DNA from: a virus
IMG/VR virus record: IMGVR_UViG_3300049048_000097
Location: 1-44,695 of that record
Strand: one strand, 5' to 3'
DNA length: 44,695 nucleotides
Positions 1-44,695 of this stretch are shown one piece after another (the stretch's first letter is position 1; each line of letters starts with the position of its first letter). A program made the translations under genes and the position numbers. The notes beneath the pieces are model-generated. The model had not been told where the DNA came from, made no database searches, and saw only the letters and a list, made by a program, of their open reading frames with translations.

Positions 1-127
1 AAAATTTTTAGCAACAGACTCGACAGAAGAACCAGATACCAAAGAAACGACACTTTACCTAGATAGGATAATGGAAGACCCACATCACTTTCCAGAAATA
101 ATCATGGGAGGACCTTGGTATATAGAA
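1..127. repeat. Terminal direct repeat, copy 1 (contig closure)
   Basis: Bases 1-127 are identical to 44569-44695. An exact 127-base overlap at contig ends is what de Bruijn assemblers leave on a circular or terminally redundant template, because 127 is a common maximum k-mer. The non-redundant genome is therefore 44,568 bases. It is probably not a biological terminal repeat, although circular permutation or headful packaging would give the same picture. Confidence 0.93.
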
Positions 128-517
128 AAAGACATACTAAACAAACTTATACCAAATCTAAAACCAGGCATGACTCATGTAATAGAATCTAATACTTTAG
201 AAATCGTTCGTGTAGACTCTAGATACCCTAATCATGCTAGAATAGATTTTAGTTACAAACCAGATAAGGCAAAAGTAGCAAAGTTCGAATGGTCGTTATA
301 CGGTTTTGAATCAATAGAAAATCTTGTGAATCTTAAATACCACGAGCCTAGGGATGCATCTGTGACGATAACTGATTCTTTTGCAGAAGTATTAGGTCTA
401 AAAAAGAAAGGAGATATCTATAAATGGTTAGGAAAAGATAGTTTCGTTGATATAATCCTAAAACAAGATCTAGACGGATTATCCGATATTCCTGTTAATG
501 TGGAAGTATATAAATAA
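1..517 (+). CDS. C-terminal part of a two-repeat hypothetical protein spanning the contig ends
   Basis: This is the continuation of the gene that starts at 44003. The frame is open from base 2, and joining the ends gives one 360-residue protein. The part here starts near residue 191 and holds the second of two divergent internal repeats (about residues 215-272 of the joined protein). That repeat shares the pattern DP..(Y/F)...W Y I (D/E) K and a closing YP.HA(K/R)I with the first copy. The tail after the repeat is lysine and aspartate rich. I do not recognise the family. It is the last gene of the long rightward operon and is followed by a strong terminator. The internal ATG at 71 is not taken as the start because the frame is open upstream across the join. 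Confidence 0.85.
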   Translation, partial: KFLATDSTEEPDTKETTLYLDRIMEDPHHFPEIIMGGPWYIEKDILNKLIPNLKPGMTHVIESNTLEIVRVDSRYPNHARIDFSYKPDKAKVAKFEWSLYGFESIENLVNLKYHEPRDASVTITDSFAEVLGLKKKGDIYKWLGKDSFVDIILKQDLDGLSDIPVNVEVYK

Positions 518-569
518 AGATTGCTTTTTTACTCTATAGTTTTCAAAATCTTCTACTCCCCCTCGGAGC

Positions 570-610
570 AACCTTCATTTTATCCTTTATAGGATTGAAG
601 GTTGTTTTTT
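570..610 (+). terminator. Rho-independent terminator of the rightward operon
   Basis: AACCTTCA at 570-577 pairs with GAAGGTT at 597-603. An inner ATCCT/AGGAT stem adds to it, and GTTTTTT follows. It lies 50 bases after the stop at 517 and closes the operon that starts near 37130 and crosses the contig ends. Confidence 0.85.
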
Positions 611-619
611 ATATCAAAT

Positions 620-1190
620 ATCCCCTTTTGTAAGACTATATTTATTTCCTATATTGAGAGTGAAAAATTTTGTACCCTTTTGGTTTTCATTTTCCTAGTT
701 TCTTTTTAAAGGCCCCTAATCGTTCATATAATCAAGGTGATTTTACTAGACATACCAAATGTCATGTAAGATATAAAAGGCCTGATATAAGCCTTTATAC
801 GATGTTTTTACTTGCAGACTATAGCACAATAGTGAATACTATATAAAATCGGGAAAGCTGGAGGTAAATTTAGATAGCTTATACAAACACACTACCCCAC
901 TACTAATAAGGATAAGGGGTACCCTTATAACCCATTAATCCAAACGTTAAGGAATAGTCTTATTTGATCGCGCCCCCACTTTTTCTTTACTCCTAGCGCC
1001 TCACGAACCTCTTAGAATGAAATGAAAGCAGCAATTCTGGGGGCGAGAGCCGTATTATAGGGTAACATAAGGTATTTACCACTGTTTATACTATACAGAT
1101 CATACCTAACTAAAGGCTTTGTGTAGCCAAAACTAGCATATGAGCAATAATAACCGAGTATAATAGATATTATACACAGTTTCTCATACG
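620..1190. other. Long non-coding, structured intergenic region
   Basis: No convincing gene lies here on either strand. Several stems can be seen. AAAGGC/GCCTTT lies at 776-797. An 8-bp GC-rich stem pairs CGCCCCCA (971-978) with TGGGGGCG (1038-1045). Around it, the ACCCTTAT..ACCC stretch near 917-930 can pair with GGGT..ATAAGGT near 1059-1073. AGACTAT near 816 and ATAGTCT near 953 are also complementary. It lies between the end of the rightward operon and the convergent small terminase gene, so a packaging site or a structured RNA are both possible. The function is unknown. Confidence 0.5.
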
Positions 1191-1194
1191 ATTA

Positions 1195-1656
1195 TTACTC
1201 TGCTGGTAATGCTTCAACAGGTCTAAACTCTGCATCTATGGCCTTAAATCGTGAGTTTAAGGTCTCTATTTCGCCATTAAGTATCTTTTGTTGTTGTACA
1301 TTTACATCGATCTTCTCAGCAGCGTTAAAGCCTAACATCTTATTTATGTTCTCTATAGCTCTAATAGCATCACTATAGGATCCATCAGCTTCTGCTTTCA
1401 ACTTTATTTCCATCAAATCTCGAAGTATATCATCCTTAGTTATATTGAATTTACGGGCTATTGTAGCCTTTCTATTATCAATATAAGCTTTTACCTTAGC
1501 ATTGCTCAACAGCCGACTTGCACAGGTATGAATTGACTTTGAAGGTTTAACCTTGAAGGCCTTACAGTAAGCTCTGGTAGCATTCATATCATTTGTTAGA
1601 TATTCTTCTGCAAATATCTTATGTCTTGGAAGGATTGTTGACTTTTGTTTCGTCAT
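1195..1656 (-). CDS. terS: Terminase small subunit
   Basis: 153 residues from the ATG at 1656. The N-terminal part (about residues 5-60) reads RHKIFAEEYL, then NATRAYCKAF and S.HTCASRLLSNAKV. This is the helix-turn-helix pattern of the Terminase_2 small-subunit family, which binds the packaging site and recruits the large subunit. The C-terminal part is a charged coiled-coil-like region, as expected for oligomerisation. A longer frame reaches 1740, but the start at 1656 is chosen because a TTGAAA-17-TATACT promoter sits 7 bases before it and the family homology starts just after it. It is unusually far from the large subunit (35537-37042), which in most phages is adjacent. Confidence 0.85.
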   Translation of the reverse strand: MTKQKSTILPRHKIFAEEYLTNDMNATRAYCKAFKVKPSKSIHTCASRLLSNAKVKAYIDNRKATIARKFNITKDDILRDLMEIKLKAEADGSYSDAIRAIENINKMLGFNAAEKIDVNVQQQKILNGEIETLNSRFKAIDAEFRPVEALPAE

Positions 1657-1663
1657 TTTAGCT

Positions 1664-1692
1664 AGTATATAAGCTAAAAACAGTAATTTCAA
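1664..1692 (-). promoter_or_regulatory. Sigma70-type promoter of terS, nearly leaderless
   Basis: On the minus strand, TTGAAA (1692-1687), a 17-base spacer and TATACT (1669-1664) are followed by 7 bases and the ATG at 1656. Transcription would start at or next to the start codon. Confidence 0.7.
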
Positions 1693-2025
1693 CATCTCCG
1701 CTTCGCGGCCATTGTTGCAAATTGTTGATGTGGTTAACATAACGATGAATTTAAGGCTTAACAGAGATAATAAACTGTTATTTATAGTTATTTAGTCTTA
1801 TGATTAGTAATCTCTATTATAATCTTACTAGTACATATACACAGATACATCATTTATTGTTTATATAGATATAGTCATTATCTTTATTAATATAAGCAAT
1901 TGTTTTATTATGTAATGGGTTCTTAGTCGGGACCTAGTTTTAAGTAACAATTTTGGGCAGTTACTTTCTTTGTGTGTAGATTGGATTAAGGGGCTTCATG
2001 CGGATGGGGTTCCTTTTTTCTTTGG
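1693..2025. other. Intergenic region between divergent terS and CAP gene
   Basis: AT-rich and without a supported gene. It holds one clear stem-loop, AAGTAAC (1942-1948) with GTTACTT (1960-1966), followed by TCTTT. This could be a weak rightward terminator, although no rightward gene precedes it here. A small RNA ending at this hairpin is possible. No other element can be supported. Confidence 0.35.
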
Positions 2026-2054
2026 TTGTTAACACGATACATATATCGTATAAT
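2026..2054 (+). promoter_or_regulatory. Leaderless promoter with 16-bp dyad operator
   Basis: TTGTTA (2026-2031), a 17-base spacer and TATAAT (2049-2054) are followed by exactly 5 bases and the ATG at 2060. The spacer carries the perfect dyad ACGATACATATATCGT (2034-2049). The exact reverse complement of this 16-mer occurs at 43549-43564, and a 14/16 match is at 2628-2643, each at another promoter of this phage. Confidence 0.8.
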
Positions 2055-2059
2055 TGCAC

Positions 2060-2602
2060 ATGAACGTTTTTCTTTATAATATGCTGTTTGTTATAGCATT
2101 ACTGTCAGGGTTATTATTACCTATGGGAAGGATTAATACTTGTCAGGAGACATCTAGGATTAGTCAGGACCAGGTCATTAGGATATTACGTATGACTAAT
2201 GATCAGAGAAAATTAATAAACAGTAAAGAGCTTAAGTTGTCTCCTGAGCTATCAAGATTAGCATCACATAAAGCTTCTGTCTATTGGGAGTTAGAGAAAC
2301 AGGGTTTAGGTTGGGATACATCTTCCTATCCTCTATCAGTACATAACCTTAACGGCAGGGACTGGATGGATATATATAGAGATTGTCCTTCTTATATAGA
2401 ATCAGACAAGTATTATAGTGAGAATGTATCACGTAAGGGATTACCTATAAGCAATGTGGTTCTTTCTGGTTGGATGCAATCAGATAGTCATAGAGCTGCG
2501 ATATTAGATCCTAGGTGGAATAGAGTAGGAATATACTCCTATTGCAAACCTGATACTACCACTTTTCCATACTGTTATCATATACAACTCTTCTCTAACT
2601 AG
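2060..2602 (+). CDS. Secreted CAP/SCP-domain protein
   Basis: 180 residues from the ATG at 2060. Residues 1-22 are a hydrophobic signal or anchor segment, so the product should be exported or membrane-tethered. Residues about 40-178 match the CAP superfamily (CRISP/antigen 5/PR-1, bacterial YkwD type). Features are SVHN near 93-96, ENVS at 121-124, GWMQSDSHR at 137-145 and then RVGIY. H95, E121 and H145 would be the conserved cavity residues. CAP proteins are secreted; bacterial members have been linked to lipid binding or cell-surface roles, but their activity is not settled. In a phage this could alter the surface of an infected or lysogenic host (inference). It is the first gene of the rightward cluster, under a regulated leaderless promoter. 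The TTG at 2054 is rejected as the start because it lies in the -10 box. Confidence 0.82.
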   Translation: MNVFLYNMLFVIALLSGLLLPMGRINTCQETSRISQDQVIRILRMTNDQRKLINSKELKLSPELSRLASHKASVYWELEKQGLGWDTSSYPLSVHNLNGRDWMDIYRDCPSYIESDKYYSENVSRKGLPISNVVLSGWMQSDSHRAAILDPRWNRVGIYSYCKPDTTTFPYCYHIQLFSN

Positions 2603-2619
2603 AGCCTTTAACAACACTG

Positions 2620-2648
2620 TTGACACTACGATAGATATATAGTACTAT
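2620..2648 (+). promoter_or_regulatory. Sigma70 promoter with operator-like dyad
   Basis: TTGACA (2620-2625), a 17-base spacer and TACTAT (2643-2648). The spacer contains ACGATAGATATATAGT (2628-2643), which matches the 16-bp operator of the upstream promoter at 14 positions. It probably drives the small-gene cluster from 2672. Confidence 0.65.
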
Positions 2649-2671
2649 TATCTTAGAAATAACAAAGAACC

Positions 2672-2881
2672 ATGACAAACACAGAGACAGTAAAACAAAT
2701 ATACATTAACAAATACTTTACAAAACGGGATTATGACTGCACAAATGTAGTATATGCGATCACTGACGATATCAACAAAATGGACCGTCCTGAGTTATAC
2801 AAGCTTGTTACAGAGATCACACATCAAAACATTACTCAATTATGGACTCAAAATGATGTTCAGTACATGGGTTATCTATAA
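2672..2881 (+). CDS. Small hypothetical protein (69 aa)
   Basis: A soluble 69-residue product with no recognised motif. It is the first gene behind the promoter at 2620-2648, with no Shine-Dalgarno sequence before the ATG. A short stem-loop (AGTCCC/GGGGCT near 2890-2909) follows it. The family is not recognised. Confidence 0.55.
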   Translation: MTNTETVKQIYINKYFTKRDYDCTNVVYAITDDINKMDRPELYKLVTEITHQNITQLWTQNDVQYMGYL

Positions 2882-2952
2882 TCGTTACGCAGTCCCTTTT
2901 TAGGGGGCTGAATAATGGTTATACAACCAGAATAGAAGAGGACTAAAAGACT

Positions 2953-3060
2953 ATGAAAAGTTATAGAGTACAGCGTTTCAAACGTTTGGCTAAGGTATTT
3001 TACACAAATACAATTAGACCAATTTTTAATAATAAAGACATCATAATCACTTTTGTATGA
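2953..3060 (+). CDS. Very small basic hypothetical protein (35 aa)
   Basis: A 35-residue frame beginning MKSYRVQRFKRL, strongly basic in its first half. Its stop overlaps the next start as ATGA (3057-3060), the coupling used throughout this phage, which is the main reason to accept it. The function is unknown. Confidence 0.5.
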   Translation: MKSYRVQRFKRLAKVFYTNTIRPIFNNKDIIITFV

Positions 3061-3245
3061 GGCAAGATCCTGTAGAGTTATTCTGCATGATGTATCAACT
3101 GCTATGTTGTTCATCAATATATATAGCTTACTACTACTTTAATAGAGTAACTAAAAACAAGAAGAGATCAGCGGTCAACAATCTGATACTCATCAAACAA
3201 AAGACAAAGATAGATAGTTTAGTAGAACGAATTAAAAACAAATGA
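3057..3245 (+). CDS. Small membrane protein (62 aa)
   Basis: 62 residues. A hydrophobic segment at about residues 8-28 (cysteine and tyrosine rich) is followed by a lysine-rich tail, which suggests a single-pass protein with a cytoplasmic basic end. ATGA overlaps join it to the genes on both sides. The family is not recognised. Confidence 0.55.
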   Translation: MRQDPVELFCMMYQLLCCSSIYIAYYYFNRVTKNKKRSAVNNLILIKQKTKIDSLVERIKNK

Positions 3246-3493
3246 AACAGCAACCAATCACACAAAAAGTAATTAGCTTATATAACCGTATGAGATCAGC
3301 TAACACTATACCAAGCTATAACGATAGGGAGAATATAGCGCATGGCATGTTAACCATGAGCAACTACTGCACCCTACGGGCAGTAGAGATCGAATTTAGC
3401 TCTCTTTGCACTAGAGTTGACTCTAATATCAACTTTGTAACAATGGAGGCATATAACGCTTATCTAAGAGTTACTACAGGTATACGAGCATGA
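3242..3493 (+). CDS. Small hypothetical protein (83 aa)
   Basis: An 83-residue soluble protein with two cysteines in the C-terminal half (LCTRVDS region). Translation is coupled to both neighbours through ATGA overlaps at 3242 and 3490. No motif is recognised. Confidence 0.6.
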   Translation: MKQQPITQKVISLYNRMRSANTIPSYNDRENIAHGMLTMSNYCTLRAVEIEFSSLCTRVDSNINFVTMEAYNAYLRVTTGIRA

Positions 3494-3711
3494 CAACAGA
3501 TAAATCATTACAACGAAAGCTACTTTTATATAAAGCAATGGATCAAGTTAGTATGTTATTTGCATTGAATCTAACCATGATGTTTGGAGGCCTTTTTATA
3601 GCGATAACTAACCTGCCAGTCTTGATAACAATAGCAACAATAACGCTCATCAATGCCGTCGTTTTAAGTATGATTAAGTTCACATTTACTGAAATAGAGG
3701 AGGATAAATAA
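3490..3711 (+). CDS. Two-span small membrane protein (73 aa)
   Basis: 73 residues with two hydrophobic segments (about residues 20-40 and 43-63), a basic N-terminus and an acidic C-terminal tail (EIEEDK). It is small, hairpin-like and membrane-embedded. A holin-like or superinfection-exclusion role would be a guess. Its position in the early cluster, far from the endopeptidase, argues against it being the main holin. Confidence 0.55.
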   Translation: MTTDKSLQRKLLLYKAMDQVSMLFALNLTMMFGGLFIAITNLPVLITIATITLINAVVLSMIKFTFTEIEEDK

Positions 3712-3722
3712 CAATTAAACAC

Positions 3723-4001
3723 ATGAAACTAGAAACACTATACAACTCACCTGATGCAAGACTTATAAAGATAAGAGCTGCAAGGGCTAAGGATGATAAT
3801 CCGATAGAAATACAGATTGGCGATATACATGAAAGACATACCATATGGGTTTTTGAAAACAAAGTAAGTGAAGCGAATCGCATACTTAAAGACAATCCTC
3901 ATTGGCAAGGACCAATAAAGATAAGTAAGAATATAGATCACATAGATTGTGTGGTAGAGACTGATCAATACGATAAGATAGATATATATAACAATTATTA
4001 G
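3723..4001 (+). CDS. Hypothetical protein (92 aa)
   Basis: 92 residues with alternating hydrophobic and charged residues that suggest a small beta-rich fold. The C-terminus is tyrosine and aspartate rich. It lies 11 bases after the previous stop and 3 before the next gene. The family is not recognised. Confidence 0.55.
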   Translation: MKLETLYNSPDARLIKIRAARAKDDNPIEIQIGDIHERHTIWVFENKVSEANRILKDNPHWQGPIKISKNIDHIDCVVETDQYDKIDIYNNY

Positions 4002-4004
4002 AGC

Positions 4005-4280
4005 ATGGCAGGTACATCAAAATTATTACATACTTTAGCACCCTTCGCTGACAGTAGACTTTTTACTTCAAAAGACTACTCAATAGCTAACAAGTTAAAG
4101 AAAGACGGAGAGTATAATGGGTTACACATCTCATCTCGTTTATATACTTTTGTTAAACGAGGACGGTTAAAACTTATTAAGAAAGAACATCGTTGGATCA
4201 TGGGAGAGAGAAGTAGTATTAATATATACCAAGTAACACCAAAACTAATAGAAGAATTAAAAGAAAGGAAATTAATATAA
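4005..4280 (+). CDS. Winged-helix-like small protein (91 aa)
   Basis: 91 residues. The pattern FTSKDYSIANKL, then HISSRLYTFVKRGRLKLI, then an YQVTPKLIEELK ending resembles a compact winged helix with the wing between the recognition helix and the last strand. It is probably a DNA-binding regulator of the early cluster (inference from pattern only). Its stop overlaps the next ATG as TAATG. Confidence 0.5.
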   Translation: MAGTSKLLHTLAPFADSRLFTSKDYSIANKLKKDGEYNGLHISSRLYTFVKRGRLKLIKKEHRWIMGERSSINIYQVTPKLIEELKERKLI

Positions 4281-4501
4281 TGAAAACAAATATAGAATTT
4301 TACAAGGACAATCTTACACAATCAGTTATAGCTCTATTCCCAGAGAATGAGTATAACGGTGAGGTATTAGGATATAGTAAACAAGATGGTTTTTTTAGAA
4401 CCTCTTATAGCTTTATACGAACCATATATAATAGGGCTAGTAGGGAAGAGTACAGCCACACTCTTGCAGCCCTACGGGCAAAGGTGAGAGTGGCAGCATA
4501 A
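4280..4501 (+). CDS. Hypothetical protein (73 aa)
   Basis: 73 residues, rich in aromatic and arginine residues in the middle (FFRTSYSFIRTIYNRASREE). Its start overlaps the previous stop (TAATG), which supports it as part of the operon. No family is recognised. Confidence 0.55.
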   Translation: MKTNIEFYKDNLTQSVIALFPENEYNGEVLGYSKQDGFFRTSYSFIRTIYNRASREEYSHTLAALRAKVRVAA

Positions 4502-4518
4502 TTAATAAAACAACAATC

Positions 4519-4854
4519 ATGTTAGAAATGAAAGAGGGTGGTAAATCCATCTTAACCAAAACAGAGGAAGGATACCTATTCCATGCAAATAGTGAGGAAA
4601 TGGTAATGGCTATGTGTATGCAGCTTATCTCTCAGTATTTTAAAATCAATCCCGGACTAGTAATCACATTTGTGAAAGCATTATGTGATAATGAGTCGGA
4701 GACTAAGTTTGGATCTTATGTGGCTGGTAAGGCCCGTGATATGGGTTTTGACTTAGGGGACAAGCTTAAAGGCATGGAGCTTGATACAGAGCAGATAAAG
4801 AAAGATCCGGAAGGTTTAAAAAAAGCTTTGGATGATTTTGCGATTAACTTATAA
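4519..4854 (+). CDS. Hypothetical protein (111 aa)
   Basis: 111 residues. A predicted amphipathic alpha-helical region (about residues 25-60, methionine and leucine rich) is followed by a charged C-terminal third with EQIKKDPEGLKKALDD. It is the last gene of the 2672-4854 cluster, directly before a strong bidirectional terminator. The family is not recognised. Confidence 0.6.
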   Translation: MLEMKEGGKSILTKTEEGYLFHANSEEMVMAMCMQLISQYFKINPGLVITFVKALCDNESETKFGSYVAGKARDMGFDLGDKLKGMELDTEQIKKDPEGLKKALDDFAINL

Positions 4855-4856
4855 GC

Positions 4857-4888
4857 AAAATAAGCAGCTTTTAAGGGCTGCTTATTTT
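4857..4888. terminator. Bidirectional terminator, 12-bp stem
   Basis: AAAATAAGCAGC (4857-4868) pairs perfectly with GCTGCTTATTTT (4877-4888) across an 8-base loop. The A and T tracts make it a terminator on either strand. It ends the 2672-4854 cluster. Confidence 0.8.
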
Positions 4889-4932
4889 GAAGTTTAGAGG
4901 ACTAATCTAACTACGCGAGATTATACCATAAG

Positions 4933-5163
4933 ATGAAGAAGACTAAAAATAAAATTAAAGCATTTGATACTTTGTACATAAAGAATGGGAGACGGTATAT
5001 AGAAGTAGTTACCATGCCAGAAGCTGCTAAGCTTTTAAACATCAAGAACACTACGCTTTATGATTATAAATATAGGGGATTAAAGCGAGGCCGTATGATA
5101 CAGGCTCAAAACATCTGGTTTTACATTAAAGACTCCTTAAAATCACACATCACAGGGCAGTAG
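4933..5163 (+). CDS. Small HTH/excisionase-like DNA-binding protein, paralogue A
   Basis: 76 residues. A lysine-rich start and a short YIKNGRRYIEV strand pair are followed by a helix-turn-helix-like block (MPEAAKLLNIKNTTLYDYKY) and a closing IWFYIKDSL strand. This is the layout of MerR/excisionase-type mini-regulators. The same order recurs in the genes at 5150-5341 and 6590-6829, so the three look like diverged paralogues. It converges with the 5150 gene, overlapping it by 14 bases. TATACC lies 5 bases before the ATG and may be a leaderless -10, but no good -35 is seen. Confidence 0.6.
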   Translation: MKKTKNKIKAFDTLYIKNGRRYIEVVTMPEAAKLLNIKNTTLYDYKYRGLKRGRMIQAQNIWFYIKDSLKSHITGQ

Positions 5164-5341
5164 TTTTACTGTCCACAATATAAAAATAGTGCTTACCTAA
5201 CTTAATATATCTATGTTTCCCAGTTTTAGCCATACGCATTCTTTTTAGACTTTCTGATTTAAGGCCTACAACTTCTGCATAAAGATCAGTAGGGAGCACT
5301 TCCAAGTACTCACCTTCTTGTTTAATATATAGTTTAATCAT
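5150..5341 (-). CDS. Small HTH-like protein, paralogue B
   Basis: 63 residues. It has the same layout as the 4933 and 6590 products: an LYIKQEGEYLEVLP strand pair, a helical block with SESLKRMRM, and a YIKLGKHYFYIVDS closing strand. It is probably a DNA-binding autoregulator or excisionase-like protein. It overlaps the upstream 5334-5561 gene by 8 bases, so it is transcribed from the 5567-5595 promoter. Confidence 0.6.
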   Translation of the reverse strand: MIKLYIKQEGEYLEVLPTDLYAEVVGLKSESLKRMRMAKTGKHRYIKLGKHYFYIVDSKTTAL

Positions 5342-5561
5342 TAGATAATACGTCTAAAGCTCGCGATTTAATTACTGCTTCCATATAAGACATTGCATTA
5401 CATTTTTTTGCGAATAGTGTAGATGTAAGTCTTTTCTCTTTATAAACTGGAGTGAAGAATACTCTTGAGGTACCAACTTTTTGAACTTTAACTATTGAGA
5501 AAGAGCATGCGCCTTTTCTGAACTTACTTACATCGATTTGTTTGAATTTGCTGTTGAACAT
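5334..5561 (-). CDS. Small basic hypothetical protein (75 aa), leaderless
   Basis: 75 residues from the ATG at 5561 (MFNSKFKQ). A longer frame starts at 5576, but that position lies inside the promoter. The product is basic with 3 cysteines or fewer and no recognised motif. It is first in a two-gene leftward unit with paralogue B, under a consensus promoter whose spacer holds a perfect dyad. Confidence 0.6.
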   Translation of the reverse strand: MFNSKFKQIDVSKFRKGACSFSIVKVQKVGTSRVFFTPVYKEKRLTSTLFAKKCNAMSYMEAVIKSRALDVLSND

Positions 5562-5566
5562 GTAAG

Positions 5567-5595
5567 ATATTATCACCCCAAACGGTGATTGTCAA
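5567..5595 (-). promoter_or_regulatory. Consensus leaderless promoter with dyad operator
   Basis: On the minus strand, TTGACA (5595-5590), a 17-base spacer and TAATAT (5572-5567) are followed by 5 bases and the ATG at 5561. The spacer holds the perfect dyad ATCACC-N6-GGTGAT (5572-5589), so a bound repressor would block RNA polymerase. Confidence 0.82.
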
Positions 5596-5600
5596 CCAGT

Positions 5601-6392
5601 CTACCCTTGTGGCTCTAGTACTAGCAATTGAATTGTTTTAACACCTGCGGCATTAACTTTATAGTCAGGCTCAAAGTGGTTAGTATGATTAACAATAGTT
5701 ACTATACCATGATCTCTATATGAAGTTAACGCTTTAGATGCTTCATATTTATCAATCCCATTAACTTCCATGAGCATAGTTTTATTAAAAGAGTTCTTGT
5801 TTGCTAAGGGAGCAAGGTATTTGATATATTTTATTACTTTTGCTGAATAGTTTTTTGTTTTCATCTCTTTTTTCTTTGGTTGTTTTTCTATTTTTACCTT
5901 TACCGTTTCTGGATTCAGGGCCTTGCGGATCTCATCTACCTTTTTAAGTCCTGGATTGAAGATAGTGATTACCACTTTACCTTCTTCAGCCCAGTATTTT
6001 TCTACAAGTCCTGACCATACGCATTTGTCATCCCTAGTGTCACCATTAATTTCATTCTCTTTAGATTGCTTGTACGTTCTACCGATACGAATACGCTTCT
6101 TATAAAAGTATGCATCCATAAAGCCTTTTTCTAGATTATCTTTATCTGGCTTTTGCTGATTAGGTTGATGAAGCATTAGAGCTTTCTTTTTTTTAGACCA
6201 AGTGTCTGGCATAGAAAAATAGAATTGTAGCAGGTAGTCAGACTCAGGCATTATAAAATCAACCTCTTGCATCTCTCTACGTAGCAGATTTAGATATTGG
6301 TGGTATTTTTGCACTCTTGGGCTAACCCAATGTGTTTTCTCATTAGATCTAACAGCACCCATTGGTTCTACGTTAAAGGTATATCGAATCAT
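5601..6392 (-). CDS. rusA: RusA-type Holliday junction resolvase with C-terminal extension
   Basis: 263 residues, where RusA proteins usually have about 120-150. Residues 1-145 match RusA: KPDKDNLEK at 81-89, D93 in FMDA, then DDKCVW at 121-126 and a VVITI strand. The acidic residues D85, D93 and D121/D122 fit the metal-binding set that cuts four-way DNA junctions. After a lysine-rich linker (about 150-178), residues 180-263 form a second, winged-helix-like domain (MLMEVNGIDKYEASKALTSY, then HGIVTIV). RusA would resolve replication and recombination branches before packaging. It overlaps the upstream membrane-protein gene by ATGA. The extra domain is uncommon and may give DNA specificity (inference). 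Confidence 0.82.
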   Translation of the reverse strand: MIRYTFNVEPMGAVRSNEKTHWVSPRVQKYHQYLNLLRREMQEVDFIMPESDYLLQFYFSMPDTWSKKKKALMLHQPNQQKPDKDNLEKGFMDAYFYKKRIRIGRTYKQSKENEINGDTRDDKCVWSGLVEKYWAEEGKVVITIFNPGLKKVDEIRKALNPETVKVKIEKQPKKKEMKTKNYSAKVIKYIKYLAPLANKNSFNKTMLMEVNGIDKYEASKALTSYRDHGIVTIVNHTNHFEPDYKVNAAGVKTIQLLVLEPQG

Positions 6393-6523
6393 TTTCCGAC
6401 CTTAGATAAGGTTATATATAAAGCAATACTAGCTAGAAGAATTGCAACCCCTAGGATCTTAATGATGACAATACTAGTTCTATGAAAGGAATCGTCACCA
6501 TCATCTTGTTGAGTTGGTTTCAT
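6389..6523 (-). CDS. Small membrane protein (44 aa)
   Basis: 44 residues from the ATG at 6523. An acidic N-terminus (QQDDGDD) is followed by one hydrophobic span (about residues 18-38) and a short basic end, so it is a single-pass membrane peptide. It precedes RusA with an ATGA overlap. The start is chosen because the frame upstream lies in the divergent promoter. The role is unknown. Confidence 0.55.
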   Translation of the reverse strand: MKPTQQDDGDDSFHRTSIVIIKILGVAILLASIALYITLSKVGK

Positions 6524-6535
6524 TGCAGTTGTTAA

Positions 6536-6580
6536 ATTATAGCATAATAGTTTGTTACAGCAAGCAGTTTGCTGTATACT
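6536..6580. promoter_or_regulatory. Divergent promoters sharing a 21-bp dyad operator
   Basis: Leftward: TTGCTG, a 16-base spacer and TATAAT (6541-6536), serving the ATG at 6523. Rightward: TTGTTA (6552-6557), a 17-base spacer and TATACT (6575-6580), serving the ATG at 6590. Both overlap the perfect dyad TACAGCAA-N5-TTGCTGTA (6556-6576). One repressor could shut both directions; the HTH-like product of 6590 is the obvious candidate. Confidence 0.75.
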
Positions 6581-6589
6581 CATATCAGC

Positions 6590-6829
6590 ATGGCAGTAAA
6601 GAAAATAGACATAATCTATAGAAAGGTTGAGGGGAAGTTTATAGGTCTAATACCTCAGGATGACACGGCAGGATTACTACATATCAATCCTAGTACCTTA
6701 TCATCATACCTTACACGTAATCAGATCAAGTTAGAAAAAGTTAAGATTAAAAACCTAGTATATTTTTATGCAGATGAGGTTAAGAAATTAATAGAATCAA
6801 TCAACGCAAAAAGAGAAACAACCAAATGA
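6590..6829 (+). CDS. Small HTH-like DNA-binding protein, paralogue C
   Basis: 79 residues from the ATG at 6590 (MAVKKIDIIYRK). It has the strand pair, helix-turn-helix-like block (INPSTLSSYLTRNQIKL) and closing VYFYADEVKKL strand found in paralogues A and B. It is the nearest gene to the divergent dyad at 6556-6576, so autoregulation is likely (inference). The TTG at 6569 is rejected because it lies inside the operator. Its stop overlaps the next start as ATGA. Confidence 0.6.
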   Translation: MAVKKIDIIYRKVEGKFIGLIPQDDTAGLLHINPSTLSSYLTRNQIKLEKVKIKNLVYFYADEVKKLIESINAKRETTK

Positions 6830-7161
6830 CAAATAATCAAAGTATATTCCATAAAGCAATAGAACGAGCTATAAAGGGTGGTTGGGATGTATTTGGACAT
6901 AAGATCCACCCTAAGTTCAAATGGGACGTTTACGAGGCATTAAACACCAAAGAACTAAAACTTTCTGTTTCTTATCAGAACGAGGGTACGATGTTACGTG
7001 ATTACGCCTTTGAAACAGTTCTATTTAATGCAGGTTTTGCAGATGGTTTTGTAGATGGGATGGTAGCATATAATGCTTCTGACTTCTTACATGACATGGC
7101 GGTTAGAGATACTACATATAGGTTAGACGAACTAGAGATCTTACTTGTACGCAATAAGTAA
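6826..7161 (+). CDS. Hypothetical protein (111 aa)
   Basis: 111 residues, soluble. It has a histidine and tryptophan rich N-terminal third and a glycine/phenylalanine/alanine helix (NAGFADGFVDGMVAYN). It is coupled to paralogue C by ATGA. The family is not recognised. Confidence 0.55.
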   Translation: MTNNQSIFHKAIERAIKGGWDVFGHKIHPKFKWDVYEALNTKELKLSVSYQNEGTMLRDYAFETVLFNAGFADGFVDGMVAYNASDFLHDMAVRDTTYRLDELEILLVRNK

Positions 7162-7163
7162 TC

Positions 7164-7192
7164 TATTATCACTTTAGTAAAAGTATTATAAT
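7164..7192 (+). promoter_or_regulatory. Candidate promoter upstream of 7203
   Basis: TATAAT (7187-7192) lies 10 bases before the ATG. The -35 (TATTAT, 7164-7169) is weak, with a 17-base spacer. The small dyad ACTTT-agta-AAAGT lies in the spacer. Confidence 0.5.
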
Positions 7193-7202
7193 ACACTATA
7201 AG

Positions 7203-7472
7203 ATGGAGCTCACACTAGAAGAAAAAGTACATATCTTTAACAAGGTTACCGCTCACGCGGTGGACTGTACTCTACGGCTATTGGCTGGGGAGGTTAATGA
7301 GCACCTATCAGAGTTTTCTATAGAAGAATTAGAATCAGTTAAAGATCCTGCATTCCAGTTTACTTTAGAAAGATTAAAGCCTTATCTTACATTACCTAAG
7401 ACTAGACAGGTTATACATAGTAAGGATGTAGTTGCTGCTATTACTAGAACTATTAAGAGTAGATCTTCTTAA
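7203..7472 (+). CDS. Hypothetical protein (89 aa)
   Basis: 89 residues, acidic in the first half and basic at the end, mainly helical by pattern. It is a single gene with its own promoter and converges with the 7453-7995 gene, overlapping it by 20 bases. The family is not recognised. Confidence 0.55.
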   Translation: MELTLEEKVHIFNKVTAHAVDCTLRLLAGEVNEHLSEFSIEELESVKDPAFQFTLERLKPYLTLPKTRQVIHSKDVVAAITRTIKSRSS

Positions 7473-7995
7473 TCTTTTCATCATACTTTTGAGTAAAGGT
7501 GCGTGCGAAGTCAGGCACTTGGCTTTTTAAATGTCTGTAGCATGTATCGGTTGACGATTCATGAGCTGAGATATGTTTCTCTACCTCTGGCATTAATACA
7601 AACTCTGTCTTTTTTTTCATCTCCCAGCCACCGTGGAATCCCATAGAATAGAGTTGATCACGCCACATTATCCATAGTTGTGAAACTTTCCAGCCTAATT
7701 GTTCCTTCATATGGCTTTGACAGTCACAGACATTACTAGATGGTTCGTTAAGGCTTGCCATTTGTTGTACCTGCCTATAGGCATCTGCGAATATCTTCAT
7801 GAGGTTGTGTGACTTATTTATCGTATCGTATGTCGTGATAATATAATCAACAATAGCTATACCAACTTCTTTAGATATACCTTCAAGTAACATCTCGTGC
7901 CAGGTATCAAGAGCAGTTGCATCATCACCGCTAGGAAAAGCTTTAAAGGCTTGGTTTAGTCGGTTAAGTATTTTTTGGGAATCAGTTTTAATCAT
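7453..7995 (-). CDS. Putative helicase loader / replication accessory protein
   Basis: 180 residues. The N-terminal half (DTWHEMLLEGISKEVGIAIV, then DYIITT) resembles the helical fold of the G39P-type phage helicase loader, where a W..ML motif is followed by a repeated A..YI helix. The C-terminal half holds CDCQSH and then MWRDQLYSMGFHGG. It lies directly after the Rep gene, where lambda has its P loader, and that position is the stronger argument. It could also be an unrelated replication accessory. The same transcript as Rep probably expresses it. Confidence 0.42.
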   Translation of the reverse strand: MIKTDSQKILNRLNQAFKAFPSGDDATALDTWHEMLLEGISKEVGIAIVDYIITTYDTINKSHNLMKIFADAYRQVQQMASLNEPSSNVCDCQSHMKEQLGWKVSQLWIMWRDQLYSMGFHGGWEMKKKTEFVLMPEVEKHISAHESSTDTCYRHLKSQVPDFARTFTQKYDEKIKKIYS

Positions 7996-8025
7996 GGGCA
8001 GTTTTTTATTTTTGTAAAAATTATT

Positions 8026-9147
8026 TTAGTAAGCGAGTCTTTTGAGTAGGTTCGGTTTTGTTACGAATGGAACATGTTGCAGGGAGTTATTATCACGATG
8101 ATTGATTGGATTACCTGAAGTATCAAACTGCACACCGTATTTTTCTTCATCGTATTTTCTAAGTTCAGCTTCTTGCTTCTTACGTTTCTCTTCCACGTAC
8201 TCATCCTCAAGTTGTTTAAAAACCTTTACGCGCTTAGAGCCATTCATCACTTTCAGTTCTTTATCATCAAGTGGAAATAAGCCTTGCCAGCCTTCTGCTA
8301 TCGACTTTTCTAGGATCATAACAGCGACTGGAGCATTGCCTTCGGAGTACTTTGCAAGATGTTTTAATGCAATCATGAGAGCTCTACGAGTTAGAGGTTT
8401 TTTAATCTCATCTCGCATCTTGACGAATTCTAGGAATGTTTCCCGAAGTTCTTGGTCCAGAAGGATTGGATACTTTTCCCGCATTTCTTGACGTTCTTCT
8501 GGAGTGAGCTTGTAAGAAGTTGTAATTTTGTTTTTATCTTTTGCATTTTTTGTTTTTTTCTTAAGTTTAATTTTATTTATTTTACTAACTTGGTTTGGTG
8601 GGTCAACCACGGAAGGTACCTGTGAGGTTATCTGTTGTGATTTTTCTTTTTTAGTTTTTTTCTTTGTTTGATTCTTCTTGTGTTTGATTATTACTAGTGT
8701 TTGATTATGGGTGAAAAGTTTTTCACTAGGGGGGGTGAAATTCTTTTCACTAGATGTAGTGAAATCTTTTTCACTAGGTAGCACGTCTGAATTGCTAGTG
8801 AAATTCTTTTCACTAGTGCAAAGTTTTTCACTACGTACATATTTCTCACCAATAACCCATTCTTTGATGTTTGGATTAATATCATAGTGATTAATATCAG
8901 ACCCTACGATCTTATATTTAGTAAGAATTTTAAGTCTTACAAGTTCATTAGAAATATTTATAGCAGTACGTCTAGTTATATTTAACTTAGTTGCTATATA
9001 TCCCGCGGATAGGGGTAGGGCATTATCACGAAAGCCAAAGCGTTTACGTATAGCAAGGTTAAGTAATCTAAATTCTGCACTACTTAAGGTCAGTTGATAC
9101 ATCATATCGGTGATATCATCCGGGATAATCGTAGCTCCTTTGCTCAT
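8026..9147 (-). CDS. Replication initiator (Rep, O-like) with origin iterons inside the gene
   Basis: 373 residues. Residues about 10-95 form a winged helix-turn-helix (LPLSAGYIATKLNITRRTAI) of the kind found at the N-terminus of phage O-type and plasmid initiators. Residues about 105-145 are built of repeated SEK.FT units, because the DNA there is an iteron array. A lysine-rich low-complexity linker follows (150-215). The C-terminal half is helical and is the likely helicase or loader contact. This layout, DNA-binding domain then iterons then partner-binding domain, matches lambda O. GGAGG lies 6 bases before the ATG, one of the few good ribosome binding sites in this phage, and a structured leader precedes it. 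Translational control of Rep level is likely (inference). Confidence 0.75.
   Translation of the reverse strand: MSKGATIIPDDITDMMYQLTLSSAEFRLLNLAIRKRFGFRDNALPLSAGYIATKLNITRRTAINISNELVRLKILTKYKIVGSDINHYDINPNIKEWVIGEKYVRSEKLCTSEKNFTSNSDVLPSEKDFTTSSEKNFTPPSEKLFTHNQTLVIIKHKKNQTKKKTKKEKSQQITSQVPSVVDPPNQVSKINKIKLKKKTKNAKDKNKITTSYKLTPEERQEMREKYPILLDQELRETFLEFVKMRDEIKKPLTRRALMIALKHLAKYSEGNAPVAVMILEKSIAEGWQGLFPLDDKELKVMNGSKRVKVFKQLEDEYVEEKRKKQEAELRKYDEEKYGVQFDTSGNPINHRDNNSLQHVPFVTKPNLLKRLAY
8711..8833. repeat. Iteron array, probable replication origin
   Basis: There are four near-identical 19-bp units, GTGAAATTCTTTTCACTAG or variants, at 8711-8729, 8735-8753, 8759-8777 and 8798-8816. A fifth, degenerate unit is at 8816-8833. 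Each is a dyad (AGTGAAA/TTTCACT). On the low-coordinate side lie AT-rich, poly-pyrimidine tracts (about 8525-8705) suitable for unwinding. This fits an origin embedded in its own initiator gene. Confidence 0.82.
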
Positions 9148-9181
9148 TTGTTACCTCCGATCATTTTAACTACATAGTAAC

Positions 9182-9350
9182 GTGCAAGAGTTGCACATTG
9201 GTTTTTATTGGACAATTCTTTTCTCATAAGCGGCTATTATAAAATAACTCATATGGGAGGAGGTTGGGAGCCGCTTAAACAACCAACTCACCCCATATGA
9301 ACTATCTTAACCGTAGATCGCAGAAAGTTTTCAGTCTATCCGCGATCTAC
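9182..9350 (-). promoter_or_regulatory. Structured leader of Rep with pseudoknot and dyad
   Basis: From 9350 toward Rep there are three elements. First, a perfect 9-bp stem pairs GTAGATCGC (9313-9321) with GCGATCTAC (9342-9350). Second, a long hairpin pairs CATATGGG (9250-9257) with CCCATATG (9292-9299), with GGTTG/CAACC inside. Its loop holds GCCGCTT (9270-9276), which is complementary to AAGCGGC (9228-9234), forming a pseudoknot. Third, there is a perfect dyad GTGCAA-gag-TTGCAC (9182-9196). These elements sit between the regulator gene and Rep. They could be a translational control leader, a counter-transcript region or part of the origin. Confidence 0.6.
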
Positions 9351-9388
9351 ATTTACATACTATCAACTTTTAAAACATGATATAAGAA

Positions 9389-9664
9389 TCACGATTCATT
9401 TTCTAGAAGCTCATAGCCTACGTCAGTTGGTTCAAATATAAGAACCAATCTTCTTCCATACCAATCAGTATATTCAGATATCTTTATTAATTTATCACTC
9501 CTTAATTCTTTTAAATAACGGGTTAATTGGCTATGACCAATTTTCATCTCATTACGTATATAGTTAACAGTAGAACTAAGTTTGGCATCAACATCACCAG
9601 TCTCGATATCTTTTATATGTCCTAATATAGCTGATAGGATTTGTATTTTTAGGCTAGACTTCAC
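9389..9664 (-). CDS. Winged-helix transcriptional regulator (91 aa), leaderless GTG start
   Basis: 91 residues from the GTG at 9664. A helical start is followed by HSQLTRYLKELRSDKLIKI and a wing (YTDWYGRRLVLIFEPT), the MarR/ArsR-like winged-helix pattern. It lies upstream of Rep in the same direction and has its own promoter full of dyads, so it may repress itself and set Rep expression (inference). A role as centromere-binding partner of the orphan ParA is an alternative. Confidence 0.65.
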   Translation of the reverse strand: MKSSLKIQILSAILGHIKDIETGDVDAKLSSTVNYIRNEMKIGHSQLTRYLKELRSDKLIKISEYTDWYGRRLVLIFEPTDVGYELLENES

Positions 9665-9669
9665 AAATT

Positions 9670-9698
9670 ATAATAGTATATGCCAATTACCTTGTCAA
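9670..9698 (-). promoter_or_regulatory. Consensus leaderless promoter with flanking dyads
   Basis: On the minus strand, TTGACA (9698-9693), a 17-base spacer and TATTAT (9675-9670) are followed by 5 bases and the GTG at 9664. TGTCAA and TTGACA form a dyad just upstream. ATGCCAAT and its complement ATTGGCAT flank the region at about 40 bases, which looks like repressor sites. Confidence 0.78.
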
Positions 9699-9810
9699 AG
9701 ATTCATTTGACATTGCATTGGCATAGTGTCATAATTATTTAGGAATTAGTTTAGGACTAAACCTTCTGCTAGTCCGATGGTAGTATGACTAAAACTATCT
9801 ACCGAATATT

Positions 9811-10047
9811 ATGAAACAATTATATAAAACCGGACAAGAGGTATATGTACACAATACGGGGATATCTATTAATGGAGAATCTACATTGAAAGCCAAAATT
9901 ATAGAGTATAACCCTGACAAAAAAATGTATCTCGTTGAAACAATGGGTAAAGGAAGAAATTATCTTACATGTACTGAGGATCAAATCTCTTTAGAAGGTA
10001 CAGAAAATAACAACAAGATTGTACAAGGACGTGCAGTATCTTTATAG
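9811..10047 (+). CDS. Small SH3/KOW-like hypothetical protein (78 aa)
   Basis: 78 residues. The pattern YKTGQEVYVHN, then LKAKIIEYNPDKKMYLVE, resembles small beta-barrel (SH3/KOW-like) proteins. The last codons and stop overlap the first bases of the structured RNA region (TATAGTC at 10043-10049), so gene end and RNA start share sequence. Upstream (9728-9805) are several short inverted repeats but no clear promoter. Confidence 0.55.
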   Translation: MKQLYKTGQEVYVHNTGISINGESTLKAKIIEYNPDKKMYLVETMGKGRNYLTCTEDQISLEGTENNNKIVQGRAVSL

Positions 10048-10600
10048 TCTAATAGCCGTATGACTTGAAAAGGTCGGCTGATCTTAAGAATTTAATAAAG
10101 TCTATGTACGTAAGTTCGAATCTTACTCCCTTGGCAGGTTTGCATAACCATAAAAATAAGTTAGCAATAAATATAAAGGCTGAGGGATGCTCGAGCGGTT
10201 AGAGACATAGACTTTTACAGTTCTTAAAAAGTGAATCGTTTGCAGGTGTGGCGGAATAGAAACGCACATGGCGAGATGTACATTATTGGTTCGGATACTT
10301 AAAATATGCAAGGTAACTATACTAGTTTGCTAACCGTACTCAGTCGGCAAGTCAGTGGAAAGCTGATCTAGACAAATCCTTGCCACCTGCAAAGGGTTCA
10401 CTTAAAAGTAAATAGAAGTGTGTGAGAAAAGCCGGTACGTAGGATCGTATTGCCTACTAATCTGACTAGGCCTAACGAGCTAAGAAGTCATAAATAAGGT
10501 GCTAAGTTTGTATTGCTGTATAAGGTCGCTCTTTATACATCGTCCGTTTAGGATAAAGCAATAGAATGAGCTCTCACACTTTTGTTTGCTTAGAGATGAT
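10041..10600 (+). ncRNA. Large structured RNA containing a permuted tRNA; candidate split group I intron
   Basis: No protein-coding gene fits here. Upstream of the tRNA halves lie TATAGTC (10043-10049), like a group I S element, and a hairpin with a GAAA tetraloop (AGCCG..ACTT-GAAA-AGGT..CGGCT, 10055-10079), like P9. Downstream, ACTTTT (10211-10216) pairs with AAAAGT (10227-10232). TTTGCAGGTG (10239-10248) pairs with CACCTGCAAA (10384-10393). GGCAAG (10346-10351) pairs with CTTGCC (10379-10384) around TCAG-loop-CTGA, like P4-P5. GACTA (10464-10468), like R, could pair with TAGTC (10045-10049) as P7. GTGTGAGA (10420-10427) pairs with TCTCACAC (10572-10579). P3 and a canonical U-G P1 could not be placed, so the class is uncertain. 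Confidence 0.62.
10097..10217 (+). tRNA. Circularly permuted tRNA (3' half upstream of 5' half)
   Basis: The 3' half is 10097-10134: anticodon-stem strand TCTAT, a 4-base variable loop, T arm GTAAG-TTCGAAT-CTTAC (perfect), acceptor strand TCCCTTG and discriminator G. The 5' half is 10180-10217: acceptor strand TGAGGGA, then a D arm CTC-GAGCGGTTA-GAG, then the anticodon-stem strand. The halves fit: the acceptor stem pairs 7 of 7 (two wobbles), and ACATAGACT (10205-10213) pairs with AGTCTATGT (10099-10107) over 9 bp. A 45-base linker joins them, and no CCA is encoded. The anticodon depends on the junction. CTTTTAG would give UUU (Lys); CTTAAAG would give UAA, but the short variable loop is not leucine-like. 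Maturation would need joining of the halves, possibly by the flanking intron-like RNA. Confidence 0.72.
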
Positions 10601-10631
10601 ATAGAACATAGGTAGTTTACATAGAAAAAAC

Positions 10632-10745
10632 ATGGATTTCGGCATAAAAAACAAAGATATTGTAAAGCTTTTAATAGCATTAGCTTTACTTGGATGTGTT
10701 TTAGGATCAATAGTAGGACATTTTATTAATGTCATGATGAAATAA
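10632..10745 (+). CDS. Small membrane peptide (37 aa)
   Basis: 37 residues. After MDFGIKNKD comes one hydrophobic span (VKLLIALALLGCVLGSIVG) and a short tail. It is a single-pass membrane peptide directly behind the structured RNA. No Shine-Dalgarno is seen. A toxin or holin-like role is possible but unsupported. Confidence 0.5.
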   Translation: MDFGIKNKDIVKLLIALALLGCVLGSIVGHFINVMMK

Positions 10746-10769
10746 AAACTATTTATTAAAGACTTCGAT

Positions 10770-10856
10770 AAGATAGCTTGTTGCCGAGCAGTTGCGAGCT
10801 ATCTTACCGGGGTCGGTCGGGGCAGTGCCGATCCCTTATTTTAAATTGCCCAGAGG
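10770..10856 (+). promoter_or_regulatory. Structured leader with two stems and a pseudoknot (riboswitch-like)
   Basis: Stem 1: AAGATAGCT (10770-10778) with AGCTATCTT (10797-10805), 9 bp perfect. Stem 2: GGGGTCGG (10809-10816) with CCGATCCC (10828-10835). The stem 2 loop GGGCA (10820-10824) can pair with TGCCC (10847-10851), which ends next to AGAGG (10852-10856), 11 bases before the ATG at 10868. That geometry, a pseudoknot next to the ribosome binding site, is typical of translational riboswitches or autoregulatory leaders. No known class was recognised. Confidence 0.6.
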
Positions 10857-10867
10857 ACAAATTAACT

Positions 10868-11044
10868 ATGGTACTAATTACCAAAGCAAAGAAACTGATA
10901 CCCAATTTTGGAATCAAAAAAGACAAATCTCTCATTAGTTTAAAAGCTATTCGTAAACTCGAGGCAGCTAAAAAATTACAAAGAGAAACAGGTAAACCGG
11001 TTATGGTTACTTTTATGATCAAGGAAGGAAGGGTCAGATGGTAA
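10868..11044 (+). CDS. Small basic hypothetical protein (58 aa)
   Basis: 58 residues from the ATG at 10868, behind an AGAGG site. It is very lysine rich (KAKKLIPNFGIKKDK, then KLEAAKKLQRE) and ends VTFMIKEGRVRW. It is the first gene of the recombination operon and the one controlled by the pseudoknot leader. It may bind nucleic acid (inference from charge). It overlaps the next gene by 7 bases. Confidence 0.55.
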   Translation: MVLITKAKKLIPNFGIKKDKSLISLKAIRKLEAAKKLQRETGKPVMVTFMIKEGRVRW

Positions 11045-11316
11045 GTATAAAACTCGCCCACGGCTTTGAACATCTAATAGATAATACGTATGGTGTCAGA
11101 ATTGATAGTGAAGCGTGTTCTGATACTGATACAGCGAAATCTATAGTTGATTCAAACATGAAAAAACTGGAAGAACAAATTAGGAAACTAAGAAGTTCGT
11201 GTATATTCAGTCGCAATGATTTAGATTATTTAGAATCTATTCTTGATTACGTGCGCGAGTTTAATAAAGATGTATTAAACAGCCCAGTAAAATGCGATCA
11301 ATCAAAAAAAATATAA
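11038..11316 (+). CDS. Hypothetical protein (92 aa)
   Basis: 92 residues. After a short N-terminal part, residues about 40-80 look like two charged helices (SNMKKLEEQIRKL, then NDLDYLESILDYV). It overlaps both the previous gene and the exonuclease gene (25 bases), so it belongs to the recombination operon. The family is not recognised. Confidence 0.55.
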   Translation: MVSIKLAHGFEHLIDNTYGVRIDSEACSDTDTAKSIVDSNMKKLEEQIRKLRSSCIFSRNDLDYLESILDYVREFNKDVLNSPVKCDQSKKI

Positions 11317-12251
11317 GTAAATTAACTAGACAGGAGTGGATCAATCTACGTAGGGACTCAATAGGAGGGTCAGATAGTGCAACCATACTAGAATGGACAC
11401 AAAGATCATACTACGAACTATGGGGAGATAAGAGTGGATTATATGAGAAGAAGGATTTTTCTAACAATAAAACACGACGGGGACAAATCTTAGAGGATGT
11501 TGTTGCTCATATGTGGATGCATTGGGAGAAAGATACTGAGACAATGTATAAAAACCTTGCTGAAGGCAAGATTATTAACCGGGCTCAGAAAACTCCATAT
11601 ATGTATTACCATCCCAAGTATCCATTTATGTCTGCTAATTTAGATAGGATCATAATTGATAAGAAAGATGGCAGAGGTCCTGGAGTATTAGAGTGTAAGA
11701 CTACTTCTTCTTTAGCTGTAAATATGTGGAAGGCTGGCGTTGATCCAGCGTACGTATGTCAGATACAGCATTACATGATGGTAACGGGGATGAAATGGGG
11801 TGAGATTGCAATGTTTATTGTAGACACTGGAGATTTTGAAGTGTTTAAGTTTGAACGTGATGAAAAGATTATTAAGACTTTAAAGGAGCAGGAGATAAAA
11901 TTTTGGAGTAGGGTGGAAGGTACTCGTAAGGCAATTGCATCAAGACAATCATACAGTGCATTTGAGCCTAACCCAGAACACTCAGAAGCTTTTAAAGATT
12001 TTATGCAAGCCCACTTCACTGCAGAGCCTGGTTTAATCGTAGAAGGAGATGAGAACGATATGCGAAGAGTTTTAGAGTTTAAAGCAATTAAAGAGGAGAT
12101 AGCAGAAAAGGAAAAGGAGCTTTTAAAAAGAGAAAATCTTTTAAAGTTTAAGATGAAGTCGGCAGATGAAATGATTATTACAGACTATTTATCAGTGCGA
12201 TGGAAGGCGGATAAGAATGGCAAGAGACGATTTAGCATCAAAGAAAAGTAA
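11292..12251 (+). CDS. YqaJ-type recombination exonuclease
   Basis: 319 residues, PD-(D/E)XK fold. Conserved YqaJ/lambda exonuclease blocks are in order: RRDSIGGSDSATILEW (about 20-35), RRGQILEDVV (62-71), SANLDR with D118, LECKT with E134 and K136, and QIQHY (157-161). The C-terminal third is a charged helical extension. It would degrade one strand from DNA ends to give single-stranded DNA for the RecT annealing protein encoded 600 bases downstream. It shares its stop with the next start. Confidence 0.9.
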   Translation: MRSIKKNISKLTRQEWINLRRDSIGGSDSATILEWTQRSYYELWGDKSGLYEKKDFSNNKTRRGQILEDVVAHMWMHWEKDTETMYKNLAEGKIINRAQKTPYMYYHPKYPFMSANLDRIIIDKKDGRGPGVLECKTTSSLAVNMWKAGVDPAYVCQIQHYMMVTGMKWGEIAMFIVDTGDFEVFKFERDEKIIKTLKEQEIKFWSRVEGTRKAIASRQSYSAFEPNPEHSEAFKDFMQAHFTAEPGLIVEGDENDMRRVLEFKAIKEEIAEKEKELLKRENLLKFKMKSADEMIITDYLSVRWKADKNGKRRFSIKEK

Positions 12252-12823
12252 TGAAGAATCTATATATCAAAATAAAAAAATATCTCGATAGAAATAAAGG
12301 GGAGAAATTAAGTGATGACAAAAAAACTCCCAAATTTTTAATATCTATTAGAGATCGAGTACGTTACTTGTACGGTCGTAATTCTTATCACCTGAGTCAA
12401 GCTGACATGACAATCAAATGGTTCATTGTGGATGAATCAAAAAAGGCTGATTGGGAAGAAGTAGAACTTTTTCTTAATCGTTACGTTGAACAACTCATCT
12501 ATATTGACGGCCGCAGGTTGACTAACAATCGACTCAAAGGCCCACGATTAGAGGAGATTGTAGTGATATACAAACCACTAACATATGACACCACCAAAAG
12601 GAACAATCAAATATATAACTCAGTTACAGGAGATACAATCTCAGAAATTGATACAAAAACTAGAAGTAGCAAGAAAGGAAAATCTTATTCAATTCTATCC
12701 AACAGAATTGCTAAATACCGACGAGTTAGCCCAACAAGAAACAAGGCTAGCAAATCAGGCAAATCAACTTCACAAGACACTGGAGCAGTTGGAGGAGTTA
12801 GAACAAATTTCCAGGGCGTTTGA
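12251..12823 (+). CDS. Hypothetical protein (190 aa) with tail overlapping the next gene
   Basis: 190 residues. The start overlaps the exonuclease stop (TAATG), and the first 110 residues look like a normal protein (DRVRYLYGRNSYHL, then ADWEEVELFLNRYVE). From about residue 112 the frame runs over the 12585-12872 gene and becomes serine, lysine and threonine rich. That tail may be a by-product of the other frame. Either the two genes really overlap by 239 bases, or one is entered by frameshifting, or a base error lengthened this frame. No family is recognised. Confidence 0.5.
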   Translation: MKNLYIKIKKYLDRNKGEKLSDDKKTPKFLISIRDRVRYLYGRNSYHLSQADMTIKWFIVDESKKADWEEVELFLNRYVEQLIYIDGRRLTNNRLKGPRLEEIVVIYKPLTYDTTKRNNQIYNSVTGDTISEIDTKTRSSKKGKSYSILSNRIAKYRRVSPTRNKASKSGKSTSQDTGAVGGVRTNFQGV

Positions 12824-12872
12824 TATAGTATTAAAAATAATAAAAGATGGCACAACAACAACCGATATATAA
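12585..12872 (+). CDS. Coiled-coil hypothetical protein (95 aa)
   Basis: 95 residues. From about residue 12 to 85 it is a leucine, glutamine and glutamate rich heptad-like helix (LQKLEQ-type patterns, HKTLEQLEELEQIS). Its codon choice looks native, so I take it as the real product of the overlapped region. It ends 26 bases inside the RecT frame. A structural or recombination-accessory role is possible from its position only. Confidence 0.55.
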   Translation: MTPPKGTIKYITQLQEIQSQKLIQKLEVARKENLIQFYPTELLNTDELAQQETRLANQANQLHKTLEQLEELEQISRAFDIVLKIIKDGTTTTDI

Positions 12873-13806
12873 TGCAGAAGCGTTAGTAGTCAAAAAAGAC
12901 GAATTTAAAAACCAATTAGCTCAGGTTCAAGAAGATATTAAACAAGCTCTACCAGCCTTAGTTGATAAAGAACGATATATAAGAGTAATACTTACAGCAG
13001 TAAATACTAATCCAACTCTACTTACCTGTACTCCGGCTTCACTTTTTGCAGGAATATTAGACTCAGCAAAATTAGGTTTAGAGTTTAACACTCCACTAGG
13101 TTTAGCGTACCTAATCCCATACGGAGGCAAGGCTCAATTCCAAATTGGTTATAAAGGTCTATTAACTCTAGCTCGAAGATCAGGTCAAATAGCAAAGATT
13201 GACGCTGATGTAGTGTATGAGAAGGATCACTTCAAATATGTTAAAGGTCTACATACTATCTTTGAACACGAACCTTATATCCCTCATGACGGAGAAGAAG
13301 GACGAGGAAAAATTAGACTTGCCTATGCGTTTGCTATCTTAACCTCAGGCGAAGAGGTAATCACTATACTTCCTGTAGAAGAAATTAATAAGAGAAAGAA
13401 TGCAAACCAAGCTGTTAAGAAAGGATTTAAAAGTGCTTGGGATGATTGGTATGACGAAATGGCTCTTAAAAGTGCTTTGAAAAAACTATCTAAGCTTATT
13501 CCTCAATCCGTAGAGTTAGCACGTGCTATAGAGCTAGATAACAAGGCAGAAAGTGGCAAGGTTCGAGAGGTCAACTTCGAAGCAATGCTATCCCCTAAAA
13601 AACAAGAAGGTCCTGGCATTGAATCACTTCTTGATGATTCACAAATTATAGAGACTGAAGATATTGCAGATGAGTCAGAAGAGGTTGTTAAAAACAAATC
13701 TGATGCTGCTGTAAATCACGTCAATGAATTGATTGATAAACAATCATATAAGGACGATTCAGAAGAAGTTGATATGTTTGATAAGGCGTTAGGAGATACA
13801 AAGTAA
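12847..13806 (+). CDS. recT: RecT-family single-strand annealing protein
   Basis: 319 residues. The central block is typical of RecT: LTCTPASLFAGILDSAKLGL, then GLAYLIPYGGKAQFQIGYKG, then LARRSGQ, an EKDHF strand, and a DWYDEMALKSALKKLSK helix. RecT binds the single strand made by the YqaJ exonuclease and anneals it to a homologous strand. The C-terminal 60 residues are acidic and flexible. The ATG at 12847 has no Shine-Dalgarno sequence. It is in one operon with the exonuclease and the downstream ParA. Confidence 0.93.
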   Translation: MAQQQPIYNAEALVVKKDEFKNQLAQVQEDIKQALPALVDKERYIRVILTAVNTNPTLLTCTPASLFAGILDSAKLGLEFNTPLGLAYLIPYGGKAQFQIGYKGLLTLARRSGQIAKIDADVVYEKDHFKYVKGLHTIFEHEPYIPHDGEEGRGKIRLAYAFAILTSGEEVITILPVEEINKRKNANQAVKKGFKSAWDDWYDEMALKSALKKLSKLIPQSVELARAIELDNKAESGKVREVNFEAMLSPKKQEGPGIESLLDDSQIIETEDIADESEEVVKNKSDAAVNHVNELIDKQSYKDDSEEVDMFDKALGDTK

Positions 13807-13807
13807 T

Positions 13808-14077
13808 ATGGCTCACAAATTACAAAAGGTATACATCCCAGATGAGGTATATCTTACAGAAAAAAAACAGACATTAATCAAGGTAAAGATTGATAAAAAG
13901 ATTTACGAAGTAGATATTACATCTATCGTAAGAGAAATAGCTCAGATTAATGCAGATGAAGCTTATAAGTATGGTTATTTAAAGGCGAAATATGAGCTAG
14001 ATAAACAAGCTAGAGACAAAGAAAAAGCCAATAAGAGTAAGATAATAACGAAAAAAGACAAATTTATTGTAGTATAG
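13808..14077 (+). CDS. Hypothetical protein (89 aa)
   Basis: 89 residues starting one base after the RecT stop. The N-terminal half is beta-like (KVKIDKKIYEVDI), and the C-terminal half is a very lysine-rich helix ending KSKIITKKDKFIVV. It is probably a nucleic-acid-linked accessory (inference from charge and position). Confidence 0.55.
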   Translation: MAHKLQKVYIPDEVYLTEKKQTLIKVKIDKKIYEVDITSIVREIAQINADEAYKYGYLKAKYELDKQARDKEKANKSKIITKKDKFIVV

Positions 14078-14105
14078 ATTAAATAAATATGTTACAAAGG
14101 AATAT

Positions 14106-14249
14106 ATGTACCTTGATGATTGGGATCTTGATGAGACAGAAGAGGCCGCAGTAATCGAAGTATTGATTAGTATGGGTGATGAACAAAGTATATTCCTTGA
14201 AAGTAACTTAACGGTATTTATACCATGGCCTTATGAAAATGGTGAATAG
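14106..14249 (+). CDS. Small acidic protein (47 aa)
   Basis: 47 residues, MYLDDWDLDETEEAAVIEVL at its start, with a strong excess of aspartate and glutamate. It lies between the RecT operon genes and ParA, 15 bases before the latter. It is too short for family assignment. A DNA-mimic or partner-binding role is speculation. Confidence 0.5.
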   Translation: MYLDDWDLDETEEAAVIEVLISMGDEQSIFLESNLTVFIPWPYENGE

Positions 14250-14264
14250 TGGTGATTAACGATC

Positions 14265-15035
14265 ATGATAATAACTTTTAACAATCAAAAAGGAGGGGTA
14301 GGTAAAACAACAACAACCCTAGCCCTCGCCTCAATATTAGTTAATAAAGGACTTAAGGTACTAGTAATAGACTTAGATCCTCAATGTAACGCAACAAGAA
14401 CATTAACTTCAGAAGATATTCCTAGGGAAGATACCGTTTACACAACTATAATGGATGACCAATTACTTCCCATTTGTACGACCGATAATGAAAGACTAGA
14501 TTTTGTAGCAGCTCATAAAGATTTGAGTTTAGTAGTAGGAACCCCAGATCTAGCAAATAAAAACAAAGAAGAACTGATAGAAGGAAATCTATCAAAACAT
14601 TTACAAAAAGAGTTAAGTTATTATGATCACGTCTTGATTGATTGTCCGACATTTCAAGGTCCCCTAACATTATCAGCATTTATTGCAGCTGATAGGGTTA
14701 TGGTAGTGACAACAAGTGGGATGTACGAATTTGATGGGATTGATCAAATATATCAGGATGTGTTCAAGGTTAAATTAAGTTTGAATCCTCGATTAGATAT
14801 TTTAGGTTATTTAATTACAATGTATGATGAACGAACTCGAAGTTCTAAGATTACAAAACGAATGTTGGAAAATGATGAGACCTATTCTAAGAAATTATTT
14901 AAGACTATTATTCCTATTGATGCAGAGGTAGTACAAGCACAGCTAAAGAGACAAAATGTTGTGCAATATAATAAAAATTCTAGAGCCTCACGTGCTTATG
15001 AAACTCTAGTTAAAGAAATTTTTACGGTAGAGTAG
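14265..15035 (+). CDS. parA: ParA/Soj-type partition ATPase
   Basis: 256 residues. The deviant Walker A KGGVGKTTT starts at residue 9, VIDLDPQCNATR follows near 34-45, and Walker B-like VLIDCPT lies near 123. Full length for a Soj/ParA protein without an N-terminal DNA-binding domain. ParA ATPases move DNA over the nucleoid with a ParB-type partner at a centromere; no ParB is seen here. The last 14 bases overlap the convergent tailspike gene. With the iteron origin, it suggests stable plasmid-like maintenance (inference). Confidence 0.9.
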   Translation: MIITFNNQKGGVGKTTTTLALASILVNKGLKVLVIDLDPQCNATRTLTSEDIPREDTVYTTIMDDQLLPICTTDNERLDFVAAHKDLSLVVGTPDLANKNKEELIEGNLSKHLQKELSYYDHVLIDCPTFQGPLTLSAFIAADRVMVVTTSGMYEFDGIDQIYQDVFKVKLSLNPRLDILGYLITMYDERTRSSKITKRMLENDETYSKKLFKTIIPIDAEVVQAQLKRQNVVQYNKNSRASRAYETLVKEIFTVE

Positions 15036-17049
15036 AGATAATCTTCCACGTACCTGGAGTGCCAGCTGTTGTGCACATCCATCCATACGGCTGGCCAGTT
15101 AGTGGAGACCAGTTAATAACAACATCTCCTGCTTGCCATGTTCCTGTAGTCGGAATGCCAGCACCTAGCGTTACAATTCTTGATAGCACATGTGTTTGAT
15201 CAGAATAGTTCTGATACATGATACGTCTAGCTTCAGTGGCTGCAGCAGTTGTTATACATCCAATCAGATGATTATTAGTTGCCATATGACCTGCATTTGT
15301 AACACGCAATCCAACCTTTTGGCCAAGTGCAATATCAACCCAAAGATTGTTGTCGTTTGCCATACCACTTCCTGTACCTACTTGCTGAATACCCTCAATT
15401 GAAAACCCAATAATATGGTTATCGTTAGATTTATAAGAAACCTCTGAGCTCCATCTAATACCAACCTCACCACCTCTAATTGTAGAGTCATGGATTTTAA
15501 CGAACTTAATTGGAGATGAAGGAGATGTTGGAGAGTAGTAACCGTATTTATTAGCCCTAGAGTTCATCTTAATATCTAAGCCATCAACATTCTCTCCTAC
15601 ATATATAGATGTCTGAACATTTTGAGTATGTAAGTTATTGATTGTAGTATCTGTAGCATTAAGTACATAAACTCCTGATGCTGTTAAATACGAGCTGTTA
15701 GTAGCTACAACATTCTTGACTCTATGATCAGTAATAATCGTATTTTCTGCACGATTAACGATGAAACCTTGTGTAGAAAGATCTGCAAATTGTTGTACAC
15801 CATCCACGTAGTTACCAATAAAGGTATTATTTTTTGCAACTCGATCTGGATATACTGGTTCTCCTACAATCTGTACTGTACCCTGACTTCTAAACCCAGC
15901 AATATTAGCATTACCGTTACCAGGATTTAAGTTATATACCTTATTAGCAATGAAAGTATTATCAGAACCACCCTTATCAGCTTCATATCCAGAGTTTGCC
16001 AGTGCATCATATGAAGTATTACCCATTACTAAGTTACCAATGGTAGCTGGACCAGCAAGCTCACAGACATTCCACTCAAATCCGTATGACTCATTGAATA
16101 AGATTAAGTTATCTCTTGTGAAAGATACAAATGCTTCTGGTGCTTGATTGAGGGTCCAGTTAGTGTATAAACGAGTACTGAATCCACACTGTCCATTAGG
16201 ATCTCTTAACTTATTAAACGCAAATACGTTGCCATAAGAATCAGCCGAACCTTCTGTTGTATTAATAGAAAGAGCATTTCCGTCATGTTGTGTGTTAGGG
16301 ATAGTACGACCAATATCACTTATATCACAGTACATTACCTTACAATCATGTGAGTTGTTATTGGCTATACCTCCACAAGTAGTAGTAGTACTTTTTGTCG
16401 AGACCCTACCATCAACTTTTAGGTTAATAATTTCTACATTATTAGTATTATTAATGTTTAATATTGAAAAACCATTTGCTGTACCAGTTACCGCAAATGT
16501 GGCATCCGATCCGGCAAGAATACGTACAGGATAATTAATACCAAGTGCAGCGTTAACTTTGTATAAACCTGAAGGAATATAAAGAGTAGCGTCTTTAGTA
16601 TAGGCTTCAGCAACAGCATCTGCAAAGACAAGGTCTATAGCGGTAGTGAAGTCATCCTTTGCACCGTAGTGTACAAAGTTAATAAATTTATCATCACGTA
16701 GGGCTCTAGCATCTAGTGCTGCAGCTAGATCAATCTGGCTGGCTAATGTTCCACCAATATCACCCCAAGCCCCGCCAGAACCTTTTTGAGCCACAACATC
16801 CCAATATAGGGCCTGTGATGCTCCTACACCGGCCTCATTAGAAGCCGCTGAGGTATGAGTCTGGATACAGATATAAGAGCTGCCATTATTGCTTACAACG
16901 TCATCAACAATATATTCTGTTGCATTAACCCATTGACCTTGCCAGTGAGCCGTTCCTCCTGGATTACCCTTGGGACCTCTAGCGCCAGCGTTATAGCTGG
17001 CAATCTTCATATGTATTACTTGCTGTCTTGTTTGTGTACGAACGGCCAT
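15022..17049 (-). CDS. Tailspike / receptor-binding protein with beta-helix
   Basis: 675 residues. The N-terminus has a short collagen-like turn (ARGPKGNPGG) and a tryptophan-rich carbohydrate-binding-like segment (HWQGQWVNATEYIVDDVV). From about residue 120 a pectate-lyase-3-type right-handed beta-helix begins (FVHYGAKDD, then LYIPSGLYKV) and runs for some 450 residues with many Asn-rich rungs. A small C-terminal tip ends GWMCTTAGTPGTWKII. It probably binds, and may cut, a host surface polysaccharide. It is the last gene of the late operon and converges on parA. Confidence 0.85.
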   Translation of the reverse strand: MAVRTQTRQQVIHMKIASYNAGARGPKGNPGGTAHWQGQWVNATEYIVDDVVSNNGSSYICIQTHTSAASNEAGVGASQALYWDVVAQKGSGGAWGDIGGTLASQIDLAAALDARALRDDKFINFVHYGAKDDFTTAIDLVFADAVAEAYTKDATLYIPSGLYKVNAALGINYPVRILAGSDATFAVTGTANGFSILNINNTNNVEIINLKVDGRVSTKSTTTTCGGIANNNSHDCKVMYCDISDIGRTIPNTQHDGNALSINTTEGSADSYGNVFAFNKLRDPNGQCGFSTRLYTNWTLNQAPEAFVSFTRDNLILFNESYGFEWNVCELAGPATIGNLVMGNTSYDALANSGYEADKGGSDNTFIANKVYNLNPGNGNANIAGFRSQGTVQIVGEPVYPDRVAKNNTFIGNYVDGVQQFADLSTQGFIVNRAENTIITDHRVKNVVATNSSYLTASGVYVLNATDTTINNLHTQNVQTSIYVGENVDGLDIKMNSRANKYGYYSPTSPSSPIKFVKIHDSTIRGGEVGIRWSSEVSYKSNDNHIIGFSIEGIQQVGTGSGMANDNNLWVDIALGQKVGLRVTNAGHMATNNHLIGCITTAAATEARRIMYQNYSDQTHVLSRIVTLGAGIPTTGTWQAGDVVINWSPLTGQPYGWMCTTAGTPGTWKIISTLP

Positions 17050-17050
17050 T

Positions 17051-17590
17051 TTAGTTCTTAATTATGAAAAGGAAAGAATCAGTTTTAGTCACGGTTCCTG
17101 CAGGAGTAGTGATTACAATCTTACCACTATAAGAACCTAGTTCATTATTAGTATGATCTTCTTTTGTTAAAGGAAACTCTGCACGAGATAGAATAGGATC
17201 GGCAATTTCCGCATTAATATTAATAATAGCGAGAGAGTCAACCTGATTTTTATTTTTTTTAATAATCATATTAACTATAGCACCAGTTAAGTCTACTAGA
17301 TTTGATGAAGTAAACGAGGTAAAGGTAATAGAACTATCACCCGCACCCGTAATACGTGTTAACGTTCCAGAGGATGTAGTTGGATCCTCATTTGAGTTCG
17401 ATGAAGTATAAATTGTAGAGCCGCTAATAGAGGAGATTGTATATATAGTACCGTTATTTTTATACCTATCTCCAACGGCTGGAAGTGTTACCATGCCACT
17501 AGTTACAAAAGCTACTTGCTTGTTTTCACTTTCAAATACCATTGGAATGGGATTATCTGTATTTTGGATTACTTCTATACGCGAACTCAT
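17051..17590 (-). CDS. Virion-associated protein, BppU-like domain
   Basis: 179 residues. The C-terminal half (DLTGAIVNMIIKKNKN, then ELGSYSGKIVITTPAGTVTK) has the repeated pattern of the N-terminal domain of baseplate or tail-fibre attachment proteins (BppU type). The middle is serine and threonine rich. It directly precedes the tailspike, so it may be its connector to the tail. Confidence 0.5.
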   Translation of the reverse strand: MSSRIEVIQNTDNPIPMVFESENKQVAFVTSGMVTLPAVGDRYKNNGTIYTISSISGSTIYTSSNSNEDPTTSSGTLTRITGAGDSSITFTSFTSSNLVDLTGAIVNMIIKKNKNQVDSLAIININAEIADPILSRAEFPLTKEDHTNNELGSYSGKIVITTPAGTVTKTDSFLFIIKN

Positions 17591-17652
17591 GGTTATTGCT
17601 TATAACAATTTAGATTAAATTCTCATAAGAGTAAAGAATGTGATAGACTAGG

Positions 17653-17765
17653 GTGTTCAATTGAAACGGAACACAAAAGAGTTACAATTCTGTCGGGGCA
17701 AACACGGTAGGCATTTGTAGCTCTTTTGCCTTATCAAAATGAAACAAGACCCTTGCGGATCTTGT
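17653..17765 (-). other. Three adjacent stem-loops between endopeptidase and tail genes
   Basis: GTGTTC (17653-17658) pairs with GAACAC (17669-17674). AAAGAGTTACAA (17676-17687) pairs with TTGTAGCTCTTT (17715-17726), 12 bp with one wobble. ACAAGA (17744-17749) pairs with TCTTGT (17760-17765). No gene lies in the 224-base gap. They could form an RNA processing or attenuation site, or a small RNA, in the late operon. Confidence 0.5.
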
Positions 17766-17814
17766 AACATTCACTGATAGGAAACTGAAAAACCTACAAG
17801 TAGATTATTATATA

Positions 17815-19164
17815 CTAAACACTTTCTTCTTCAACTTTTTCTTTTATAGCTTCTAAAGCATCCTGTCTATTTCCATAAGGATCGTATTCTGGGTTAAACA
17901 AATGTACTACATGTAAGAAAATTTTATTCTTAGAACTTTTATCTCTCAAATGAGCTACAAGTGTTGGCTGTACAATAAGGTAGATTGGAAGTAGTGCAGG
18001 CAAGTATTGTTTGATAAATTGCTCTGGTCCATGTCCGGTCAAATATCCAATACTCGCTAGAATAAAAGTACTGATTGTACCAGCTAAGAAGTTAGTCGCA
18101 TTATATGTAAACTTTTTACCAAATCTAGCTTCAAGCTTTTTCCAGATATACATTCTCTTAGATGGGTAGTCTGCAGGTTTGATATCACCTGTAAGTGCTT
18201 TACCTCTCCAAGATTCGTTTTCTGTTCGAAGATCGTCACGTTCTTTTATTATAGAATCCACTTTGATATTAAGGTTATCTAATTGTGTTTTGTAAAAGTC
18301 ACGATCAGCTTTAGTTTCAATATATAATGTATTCAATGCATCATATTTTTGAGATTCAATTTTTAACTGTTTTTTAGTATCATCTTTATGTTTTTTGAAA
18401 TCGATCTCAAGCGTATCATGTTTTTCTTGTAGAGCCGTTAAATTAATTGTTAATACTCTATTTTCTTTTGTTAATCTTTCTATTTCCACGGGATTTTCTT
18501 TCGGTATTTCTATTTGCGCTTCTCTTATTCTAACCTTATCAATATTGGCTCTCCATCCAGTTGGACTAGGCGTTTCAGGATTTAATCGGTTAAACTTATC
18601 CTGATTTTCTTGCCATGTTCCAGACCAGATACCAGCATCGATAATTTCTTGAATAATTTGAGAACGCCACCCACCATTTCGAACTAGATAAAAATCACCT
18701 TCGATACGGGGAGCTTGCACAGGAGGGGGAGCAGTAACTTGGGATTTTGCATAATCCTTAAAATCCATGAAAGGGATAGGGTCTACATGCGCGGCACCAG
18801 TCCAGTAGGCAAAGTGTAAGTGTGGACCTGTTGAAGAACCTGATTTACCTACGGTAGCTATTACAGTACTACGATCTACATTTTGACCAACCTTAACAAG
18901 CATTTGATCACAATGAGCATATACAGTGATAGTACCATCATTATGCCTGATTTTAACAACATTACCACCAGCCCCACCATTACTAGCAAACTCCAATAAC
19001 ATGACTCGACCAGGAGCCGCAGGATAAATGGGGGTTCCTAACGGTGGTGCAATATCAATAGCATCATGAAAATCATTTACTAGTTTACCGTTTATATAGT
19101 AGGAACGTTTGCCATAGCCACTTGTAAATGGGTATTCACGATCGAATGGATATCCTAATTTCAT
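17815..19164 (-). CDS. M23 endopeptidase fused to coiled coil and membrane domain
   Basis: 449 residues. Residues 1-125 are an M23 (LytM-type) zinc peptidase: H33-D37 in FHDAID and HLHF with H115/H117. It would cut peptide cross-links in peptidoglycan. A proline-rich linker and a small domain follow (about 150-215), then a charged coiled coil (about 215-325). A hydrophobic region at about 355-400 (FLAGTISTFILASIGYLTG, then a second span) and a short C-terminal tail complete it. Peptidase, coiled coil and membrane spans in one chain are unusual: it may be a membrane-anchored lysin or an endolysin-holin fusion. It is coupled by ATGA to the 30-residue peptide upstream. Confidence 0.82.
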   Translation of the reverse strand: MKLGYPFDREYPFTSGYGKRSYYINGKLVNDFHDAIDIAPPLGTPIYPAAPGRVMLLEFASNGGAGGNVVKIRHNDGTITVYAHCDQMLVKVGQNVDRSTVIATVGKSGSSTGPHLHFAYWTGAAHVDPIPFMDFKDYAKSQVTAPPPVQAPRIEGDFYLVRNGGWRSQIIQEIIDAGIWSGTWQENQDKFNRLNPETPSPTGWRANIDKVRIREAQIEIPKENPVEIERLTKENRVLTINLTALQEKHDTLEIDFKKHKDDTKKQLKIESQKYDALNTLYIETKADRDFYKTQLDNLNIKVDSIIKERDDLRTENESWRGKALTGDIKPADYPSKRMYIWKKLEARFGKKFTYNATNFLAGTISTFILASIGYLTGHGPEQFIKQYLPALLPIYLIVQPTLVAHLRDKSSKNKIFLHVVHLFNPEYDPYGNRQDALEAIKEKVEEESV

Positions 19165-19253
19165 TGTTTTCTATATCTAATATACATAAATCCCACAATA
19201 AGTAAAAGTACAATGAACGCATCACTACTCACACATTGTATTAATCCGTTCAT
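19161..19253 (-). CDS. 30-residue membrane peptide, holin candidate
   Basis: A 30-residue frame with one hydrophobic span (DAFIVLLLIVGFMYI) and a basic tail (RYRKQ). Its ATG overlaps the previous stop, and its TGA overlaps the M23 start, both as ATGA. It is thus translationally coupled on both sides. Size, topology and position next to a peptidoglycan peptidase suggest a minimal holin or lysis peptide (inference). Confidence 0.55.
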   Translation of the reverse strand: MNGLIQCVSSDAFIVLLLIVGFMYIRYRKQ

Positions 19254-19615
19254 TTTTTAACTACTTTTTTAACACCAGCATTTGTACCTCTTTTAACTGA
19301 TATAAATTCCTCGCCACTATCCCCTGCATCAGAAGTTGTTTCATCATCAATATCATCTTCGTCGCCGAGTAGAGAAGATACTGTATCTATAACCTCATTA
19401 TCTTCTTCAACCACTTTGACCTCTTCTACAATTACTTCTTCTGTATCATATTCAGGTGCGGGCTCAAGGAAAGGAAAAATTCTTTTAAAATGATTATACT
19501 GTTTTGGAGTCAAAGGCGGGCTCACCTGACCAGCCTGTATGGTAATTATTTCTACCAAACTATCGTTTTGAAAAGTTTGTGGTAAATCTACTGTTGTATT
19601 ATTAATTAATCTCAT
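19250..19615 (-). CDS. Small late protein with acidic tail (121 aa)
   Basis: 121 residues. The N-terminal 50 (INNTTVDLPQTF, then HFKRIFPFLE) resemble those of the 29586-29831 product (INTSNTDLPID, then HFKKIFPDL). A long, very acidic tail follows (about 60-105), and the end is basic (KKVVKK). The pair are likely paralogues. A virion assembly chaperone or minor structural role is inferred from position. Confidence 0.6.
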   Translation of the reverse strand: MRLINNTTVDLPQTFQNDSLVEIITIQAGQVSPPLTPKQYNHFKRIFPFLEPAPEYDTEEVIVEEVKVVEEDNEVIDTVSSLLGDEDDIDDETTSDAGDSGEEFISVKRGTNAGVKKVVKK

Positions 19616-19655
19616 AACATATAGTTATAGAAAATATATCTTTTATTGTAAAGTT

Positions 19656-20429
19656 TTAAAGGCCGTATTTTGTACGTAAGTACGTGTCAACAGACTGACG
19701 TTCCGTGGTGCTTAAAGCTTTTTCGTAATGTATAAACTCTGCAATCTCTACATTGCCATATTGTTGAGTTCCATCAAATGATCCTAACCAACCAGTAGCA
19801 CCGTTAGAACCGAGTGTTGTTGCTATATTAGTTGCTATAGCTGTTCCATTTACGTAAAGATCTGCAGTTTCTACAGCGGCTACAGTTTTCCATACAATTG
19901 TTACGTATACAAATGCTGTATTTATAAGAGAGTAGGTACCAATCGCGACTGAAGAGGTATTACCTTTAGAGTAGGTCATCAAATTAGAATTAAGCGGTTT
20001 ACTCAAATACGTTCTAGAACCAGCATTATTTCTATAAGCGTAGTTAACGGCGGCGACATTAGTGGTCCAATTACCAACGACCATACAAACAGTACCGTTA
20101 GCGGCCACTTGGGTATAGGTCATGGTCAGAGAATCATCAGTACCATCAAATTTAACTGTAGGTTTTCCATTGATTCTGTTAGTACGGTAAAGGGGTTGCT
20201 TAGATCCAGTTGCTTGTATTGCAGCAACTCCATTGCCAGACGATTCAGTCCATGAAGAAACAGCATTGGTATCACTGAGACTTAAAGCATCCGCCTTGAG
20301 CCATTGTTTTAAATTGCTTATTTGATTGGGGGTAACATTAGCACGGTATAACCGTACACTTGGACCATTACCTATAACTAGTTTACGTCCATTAACGATA
20401 TTTTTAACCCTGACATTGATCTTATTCAT
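19656..20429 (-). CDS. LamG/concanavalin-like virion protein
   Basis: 257 residues. After a short N-terminus, residues about 35-255 follow the LamG-like jelly-roll pattern: LKQWLKADALSLSD, then VSSWTESSGNG, then KPTVKFDGTDDSL, and a closing IAEFIHYEKALS strand. Such domains bind carbohydrate and are common in phage tail decorations. Its stop overlaps the upstream gene's neighbour frame at 20429. It is probably an exposed accessory tail protein. Confidence 0.7.
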   Translation of the reverse strand: MNKINVRVKNIVNGRKLVIGNGPSVRLYRANVTPNQISNLKQWLKADALSLSDTNAVSSWTESSGNGVAAIQATGSKQPLYRTNRINGKPTVKFDGTDDSLTMTYTQVAANGTVCMVVGNWTTNVAAVNYAYRNNAGSRTYLSKPLNSNLMTYSKGNTSSVAIGTYSLINTAFVYVTIVWKTVAAVETADLYVNGTAIATNIATTLGSNGATGWLGSFDGTQQYGNVEIAEFIHYEKALSTTERQSVDTYLRTKYGL

Positions 20430-20725
20430 TACATAATAATAAACCTACAGCTCGAGTTATCTGCGGTTTCAGCGATAACTCGTACTCCATCTAAGGTGTC
20501 TGTTGTAAATTCAAATGTTCCACCACCTGAAGCTACTTGAATACCAGTGGTTGTGGCTGCAGCTTTGCCATTATCAACGTAAATATTATTAGAACCTAAA
20601 TTTTGAATGATGCAACGCACCTCGCCGCGGCCCTTACGTGCGCTGTTTGCAATAGTACGATCACCCGCGCTAAGCAAATCGAGCACTTTACTAGAAGCTA
20701 CTGTACTTATTGTTGTTAATAACAT
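20429..20725 (-). CDS. Small virion protein (98 aa)
   Basis: 98 residues, mainly beta with glycine and threonine rich loops (VASGGGTFEF). Shares one base with the start of the LamG-like gene. It probably decorates the particle together with it. The family is not recognised. Confidence 0.55.
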   Translation of the reverse strand: MLLTTISTVASSKVLDLLSAGDRTIANSARKGRGEVRCIIQNLGSNNIYVDNGKAAATTTGIQVASGGGTFEFTTDTLDGVRVIAETADNSSCRFIIM

Positions 20726-20738
20726 AGATTAATATAAA

Positions 20739-23700
20739 TTATTTTTTATTGTTTAACAATGCAAGAAGTTCTTCCTTTTGTTCCTTAGGGATATAGAAAC
20801 TAGTAGACTCTTTACCAACTCCTTTGGCTATTAATAAATCACGTAACTCATTAACTTGCTCTCGCTTTCTACGTTCCGCCTCAACCTCTAAATTTTTCGA
20901 ATAAACTTTACCACCACTAAACATATTCATTAACATTTCTACCGATGGATCCCGTGTGGTATCTTGGGCTCGTTTAGTGAAAGTCATTGTAGGAGACACT
21001 AGAGGAATATTGCCCATTAGATATGCTTTTTCTCCATCAATAGTGATCTCTGTGATCTTTTTCTTTTTACCTGTTTTTTTGTCCTTAATTTCGCGTTGAA
21101 CCTCTTTATAGCCTAAAAAATTCTTTACAGATTCTGGAAGATCTCTATATCGTTCACCTGGCACACGCCCTGTAATCTCCTGTCCTGTGAAGGTATTTTT
21201 ATTAGTAGCAACCTCTATAGGCATTTTAGCCAGTGGATTTGACGAGCTGAGTAGGTTTTCTAACGTCTCTTTAGTATTACGTCCAAATGTAGAATTAAGG
21301 GCGCTTAGCGAATCACCTAAACCTGTAAATACATTTACATCTTGCGAGTCTTTACCACCCTTCTTAAATACTGCAAAAGGACCTTGTTTCATCCAATCCG
21401 GTAGAGCAGCCATGTCTTCATCAGAAAGCTCACTATCACTAATACCAGATTGCACATTATTTAAAAATTTATCCTGAGCTAGAATTCGTCCTGGTGTTTT
21501 GTTTAATTGCGTAAGTTTATGCTCTAGGTTTTGACGCAAAAAACTATAGAATGGAATAACCCTTCGCATCACATTCTTCTCGAATTGTGTAAGGTTCTCG
21601 TAATCAAATGCAGATAGACGAGTTAGCTTTGCCGCTTCAGTCCAATCCTTAGCCTTCACTTTATTATCAACAAAGTTCGCAATTCTGAACACATTCTCCC
21701 TCCATTGAAATGGATCTAACATTACTTTATCTAGGCCGCTATTAACCTTAGCTAGCCCCGTTTTAACCTTACCAAGTTCTTTTAATCTATCAGCTGTTTT
21801 ACCTACCTCGTCGCCAAACTGACTGCTACCAATAATATTGTTATTTAATACCTGATTATATATATCCTCAATATTACCAGCCTCCTTACCAAACTTGGCC
21901 CGAGCTTCGTCAAGTCCTTTTTCTATTGCGATCTTACGAAATTTTACAACATCAGCAGCTTTACCAAGGGCATTATCTCTGTTTCTAAATCCAGAAAATA
22001 CCATTCTAAAGGCATCATCTGTAGCATTTCGAACCTGGTAGGGAATGAAATTAGGACCTTTAGCTGTCACGGTCTTTTTGAAAAAAGAGGTGAATTTATC
22101 AACAACCTTCAAAACATCACGAGTGCCTTCATCTCCAAAGAACTCTGGTACATTTCTTTTAATAATATCTGCAGCATCTTTATTTGTATAAAGTTTTTTA
22201 CCATTACCAATAGATAGAGCTGTTAGATTAGGTGGTAATTTTGTGCCTCCAGTAAGTTTAGATTCTATCTCTTCTGCTGCAAAAAATATCTTGTTTCCAA
22301 CAGTATCTTTATTAACCTCAGGGCTTAGTAAATTTTGATAGAAATTGTCAGCGATCTGAGCCTTTTCTGTACGTTCCACTCCTGTCAAATATCGATCAGC
22401 TATATTTTTATTATATACAAGCCCAGCTGTTTCACCTTCTTTAGCCGTAGCAAATCTACGATCCATAGCGGATCCTTCCAGTTGTTTTACAGGATCAGAG
22501 ACACCTTGTGTAGCAATGGAGATCATAGGGTTTTTGCTACTTAGTTCACTAAACGTTTTACTAGAAACAAAGCCCTTATCCGCAATCTCTTTTTTAACCT
22601 TTGGATCATTAAGAATTTGACTTGCAAATTCTCCATATTCTTTTTGTATAAACTCTGGACGATATCCATCAATAAAGCCAGCCCTCGTTAGGTATCCTAA
22701 ACCTGGATCTTTGGCTATATCTTCAGGATTTAATATCTTTCTATCTGTTAGGGTTTTGAGGTTTTGCTCTCCAGTTCCAATGACCTGATCACGTAATTTT
22801 GTAAGCTGATCTATAGAGACTTGCGCCTTCGGGTCAACTACCTTACTATTGATCATCCGTAAAGCGTCTTGTGGAGAAACTGTCCCCTCAACAAGATGAT
22901 CAAAGACTTGCTTTGTTTCATCGGACATTCCTGCTAACTCATTTACAATTGGCGCATTTTTAACAAATGATAGTTCGCGAGCTGTATCAAGTTTATTACG
23001 GGTTCCTTTAGCAAGATCTTCCAAGGCTGTAAGTCCTTTGCTTTCTGCAAATTTATTGCCACGGAAGGCTTTGTTAAAAGTGTCCTCAAGAGTAGCTACT
23101 CCTTCTCCAATACCAGGAATTTCTTTCACACCACGAAAAGCTACACCCGCTGCAGTACCCAAAGGATTTGAACCAAATTTTAATGCTTGTACTAAATATG
23201 GATTTGTAGCAATCTGTTTACCAAATAATTTAGCTACATCATCACTAGAACCTTTCAGAATAGAACCAATACCTTTTTTACCTAATTGCTCAGCTCCTTC
23301 TTTTGCTAATCCCTTTACGGCACCACTAGTACCAAAGGTAAGATAGGTTAACGGATCTAATGCTACATCTCCTGCAAAGCCTACTACACCACGTGCTATA
23401 CGCGACCCTATATCATTGCCTTTTAGGATTCCAAAGTCCTTTAAAAGATCACTAGTGCCTTTTAAATCCTGTCCTTTATTACCAGTAAGTGTAGTGCTCA
23501 AACCCTCACTAATGTTTTCAAGGTAAGAATCCAGCATGTTCTTACCTTTCTTACTATCGTAAATAACATCAGGAATGGAACCTAAAGCAGAAGGCAGAGC
23601 TAGCAATCTTTGAACGAAGTTTGCCTTGGGTTTCTTTTTAACATTTAAAGTCTCTAAGAGCTGATTTAAAACATCAGGATCCTCCAAGTTAAAGCTAGAC

Positions 23701-23777
23701 CCAGCATTGCTGGATTTACCAAAACTTCCAAAGTCCGAGCCAAAACCTGAGCCGGAACCAAAATTAAAAGGATCCAT
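20739..23777 (-). CDS. Large internal virion / ejection protein (1012 aa)
   Basis: 1012 residues. The start MDPFNFGSGSG is glycine-serine rich, and the rest is mostly helical and lysine/aspartate rich. Near residue 740-760 is VIPFYSFLRQNLEHKL, a proline-phenylalanine block of the type found in large polyvalent phage proteins. The long C-terminal part repeats helical segments. Size, position after the other ejection-type genes and lack of a tape-measure gene fit the largest internal core protein of a podovirus, pushed into the cell with the DNA. A lytic transglycosylase motif was not seen. Confidence 0.65.
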   Translation of the reverse strand: MDPFNFGSGSGFGSDFGSFGKSSNAGSSFNLEDPDVLNQLLETLNVKKKPKANFVQRLLALPSALGSIPDVIYDSKKGKNMLDSYLENISEGLSTTLTGNKGQDLKGTSDLLKDFGILKGNDIGSRIARGVVGFAGDVALDPLTYLTFGTSGAVKGLAKEGAEQLGKKGIGSILKGSSDDVAKLFGKQIATNPYLVQALKFGSNPLGTAAGVAFRGVKEIPGIGEGVATLEDTFNKAFRGNKFAESKGLTALEDLAKGTRNKLDTARELSFVKNAPIVNELAGMSDETKQVFDHLVEGTVSPQDALRMINSKVVDPKAQVSIDQLTKLRDQVIGTGEQNLKTLTDRKILNPEDIAKDPGLGYLTRAGFIDGYRPEFIQKEYGEFASQILNDPKVKKEIADKGFVSSKTFSELSSKNPMISIATQGVSDPVKQLEGSAMDRRFATAKEGETAGLVYNKNIADRYLTGVERTEKAQIADNFYQNLLSPEVNKDTVGNKIFFAAEEIESKLTGGTKLPPNLTALSIGNGKKLYTNKDAADIIKRNVPEFFGDEGTRDVLKVVDKFTSFFKKTVTAKGPNFIPYQVRNATDDAFRMVFSGFRNRDNALGKAADVVKFRKIAIEKGLDEARAKFGKEAGNIEDIYNQVLNNNIIGSSQFGDEVGKTADRLKELGKVKTGLAKVNSGLDKVMLDPFQWRENVFRIANFVDNKVKAKDWTEAAKLTRLSAFDYENLTQFEKNVMRRVIPFYSFLRQNLEHKLTQLNKTPGRILAQDKFLNNVQSGISDSELSDEDMAALPDWMKQGPFAVFKKGGKDSQDVNVFTGLGDSLSALNSTFGRNTKETLENLLSSSNPLAKMPIEVATNKNTFTGQEITGRVPGERYRDLPESVKNFLGYKEVQREIKDKKTGKKKKITEITIDGEKAYLMGNIPLVSPTMTFTKRAQDTTRDPSVEMLMNMFSGGKVYSKNLEVEAERRKREQVNELRDLLIAKGVGKESTSFYIPKEQKEELLALLNNKK

Positions 23778-23789
23778 AATTTATTTAAT

Positions 23790-24569
23790 CTACAATCCAG
23801 ACATATATCCTTGTAAGTCATCAGGGCTTAAAAATCTTTTCTGAGCCTCTTTATTACGAACAAAGTTTCTAGTAACACGTGACTGTGGTAGGTAGCTTAC
23901 AAGAGGAATTTTATTAACCAAATCCTCTGCACTAGTAGCAAGACCCATTAATCCTTCTGGTCTAGCATTCGCAAATTCTTCATAATACCTGTTTTTGTAA
24001 GCTTTTTGTAGATCAGCTTCAGGGTTTTCACGATACTGATCATCTAAAAACTGATAAGCATTTTCTAATCTTCCACGATCCTCACCAGTAGCGCTTCCAA
24101 TTCGACCTGCTATTCCTTGTACAAGGGCCCTATTGGAGTTGTTTACAGCCATACCTATCTTAGGGTCAGAGAAGGAGCTTGGAGCGCTTCCTGGAGGCCT
24201 TGCATCAGGTGAGGCCTCTTCAGGATTAAAACCAGTTTCTTTCATAGCGTATTGAGCAAGCTTCATCAAGGTAGGATCATTAGATTGTAAGGCCGCACTA
24301 TATAACTGGCCAGCTTTCATATAATCCTCAAGCCCAACCTTTTTTTGAGTGTTTTTGGGGAATAAAGATTGAGACATTGATTCTTGATACATTGGCATAA
24401 TGTATTTGTCGCTAACGCCTGCTCGGCTCATTTCTGCTAGTACCTCAAGTCGTTTTATATAGTCGTCATTTGGGGCACCAAAGCCAGACATAGAAGGACC
24501 TTGTCCATACATGTTGTCACCCCCATCACCGGACATACCGGCTAATTGCATCATCATTTCTGGATCCAT
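23790..24569 (-). CDS. Putative ejection protein (259 aa)
   Basis: 259 residues starting MDPEMMMQLAGMSGDGG. The N-terminus is methionine and glycine rich, and the middle (RLENAYQFLDDQYRENPEADL) is helical. It shares one base with the gene upstream. It begins with the same ATGGATCC as three other virion genes here. Probably one of a set of internal proteins (inference from context). Confidence 0.55.
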   Translation of the reverse strand: MDPEMMMQLAGMSGDGGDNMYGQGPSMSGFGAPNDDYIKRLEVLAEMSRAGVSDKYIMPMYQESMSQSLFPKNTQKKVGLEDYMKAGQLYSAALQSNDPTLMKLAQYAMKETGFNPEEASPDARPPGSAPSSFSDPKIGMAVNNSNRALVQGIAGRIGSATGEDRGRLENAYQFLDDQYRENPEADLQKAYKNRYYEEFANARPEGLMGLATSAEDLVNKIPLVSYLPQSRVTRNFVRNKEAQKRFLSPDDLQGYMSGL

Positions 24570-25267
24570 TATCTTTGACCTCCTTTAGATAGATATTGAT
24601 TTAAAGATTTATACATATCACCAATTCCTCCTGGCATAGCTGGAGTTTGGTGTAGACCCATAGGCTGTTGTGCTAGAGAGTTAACGGTGTAATCCAATCC
24701 CTGATTTTTATTTTTCATACTAGCTTGTAATTTCTCATAATATTTATAAAACTCATTGCCAGAACTCATTTGCTGTCTTTGCATAGCTAGTTGTTGTTGG
24801 CGTGCAGCATTCTCTTGGGCCATTTGGTCTCGTTTCATCTGCATCTCTTTTTCCCACCTTTGCTGATCCCTTGTAGCCTGTTCTTGACTCATCACAGTTT
24901 TTAAAAGATCAGAACTTCGACCATACATTGAGTTTAAAGAATCATTAGCAACCTTACCCATTTCCTCGGCTCGGGTTCCATAATAATTTCTCAACCCAAG
25001 ATTTGAATCATATAAGCCACCATATTGTCCCACTTTCGTCATCGCATTAGCGAGAGCCGCTTCTGGACTCAGACCACCTCTACCACTTTGATTATTCAAT
25101 AATTCATTAGGCAATGCCGAAAAAAAGTCTGCAAACCTTTGACCACCTTCCTCTACAAGAGGCTTAACGATCGGTTCAAAGTACTGCTTAGCCTGCATGT
25201 TAAGTTGGGCAGGATTTATGCTTGATAGGTTTTGAACTTGTTGTGTTAGTTGTTGTGATGTTGGCAT
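24569..25267 (-). CDS. Putative internal virion protein, glutamine-rich (232 aa)
   Basis: 232 residues. There is a long glutamine/methionine/alanine rich helix (about 120-175), and the N-terminus has repeated Q-N-L residues. This composition is common for T7 gp14-like internal proteins. It lies between two other probable ejection genes. Confidence 0.55.
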   Translation of the reverse strand: MPTSQQLTQQVQNLSSINPAQLNMQAKQYFEPIVKPLVEEGGQRFADFFSALPNELLNNQSGRGGLSPEAALANAMTKVGQYGGLYDSNLGLRNYYGTRAEEMGKVANDSLNSMYGRSSDLLKTVMSQEQATRDQQRWEKEMQMKRDQMAQENAARQQQLAMQRQQMSSGNEFYKYYEKLQASMKNKNQGLDYTVNSLAQQPMGLHQTPAMPGGIGDMYKSLNQYLSKGGQR

Positions 25268-25272
25268 AGTGT

Positions 25273-26043
25273 TTAATATCCTAATGGCCCCATTTGTGGT
25301 CCCTGTCGGTAAGGAGTGGAAGAATACTGATTTGGAATCTTATATTGAGAGTTGGTTTGATTAGGGTCAGGCATTCCATTCATTGGAGGTTTTTGTCGTA
25401 TTTGACCCATATTAGGTTGAGTCCATTGATAACCGGGGGTAGGTTGTTGTGGTTGACCGCCAGGAAGTGCAGGCATTCTCATAGAAGGATCTCCAACGGG
25501 CATGATACCCATTCGATTGCCTGGATTAGGCATTACGGCTGGTTGGAACGGCTGTCCTGGTTGTGCTGGCAATGACGGGTTTTGAGGAGGTAGCTGTTGA
25601 ACTGGAGTTTTATAAGGGCTTATCAAGTTTTGAACATCTAGATTAGGATCTTTCCAGTACATTTCTGCAAGCATTTGATATTGCTTTGTATACTGATTCT
25701 CAAGTTGATTTGTAAAACTGGAAATTCTTTCTTGTCGACCTCTTTCGAGTTGGTCATATAGATCACCACGACCTGTATAATATGAACCGAAACGACTACC
25801 ACCATTTGAACCTCGCTGATTTGCATAGTCGTTAAGAGACTGACGCTGTCTGTACATCTCTTCTGGATTGATTCTATTTTCTGCAATCCCTCTAGAATTA
25901 ATATTCTGAAGATATTGTTTGAAAGGTAAGATCTTTTCAAAAGAAGTTACAGCATTCGCCTGATCTTTGCCACCCGTAATTGATCGCAATAGATCTTGCG
26001 CAGTCAGATTACGTTGCATGTCTGAATAACTAAAAGGATCCAT
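25273..26043 (-). CDS. Putative internal virion protein, proline/glutamine-rich tail (256 aa)
   Basis: 256 residues starting MDPFSYSDM. Residues about 1-145 are helical and charged. From about 150 the chain is a disordered proline, glutamine, glycine and methionine rich tail. Probably part of the ejection set. A frame on the opposite strand at 25294-25575 was not accepted. Confidence 0.5.
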   Translation of the reverse strand: MDPFSYSDMQRNLTAQDLLRSITGGKDQANAVTSFEKILPFKQYLQNINSRGIAENRINPEEMYRQRQSLNDYANQRGSNGGSRFGSYYTGRGDLYDQLERGRQERISSFTNQLENQYTKQYQMLAEMYWKDPNLDVQNLISPYKTPVQQLPPQNPSLPAQPGQPFQPAVMPNPGNRMGIMPVGDPSMRMPALPGGQPQQPTPGYQWTQPNMGQIRQKPPMNGMPDPNQTNSQYKIPNQYSSTPYRQGPQMGPLGY

Positions 26044-26106
26044 ATACGTTTAATGTTACGTAGTTAGTATGTCCTCCAAACCCTTTTATGCTCTACGATA
26101 TACATT

Positions 26107-26775
26107 TTATTCGTCTTTTGCAATAACAGATTTTTTCAATAGATCATTAAACTTCTCAACAAGGGTGGCAAGTGTTCTTCGAGTACGAGTAAGTTCTTTT
26201 TCTAATTGAAAAACCATGTCATAAGAAGGGATAAATTGTACAGAGAAATGAGTATTAGAATCATCGGTTATTAGATACAAATCGGAACCGCAAGTTTGTT
26301 TAGTATAAAAGGTCAAATGATCACCACTCCTTAAATAAATCTGATCGCTCATTGCAAGGTGTTGGTAATTAGCCCCACTAATAGAGGCGTTCTCCATAAT
26401 TGAGTATTGAACACCATTTTTATATATGAATAGATAACGGGTTCCAGCTGCATTATTTGTATATCCAATTTTAATATTAATCTGATAAAATCCCGATCTG
26501 GGGGCTGTATAGCGATAATCAGTATAATCGTAATCTAAATCATTAGCGATTACATACCCATCAACTAGAGTGGTTATAGCCCTGTTAAAAGGTATTTGAA
26601 AAACAGTATTATCGGGCACGAGATGCAGGTTGGGATCGTCAAGATCTTCTTGCAGGTAAATACGAACCGCAAGGGCTTGAGCTAGATTATCTTTTAGGGC
26701 TACATCAGGACTTCTGAGACCTTCCGTAATCAAATCAATGGCTCCTTCTTTACGTTTTAGTTCTTCATCTCTCAT
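26107..26775 (-). CDS. C1q-like tail protein (222 aa)
   Basis: 222 residues. The middle (about 85-185: YTAPRSGFYQINIKIGY, then RYLFIYKNG, then DHLTFYTKQ) has the ten-strand jelly-roll pattern of C1q/TNF-like domains used in phage fibres for trimerisation and receptor contact. The ends are helical: an acidic N-terminus and a C-terminal coiled coil (VFQLEKELTRTRRTLATLVE). It overlaps the tail nozzle gene by 4 bases. Confidence 0.6.
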   Translation of the reverse strand: MRDEELKRKEGAIDLITEGLRSPDVALKDNLAQALAVRIYLQEDLDDPNLHLVPDNTVFQIPFNRAITTLVDGYVIANDLDYDYTDYRYTAPRSGFYQINIKIGYTNNAAGTRYLFIYKNGVQYSIMENASISGANYQHLAMSDQIYLRSGDHLTFYTKQTCGSDLYLITDDSNTHFSVQFIPSYDMVFQLEKELTRTRRTLATLVEKFNDLLKKSVIAKDE

Positions 26776-28640
26776 ATATTGCTAGCTGTTAATGGTTTAA
26801 TAACTCCGTTGATTTGTATATAACTGATATCGACATCACCAGTTCCTCTGAGATCTATACTTAGAGTAGAACAAGTCTTATGAATTTTTAGGCAACGTGC
26901 CTGCATGGTATCAGAAGCAGGCAACTCTTTTGCTAAAAAATAATCTCCACCATCTTCCGCAGTATATAATTCTAAGGCTCGTGACGATTTATATCTGATG
27001 ATGATTTCCTGAACATCCTTCAATTTATGTGGAGCGCCTAGAGATACCGATTCAGTAGTAGCTCTCCAGGTAACGTCAGATACTGTGCCTGCAGAATCTT
27101 CATCGCCAGCTTGAGTATATAACTGATAAACAGCCGTTGAATCTTTATCTCCTATATAGGTAACTGAAGCGCTCAGATTATTTACAGTATTATGAAAAAC
27201 TCCAGCTGGATAGGAATCCGTACGCCATACATTAGTTTTATAGTTGAATGCAAAAACAATATCAGTTTGCTCTTCTGACGCATACTCTGAGGTTAATGCA
27301 CCAAAATAAAATAGAAATTCATCACCTTCAAACCCTGCACTAAATTGTTCAAACGTACTACTAGAAATATAGTTAAATAACGCATCACGATCGGCCTTAT
27401 TATCAATCAATTCAGAGATATCAATAGGAGAACCGTCGGGTGGTAGCATATATATAGCACTTGGGTTATACCAAACACAGTACCCATCCGTATTTACAGC
27501 AATACTTCTATCAGTAATTGAACCTCGATTCTTAAAAATTTTAGCAACCTTTGATGTTAGGTTTAGTACGTATAAATTTTTTAAATCCCATACAGCTAAA
27601 CTATTTCCTAAACTCTTTATACCTGTAATATCATAATCTGTTAAAAACCAGTTATCAGAGTAATACACGACACCAGTCCAATTTGTGACATCTTTAGTCA
27701 TAGTAGCCACATATCCAGGCTCTCCAGTGATTGTAGGTCTTACAATTCCATCAATTCTTGCTATATCGGCTGTATCATAATTAACCAAAAACTGATCATC
27801 AGTATCTTGAGTTAGGTTAGGAGTTGTTATAATTAAATTATTACCAGAGGTAGCAGGGTCTAGTACAAAGATATTTTGTTCGATAAAATAATATTGATTC
27901 GCAAGATTCCAAAACAAGATCCTTGGTTCTGCAGGAAAACCAGCAACCACCATCTTATCATCTACCGTTTCAATCCACTTCCCAAGGGAGGCGAGTCCTT
28001 GATAGTTATCAGCACCAGACTCGTTAAAAAAATATGGATTACGCTTATAACTACTTCCCTTTGCATAACAATAGCTTCCATAGGATAGCATGTCTACCTC
28101 TTCAATAATGGTAACATTTTGACCATCCCAACTATTGTTAATAGCCGCATCTAAGGTCATATAGCCACCGCCAACGTTAACGCTTATAACACGTCTTACC
28201 TCTCCGGTATTTAGATTATGAACTTTGCAGCCTTTCTCATCACCAGTTAAACCGGTTGTATATAATGTCTTACCTGTCGATAAAGCGTTTACAGTAACTT
28301 CTCTGTAGATAAATAAACTAGAACCTGAAGGAACGGTTTGCCATACACCAGAATCATCAAGATACTGCAAACCTGATGTGGTTGTACTCATAGGAATAAC
28401 ACGTGTCAGAACACTTCTATTACCCGAGGTAACATAGCTATCCATATTAACAATAGAGCCTCCATAACTACCTAGTCCACCAATACGTGATTTACCAAGT
28501 CTAGTTCTTAGTGATCCCAATTTAGTTAGGACTAAGTTTTTTAGAAGTTTAAAATACCCATTCTCAGTGTCATCAGGATCCACATTTCCACGGATACCAC
28601 TGAAATTAGTAATCTGGTAATTAAAATTATTGTTGGCCAT
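26772..28640 (-). CDS. Tail nozzle / tubular protein B-like (622 aa)
   Basis: 622 residues, beta-rich. It starts with FSGIRGNVDPDDTENGYFKL and a RTRLGKSRI block, as in podovirus stabilisation or tail-tube B proteins that form a beta-propeller nozzle. It follows the adaptor gene and precedes fibre genes, the usual order. It would form the distal tail through which DNA leaves. Confidence 0.65.
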   Translation of the reverse strand: MANNNFNYQITNFSGIRGNVDPDDTENGYFKLLKNLVLTKLGSLRTRLGKSRIGGLGSYGGSIVNMDSYVTSGNRSVLTRVIPMSTTTSGLQYLDDSGVWQTVPSGSSLFIYREVTVNALSTGKTLYTTGLTGDEKGCKVHNLNTGEVRRVISVNVGGGYMTLDAAINNSWDGQNVTIIEEVDMLSYGSYCYAKGSSYKRNPYFFNESGADNYQGLASLGKWIETVDDKMVVAGFPAEPRILFWNLANQYYFIEQNIFVLDPATSGNNLIITTPNLTQDTDDQFLVNYDTADIARIDGIVRPTITGEPGYVATMTKDVTNWTGVVYYSDNWFLTDYDITGIKSLGNSLAVWDLKNLYVLNLTSKVAKIFKNRGSITDRSIAVNTDGYCVWYNPSAIYMLPPDGSPIDISELIDNKADRDALFNYISSSTFEQFSAGFEGDEFLFYFGALTSEYASEEQTDIVFAFNYKTNVWRTDSYPAGVFHNTVNNLSASVTYIGDKDSTAVYQLYTQAGDEDSAGTVSDVTWRATTESVSLGAPHKLKDVQEIIIRYKSSRALELYTAEDGGDYFLAKELPASDTMQARCLKIHKTCSTLSIDLRGTGDVDISYIQINGVIKPLTASNI

Positions 28641-28652
28641 TTAATGTAAAAA

Positions 28653-29579
28653 TTATCGGAATGCATTACGGTAAAATCTTCTTCTTACCTTAGGAGAAGG
28701 TCGATATTCTGTAAGAAGTTTTTGTAGCCCTTTTTGATATTTATTTTCCATTCGATCAATGAAGGCTTGATCTTTTTCTAATACAACACCGGCATCGGCC
28801 GCTGCTCCGTAGGCTAGAAATACATGATGGCCTTTTGGAAACATTGGTTCAGATGCCAGCTCTAATCTTGAGGGGAGTTGCGTTACTTCCATACAGATTC
28901 CTCTAGTTATATTTATAGAAGGAATTGGCCTGATCTGGATACCTGGGTACTCGTATGTATCCTGGAGACGTAAACTAGCATCAAAAGAAATTGGTCTAAT
29001 ATCACTGTATTGACTATCATCTTCGTAATAGTTTTCGTAAACATTATCAAAGCTAGATCTTGTTGTAGCCCGATGTTTAGTATCTGCAGTAGAGTATAAA
29101 ACACCCACATATTGAGCTTCGATAGCATTTTCTAATGCAGTACCCTCTTTAAAAGGATAACGTCCTGTAAGTACATATATAGTATCACCATCCCAGTCGT
29201 TTCCAATTGAAGTATTTAAAGTGACAGAGGTGGTACTTATATATGCTGTAATTTCTGCAGAAACGGACTTTGTAGAATTATATACCTTTGCTCCAATCAT
29301 ATCTGAATCAAAGACATCTGATCCCACAACTAATGTAGTACCACTACTGGATGCATTTACAGTACCAGTCCACTCCCAATTATTAAGAAATACTCTACGT
29401 CGGAATAGAGAAGGTTGTTTCGTTTTTAAAGCAGAGAAAGCATCTTCTCTATATCTTTGATCTATGAGGTCTAGAAGATCATCAGAGGACAGTTTAAGCC
29501 CTCCGATGACATCTCTGTCATTAGCATCATAAATATCAAGCAATTGCGCCGTAAAAATTTTTATATCTTCTCCCAACAT
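28653..29579 (-). CDS. Head-tail adaptor / tail tube A-like (308 aa)
   Basis: 308 residues. The N-terminal helices (DIYDANDRDVIGGLKLSSDD, then LIDQRYREDAF) and a long beta-rich middle suggest an adaptor bound under the portal ring. It lies between the small acidic protein gene and the nozzle gene, as in other short-tailed phages. Confidence 0.6.
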   Translation of the reverse strand: MLGEDIKIFTAQLLDIYDANDRDVIGGLKLSSDDLLDLIDQRYREDAFSALKTKQPSLFRRRVFLNNWEWTGTVNASSSGTTLVVGSDVFDSDMIGAKVYNSTKSVSAEITAYISTTSVTLNTSIGNDWDGDTIYVLTGRYPFKEGTALENAIEAQYVGVLYSTADTKHRATTRSSFDNVYENYYEDDSQYSDIRPISFDASLRLQDTYEYPGIQIRPIPSINITRGICMEVTQLPSRLELASEPMFPKGHHVFLAYGAAADAGVVLEKDQAFIDRMENKYQKGLQKLLTEYRPSPKVRRRFYRNAFR

Positions 29580-29585
29580 TAAAGG

Positions 29586-29831
29586 TTACTTTCTCACTCT
29601 GCGTCTAGGGCTTTCGGATTGTTCATCATCCTGCATTTCTTCAAGATTGATTTCATCATCATTGTCCTCATCGATATCGATTACTTCAACAAGATCAGGA
29701 AATATTTTTTTGAAGTGCATTGCAGTAGAAAAATCATAAACCTCCTCAGATTGAGCCTCTAAGGTGTATTGCTCACCGTAGATGTCGATTGGGAGATCCG
29801 TATTTGAAGTATTTATTACTCGTTTATTCAT
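29586..29831 (-). CDS. Small acidic late protein (81 aa), paralogue of 19250 product
   Basis: 81 residues. The N-terminal part INTSNTDLPID, then HFKKIFPDL matches the 19250-19615 product in order and spacing. The C-terminal part is strongly acidic (DIDEDNDDEI) and ends in a basic SPRRRVRK. The role is unknown; it lies between the capsid and adaptor genes. Confidence 0.6.
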   Translation of the reverse strand: MNKRVINTSNTDLPIDIYGEQYTLEAQSEEVYDFSTAMHFKKIFPDLVEVIDIDEDNDDEINLEEMQDDEQSESPRRRVRK

Positions 29832-29856
29832 ATTATTCTTTTCATTAGATAATAAA

Positions 29857-29880
29857 ATGAGCCCTTTTGCAAGAGCTCAT
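29857..29880 (-). terminator. Terminator after the capsid gene
   Basis: On the minus strand, ATGAGC (29880-29875) and GCTCAT (29862-29857) with an inner CTT/AAG are followed by TTTTATT. It lies 14 bases after the capsid stop and would reduce read-through into the tail genes. Confidence 0.7.
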
Positions 29881-29893
29881 CTGTATCATTGTG

Positions 29894-30889
29894 TTAGCCA
29901 GAATATGCTTGGCCATCACCCTTTGATCCAACCACTCCTCGTGGAGATCCAAGACCGTATGCAAACATAACTCTACCTCTAACATAAAGAGTATCAGTAT
30001 CGTTATCTTTATAATCATCAGTATAAAACTTTTGAGAGTAAAGAATGTTTAGATTAGATTCTCCTTTAGCGACCATGTACCATGCATTTGGCAATAGTGG
30101 GTTACGCAACCACTTAACGTATCTAACTTCAATATTTCTTTTACCCGCACCTGTTACTGTACCTGCTATTACATTAATATCTCTATTACTTGTTCCTGGT
30201 CGTTCAGTAGCAGTTTCAGAAACAATTCTTTGTGCAGCTAAAAAGTCTGTCCAATTACTCACAAGAATTATATATCCGTTTTCTCCAAGATTCATTAAAT
30301 CACCATTCTCATCTGGAGTCTCATCTAACAACGTCATTGCTGCAATGATAGAAGTTTCAGATAAAGTAGCACCATTACTTAAAGCGTTGCTCCAAGTAGT
30401 ACTGTTGTCTGGCGATAAAGGATGTTGAGTTGAAAAGGTTGGTTTAAGGTCACCGTATCCTGTTAATACTGTAGAATCGAAACCATCTTTAAACAGTGAA
30501 AATGGTCTAACCTGTTCAAGTTTCGCAATTTTTCTACCTAATTCTGATGAAGCCTTAGATACCATCTTTGGCTTCCACATCACAAAGTCTCGCATAAGTG
30601 AACCAAATTTGATTCTCTTACCGTATCGAACTTGTTTATACTTAACTTCGAAACCTTCAGTAATCACATCAACCTGAGCAGCTTGATCTTCAGCCCACTC
30701 TTCCACATCTGTGATTCCATTAAGTTCTACATCTCTATCTTCCATCTGTTCAGTAGTATCCATGTTGAATACGCCCTGACGATAGTCCATTTTTGCAGTC
30801 GCATTATAATTCTTTTCGATAAGCTCTCTATAGCCTGTCGCGTAAGTTTTGACTGTTTTAGGATAACTATTTATATTTCCTCCTGGCAT
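29894..30889 (-). CDS. Major capsid protein
   Basis: 331 residues, the usual size of HK97-fold capsid proteins. It has an N-terminal helix region with TEQMEDRDVELN, an E-loop-like KYKQVRYGKRIKFG strand pair, a helical SSELGRKIAKLEQV spine, then a TGYGDLKPTFSTQHP segment and a beta-rich C-terminus. The assignment rests on length, pattern and its place after scaffold and decoration genes. It is bracketed by terminator hairpins, as is common for a highly expressed capsid gene. Confidence 0.8.
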   Translation of the reverse strand: MPGGNINSYPKTVKTYATGYRELIEKNYNATAKMDYRQGVFNMDTTEQMEDRDVELNGITDVEEWAEDQAAQVDVITEGFEVKYKQVRYGKRIKFGSLMRDFVMWKPKMVSKASSELGRKIAKLEQVRPFSLFKDGFDSTVLTGYGDLKPTFSTQHPLSPDNSTTWSNALSNGATLSETSIIAAMTLLDETPDENGDLMNLGENGYIILVSNWTDFLAAQRIVSETATERPGTSNRDINVIAGTVTGAGKRNIEVRYVKWLRNPLLPNAWYMVAKGESNLNILYSQKFYTDDYKDNDTDTLYVRGRVMFAYGLGSPRGVVGSKGDGQAYSG

Positions 30890-30909
30890 TATATTTTAAT
30901 TTCTATTGA

Positions 30910-31497
30910 TTATTTAACGTTCGCAACAAATATTCGGTGTACTGGTTCAACCACTACTTCTCTTGCTGATAGTCCATTACCTGTAGCTTTTACGATACGG
31001 AAATGTACTGCAACATCAGGTGTAGCATCTACAATAGCTGCTGTTGCTGAATTTTCTGCAAGTTTTGTATGATCACTAGTTTTAAGAGTTAGATAATAAC
31101 CTTCTTTGTTAGATCCAGTTGTTGTTCCTTTGTCTGCATCAAGAGTTGCCACAAATTGCGTACCTTCTTTTGCTACAACAAAATCTACTGCGACTAAATC
31201 TACTGTTTGATTATCTGAACCTGCTGTAAATACTCTAGTTGTCTTGTTAAAAGAACCTGTTGATAATGTAGCAGCTGTACCTTGTGCAAGATTAGTTCCT
31301 GCTTTATCTAGTACAGATGTTATCATTCCCAATAACGGCTCATTAACATCAGCGATAGGAGCTATCCCTGTGCTCTTATCTGTTATAAAACCTCCAACGG
31401 CTACAACAGACGAATTTTTAATTACTCTTCGTTCGGTAATAAAACTACCTCCACGATTGTTATAAACTCTATTCATTATATGTATCTTATTTTGCAA
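30910..31497 (-). CDS. Head decoration / stabilisation protein (195 aa)
   Basis: 195 residues, beta-rich with a glycine/valine pattern (SSVVAVGGFITDKSTGI) and alternating T-A rich strands, as for capsid decoration proteins encoded just before the capsid gene. Located between scaffold and capsid genes. Confidence 0.55.
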   Translation of the reverse strand: MQNKIHIMNRVYNNRGGSFITERRVIKNSSVVAVGGFITDKSTGIAPIADVNEPLLGMITSVLDKAGTNLAQGTAATLSTGSFNKTTRVFTAGSDNQTVDLVAVDFVVAKEGTQFVATLDADKGTTTGSNKEGYYLTLKTSDHTKLAENSATAAIVDATPDVAVHFRIVKATGNGLSAREVVVEPVHRIFVANVK

Positions 31498-31527
31498 ATA
31501 AAAAAAGTAAGGCTTTTAACCTTACTT
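31498..31527 (-). terminator. Terminator between scaffold and decoration genes
   Basis: On the minus strand, AAGTAAGG (31527-31520) pairs with CCTTACTT (31512-31505), 8 bp, and is followed by a run of T. It sits just downstream of the scaffold gene and 1 base before the decoration gene, so read-through or a new promoter must serve the capsid genes. TATAAT directly overlaps the decoration start at 31497 and is therefore not a usable -10 for it. Confidence 0.75.
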
Positions 31528-31561
31528 CAAAAAGAATTGTGATCCTTAGATCTAGATGTCA

Positions 31562-32491
31562 TTACTCACTCCATTTTTGTTTTAGTGTAGGATCGTCAGG
31601 ATTAAGACCTAGCTGTCTGTAGATTTTTTCTTGATCTGCATCAAAAACTACTTGCTTTTGTCTCTTGCCAACGTTCTTGCTATTACCAAATGTTGATAAT
31701 GAACTTGTCTCCAACCCTGCTATGAAACCATTAGTCTGAGCATCCGAACTTACAGCATTTGGGTCTTTCATGACCTTCCACTGAGTAAATGCTCGTTGTG
31801 CAGACTCTTCAAATGACAAACCCTGACTTTCAAAAAATTGTTGCCATTGTCCTATCATTGATCGAACTGGGTTTATCTTTACAGGTAAACCATACTCGTC
31901 AAACATAGGTTGGTTTGTATTTGGATCCTTTGCAACGGTTGTATACTTTTCTATCTCTTGTGAATCATTTCCCTCAAGTTGACTCCAAACTGCGAGACGA
32001 CGATTGTTTTCCTTGGCCTTTGTATCATTAGCCCATTGAATGGCTTCTTGAGCTTTAGGGTCAAGTGCTGCAGCAGGTGGTGTAGCTATACTTTGTCGAC
32101 CTTGTGGGTCAGCGTCAGCAGTCGCATTAATCACTTGTTGCTGTTGAGCTTTAGAAAGGCCCTCAAATTTGGCTTTAAAATCAGGATCTGAGTTTATTCT
32201 TTGCAAAAGTCCAGCACCAATCTGACTATACGGTCTAAGCTTCTCATTCTCCTCAGCTAATCTCTTAGCCTCTGTTGAACTTGCAGCGTATCTCGTATGC
32301 AACTGAGCTTTTTCACGCTCAGCTTCTTCGAATTTAGCTTTGTAATCAACTGAAGAATCATCTCCAGAAGTATCGTTTTGACCATAATTATCTTGGCTTT
32401 CGGTTGCGCCTGTTCCAGAATAACTATCATCGGTTGTGGTAGGGTTTGATGATTGATCATCAAAGTTGCTACTAATATTATCTTGTTCCAT
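31562..32491 (-). CDS. Scaffold protein (309 aa)
   Basis: 309 residues, hydrophilic, with an acidic serine/threonine rich N-terminus (STTDDSYSGTG-type) and long charged helices (YKAKFEEAEREKAQLHTRYA). The C-terminus is a short basic-acidic helix. Position before the decoration and capsid genes, length and composition are those of phage scaffolding proteins, which guide capsid assembly and then leave. Confidence 0.7.
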   Translation of the reverse strand: MEQDNISSNFDDQSSNPTTTDDSYSGTGATESQDNYGQNDTSGDDSSVDYKAKFEEAEREKAQLHTRYAASSTEAKRLAEENEKLRPYSQIGAGLLQRINSDPDFKAKFEGLSKAQQQQVINATADADPQGRQSIATPPAAALDPKAQEAIQWANDTKAKENNRRLAVWSQLEGNDSQEIEKYTTVAKDPNTNQPMFDEYGLPVKINPVRSMIGQWQQFFESQGLSFEESAQRAFTQWKVMKDPNAVSSDAQTNGFIAGLETSSLSTFGNSKNVGKRQKQVVFDADQEKIYRQLGLNPDDPTLKQKWSE

Positions 32492-32605
32492 AGTTTGTTG
32501 GGCGTCCTATGTATTCGAGTGGTATGGGTTAGATCCGCCGATCGGTCCATAGCACCCTTCTATATAGATAGGGTTGGCTTAATTAACTAAGCTATGATGA
32601 TATAA

Positions 32606-32977
32606 CTATGAGGCGTTGTCAATAGTTTTTTTCCTGGCCCGTAGGGATAATATACGTGCAGCCTTAGTAGGAATTGAGGTTAATCTAGAAATTACCAAAT
32701 GAGTAGCTCCAATTCTATGCCGAATGAAGTTAAACTGTTCCGTTTCTACTACATCCACGCTAGAGCTTACAGTGTCATGTAAGTACTTTTGAAGAAGCTT
32801 TTGAAGGAGTGCAAAACCCTCATTTTCTGAAAGTTTTGCAACTCTTTCTAAATCTATAGTTTGAATATCGTCTAATGATTTACTCCAATAATCAGATGAT
32901 AAGGGAGCTTCTTTCTTCTCCCACTGTTCATCTGATTCGATCATATTATCCACCGTTTTTTTTCTCTCTGTTTGCAT
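32606..32977 (-). CDS. Hypothetical late protein (123 aa)
   Basis: 123 residues, charged and helical, arginine/leucine rich at the end (TKAARILSLRARKKT). It lies between portal and scaffold genes. The 114-base gap that follows (32492-32605) has a palindrome CCGATCGG and an ACCCT/AGGGT stem. A TTGACA in the gap (minus strand) has no good -10 at the right distance. Confidence 0.5.
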   Translation of the reverse strand: MQTERKKTVDNMIESDEQWEKKEAPLSSDYWSKSLDDIQTIDLERVAKLSENEGFALLQKLLQKYLHDTVSSSVDVVETEQFNFIRHRIGATHLVISRLTSIPTKAARILSLRARKKTIDNAS

Positions 32978-32996
32978 ATCAGATTATATATACAAT

Positions 32997-35522
32997 CTAG
33001 TATCCTTGCACGTTTGCTACTTGTGTAGGGGAGGGAATTGGAGAACCTGACATAGCCGGAGCTGTTTGACTCAAACTAGGTTGAGGGATATTTACGTCCA
33101 TACCTGGAGGCATTCCGCCCATCATTTCCGGTGGCATAGCACCTGGCATTGGAGGAGCAGGAGGCATCTGATTGTCGGCCATCATAGTTCCATCAGGCAT
33201 TGTATGAAAGCCTTGAGGAGTTGTCTCTGCTAGGAATTGCTCGAATGGAATAGGTTCGTTTGGACTAAGTTTATCAATAGCATAATGTTTAATAAGGTTT
33301 TTGACATTCTTTTCCAGCTCCATAATATTAATTGCTGTTGTGCTTTCTGTTGTATCAGCAGGCTGTTGCATAATACCTGGAACCATTGCCATCATTGCAG
33401 GATCAACTCCTTCAATAGTTTTTTGAATATCTTCAAGAGCTTTTTCTTCTTTTTCAATTCTGGCTGCTTCAAGCTTCTTCATTGATTCAAGTTGATCAAT
33501 CATTAACATAATACCAGTCTCATGTTCTTGTACGTGAGCTAAACATCGCCCCTTAGTTCCAATAACATATTTACCAGACAAGATATCTTGATTTTCCTTA
33601 CGTGCAATTTCTCTTTCTTGATCTTCATCTACTTCTACATAGTTAATGAAACTTTCTGGGAACCCCATCTTCTTTCTATAATGTTCTCCAATCGCCGTAA
33701 TATTAAATACAGGCATTGGTTGGCCTGGCTGTACAGTACGAGGATCACCAGCTAAAGGAATCATTTGGGGTAAAGCATTTTGTAGTTTTTGAATGTCTTG
33801 AGCTTCAGTAAGTTTTTGAATTGATTCTGGCGCAATTTCAAATAATGGTTCACTTTTGACTTCTAGGTGTTCTTTCTCTAGATCAAACTGACTATAACCT
33901 TGTATTCTACGTTCTATCAGCTTTTCCTTATCGGTTTTGGGATATTTAATCTCAACTCCTTCTAAAATGATTTTAGTAGGAATTTTAGTTTTATCTTTAT
34001 CTCCATTAATCTTCATTGCAAGAGCTTTTGTGTACTCTTGTACAATCCATTTATAAACTAACTTAGTTGATTCAACTCTACCTCTTAAGTAGTTAGATAA
34101 AATCATTCTAATTACTTTCGCTGAAGCAGCGTCCATTAGAGAAGCTTCTGTTGCAGAACCAGTTCGCTGTATTGATCCCAATCGTTTAGGATCGATACCA
34201 GCAATTTCTACAATATTCTGATCCAGTACACCAAGCATCTGAAAAGCTTCCACGGATCTAGATTGTGCCACAGGATGTTCTCTAATCAACTGGCCTCCAG
34301 AAGAAGCTAGCCCTTCAACAGGGATCAATTCTCCCGGCTTAAATCGTTCAATACCAGTAGCAATAGAATCATAAGCCATATCATCTACATAAGTAGGAGG
34401 ATTAATCTTTAATTTAAGTTCATCAATTAAAGCGTTTTTAATATCTTCTTGTTCCCGGATGGTAGGATCTAGTAAAGCTCCAAGTCCTGGAGTATAGAAA
34501 TATCCTTTAAATTCCATGAAATGGTGATCTACAAAGGGCAAAACATGGAAGGGCAGAGGACCTACTTTTAATAGAAAGTCGTTATATAGAGTAACTATCT
34601 CATCGTTAACCACATTATAATAAACGGTCTTTTTAACTTGATTAACAAGTCCATCGTAACTATCTGGGGTTTTAGAAGCTTCACTTCTTACATCGTCTGA
34701 TGTTTTATGACCACTACGTTTTACCAGGTCGATGTTATCTTTAATGACTCCAGGGTCACTCTTAACTTCTAATAAAAAATCATCATAAGAGATCCACTCA
34801 ATAGTGGCACATTTATTAGCTGATTTTGTATGCCCATATAATCTATAAGCACCAGGTTCTACAAAAAATGTATCTGGATCAACATTTTCCTTTATAACAT
34901 CGTTAAATTGTATAAAATCTACCCATTGGTATGGGATCTCATTATTTTCTACTAATCTTTGATATTCTTTTTCGGTTAGTTTTTCAGTCTCTTTAACATT
35001 TTTCTTAACCTCTTTTACTTTACGTGTGATACGCTTCCAGTGTATTTTTTCTATACCAATCCCATATCGAGACATTTCCTCAAAGGTTCGTTTATCTACC
35101 GTTTCTAGAGAGTGCCGTTTATTCCAGTTAGCCAAAATCTTTTCCATGATTTTGAGCTTACTAGTATCACTTAGATCAGTAGGTCTCAAAATATCCATGA
35201 TTTGAGTATCGGAAAACTCTCCCGCTATTGCTTGTTGGTTACGATATAAAGCACTAGATGCTACATTACTCCAACCATCAGCATTCTCTTCTTTCCACAT
35301 TAAAAACAAATCGTCATCACGTTTGTATCTATCATCAATAGAAGTACGTAAAGCATCGTAATAACAGCCATTACGTTTGTAATCTATCATTTGCTGGATA
35401 TCATCCATTACACGTGAGATGATTGCTTTTTGTTTCTTTGCGGAAATACTTTTTCTAGGAATAGGCTTTTTTGATTTCTGTTCCTGCTCGTTAGTCTTAT
35501 ATTGTATGTCTTGAGGATCCAT
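32997..35522 (-). CDS. Portal protein, P22-like (841 aa)
   Basis: 841 residues, long for a portal and in the range of P22-type podovirus portals. The N-terminal part has DDDLFLMWKEENADGWSN and helices with KLKIMEKILANWNKRH. The middle holds EWISYDDFLLEV and VDKLV-type strands, then RLGSIQRTGSATEASL. The last 90 residues are a proline, methionine and glycine rich disordered tail. It would form the 12-fold ring for DNA entry and exit. It begins ATGGATCC like three ejection genes. Confidence 0.8.
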   Translation of the reverse strand: MDPQDIQYKTNEQEQKSKKPIPRKSISAKKQKAIISRVMDDIQQMIDYKRNGCYYDALRTSIDDRYKRDDDLFLMWKEENADGWSNVASSALYRNQQAIAGEFSDTQIMDILRPTDLSDTSKLKIMEKILANWNKRHSLETVDKRTFEEMSRYGIGIEKIHWKRITRKVKEVKKNVKETEKLTEKEYQRLVENNEIPYQWVDFIQFNDVIKENVDPDTFFVEPGAYRLYGHTKSANKCATIEWISYDDFLLEVKSDPGVIKDNIDLVKRSGHKTSDDVRSEASKTPDSYDGLVNQVKKTVYYNVVNDEIVTLYNDFLLKVGPLPFHVLPFVDHHFMEFKGYFYTPGLGALLDPTIREQEDIKNALIDELKLKINPPTYVDDMAYDSIATGIERFKPGELIPVEGLASSGGQLIREHPVAQSRSVEAFQMLGVLDQNIVEIAGIDPKRLGSIQRTGSATEASLMDAASAKVIRMILSNYLRGRVESTKLVYKWIVQEYTKALAMKINGDKDKTKIPTKIILEGVEIKYPKTDKEKLIERRIQGYSQFDLEKEHLEVKSEPLFEIAPESIQKLTEAQDIQKLQNALPQMIPLAGDPRTVQPGQPMPVFNITAIGEHYRKKMGFPESFINYVEVDEDQEREIARKENQDILSGKYVIGTKGRCLAHVQEHETGIMLMIDQLESMKKLEAARIEKEEKALEDIQKTIEGVDPAMMAMVPGIMQQPADTTESTTAINIMELEKNVKNLIKHYAIDKLSPNEPIPFEQFLAETTPQGFHTMPDGTMMADNQMPPAPPMPGAMPPEMMGGMPPGMDVNIPQPSLSQTAPAMSGSPIPSPTQVANVQGY

Positions 35523-35536
35523 TGGGTTTAGCTAGA

Positions 35537-37042
35537 TTATCTTACGGAAGTTCGCACTTTTCTGCAAACACGAGTTGTTTTTTCAAAGGGAAATAAGCTA
35601 TCAATTGAAGCTTTACTTCGATGTCGTAGTGGAGCTCCGACCTCACGCATTGCATTTGGCTCATCACGCTTCTTTTTAGTTCTATTCTTAATGAGTCCAA
35701 AACACATCTCTAAGGCATCTAAAACGTCAACGAAGTATTTATATACTCCATAAGCCCCAAGCTCTGTATAAAGTTCATTATTGCCCTTAAATAGAATTTG
35801 GCCAGTATTGATCTGTGGCTCTAGTCCTTCGATACGTCCATCATCACCCATCTTTTTCCTACGGTTATTAATTCCAACAAAAGGAATGTACTTTCCTGAT
35901 GACTGACTTCTCTTCTTTGCTTGTTCAAATATTAATTCTTGGAAAAGAACCGTTTCTAGGCCAACCCGTTTGAATTTATATGGACTATTAAATATCCAAT
36001 CTAAAGCCTCATCTGGGGTTAGTGGCTCACCAACAGAGTCAACTTCGTAAATCTGTCCATCAACTCCTAAACCTAGTACCACAATTCCGGTTAAACATCC
36101 CTTACTCTTTTTTGGATCAGCATTAAAATTTTCCCTTTTTTTACCCATAGAAAAATCAACAGCTGCATAGTACTCCACAATTTTGGGTAATACTGTATAC
36201 GTTTTCGGCTTAAAATAACTAAACTCGTTTTCTTCTGGGAACTGACAAAGATAGAAAATTTTATAATTACGAGTTGTCATCTTTTCCTTAGCCTTCGCAA
36301 GTTTTCTTTCATCAAGACGACCTTCTTCTATAGCGGTTCTAAAATCAATGTGTACAGTAAAGGTCTCAGGATCATTATAAGAATCAAAGAAATGACCCTT
36401 TCTATGTGGGTTAGAAATTTCTATCAGCTTTGTATCAGGTTTTTCAACGATCATACGAGCAGCAACAGAATAGTTATCATCACTGATAAGAGCAGACTCG
36501 TCTAGTAAAATAATATCACCCCCCAAACCGATAGCCGCTCCACCTTCTACATCACTATTTTTTAATCGTTCTGATAAACCAAAAGTGTTTATTGAACCCC
36601 CATGAGCCCATCCCAAACTGCTTTTGGATATTGCTGTAGCTGCTTTTTCAAACTTATCACGCCCTTCAAGTCCTGCTTTTAAAATCTCATGAGATGTACC
36701 TAAAGACTTGGTAATCTTACCCATGATGATTTTTGCCTTTTCTTCGTCAGCTCCACCAATACTAACTTCCTTTTTATATAGACCAGCTAAGGTTAATGCT
36801 GCTTTAGATAATGTCCACGACTTACCATAACGAGATGTGGTAATAAAAAGTAAATACAATAGATTGGGATTTAGACAAGATCCTAAGATAAGACTTTGAG
36901 TAAAATATAGATCTGCATTAAAATAGACTCTGCCTACCTCGTACCCAATCTCCGCCATTTTAATCATAGCTGGAGTTACTCTATCAGGCTTAATAATCGT
37001 TTCAGGTATAAACCCAATATGCCAAGGTCTTAGTTTACTCAT
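35537..37042 (-). CDS. terL: Terminase large subunit
   Basis: 501 residues. The deviant Walker A TTSRYGKS is at about 68-75, and Walker B IILLDES has D181 and E182. The nuclease part starts with AAVDFSMGKK (D296), then DSVGEPLTPDE and a late DVLDALEM acidic residue. The ATPase pumps DNA through the portal, and the nuclease cuts the concatemer. First gene of the late operon, with a candidate TTTACT-17-TATATT promoter in the 37043-37129 gap. Confidence 0.92.
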   Translation of the reverse strand: MSKLRPWHIGFIPETIIKPDRVTPAMIKMAEIGYEVGRVYFNADLYFTQSLILGSCLNPNLLYLLFITTSRYGKSWTLSKAALTLAGLYKKEVSIGGADEEKAKIIMGKITKSLGTSHEILKAGLEGRDKFEKAATAISKSSLGWAHGGSINTFGLSERLKNSDVEGGAAIGLGGDIILLDESALISDDNYSVAARMIVEKPDTKLIEISNPHRKGHFFDSYNDPETFTVHIDFRTAIEEGRLDERKLAKAKEKMTTRNYKIFYLCQFPEENEFSYFKPKTYTVLPKIVEYYAAVDFSMGKKRENFNADPKKSKGCLTGIVVLGLGVDGQIYEVDSVGEPLTPDEALDWIFNSPYKFKRVGLETVLFQELIFEQAKKRSQSSGKYIPFVGINNRRKKMGDDGRIEGLEPQINTGQILFKGNNELYTELGAYGVYKYFVDVLDALEMCFGLIKNRTKKKRDEPNAMREVGAPLRHRSKASIDSLFPFEKTTRVCRKVRTSVR

Positions 37043-37095
37043 TTTTCTATAAGATCAATATAAGACTCTGCTATTGATGAGTAAACTCTTTGATA

Positions 37096-37124
37096 TTGCA
37101 TTCATATTTTCAAACATATATAAT
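37096..37124 (+). promoter_or_regulatory. Leaderless promoter of the regulator/ATPase operon
   Basis: TTGCAT (37096-37101), a 17-base spacer and TATAAT (37119-37124) are followed by 5 bases and the ATG at 37130. It shares the 87-base gap with the divergent late promoter (minus strand TTTACT-17-TATATT). Confidence 0.78.
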
Positions 37125-37129
37125 TTGGT

Positions 37130-37378
37130 ATGTTAGATAAAAAACACATATATATTCCAATTAATACTGAACTTAGAGAACAATTATTGACCAGAGTAAG
37201 CGAAGACGGTTTTGATTCTATTCAACAACTGGTTCGTTTATTTTTAACACAATATTCTCAAGGAAAAGTTAACGTTGGCCTTGTACCAGATTACCAATAT
37301 GAAACTACACATGAAGAAGCAACTGTATCCAAAATACTTTCAGAAAATGGAACCTCTGATCATCTTACTATCCCTTAG
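37130..37378 (+). CDS. Ribbon-helix-helix regulator (82 aa)
   Basis: 82 residues. IYIPINTELREQLLTRV, then DGFDSIQQLVRLFLTQ matches the CopG/Arc-type ribbon-helix-helix: one strand and two helices with a G-S turn. A disordered acidic tail follows. It is the first gene after a leaderless promoter and faces the late operon, so it may control the divergent promoters there and the ACGAT operators elsewhere (inference). Confidence 0.7.
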   Translation: MLDKKHIYIPINTELREQLLTRVSEDGFDSIQQLVRLFLTQYSQGKVNVGLVPDYQYETTHEEATVSKILSENGTSDHLTIP

Positions 37379-37475
37379 TCTAAGTCTTCTCTTTCCATCA
37401 TGCTGGTTGATATTCATTAACTACGTAATAGGAAGACTGTATATGATACTTATCACAGAATATAAAAAATTATAA
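37347..37475 (+). CDS. Small membrane protein (about 42 aa)
   Basis: A frame overlapping the regulator end by 32 bases. From the ATG at 37347 it has hydrophobic stretches (LIILLSLSLSLLF, then LIFINYVIG) and a basic tail. Its stop overlaps the ATPase start (TAATG at 37473-37477), which supports it. Other in-frame ATGs exist upstream at 37275, 37299 and 37311, so the start is uncertain. Confidence 0.45.
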   Translation: MEPLIILLSLSLSLLFPSCWLIFINYVIGRLYMILITEYKKL

Positions 37476-38518
37476 TGCACACAATCAAAGGACAAGATGC
37501 TAACAAAAATGTTATAGAGTTATGCATCAAACAAAATCTACCCATACTACTAGTTGGAGATACTGGTACAGGCAAAACAACTATCATTCAAGAGTTAGCT
37601 AAAAAACACAAAAAAAAATTAAGCAGAGCTAATCTACATGGTCAAACATCTACTGATGAATTTGTAGGTAAGATGTTGTTAAACGGTAAATCAACATATT
37701 GGCAGGACGGTATTTTAATTACTGCTATGAAGGAAGGCCACTGGATACTATGTGACGAAATTAATGCAGCATTACCAGAAATTCTATTTGTTCTTCATTC
37801 TTTACTAGATGACGATAAATCCGTTACTTTATTAGAAAACAAAGGAGAAGTTATCAAGCCACATAAAGATTTTAGATTCTTTGCAACTATGAATCCGTTT
37901 GACGAATATGCAGGAACTAAAGATTTAAATAAAGCATTCTTGTCTCGGTTCGCTATTGTTGCTCACTTCCAGTACCCAGACATCGAAATGGAAGCAGAGA
38001 TTTTAAGAGAGCGTATCAAAGATTTAACTGATGATGATAGTCGATTTATGGTTGATTTGGCTGAGAGAATCAGAGAAGCAAAATCAAAAGATGAAATTTA
38101 CTATACATGTAGTACTAGAGATTTATTATTTTGGGGTACTTTTATAAAAGATCTAGGACGTAAGACAGCTTTTGCATATACAATTCTAAACAAGGCAAAT
38201 GCAGAGGATAGAAAACGACTCGAGGAATTATATGTCAATGTCGCACAAGATCATAAGTCTACAGCTAGTATACCTCAACCAGACAGCTTTCCCAAAGTTC
38301 CATCAAGATTGGGATTATCTAAACAAGAGATCGAATCAGTCATGAGAGAAGGTAGAGAGAAAAATTTATCTTTTTCTGAAATAAGAGATAAGTTAGATGA
38401 GATGGAAAGACAGAAAAAACTCTCAAGGGAATCATTCTCTAGTGTGATGGATGATTCGTCATATGCTATGGGAACCTGGGGAGAGGGAACTGTTGAGGAA
38501 GAAGAGCTACTATCTTAA
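37475..38518 (+). CDS. MoxR/CobS-like AAA+ ATPase
   Basis: 347 residues. Walker A GDTGTGKT is at 28-35, Walker B ILCDEINAA has D94/E95, a sensor 1-like ATMNP has N140, and the arginine finger is in SRFA (R158). The C-terminal third is helical and charged. AAA+ proteins of the MoxR/CobS group work with a VWA-domain partner to remodel a substrate or insert metal ions, and that partner is the next gene. What they act on in this phage is not known. Cobalt insertion is unlikely, as no corrin genes are present. Confidence 0.85.
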   Translation: MHTIKGQDANKNVIELCIKQNLPILLVGDTGTGKTTIIQELAKKHKKKLSRANLHGQTSTDEFVGKMLLNGKSTYWQDGILITAMKEGHWILCDEINAALPEILFVLHSLLDDDKSVTLLENKGEVIKPHKDFRFFATMNPFDEYAGTKDLNKAFLSRFAIVAHFQYPDIEMEAEILRERIKDLTDDDSRFMVDLAERIREAKSKDEIYYTCSTRDLLFWGTFIKDLGRKTAFAYTILNKANAEDRKRLEELYVNVAQDHKSTASIPQPDSFPKVPSRLGLSKQEIESVMREGREKNLSFSEIRDKLDEMERQKKLSRESFSSVMDDSSYAMGTWGEGTVEEEELLS

Positions 38519-38524
38519 ACGATT

Positions 38525-39379
38525 ATGACCGTTAACTACTTTACACAAAAACTAGGATCGATCATGAAGGACAATCTTTATGATCGATATGTTAAGGGTT
38601 TTCGTAGCGGTAAACTGCATGGCCGTAGCTTGTATAAAACTATGGTTGGCTCTGATCGCATCTTTCAAAGAAAACAAGAACAATTGCATAAGAAATATAA
38701 CGTTGTTATTTTGTTAGACGAGTCTGGAAGTATGTTATATGACTTAGTTGGAAATAGGAGAAAAGAGAAGTACAGTTTATCTAGTTATTACAGCGAAGAT
38801 CCTTTAGAGTTGCAAGATCCTCCACATTCGTTTGAATCCCGTATTGAAACTGCAGCAGAATTGGCGAGCCATCTTATTATGGCTCTAGAAAAGAACGGTA
38901 TCACTTACTCCGTTATTGGATTTCATGAGAAGATTACAGTACATAAAAACATTGATAAACGCCTCAAAACGCGCCTACAACACCGAATGCGAAACGAAAT
39001 CATAAATAGGTGTATAGAGAAAGAGTATGGAGGTTGTAACCACGATTTTATGGCCGTAAATGCTGCATATAATATTCTATCTAAAAAACATGAGGGGTCT
39101 AATATTACCTTTATATTATCTGATGGAAGACCTGAATGTTCTTGTGGAGCCGATATAGGTCATGCAAAAAAAGTTCATCCCAAAGTAAATTCCTATGAAA
39201 TAAATGATTATCTAAAATTAGAAGTCGCTAGGTTAGAAAAGGTCTCCGAGGTACTATCGGTAGGTATCGGTAGAGGAGGTGGTAGAGATTTCTATCCTAA
39301 TTTTATTCCAATTCAGACTAAAGAAGAATTTTATGAAGCCGTTCTTAAGAGATTATCCAAGCGTATTTCTAGAGGGTAA
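38525..39379 (+). CDS. VWA-domain partner (CobT/MoxR-associated type)
   Basis: 284 residues. MIDAS motif DESGS is at 65-69, followed by a long loop, GGCNHDF near 170-175 and SDGRP (D200) that complete the metal site. CSCG (206-209) adds a cysteine pair. N- and C-terminal parts are basic and helical. It begins 6 bases after the ATPase. Such VWA proteins recruit targets to their MoxR/CobS-like ATPase. The pair may remodel a host or virion protein (inference). Confidence 0.85.
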   Translation: MTVNYFTQKLGSIMKDNLYDRYVKGFRSGKLHGRSLYKTMVGSDRIFQRKQEQLHKKYNVVILLDESGSMLYDLVGNRRKEKYSLSSYYSEDPLELQDPPHSFESRIETAAELASHLIMALEKNGITYSVIGFHEKITVHKNIDKRLKTRLQHRMRNEIINRCIEKEYGGCNHDFMAVNAAYNILSKKHEGSNITFILSDGRPECSCGADIGHAKKVHPKVNSYEINDYLKLEVARLEKVSEVLSVGIGRGGGRDFYPNFIPIQTKEEFYEAVLKRLSKRISRG

Positions 39380-39401
39380 TCGTACAGCGTATGCATTGCT
39401 A

Positions 39402-39430
39402 TTGCATAATTATATTAAAACGTATATTAT
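39402..39430 (+). promoter_or_regulatory. Leaderless promoter of the small-gene operon
   Basis: TTGCAT (39402-39407), a 17-base spacer and TATTAT (39425-39430) are followed by 5 bases and the ATG at 39436. The same -35 sequence occurs at 37096. Confidence 0.75.
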
Positions 39431-39435
39431 ATCTT

Positions 39436-39648
39436 ATGCCTAATGAACATTTAGAACAAAGAGCCAATTACATGGAACGTATGGCAATTGAGTTAGACGA
39501 GGCCCATTTAACTGACAACTTACCTATATGTGAAGCTCAAGATGCTTATATAGAAGCTTTATCCGCAGGAGTTGTAGAGTTTGAATACTCTGCAATAGCT
39601 AATATATTTAGAACGATCGCAGGATATTTGAGAAAGGAAAACCAATAA
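39436..39648 (+). CDS. Hypothetical protein (70 aa)
   Basis: 70 residues from the ATG at 39436. The start is set by the leaderless promoter; an in-frame ATG at 39391 lies upstream of the -35. Helical, with a glutamate-rich start and IANIFRTIAGYLRKE end. It shares a base with the next gene. The family is not recognised. Confidence 0.6.
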   Translation: MPNEHLEQRANYMERMAIELDEAHLTDNLPICEAQDAYIEALSAGVVEFEYSAIANIFRTIAGYLRKENQ

Positions 39649-39890
39649 TGTCTCTTTTAATTAGTTTTCTGATAATTATCATATATTTGGTTATAAATGT
39701 TATTGCAAAAAGATTATATTCAAAATATTTTTTACACCATTACAGAAGAGAAAGGAAACAGGCGGTTGAAAAACTTATGGAAGAATTAGAGAAGAAATAT
39801 CCTGTACAACAATTAGAAGATGAAATACTTAAACGAAATGGATTTAAAAGACCCTACAGAGGGGTGTTTGAAACAGATAGAGGAGTTTAA
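39648..39890 (+). CDS. Small membrane-anchored protein (80 aa)
   Basis: 80 residues. An N-terminal hydrophobic span (LLISFLIIIIYLVINVIA) is followed by basic and coiled-coil-like residues (KQAVEKLMEELEKK). It is a type II-like membrane protein. The family is not recognised. Confidence 0.6.
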   Translation: MSLLISFLIIIIYLVINVIAKRLYSKYFLHHYRRERKQAVEKLMEELEKKYPVQQLEDEILKRNGFKRPYRGVFETDRGV

Positions 39891-39900
39891 AGAAATAACG

Positions 39901-40200
39901 ATGAAAATATCACCACCAAAAGAAAAACAAATTTATTATGATATAGAGCGTGATGCTTGGATAGTAAGCCATTTAATAATTTTAAGTGAGGGCTTGAGTA
40001 TTACCGGATTTCTCACGGAAGAAAAACCTACGAATACAAACCTGATATTTGAATACAATACAATTTTTGGAGGTATTAAGGATGAAGTGCTCCCTCTAGT
40101 TGCTATTCAATATAACAGTAAACTCACATCCAAAATTAAAAACATATGGAAACTTACAAAATATATTTTAAGTATTAAAACCAATGGCGGAGAAAAGTAA
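39901..40200 (+). CDS. Hypothetical protein (99 aa)
   Basis: 99 residues from the ATG at 39901, chosen because it lies just after the previous stop. Earlier in-frame ATGs at 39820 and 39838 would overlap that gene by 53-71 bases. The first half has IYYDIERDAWIV, and the C-terminal part is lysine rich. The family is not recognised. Confidence 0.5.
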   Translation: MKISPPKEKQIYYDIERDAWIVSHLIILSEGLSITGFLTEEKPTNTNLIFEYNTIFGGIKDEVLPLVAIQYNSKLTSKIKNIWKLTKYILSIKTNGGEK

Positions 40201-40477
40201 GAAAATAAATAATATACCAACTATTAAAGAATTAGATGAAATTATGGCTATTGAAGCTCTGAAAAGAGAACTCGGGGATAGTTTAGACAGATTGGTAGAA
40301 TTTAAAAAGAGAGAAAAACAGCATAACATAGAATCCTTCAAGGAGAGGGTGATGAAGGAAGCTGAAGATTTAAGTTTTTATAAAGAGATATATAGCTTTG
40401 AACCAGAAGATACTCGGATTATAAAAGTTATCACAATGGAAGACCTGCAAAAGATCATGGAAGGAGATTCAAACTGA
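40184..40477 (+). CDS. Hypothetical protein (97 aa)
   Basis: 97 residues, highly charged and helical (LGDSLDRLVEFKKREKQ, then KERVMKEAEDLSF). It overlaps both neighbours by 17 and 1 bases. The family is not recognised. Confidence 0.55.
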   Translation: MAEKSKKINNIPTIKELDEIMAIEALKRELGDSLDRLVEFKKREKQHNIESFKERVMKEAEDLSFYKEIYSFEPEDTRIIKVITMEDLQKIMEGDSN

Positions 40478-40767
40478 TGAAGGATTTAGGTATTAAAAAG
40501 TATCATGCTTATCAATGTGATTATTGTAAGAGAATTATGAAAAGCAAAAAAGGAATACAGAACCATGAAAGGATTTGTTACAAGAATGATAACCGTACAT
40601 GCGACGAGTGTGGAGAAGATGGGGGGAATTATGTTTTCTATGGCGATTATGACTATTGGCAAATATGTCACACATGTAGCACAGCATATAGTTTAGGTAT
40701 CAAAAATTTTCTTATTCAAGAAGATATAGACAAGATTGAGAAGGACAAACAAGAACTACCATTTTAA
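40477..40767 (+). CDS. Zinc-finger protein (96 aa)
   Basis: 96 residues with two zinc sites. CDYCKRIMKSKKGIQNHERIC (residues about 14-34) is a C2H2-like or C2HC finger, and CDECGEDGG then CHTC (about 48-68) is a CxxC pair. It would bind nucleic acid or a protein partner. No close family was recognised. Confidence 0.65.
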   Translation: MKDLGIKKYHAYQCDYCKRIMKSKKGIQNHERICYKNDNRTCDECGEDGGNYVFYGDYDYWQICHTCSTAYSLGIKNFLIQEDIDKIEKDKQELPF

Positions 40768-40769
40768 TC

Positions 40770-41078
40770 ATGACACACGCAGAAGCAGAGCAAATAATTA
40801 AGGAGGCTATTGAGGAGACATATAAACAAGTCTATTCGGGCTTTAAGGAGTGTGATATTGATTTCTGGAAGGTAGATGGTCAATACACTATCTTCTCCCT
40901 TATTGGCAAGACCTATACTACAAAGAGCATTCATTGGCGCGAGTACTTCCTATCCCATGAGTTTTGCAAGGAAAGGTGGGGAGTTGCTGATATGAGGTGG
41001 CACCTTAAACAGCTAGTTCTCTGTACCAACTTACTAGATGTTGCAGAATATTTAAAGAAGAATCCTAAGAACAAATGA
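40770..41078 (+). CDS. Hypothetical protein (102 aa)
   Basis: 102 residues with many tryptophans (DFWKVDGQY, then HWREYFLSHEFCKERW), probably a compact alpha/beta fold. The family is not recognised. It overlaps the next gene by ATGA. Confidence 0.55.
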   Translation: MTHAEAEQIIKEAIEETYKQVYSGFKECDIDFWKVDGQYTIFSLIGKTYTTKSIHWREYFLSHEFCKERWGVADMRWHLKQLVLCTNLLDVAEYLKKNPKNK

Positions 41079-41341
41079 CCATAAGAGATAAAATAATTAA
41101 CTTAATGGCCTTAAACGGCATTAAATCAGAGAATCACGGTGAAGATCAGTATTTCGTAGATGATATGAATACCCTAATAATACGTGAGATTAATGCAGCC
41201 TTAATTCAACTACGTCAATCTATATATTCAAAAGTAAATTCAGAAATTATAGATTGGGAAGATGAGGATATAGAGATGGTATTAGATACTATCGAAAGTG
41301 TCTCTATAAATATTAGTAGGGAGAATCCGAAACAAAAATAA
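41075..41341 (+). CDS. Hypothetical protein (88 aa)
   Basis: 88 residues, charged and helical (DMNTLIIREINAALIQLRQ). It is coupled to the previous gene by ATGA and followed by the next after 1 base. The family is not recognised. Confidence 0.55.
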   Translation: MTIRDKIINLMALNGIKSENHGEDQYFVDDMNTLIIREINAALIQLRQSIYSKVNSEIIDWEDEDIEMVLDTIESVSINISRENPKQK

Positions 41342-41342
41342 A

Positions 41343-41528
41343 ATGAAAAAAACAGTAGAAGTTAAACAAAATTTTATGGTTGGACAAATGAATGTACCAC
41401 AAGGGGCCTACTTCCAGTACATCGGCAAAAATCATTATCAATGGCTTGAGGATTTATGGAGCCCTAACAAGGTAATTATCAGTCAATTATATATAGATAC
41501 ACATCCAGAGTTATTTATAACACAATGA
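41343..41528 (+). CDS. Hypothetical protein (61 aa)
   Basis: 61 residues, beta-like with aromatic residues (GAYFQYIGKNHYQWLEDLW). It overlaps the next gene by ATGA. The family is not recognised. Confidence 0.55.
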   Translation: MKKTVEVKQNFMVGQMNVPQGAYFQYIGKNHYQWLEDLWSPNKVIISQLYIDTHPELFITQ

Positions 41529-41878
41529 GCACTAAAACATTTGAGCAAAAGGTGAGAGAGTTATTTCCACTGGAAGCAAATACAAAGGAGGAATGTGATT
41601 ACTTTGTAAATAAGATCCTAGAAGCCCACGCAGAGCAGTTGAGGGAGACGCTGAAATATATTGAACAGACCATGAGAAGTAGTAGAGATTCTATCGGCGA
41701 CGCCTATAATGAAACCCTTTCTTATTCTGATGGGGTTGGAGCTCATCAGCTGGGTCTGCGTTCGGTTATATCAAGAATATTAGACTTCAAAGATGATTTA
41801 GAAGAAAGTAGTTTTTTCAATTCTGCAAGTACATTCAACGAACTAATCGACTACCTAAAAGCAAAGGAGGGGAAGTAA
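41525..41878 (+). CDS. Hypothetical protein (117 aa)
   Basis: 117 residues, helical (KVRELFPLEANTKEECDYFV, then HAEQLRETLKYIEQT). It shares a base with the next start. The family is not recognised. Confidence 0.55.
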   Translation: MSTKTFEQKVRELFPLEANTKEECDYFVNKILEAHAEQLRETLKYIEQTMRSSRDSIGDAYNETLSYSDGVGAHQLGLRSVISRILDFKDDLEESSFFNSASTFNELIDYLKAKEGK

Positions 41879-42333
41879 TGGAATTAAAAGATATTTGCGT
41901 AAGCCTTGACCTGGCGAAAAGGTTGAAAGAGTTGGGGGTACCTCAACAATCCTTATATGGATATTGGTTAAGCAATAAGGATAAGTTGTCACGAACAAAG
42001 TGGAGACAATGGGATGATGAGTGGCAGGCTTATACTGTACCAGATGATGATTCGGGAGACTTTAGTTCATCTGTACAAGAAGAGTATATAGCAGCTGCCT
42101 ACACATTCAATGAACTATTAGAAATACTTCCTAATGAAATCCAGCATGAGAATCAAATGTATTATAGGCGTATTGGTTTTAATGGAGAGTTAATAAGGTT
42201 AACAATAAAGTATGATAATGGGAGTGGTGAGGATCTAAACGTCAAATCTATATCAGATAGTTTTGACGCGCCAGAACAGGTCTTAGCTCATATACTCATC
42301 CACCTTATCGAGAATAAATTGATTGAAATATAA
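41878..42333 (+). CDS. Hypothetical phage protein (151 aa)
   Basis: 151 residues. The start (KDICVSLDLAKRLKELGVPQ, then SLYGYW) resembles a widespread phage/prophage family of unknown function seen across many hosts. The middle is acidic and serine rich. It ends 2 bases before the next gene. Confidence 0.65.
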   Translation: MELKDICVSLDLAKRLKELGVPQQSLYGYWLSNKDKLSRTKWRQWDDEWQAYTVPDDDSGDFSSSVQEEYIAAAYTFNELLEILPNEIQHENQMYYRRIGFNGELIRLTIKYDNGSGEDLNVKSISDSFDAPEQVLAHILIHLIENKLIEI

Positions 42334-42335
42334 TT

Positions 42336-42806
42336 ATGAACACAAAAGAGAAGACGAGACATAGTTGGATATTTGATGCTGCTAGCGAATTCACATATTG
42401 CAAACTATGTGGAGTAATACAGACTAGGAATAAGCATAATATCAATGCTATTTGTCGAGGCAAGGTGAAAGTCGGACTGAGAAATACTATGAACACAACG
42501 AAGGAGATCGAGGAAATAATTGCGGATAACGTATTTGATAGAGATCTTAATGATCATTGTGGTGGAAATGGTCAAGATATTATCTATCAAGTTAATGACT
42601 CTGCTAAGTTCAAAAGGGATATCCAAACCCTCCTAGAGCAGAGGGAGAGGGAGGCCGTGGAAGAATATAAAACAAAGGTCCTATCGCAGGCTTTGAACGA
42701 AGCTGCGGAAAAAGGATACTACGATTCGGTAGAGTTTATAGAATCAAGAGCAGCATATTATGAACTTCCTGATGATTTAGATAACCAAGAGAATAAGGAA
42801 GTATGA
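42336..42806 (+). CDS. Hypothetical protein with CxxC (156 aa)
   Basis: 156 residues. The N-terminal part has H.W..D....F.YC..CG (about 6-30), a zinc-ribbon-like site. The rest is a charged helix-rich segment (DIQTLLEQREREAVEEYKTK). An in-frame ATG near 42489 could start a second, shorter product without the zinc site. Confidence 0.55.
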   Translation: MNTKEKTRHSWIFDAASEFTYCKLCGVIQTRNKHNINAICRGKVKVGLRNTMNTTKEIEEIIADNVFDRDLNDHCGGNGQDIIYQVNDSAKFKRDIQTLLEQREREAVEEYKTKVLSQALNEAAEKGYYDSVEFIESRAAYYELPDDLDNQENKEV

Positions 42807-43138
42807 AAAGACATTACGTAGAAAACGATTTTATAGATTTTAAAATTGGGTTTGGAAAAGTTGTTGATGCTAAAGCTATTGCCGAGGTTTTTAGCGACTT
42901 AGAAGATCGAATTGTTAAACTAGAATTATTGGTTGCAGAACTTACATATAATCCGAAAGAATTAAAGGAAGATGAAGAAGGTAAAGAACAGATGGCACCA
43001 TGTCTAATATGCCATAGTATCAGAACCTACTTACACGGTGGCGAACTATGTCACACATGTTGCATGGATGGATCTAGACAAAAACGAAAAAAGTATGAAA
43101 ATAAAAGAAATAAAAAGTATAGAAAAAACAAACAATAA
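42803..43138 (+). CDS. Hypothetical protein with cysteine cluster (111 aa)
   Basis: 111 residues. CLICHS, then CHTCC (about 73-92) form a likely zinc site before a very basic tail (RQKRKKYENKRNKK). It may bind nucleic acid. It overlaps both neighbours. Confidence 0.55.
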   Translation: MKRHYVENDFIDFKIGFGKVVDAKAIAEVFSDLEDRIVKLELLVAELTYNPKELKEDEEGKEQMAPCLICHSIRTYLHGGELCHTCCMDGSRQKRKKYENKRNKKYRKNKQ

Positions 43139-43355
43139 TAATTACCCAGAGTACCTTTACCTTTGGTTACCTACTGAGCCAGCACCTTTCCACGGAGGTT
43201 GTTCCATCCCAAATCCAGGTCTGTGGTATAGTTCAATCGAGAGTGCGAAAGTTGACGCTCCTGTATATGGTAAATATGATTTATATAAAATACCAAATCC
43301 ATACCCAATAAATATTTGGTTGAATATACAAGACAATAACGATGAAACTAAATAA
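43095..43355 (+). CDS. Hypothetical protein (86 aa)
   Basis: 86 residues from the ATG at 43095; another in-frame ATG at 43038 would lengthen the overlap with the gene before to 101 bases. It is proline and tyrosine rich (YLWLPTEPAPFHGG, then PGLWYSS). The family is not recognised. Confidence 0.5.
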   Translation: MKIKEIKSIEKTNNNNYPEYLYLWLPTEPAPFHGGCSIPNPGLWYSSIESAKVDAPVYGKYDLYKIPNPYPINIWLNIQDNNDETK

Positions 43356-43545
43356 CATAAACGAAGTGCGTTTCAATACAGAAGCACCTACATATAACCC
43401 AAAAAGTATAGCCAGTGTAGTAGTCGAATCTATCGCACATGACCTACCCGAGTACGATCATGACGACCCTATCGTACTATCACAAATTGAAGTACACAAA
43501 GTAGTGGAGTTAATGCTTATACAAGCACAGATGTCAGAAATATAG
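43342..43545 (+). CDS. Hypothetical protein (67 aa)
   Basis: 67 residues, acidic (PEYDHDDPIVLSQ). Overlaps the previous gene by 14 bases and ends 4 bases before the dyad operator at 43549. The family is not recognised. Confidence 0.55.
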   Translation: MKLNNINEVRFNTEAPTYNPKSIASVVVESIAHDLPEYDHDDPIVLSQIEVHKVVELMLIQAQMSEI

Positions 43546-43548
43546 ATT

Positions 43549-43589
43549 ACGATATATGTATCGTCTTTTTACTTATTGTGTGATATAAT
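43549..43589 (+). promoter_or_regulatory. Operator dyad and extended -10 promoter
   Basis: ACGATATATGTATCGT (43549-43564) is the exact reverse complement of the operator at 2034-2049. TGATATAAT (43581-43589), an extended -10, lies 12 bases before the ATG at 43602. No clear -35 is seen, as expected for an extended -10 promoter. Confidence 0.7.
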
Positions 43590-43601
43590 TACTAAACTGA
43601 T

Positions 43602-44006
43602 ATGGAAAAACTAACTAGAGCACATGAAGATCACAAAGGGTACTTACTTTCTTACAAGGCAACCAAGGATGATGAGACCCTTCTTTCTGAAGAAGATAAA
43701 ACTTTCCTTCTAAATTTATGGAGATCTATTAATGAAAATTCTACGGCTGACCTACTCTTCTTTTATGCGGAAAGAGCTAGATTGATAGAACAAGCGAATG
43801 ACAAAATTCCTTATAGTAAAGCTACAATCGATGGGCTTAATGCCTATATAGGATATCAGAATGATATTACTATTCCCGAACAGGAAGCTAAGATGATGCA
43901 AGCCGAGTTAGAAAAACGAACTCGTGACGCTATGAAAAGAGCTATATTTGCCCCTCCTGAAAGTTTAAGAGGATTAGAAGTTGGAAAAATAGATGATCTA
44001 CAATGA
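43602..44006 (+). CDS. Hypothetical protein sharing a motif with the next gene (134 aa)
   Basis: 134 residues. Residues about 35-70 (LLNLWRSINE, then ADLLFFYAERARLIEQANDK) match a block in the next protein (LVNLYMIAIE, then SDLLFYLAELSLAIERHNDN). The two adjacent genes are therefore partial paralogues. It overlaps the next start by ATGA. The family is not recognised. Confidence 0.6.
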   Translation: MEKLTRAHEDHKGYLLSYKATKDDETLLSEEDKTFLLNLWRSINENSTADLLFFYAERARLIEQANDKIPYSKATIDGLNAYIGYQNDITIPEQEAKMMQAELEKRTRDAMKRAIFAPPESLRGLEVGKIDDLQ

Positions 44007-44695
44007 CAAAAAAAGAAAAACTGGAAAGAAAGAAAATACCCGAGGTTATTTTTAATAAAGGGGATGGTAAGGGTAAGGTAGATAAAAAATATAATAGATA
44101 TACCTTTGATTTACCAATATCTAAACTACATTTTAGTAATAAAGTTAGAGATTATCTCGTCAACCTGTATATGATAGCTATTGAAAGTGATAAAACCTCA
44201 GACTTACTATTCTACCTCGCAGAATTGTCACTAGCTATAGAAAGACATAATGATAACCTTGATGAAAGGGAATCTGATGTAATTAGTTACGGTGGTTTAC
44301 CTGAACATGAAAAGGGGTTTTATTATCCAATACCTGATAGCCATGACACCCTATCAGAAAGAGATATCGATACAATACTCGCAGACCCACGCACATATGA
44401 ACATCTATATGATACAAATTGGTACATTGATAAAAAACTACTAGAATACAAGTCTGGAGAAATGTCAGTAGGTCAAACACTTTTACTTGGAGATAAAGGC
44501 CTACAAATAACCAGACTTGAATCAGAATATCCCTACCATGCGAAGATTAAGTTGGCTATAGTAGATGCAAAATTTTTAGCAACAGACTCGACAGAAGAAC
44601 CAGATACCAAAGAAACGACACTTTACCTAGATAGGATAATGGAAGACCCACATCACTTTCCAGAAATAATCATGGGAGGACCTTGGTATATAGAA
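44003..44695 (+). CDS. N-terminal part of the two-repeat protein spanning the contig ends
   Basis: The ATG at 44003 overlaps the previous stop (ATGA). The frame is open to the contig end and continues at base 2 of the window to the stop at 517, 360 residues in all. Residues about 40-90 hold the block shared with the upstream protein. Residues about 128-186 hold the first internal repeat (DPRTYEH, then NWYIDKK, then YPYHAKI). The full protein is thus one shared domain plus two tandem repeats. Confidence 0.85.
   Translation, partial: MTKKEKLERKKIPEVIFNKGDGKGKVDKKYNRYTFDLPISKLHFSNKVRDYLVNLYMIAIESDKTSDLLFYLAELSLAIERHNDNLDERESDVISYGGLPEHEKGFYYPIPDSHDTLSERDIDTILADPRTYEHLYDTNWYIDKKLLEYKSGEMSVGQTLLLGDKGLQITRLESEYPYHAKIKLAIVDAKFLATDSTEEPDTKETTLYLDRIMEDPHHFPEIIMGGPWYIE
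44569..44695. repeat. Terminal direct repeat, copy 2 (contig closure)
   Basis: Identical to bases 1-127. It should be counted only once when the genome is circularised. Confidence 0.93.

Follow-up and report, generated by a model that had tools for sequence, protein, structure and literature searches.

A circularly permuted tRNA-Lys-like element in a noncoding gap of a bacterial virus genome

The window analysed here is the whole of IMG/VR virus record IMGVR_UViG_3300049048_000097, a stretch of 44,695 nt. Its first 50 bases reappear at position 44568, and because of this terminal repeat of ~127 bp we regard the record as a complete circular phage genome of ~44.6 kb. The phage genes encode replication protein O, YqaJ, RecT, ParA, a MoxR/CobT-type ATPase pair, a terminase and an M23 peptidase, which is a gene set of bacterial-phage type. 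ARAGORN detected no ordinary tRNA in the whole window, and Rfam searches of the window at normal stringency detected neither a tRNA nor any other RNA. Among the families listed for the phage (25 of 43 from Pfam and 25 of 37 from PHROG), we recognised neither a splicing endonuclease nor an RNA ligase. Across 39 likely phage genes, AAA accounts for 66% of lysine codons. A Shine-Dalgarno-like motif was found in just seven of these 39 genes, which hints at a host initiating mostly without Shine-Dalgarno sequences.

The locus under study is a 580-nt noncoding gap flanked by two small ORFs, with long ORFs absent from the + strand between 10048 and ~10630. The following features lie around the element described below:
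9707-9735, + strand: sigma-70-like promoter TTGACA-17-CATAAT with an extended -10 (11/12), assigned by consensus match only
9811-10047, + strand: 78-aa ORF directly upstream of the RNA region, without a Pfam match
10053-10080, + strand: hairpin with a GAAA loop (fold z-score -2.2), separating the 78-aa ORF from the permuted element
10229-10403, + strand: second closed RNA domain, closed by a 20-bp inverted repeat that is 90% complementary
10406-10591, + strand: third closed RNA domain, with a helix of ~17-20 bp and without a family match

The promoter at 9707-9735 is the nearest strong one upstream of the RNA region, and the interval 9670-9735 holds two divergent near-consensus sigma-70 promoters, TTGACA-17-TATTAT on the - strand and TTGACA-17-CATAAT on the + strand. 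Downstream of the gap lies a 37-aa membrane-protein-like ORF (~10632-10745). Between this ORF and the recombination genes are two adjoining strong hairpins (10761-10833), the second of which resembles a terminator and has a T-rich tail.

The element opens a series of three closed, abutting and unusually stable RNA domains that occupy 10085-10591, with fold z-scores of -5.2 (10085-10226), -4.2 (10229-10403) and -3.1 (10406-10591). On the + strand, from 10085 to 10226, its parts follow each other as listed below; a 4-nt variable region separates the 3' strand of the anticodon stem from the T arm, and the 5' strand of that stem comes with CTTTTA:
10085-10092, + strand: outer helix, 5' strand, TAAGAATT
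10097-10107, + strand: extended 3' strand of the anticodon stem, AAAGTCTATGT, including tRNA positions 38-43
10110-10126, + strand: T arm GTAAG TTCGAAT CTTAC, with loop TTCGAAT
10127-10133, + strand: 3' acceptor strand TCCCTTG
10134, + strand: discriminator G
10135-10180, + strand: spacer of 46 nt linking the 3' and 5' acceptor ends
10181-10187, + strand: 5' acceptor strand TGAGGGA
10188, + strand: U8
10190-10204, + strand: D arm CTC-GAGCGGTTA-GAG
10205-10217, + strand: 5' side of the anticodon stem and loop, up to and including A37
10214-10216, + strand: anticodon TTT
10219-10226, + strand: outer helix, 3' strand, AGTTCTTA

The 3' half of the tRNA-like sequence therefore lies upstream of the 5' half, and the two halves are complementary in the acceptor and anticodon stems, which is the arrangement of a circularly permuted tRNA gene. 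The acceptor stem forms seven of seven pairs, as an earlier note on this DNA had claimed, including U.G at 1-72 and G.U at 2-71; the remaining five are Watson-Crick, and nine pairs form when the flanks are counted. The T stem (5/5) and D stem (3/3) pair fully. That note had also described an anticodon stem of nine pairs; the halves do pair, but in a longer helix of 11 bp (10097-10107 with 10205-10215), within which the anticodon stem proper joins 10207-10211 to 10101-10105. It had located both halves, whose coordinates we correct to 10110-10134 for the T arm, 3' acceptor strand and discriminator and 10181-10217 for the 5' acceptor strand, D arm and half of the anticodon arm. Beyond a 4x3 internal loop, a further 8-bp helix (10085-10092 with 10219-10226) lies outside the tRNA. 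Consensus tRNA bases are present at U8 (T10188), A14, G15:C48 (G10195/C10109), G18G19 (G10197-G10198), U33 (T10213) and TTC (10115-10117), and CCA is not encoded. The ends of the gene fall in the anticodon loop, at junction 37/38. ARAGORN called tRNA-Lys(ttt) on the halves, whether joined or circularised, two forms that the earlier note had proposed to check with other programs, and joins at 10217/10100 and 10216/10099 give an identical product.

We estimated how often such a pattern would arise by chance with a strict scanner that looks, in permuted order, for a T arm, an acceptor stem of 7 bp, a D arm containing GG and an anticodon stem of 5 bp. It found one match in both strands of the window, at this site, and four in 4,237 order-2 Markov resamples (189 Mb), so that ~0.002 matches are expected per genome, with the 11-bp helix left out of the count. 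The outer 8-bp helix has a chance probability of ~0.01 on its own, and none of 200 shuffles of 10085-10226 was as stable as the native sequence. ARAGORN slid over circularised segments, which is looser than the strict scanner, independently picked the same site; it also matched once across six resampled genomes and at one further cluster in the window. That cluster, a tRNA-Thr call at ~23460-23590 on the - strand inside a 1012-aa ORF, is probably a false positive. The permuted tRNA pattern at 10085-10226 is confirmed as real, and its origin by chance is very unlikely. When both arms are forced, the cloverleaf has an energy of -40.0 kcal/mol against a minimum of -40.9 kcal/mol, and the minimum-energy fold, better by 0.9 kcal/mol, has a different pairing in place of the T and D arms.

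Algae and archaea cut their permuted pre-tRNAs at a bulge-helix-bulge (BHB) motif, close them into a circle and then open the acceptor end (PMC3978253, PMC4033280). A true permuted gene in the phage would follow a similar course: ends near 10217 and 10100 would be cut and ligated to give a circular pre-tRNA, from which RNase P and tRNase Z would release tRNA-Lys(UUU). The geometry is that of the type II genes of Cyanidioschyzon merolae and prasinophyte algae, with the 3' half first, a 37/38 anticodon-loop junction, a short intervening sequence (46 nt, within the published range of 1-74 nt), flanks that lengthen the anticodon stem and no encoded CCA (table in PMC3978253). The archaeon Thermofilum pendens shares the permuted order, although its genes are of type IV (59/60), with intervening sequences of 1-7 nt and additional introns. 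The tRNA-Lys(ttt) call on the joined halves and the predominance of AAA among lysine codons also speak for a true gene. However, the phage element differs from the algal genes in residing in a bacterial virus, where a host splicing endonuclease is not expected, in its weak acceptor end and in missing a strict BHB: its junction region is a helix, a 4x3 internal loop and a helix, instead of two 3-nt bulges around 4 bp. Relaxed forms of the BHB do exist (PMC3978253). The acceptor stem of the element begins with U1.G72 and G2.U71, and C32-G38 is able to pair within the loop; together with the 3-bp D stem, these are weak features for a mature tRNA. No ligase was recognised among the listed families, and no bacterium is known to have a BHB endonuclease. 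We consider a true permuted gene unlikely. It is likewise improbable that a permuted gene of a bacterial virus yields a working tRNA without an archaeal or eukaryotic splicing endonuclease, whether through an unknown cut-and-join process or as a split, unjoined tRNA. The proposal of a permuted tRNA gene in a phage is supported for the architecture, by the sequence and the chance controls; as a functional joined gene it is not supported, given that the collections searched held no homologue for a covariation analysis, that no joining enzyme was recognised among the listed families, that the strict BHB and group I rules fail and that several tRNA features are weak.

Comparisons with covariance models also weaken a reading as a decoding tRNA. 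The 3' half matched the Rfam tRNA model weakly (14.5 bits), and the 5' half alone fell below a match to that model. A permuted-tRNA covariance model, R1, built from 27 ordinary tRNAs, gave ordinary tandem tRNA arrays as much as 48 bits and placed this site out of register at 19 bits, for which the long spacer and the 3-bp D stem are the probable cause; R1 is non-discriminating. Its strong response to ordinary arrays and weak response here are compatible with a relic of rearrangement, in which a tRNA was partially duplicated in tandem and the outer halves were lost, or with the collapse of such a tandem during assembly, which would hide an intact tRNA. The sequence is a metagenomic contig, and the tandem lysT and valU arrays of E. 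coli also look permuted to the same strict scanner. Yet direct repeats were not found around the site, the assembled genome has no ordinary tRNA and the helix extends past the tRNA into both flanks, so that we view a relic or collapse as distinctly doubtful. A phage att site within a tRNA gene was rejected, with both halves present and no integrase among the listed families.

Two other known routes to permuted order were compared with the site. A natural permuted intron-exon (PIE) group I intron, self-splicing to a circular tRNA, would produce this order, and group I introns occur in bacterial tRNAs (PMC4033280). The Intron_gpI model found no match, although it was run on the unpermuted sequence and a permuted intron could escape it. 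The group I rule requires that the base at -1 be a U pairing with a G in P1 and that the intron end in G (PMC11915505), and no junction restoring a 7-nt loop satisfies it, because base 10098 or 10099 is A; such an intron is very improbable here. A phage version of the permuted, two-piece tmRNA would share the identical order of T arm, acceptor, spacer and acceptor, with a long helix at the P2 position that replaces the anticodon arm. In contrast to tmRNA, the element has a D stem and no convincing tag frame. RF04321, the model of the permuted tmRNA tRNA domain, found no match, and ARAGORN made no tmRNA call at normal stringency. We regard a phage tmRNA as extremely improbable.

The neighbouring domains raise the possibility that the element forms the first domain of a ~500-nt structured noncoding RNA (10085-10591), one that mimics tRNA but does not undergo tRNA processing. 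The three abutting closed domains, with their low z-scores, lie in a + strand gap that is poor in ORFs, and the second domain also has tRNA-Leu-like ends, which resemble acceptor strands (GCAGGTG/CACCTGC) and a D arm (GCAGGTG TG GCGGAATAGAAACGC ... CACCTGC). The interior of that domain is not tRNA, its T-arm-like strands GCAAGG and CCTTGC being ~65 nt apart. Neither the second nor the third domain yielded a tRNA call, even after removal of any one segment. On the other hand, none of the large-RNA families of Rfam matched the region, lax thresholds included, and a bare four-way junction would need less than consensus T and D loops. A noncoding RNA of this kind seems to us an unlikely account.

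The earlier note had suggested a search of phage genomes for homologues, and none was found with blastn, patterns or flanking proteins. The region had no blastn match among phages and plasmids, and the joined tRNA gave nothing more than partial, weak matches in phages. DNA patterns (three on viral contigs and one on genome contigs) returned zero matches. With the patterns and proteins used, no homologue of the element was found in IMG/VR, INPHARED, PLSDB or GTDB genomes. The proteins led to no close relative: YqaJ matched at 26-29%, RecT at up to 40% over short segments and a portal-like protein in one short 51% segment, with none for the terminase or the replication protein. None of the loci fetched through flanking and structural proteins has the element.

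We tentatively favour, at somewhat less than even confidence, a nuclease-processed two-piece RNA resembling a permuted tRNA-Lys(UUU), which would serve as a tRNA mimic and not as an ordinary decoding tRNA. The element would be co-transcribed with its neighbours, and the RNA may fold as a cloverleaf clamped by the 11-bp and 8-bp helices in place of an anticodon loop. RNase P and a 3' tRNase would cut the acceptor loop, leaving two pieces held by base pairing. In its role as a mimic, the resulting RNA could for instance be a substrate of enzymes that bind tRNA, a decoy for them, or a processing signal. We favour two pieces because the permuted tmRNA, the one bacterial precedent, is cut at the acceptor loop and its two pieces are never rejoined (PMC11915505). 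The 8-bp helix outside the tRNA also counts for the two-piece reading, because an unselected rearrangement would not need it, as do the single strict match, the near-minimum cloverleaf, the retained tRNA signature bases and the lack of a splicing or ligase family among those listed. Against it count the failure to find a homologue, the loss of the T and D arms in the minimum-energy fold and the slowing of RNase P by leader-trailer pairing that extends the acceptor stem (PMC9433436). In favour of the two-piece reading, circularly permuted tRNAs have served as probes of RNase P (Nolan 1993, cited in PMC9433436). A two-piece RNA that stays unjoined, a mimic of tRNA or a relic of rearrangement are at least as likely as a joined functional gene.

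As a tRNA-Lys-like RNA of a phage whose anticodon region is altered, the element also resembles the phage-encoded tRNAs that counter tRNA-cutting defences, although those are described as ordinary contiguous genes, unlike the permuted element (PMC10264068, PMC11555353). A decoy role for the phage element is speculation. The permuted tRNA genes described so far come from unicellular algae and a single archaeon; the table of a 2014 review has no bacterial entry (PMC4033280), and we found no phage example in the open-access literature of PubMed Central. Should the element be in use, it would mean that bacteria or their viruses have a means of maturing a tRNA that is cut in the anticodon loop, or that a two-piece tRNA-like RNA can serve them.
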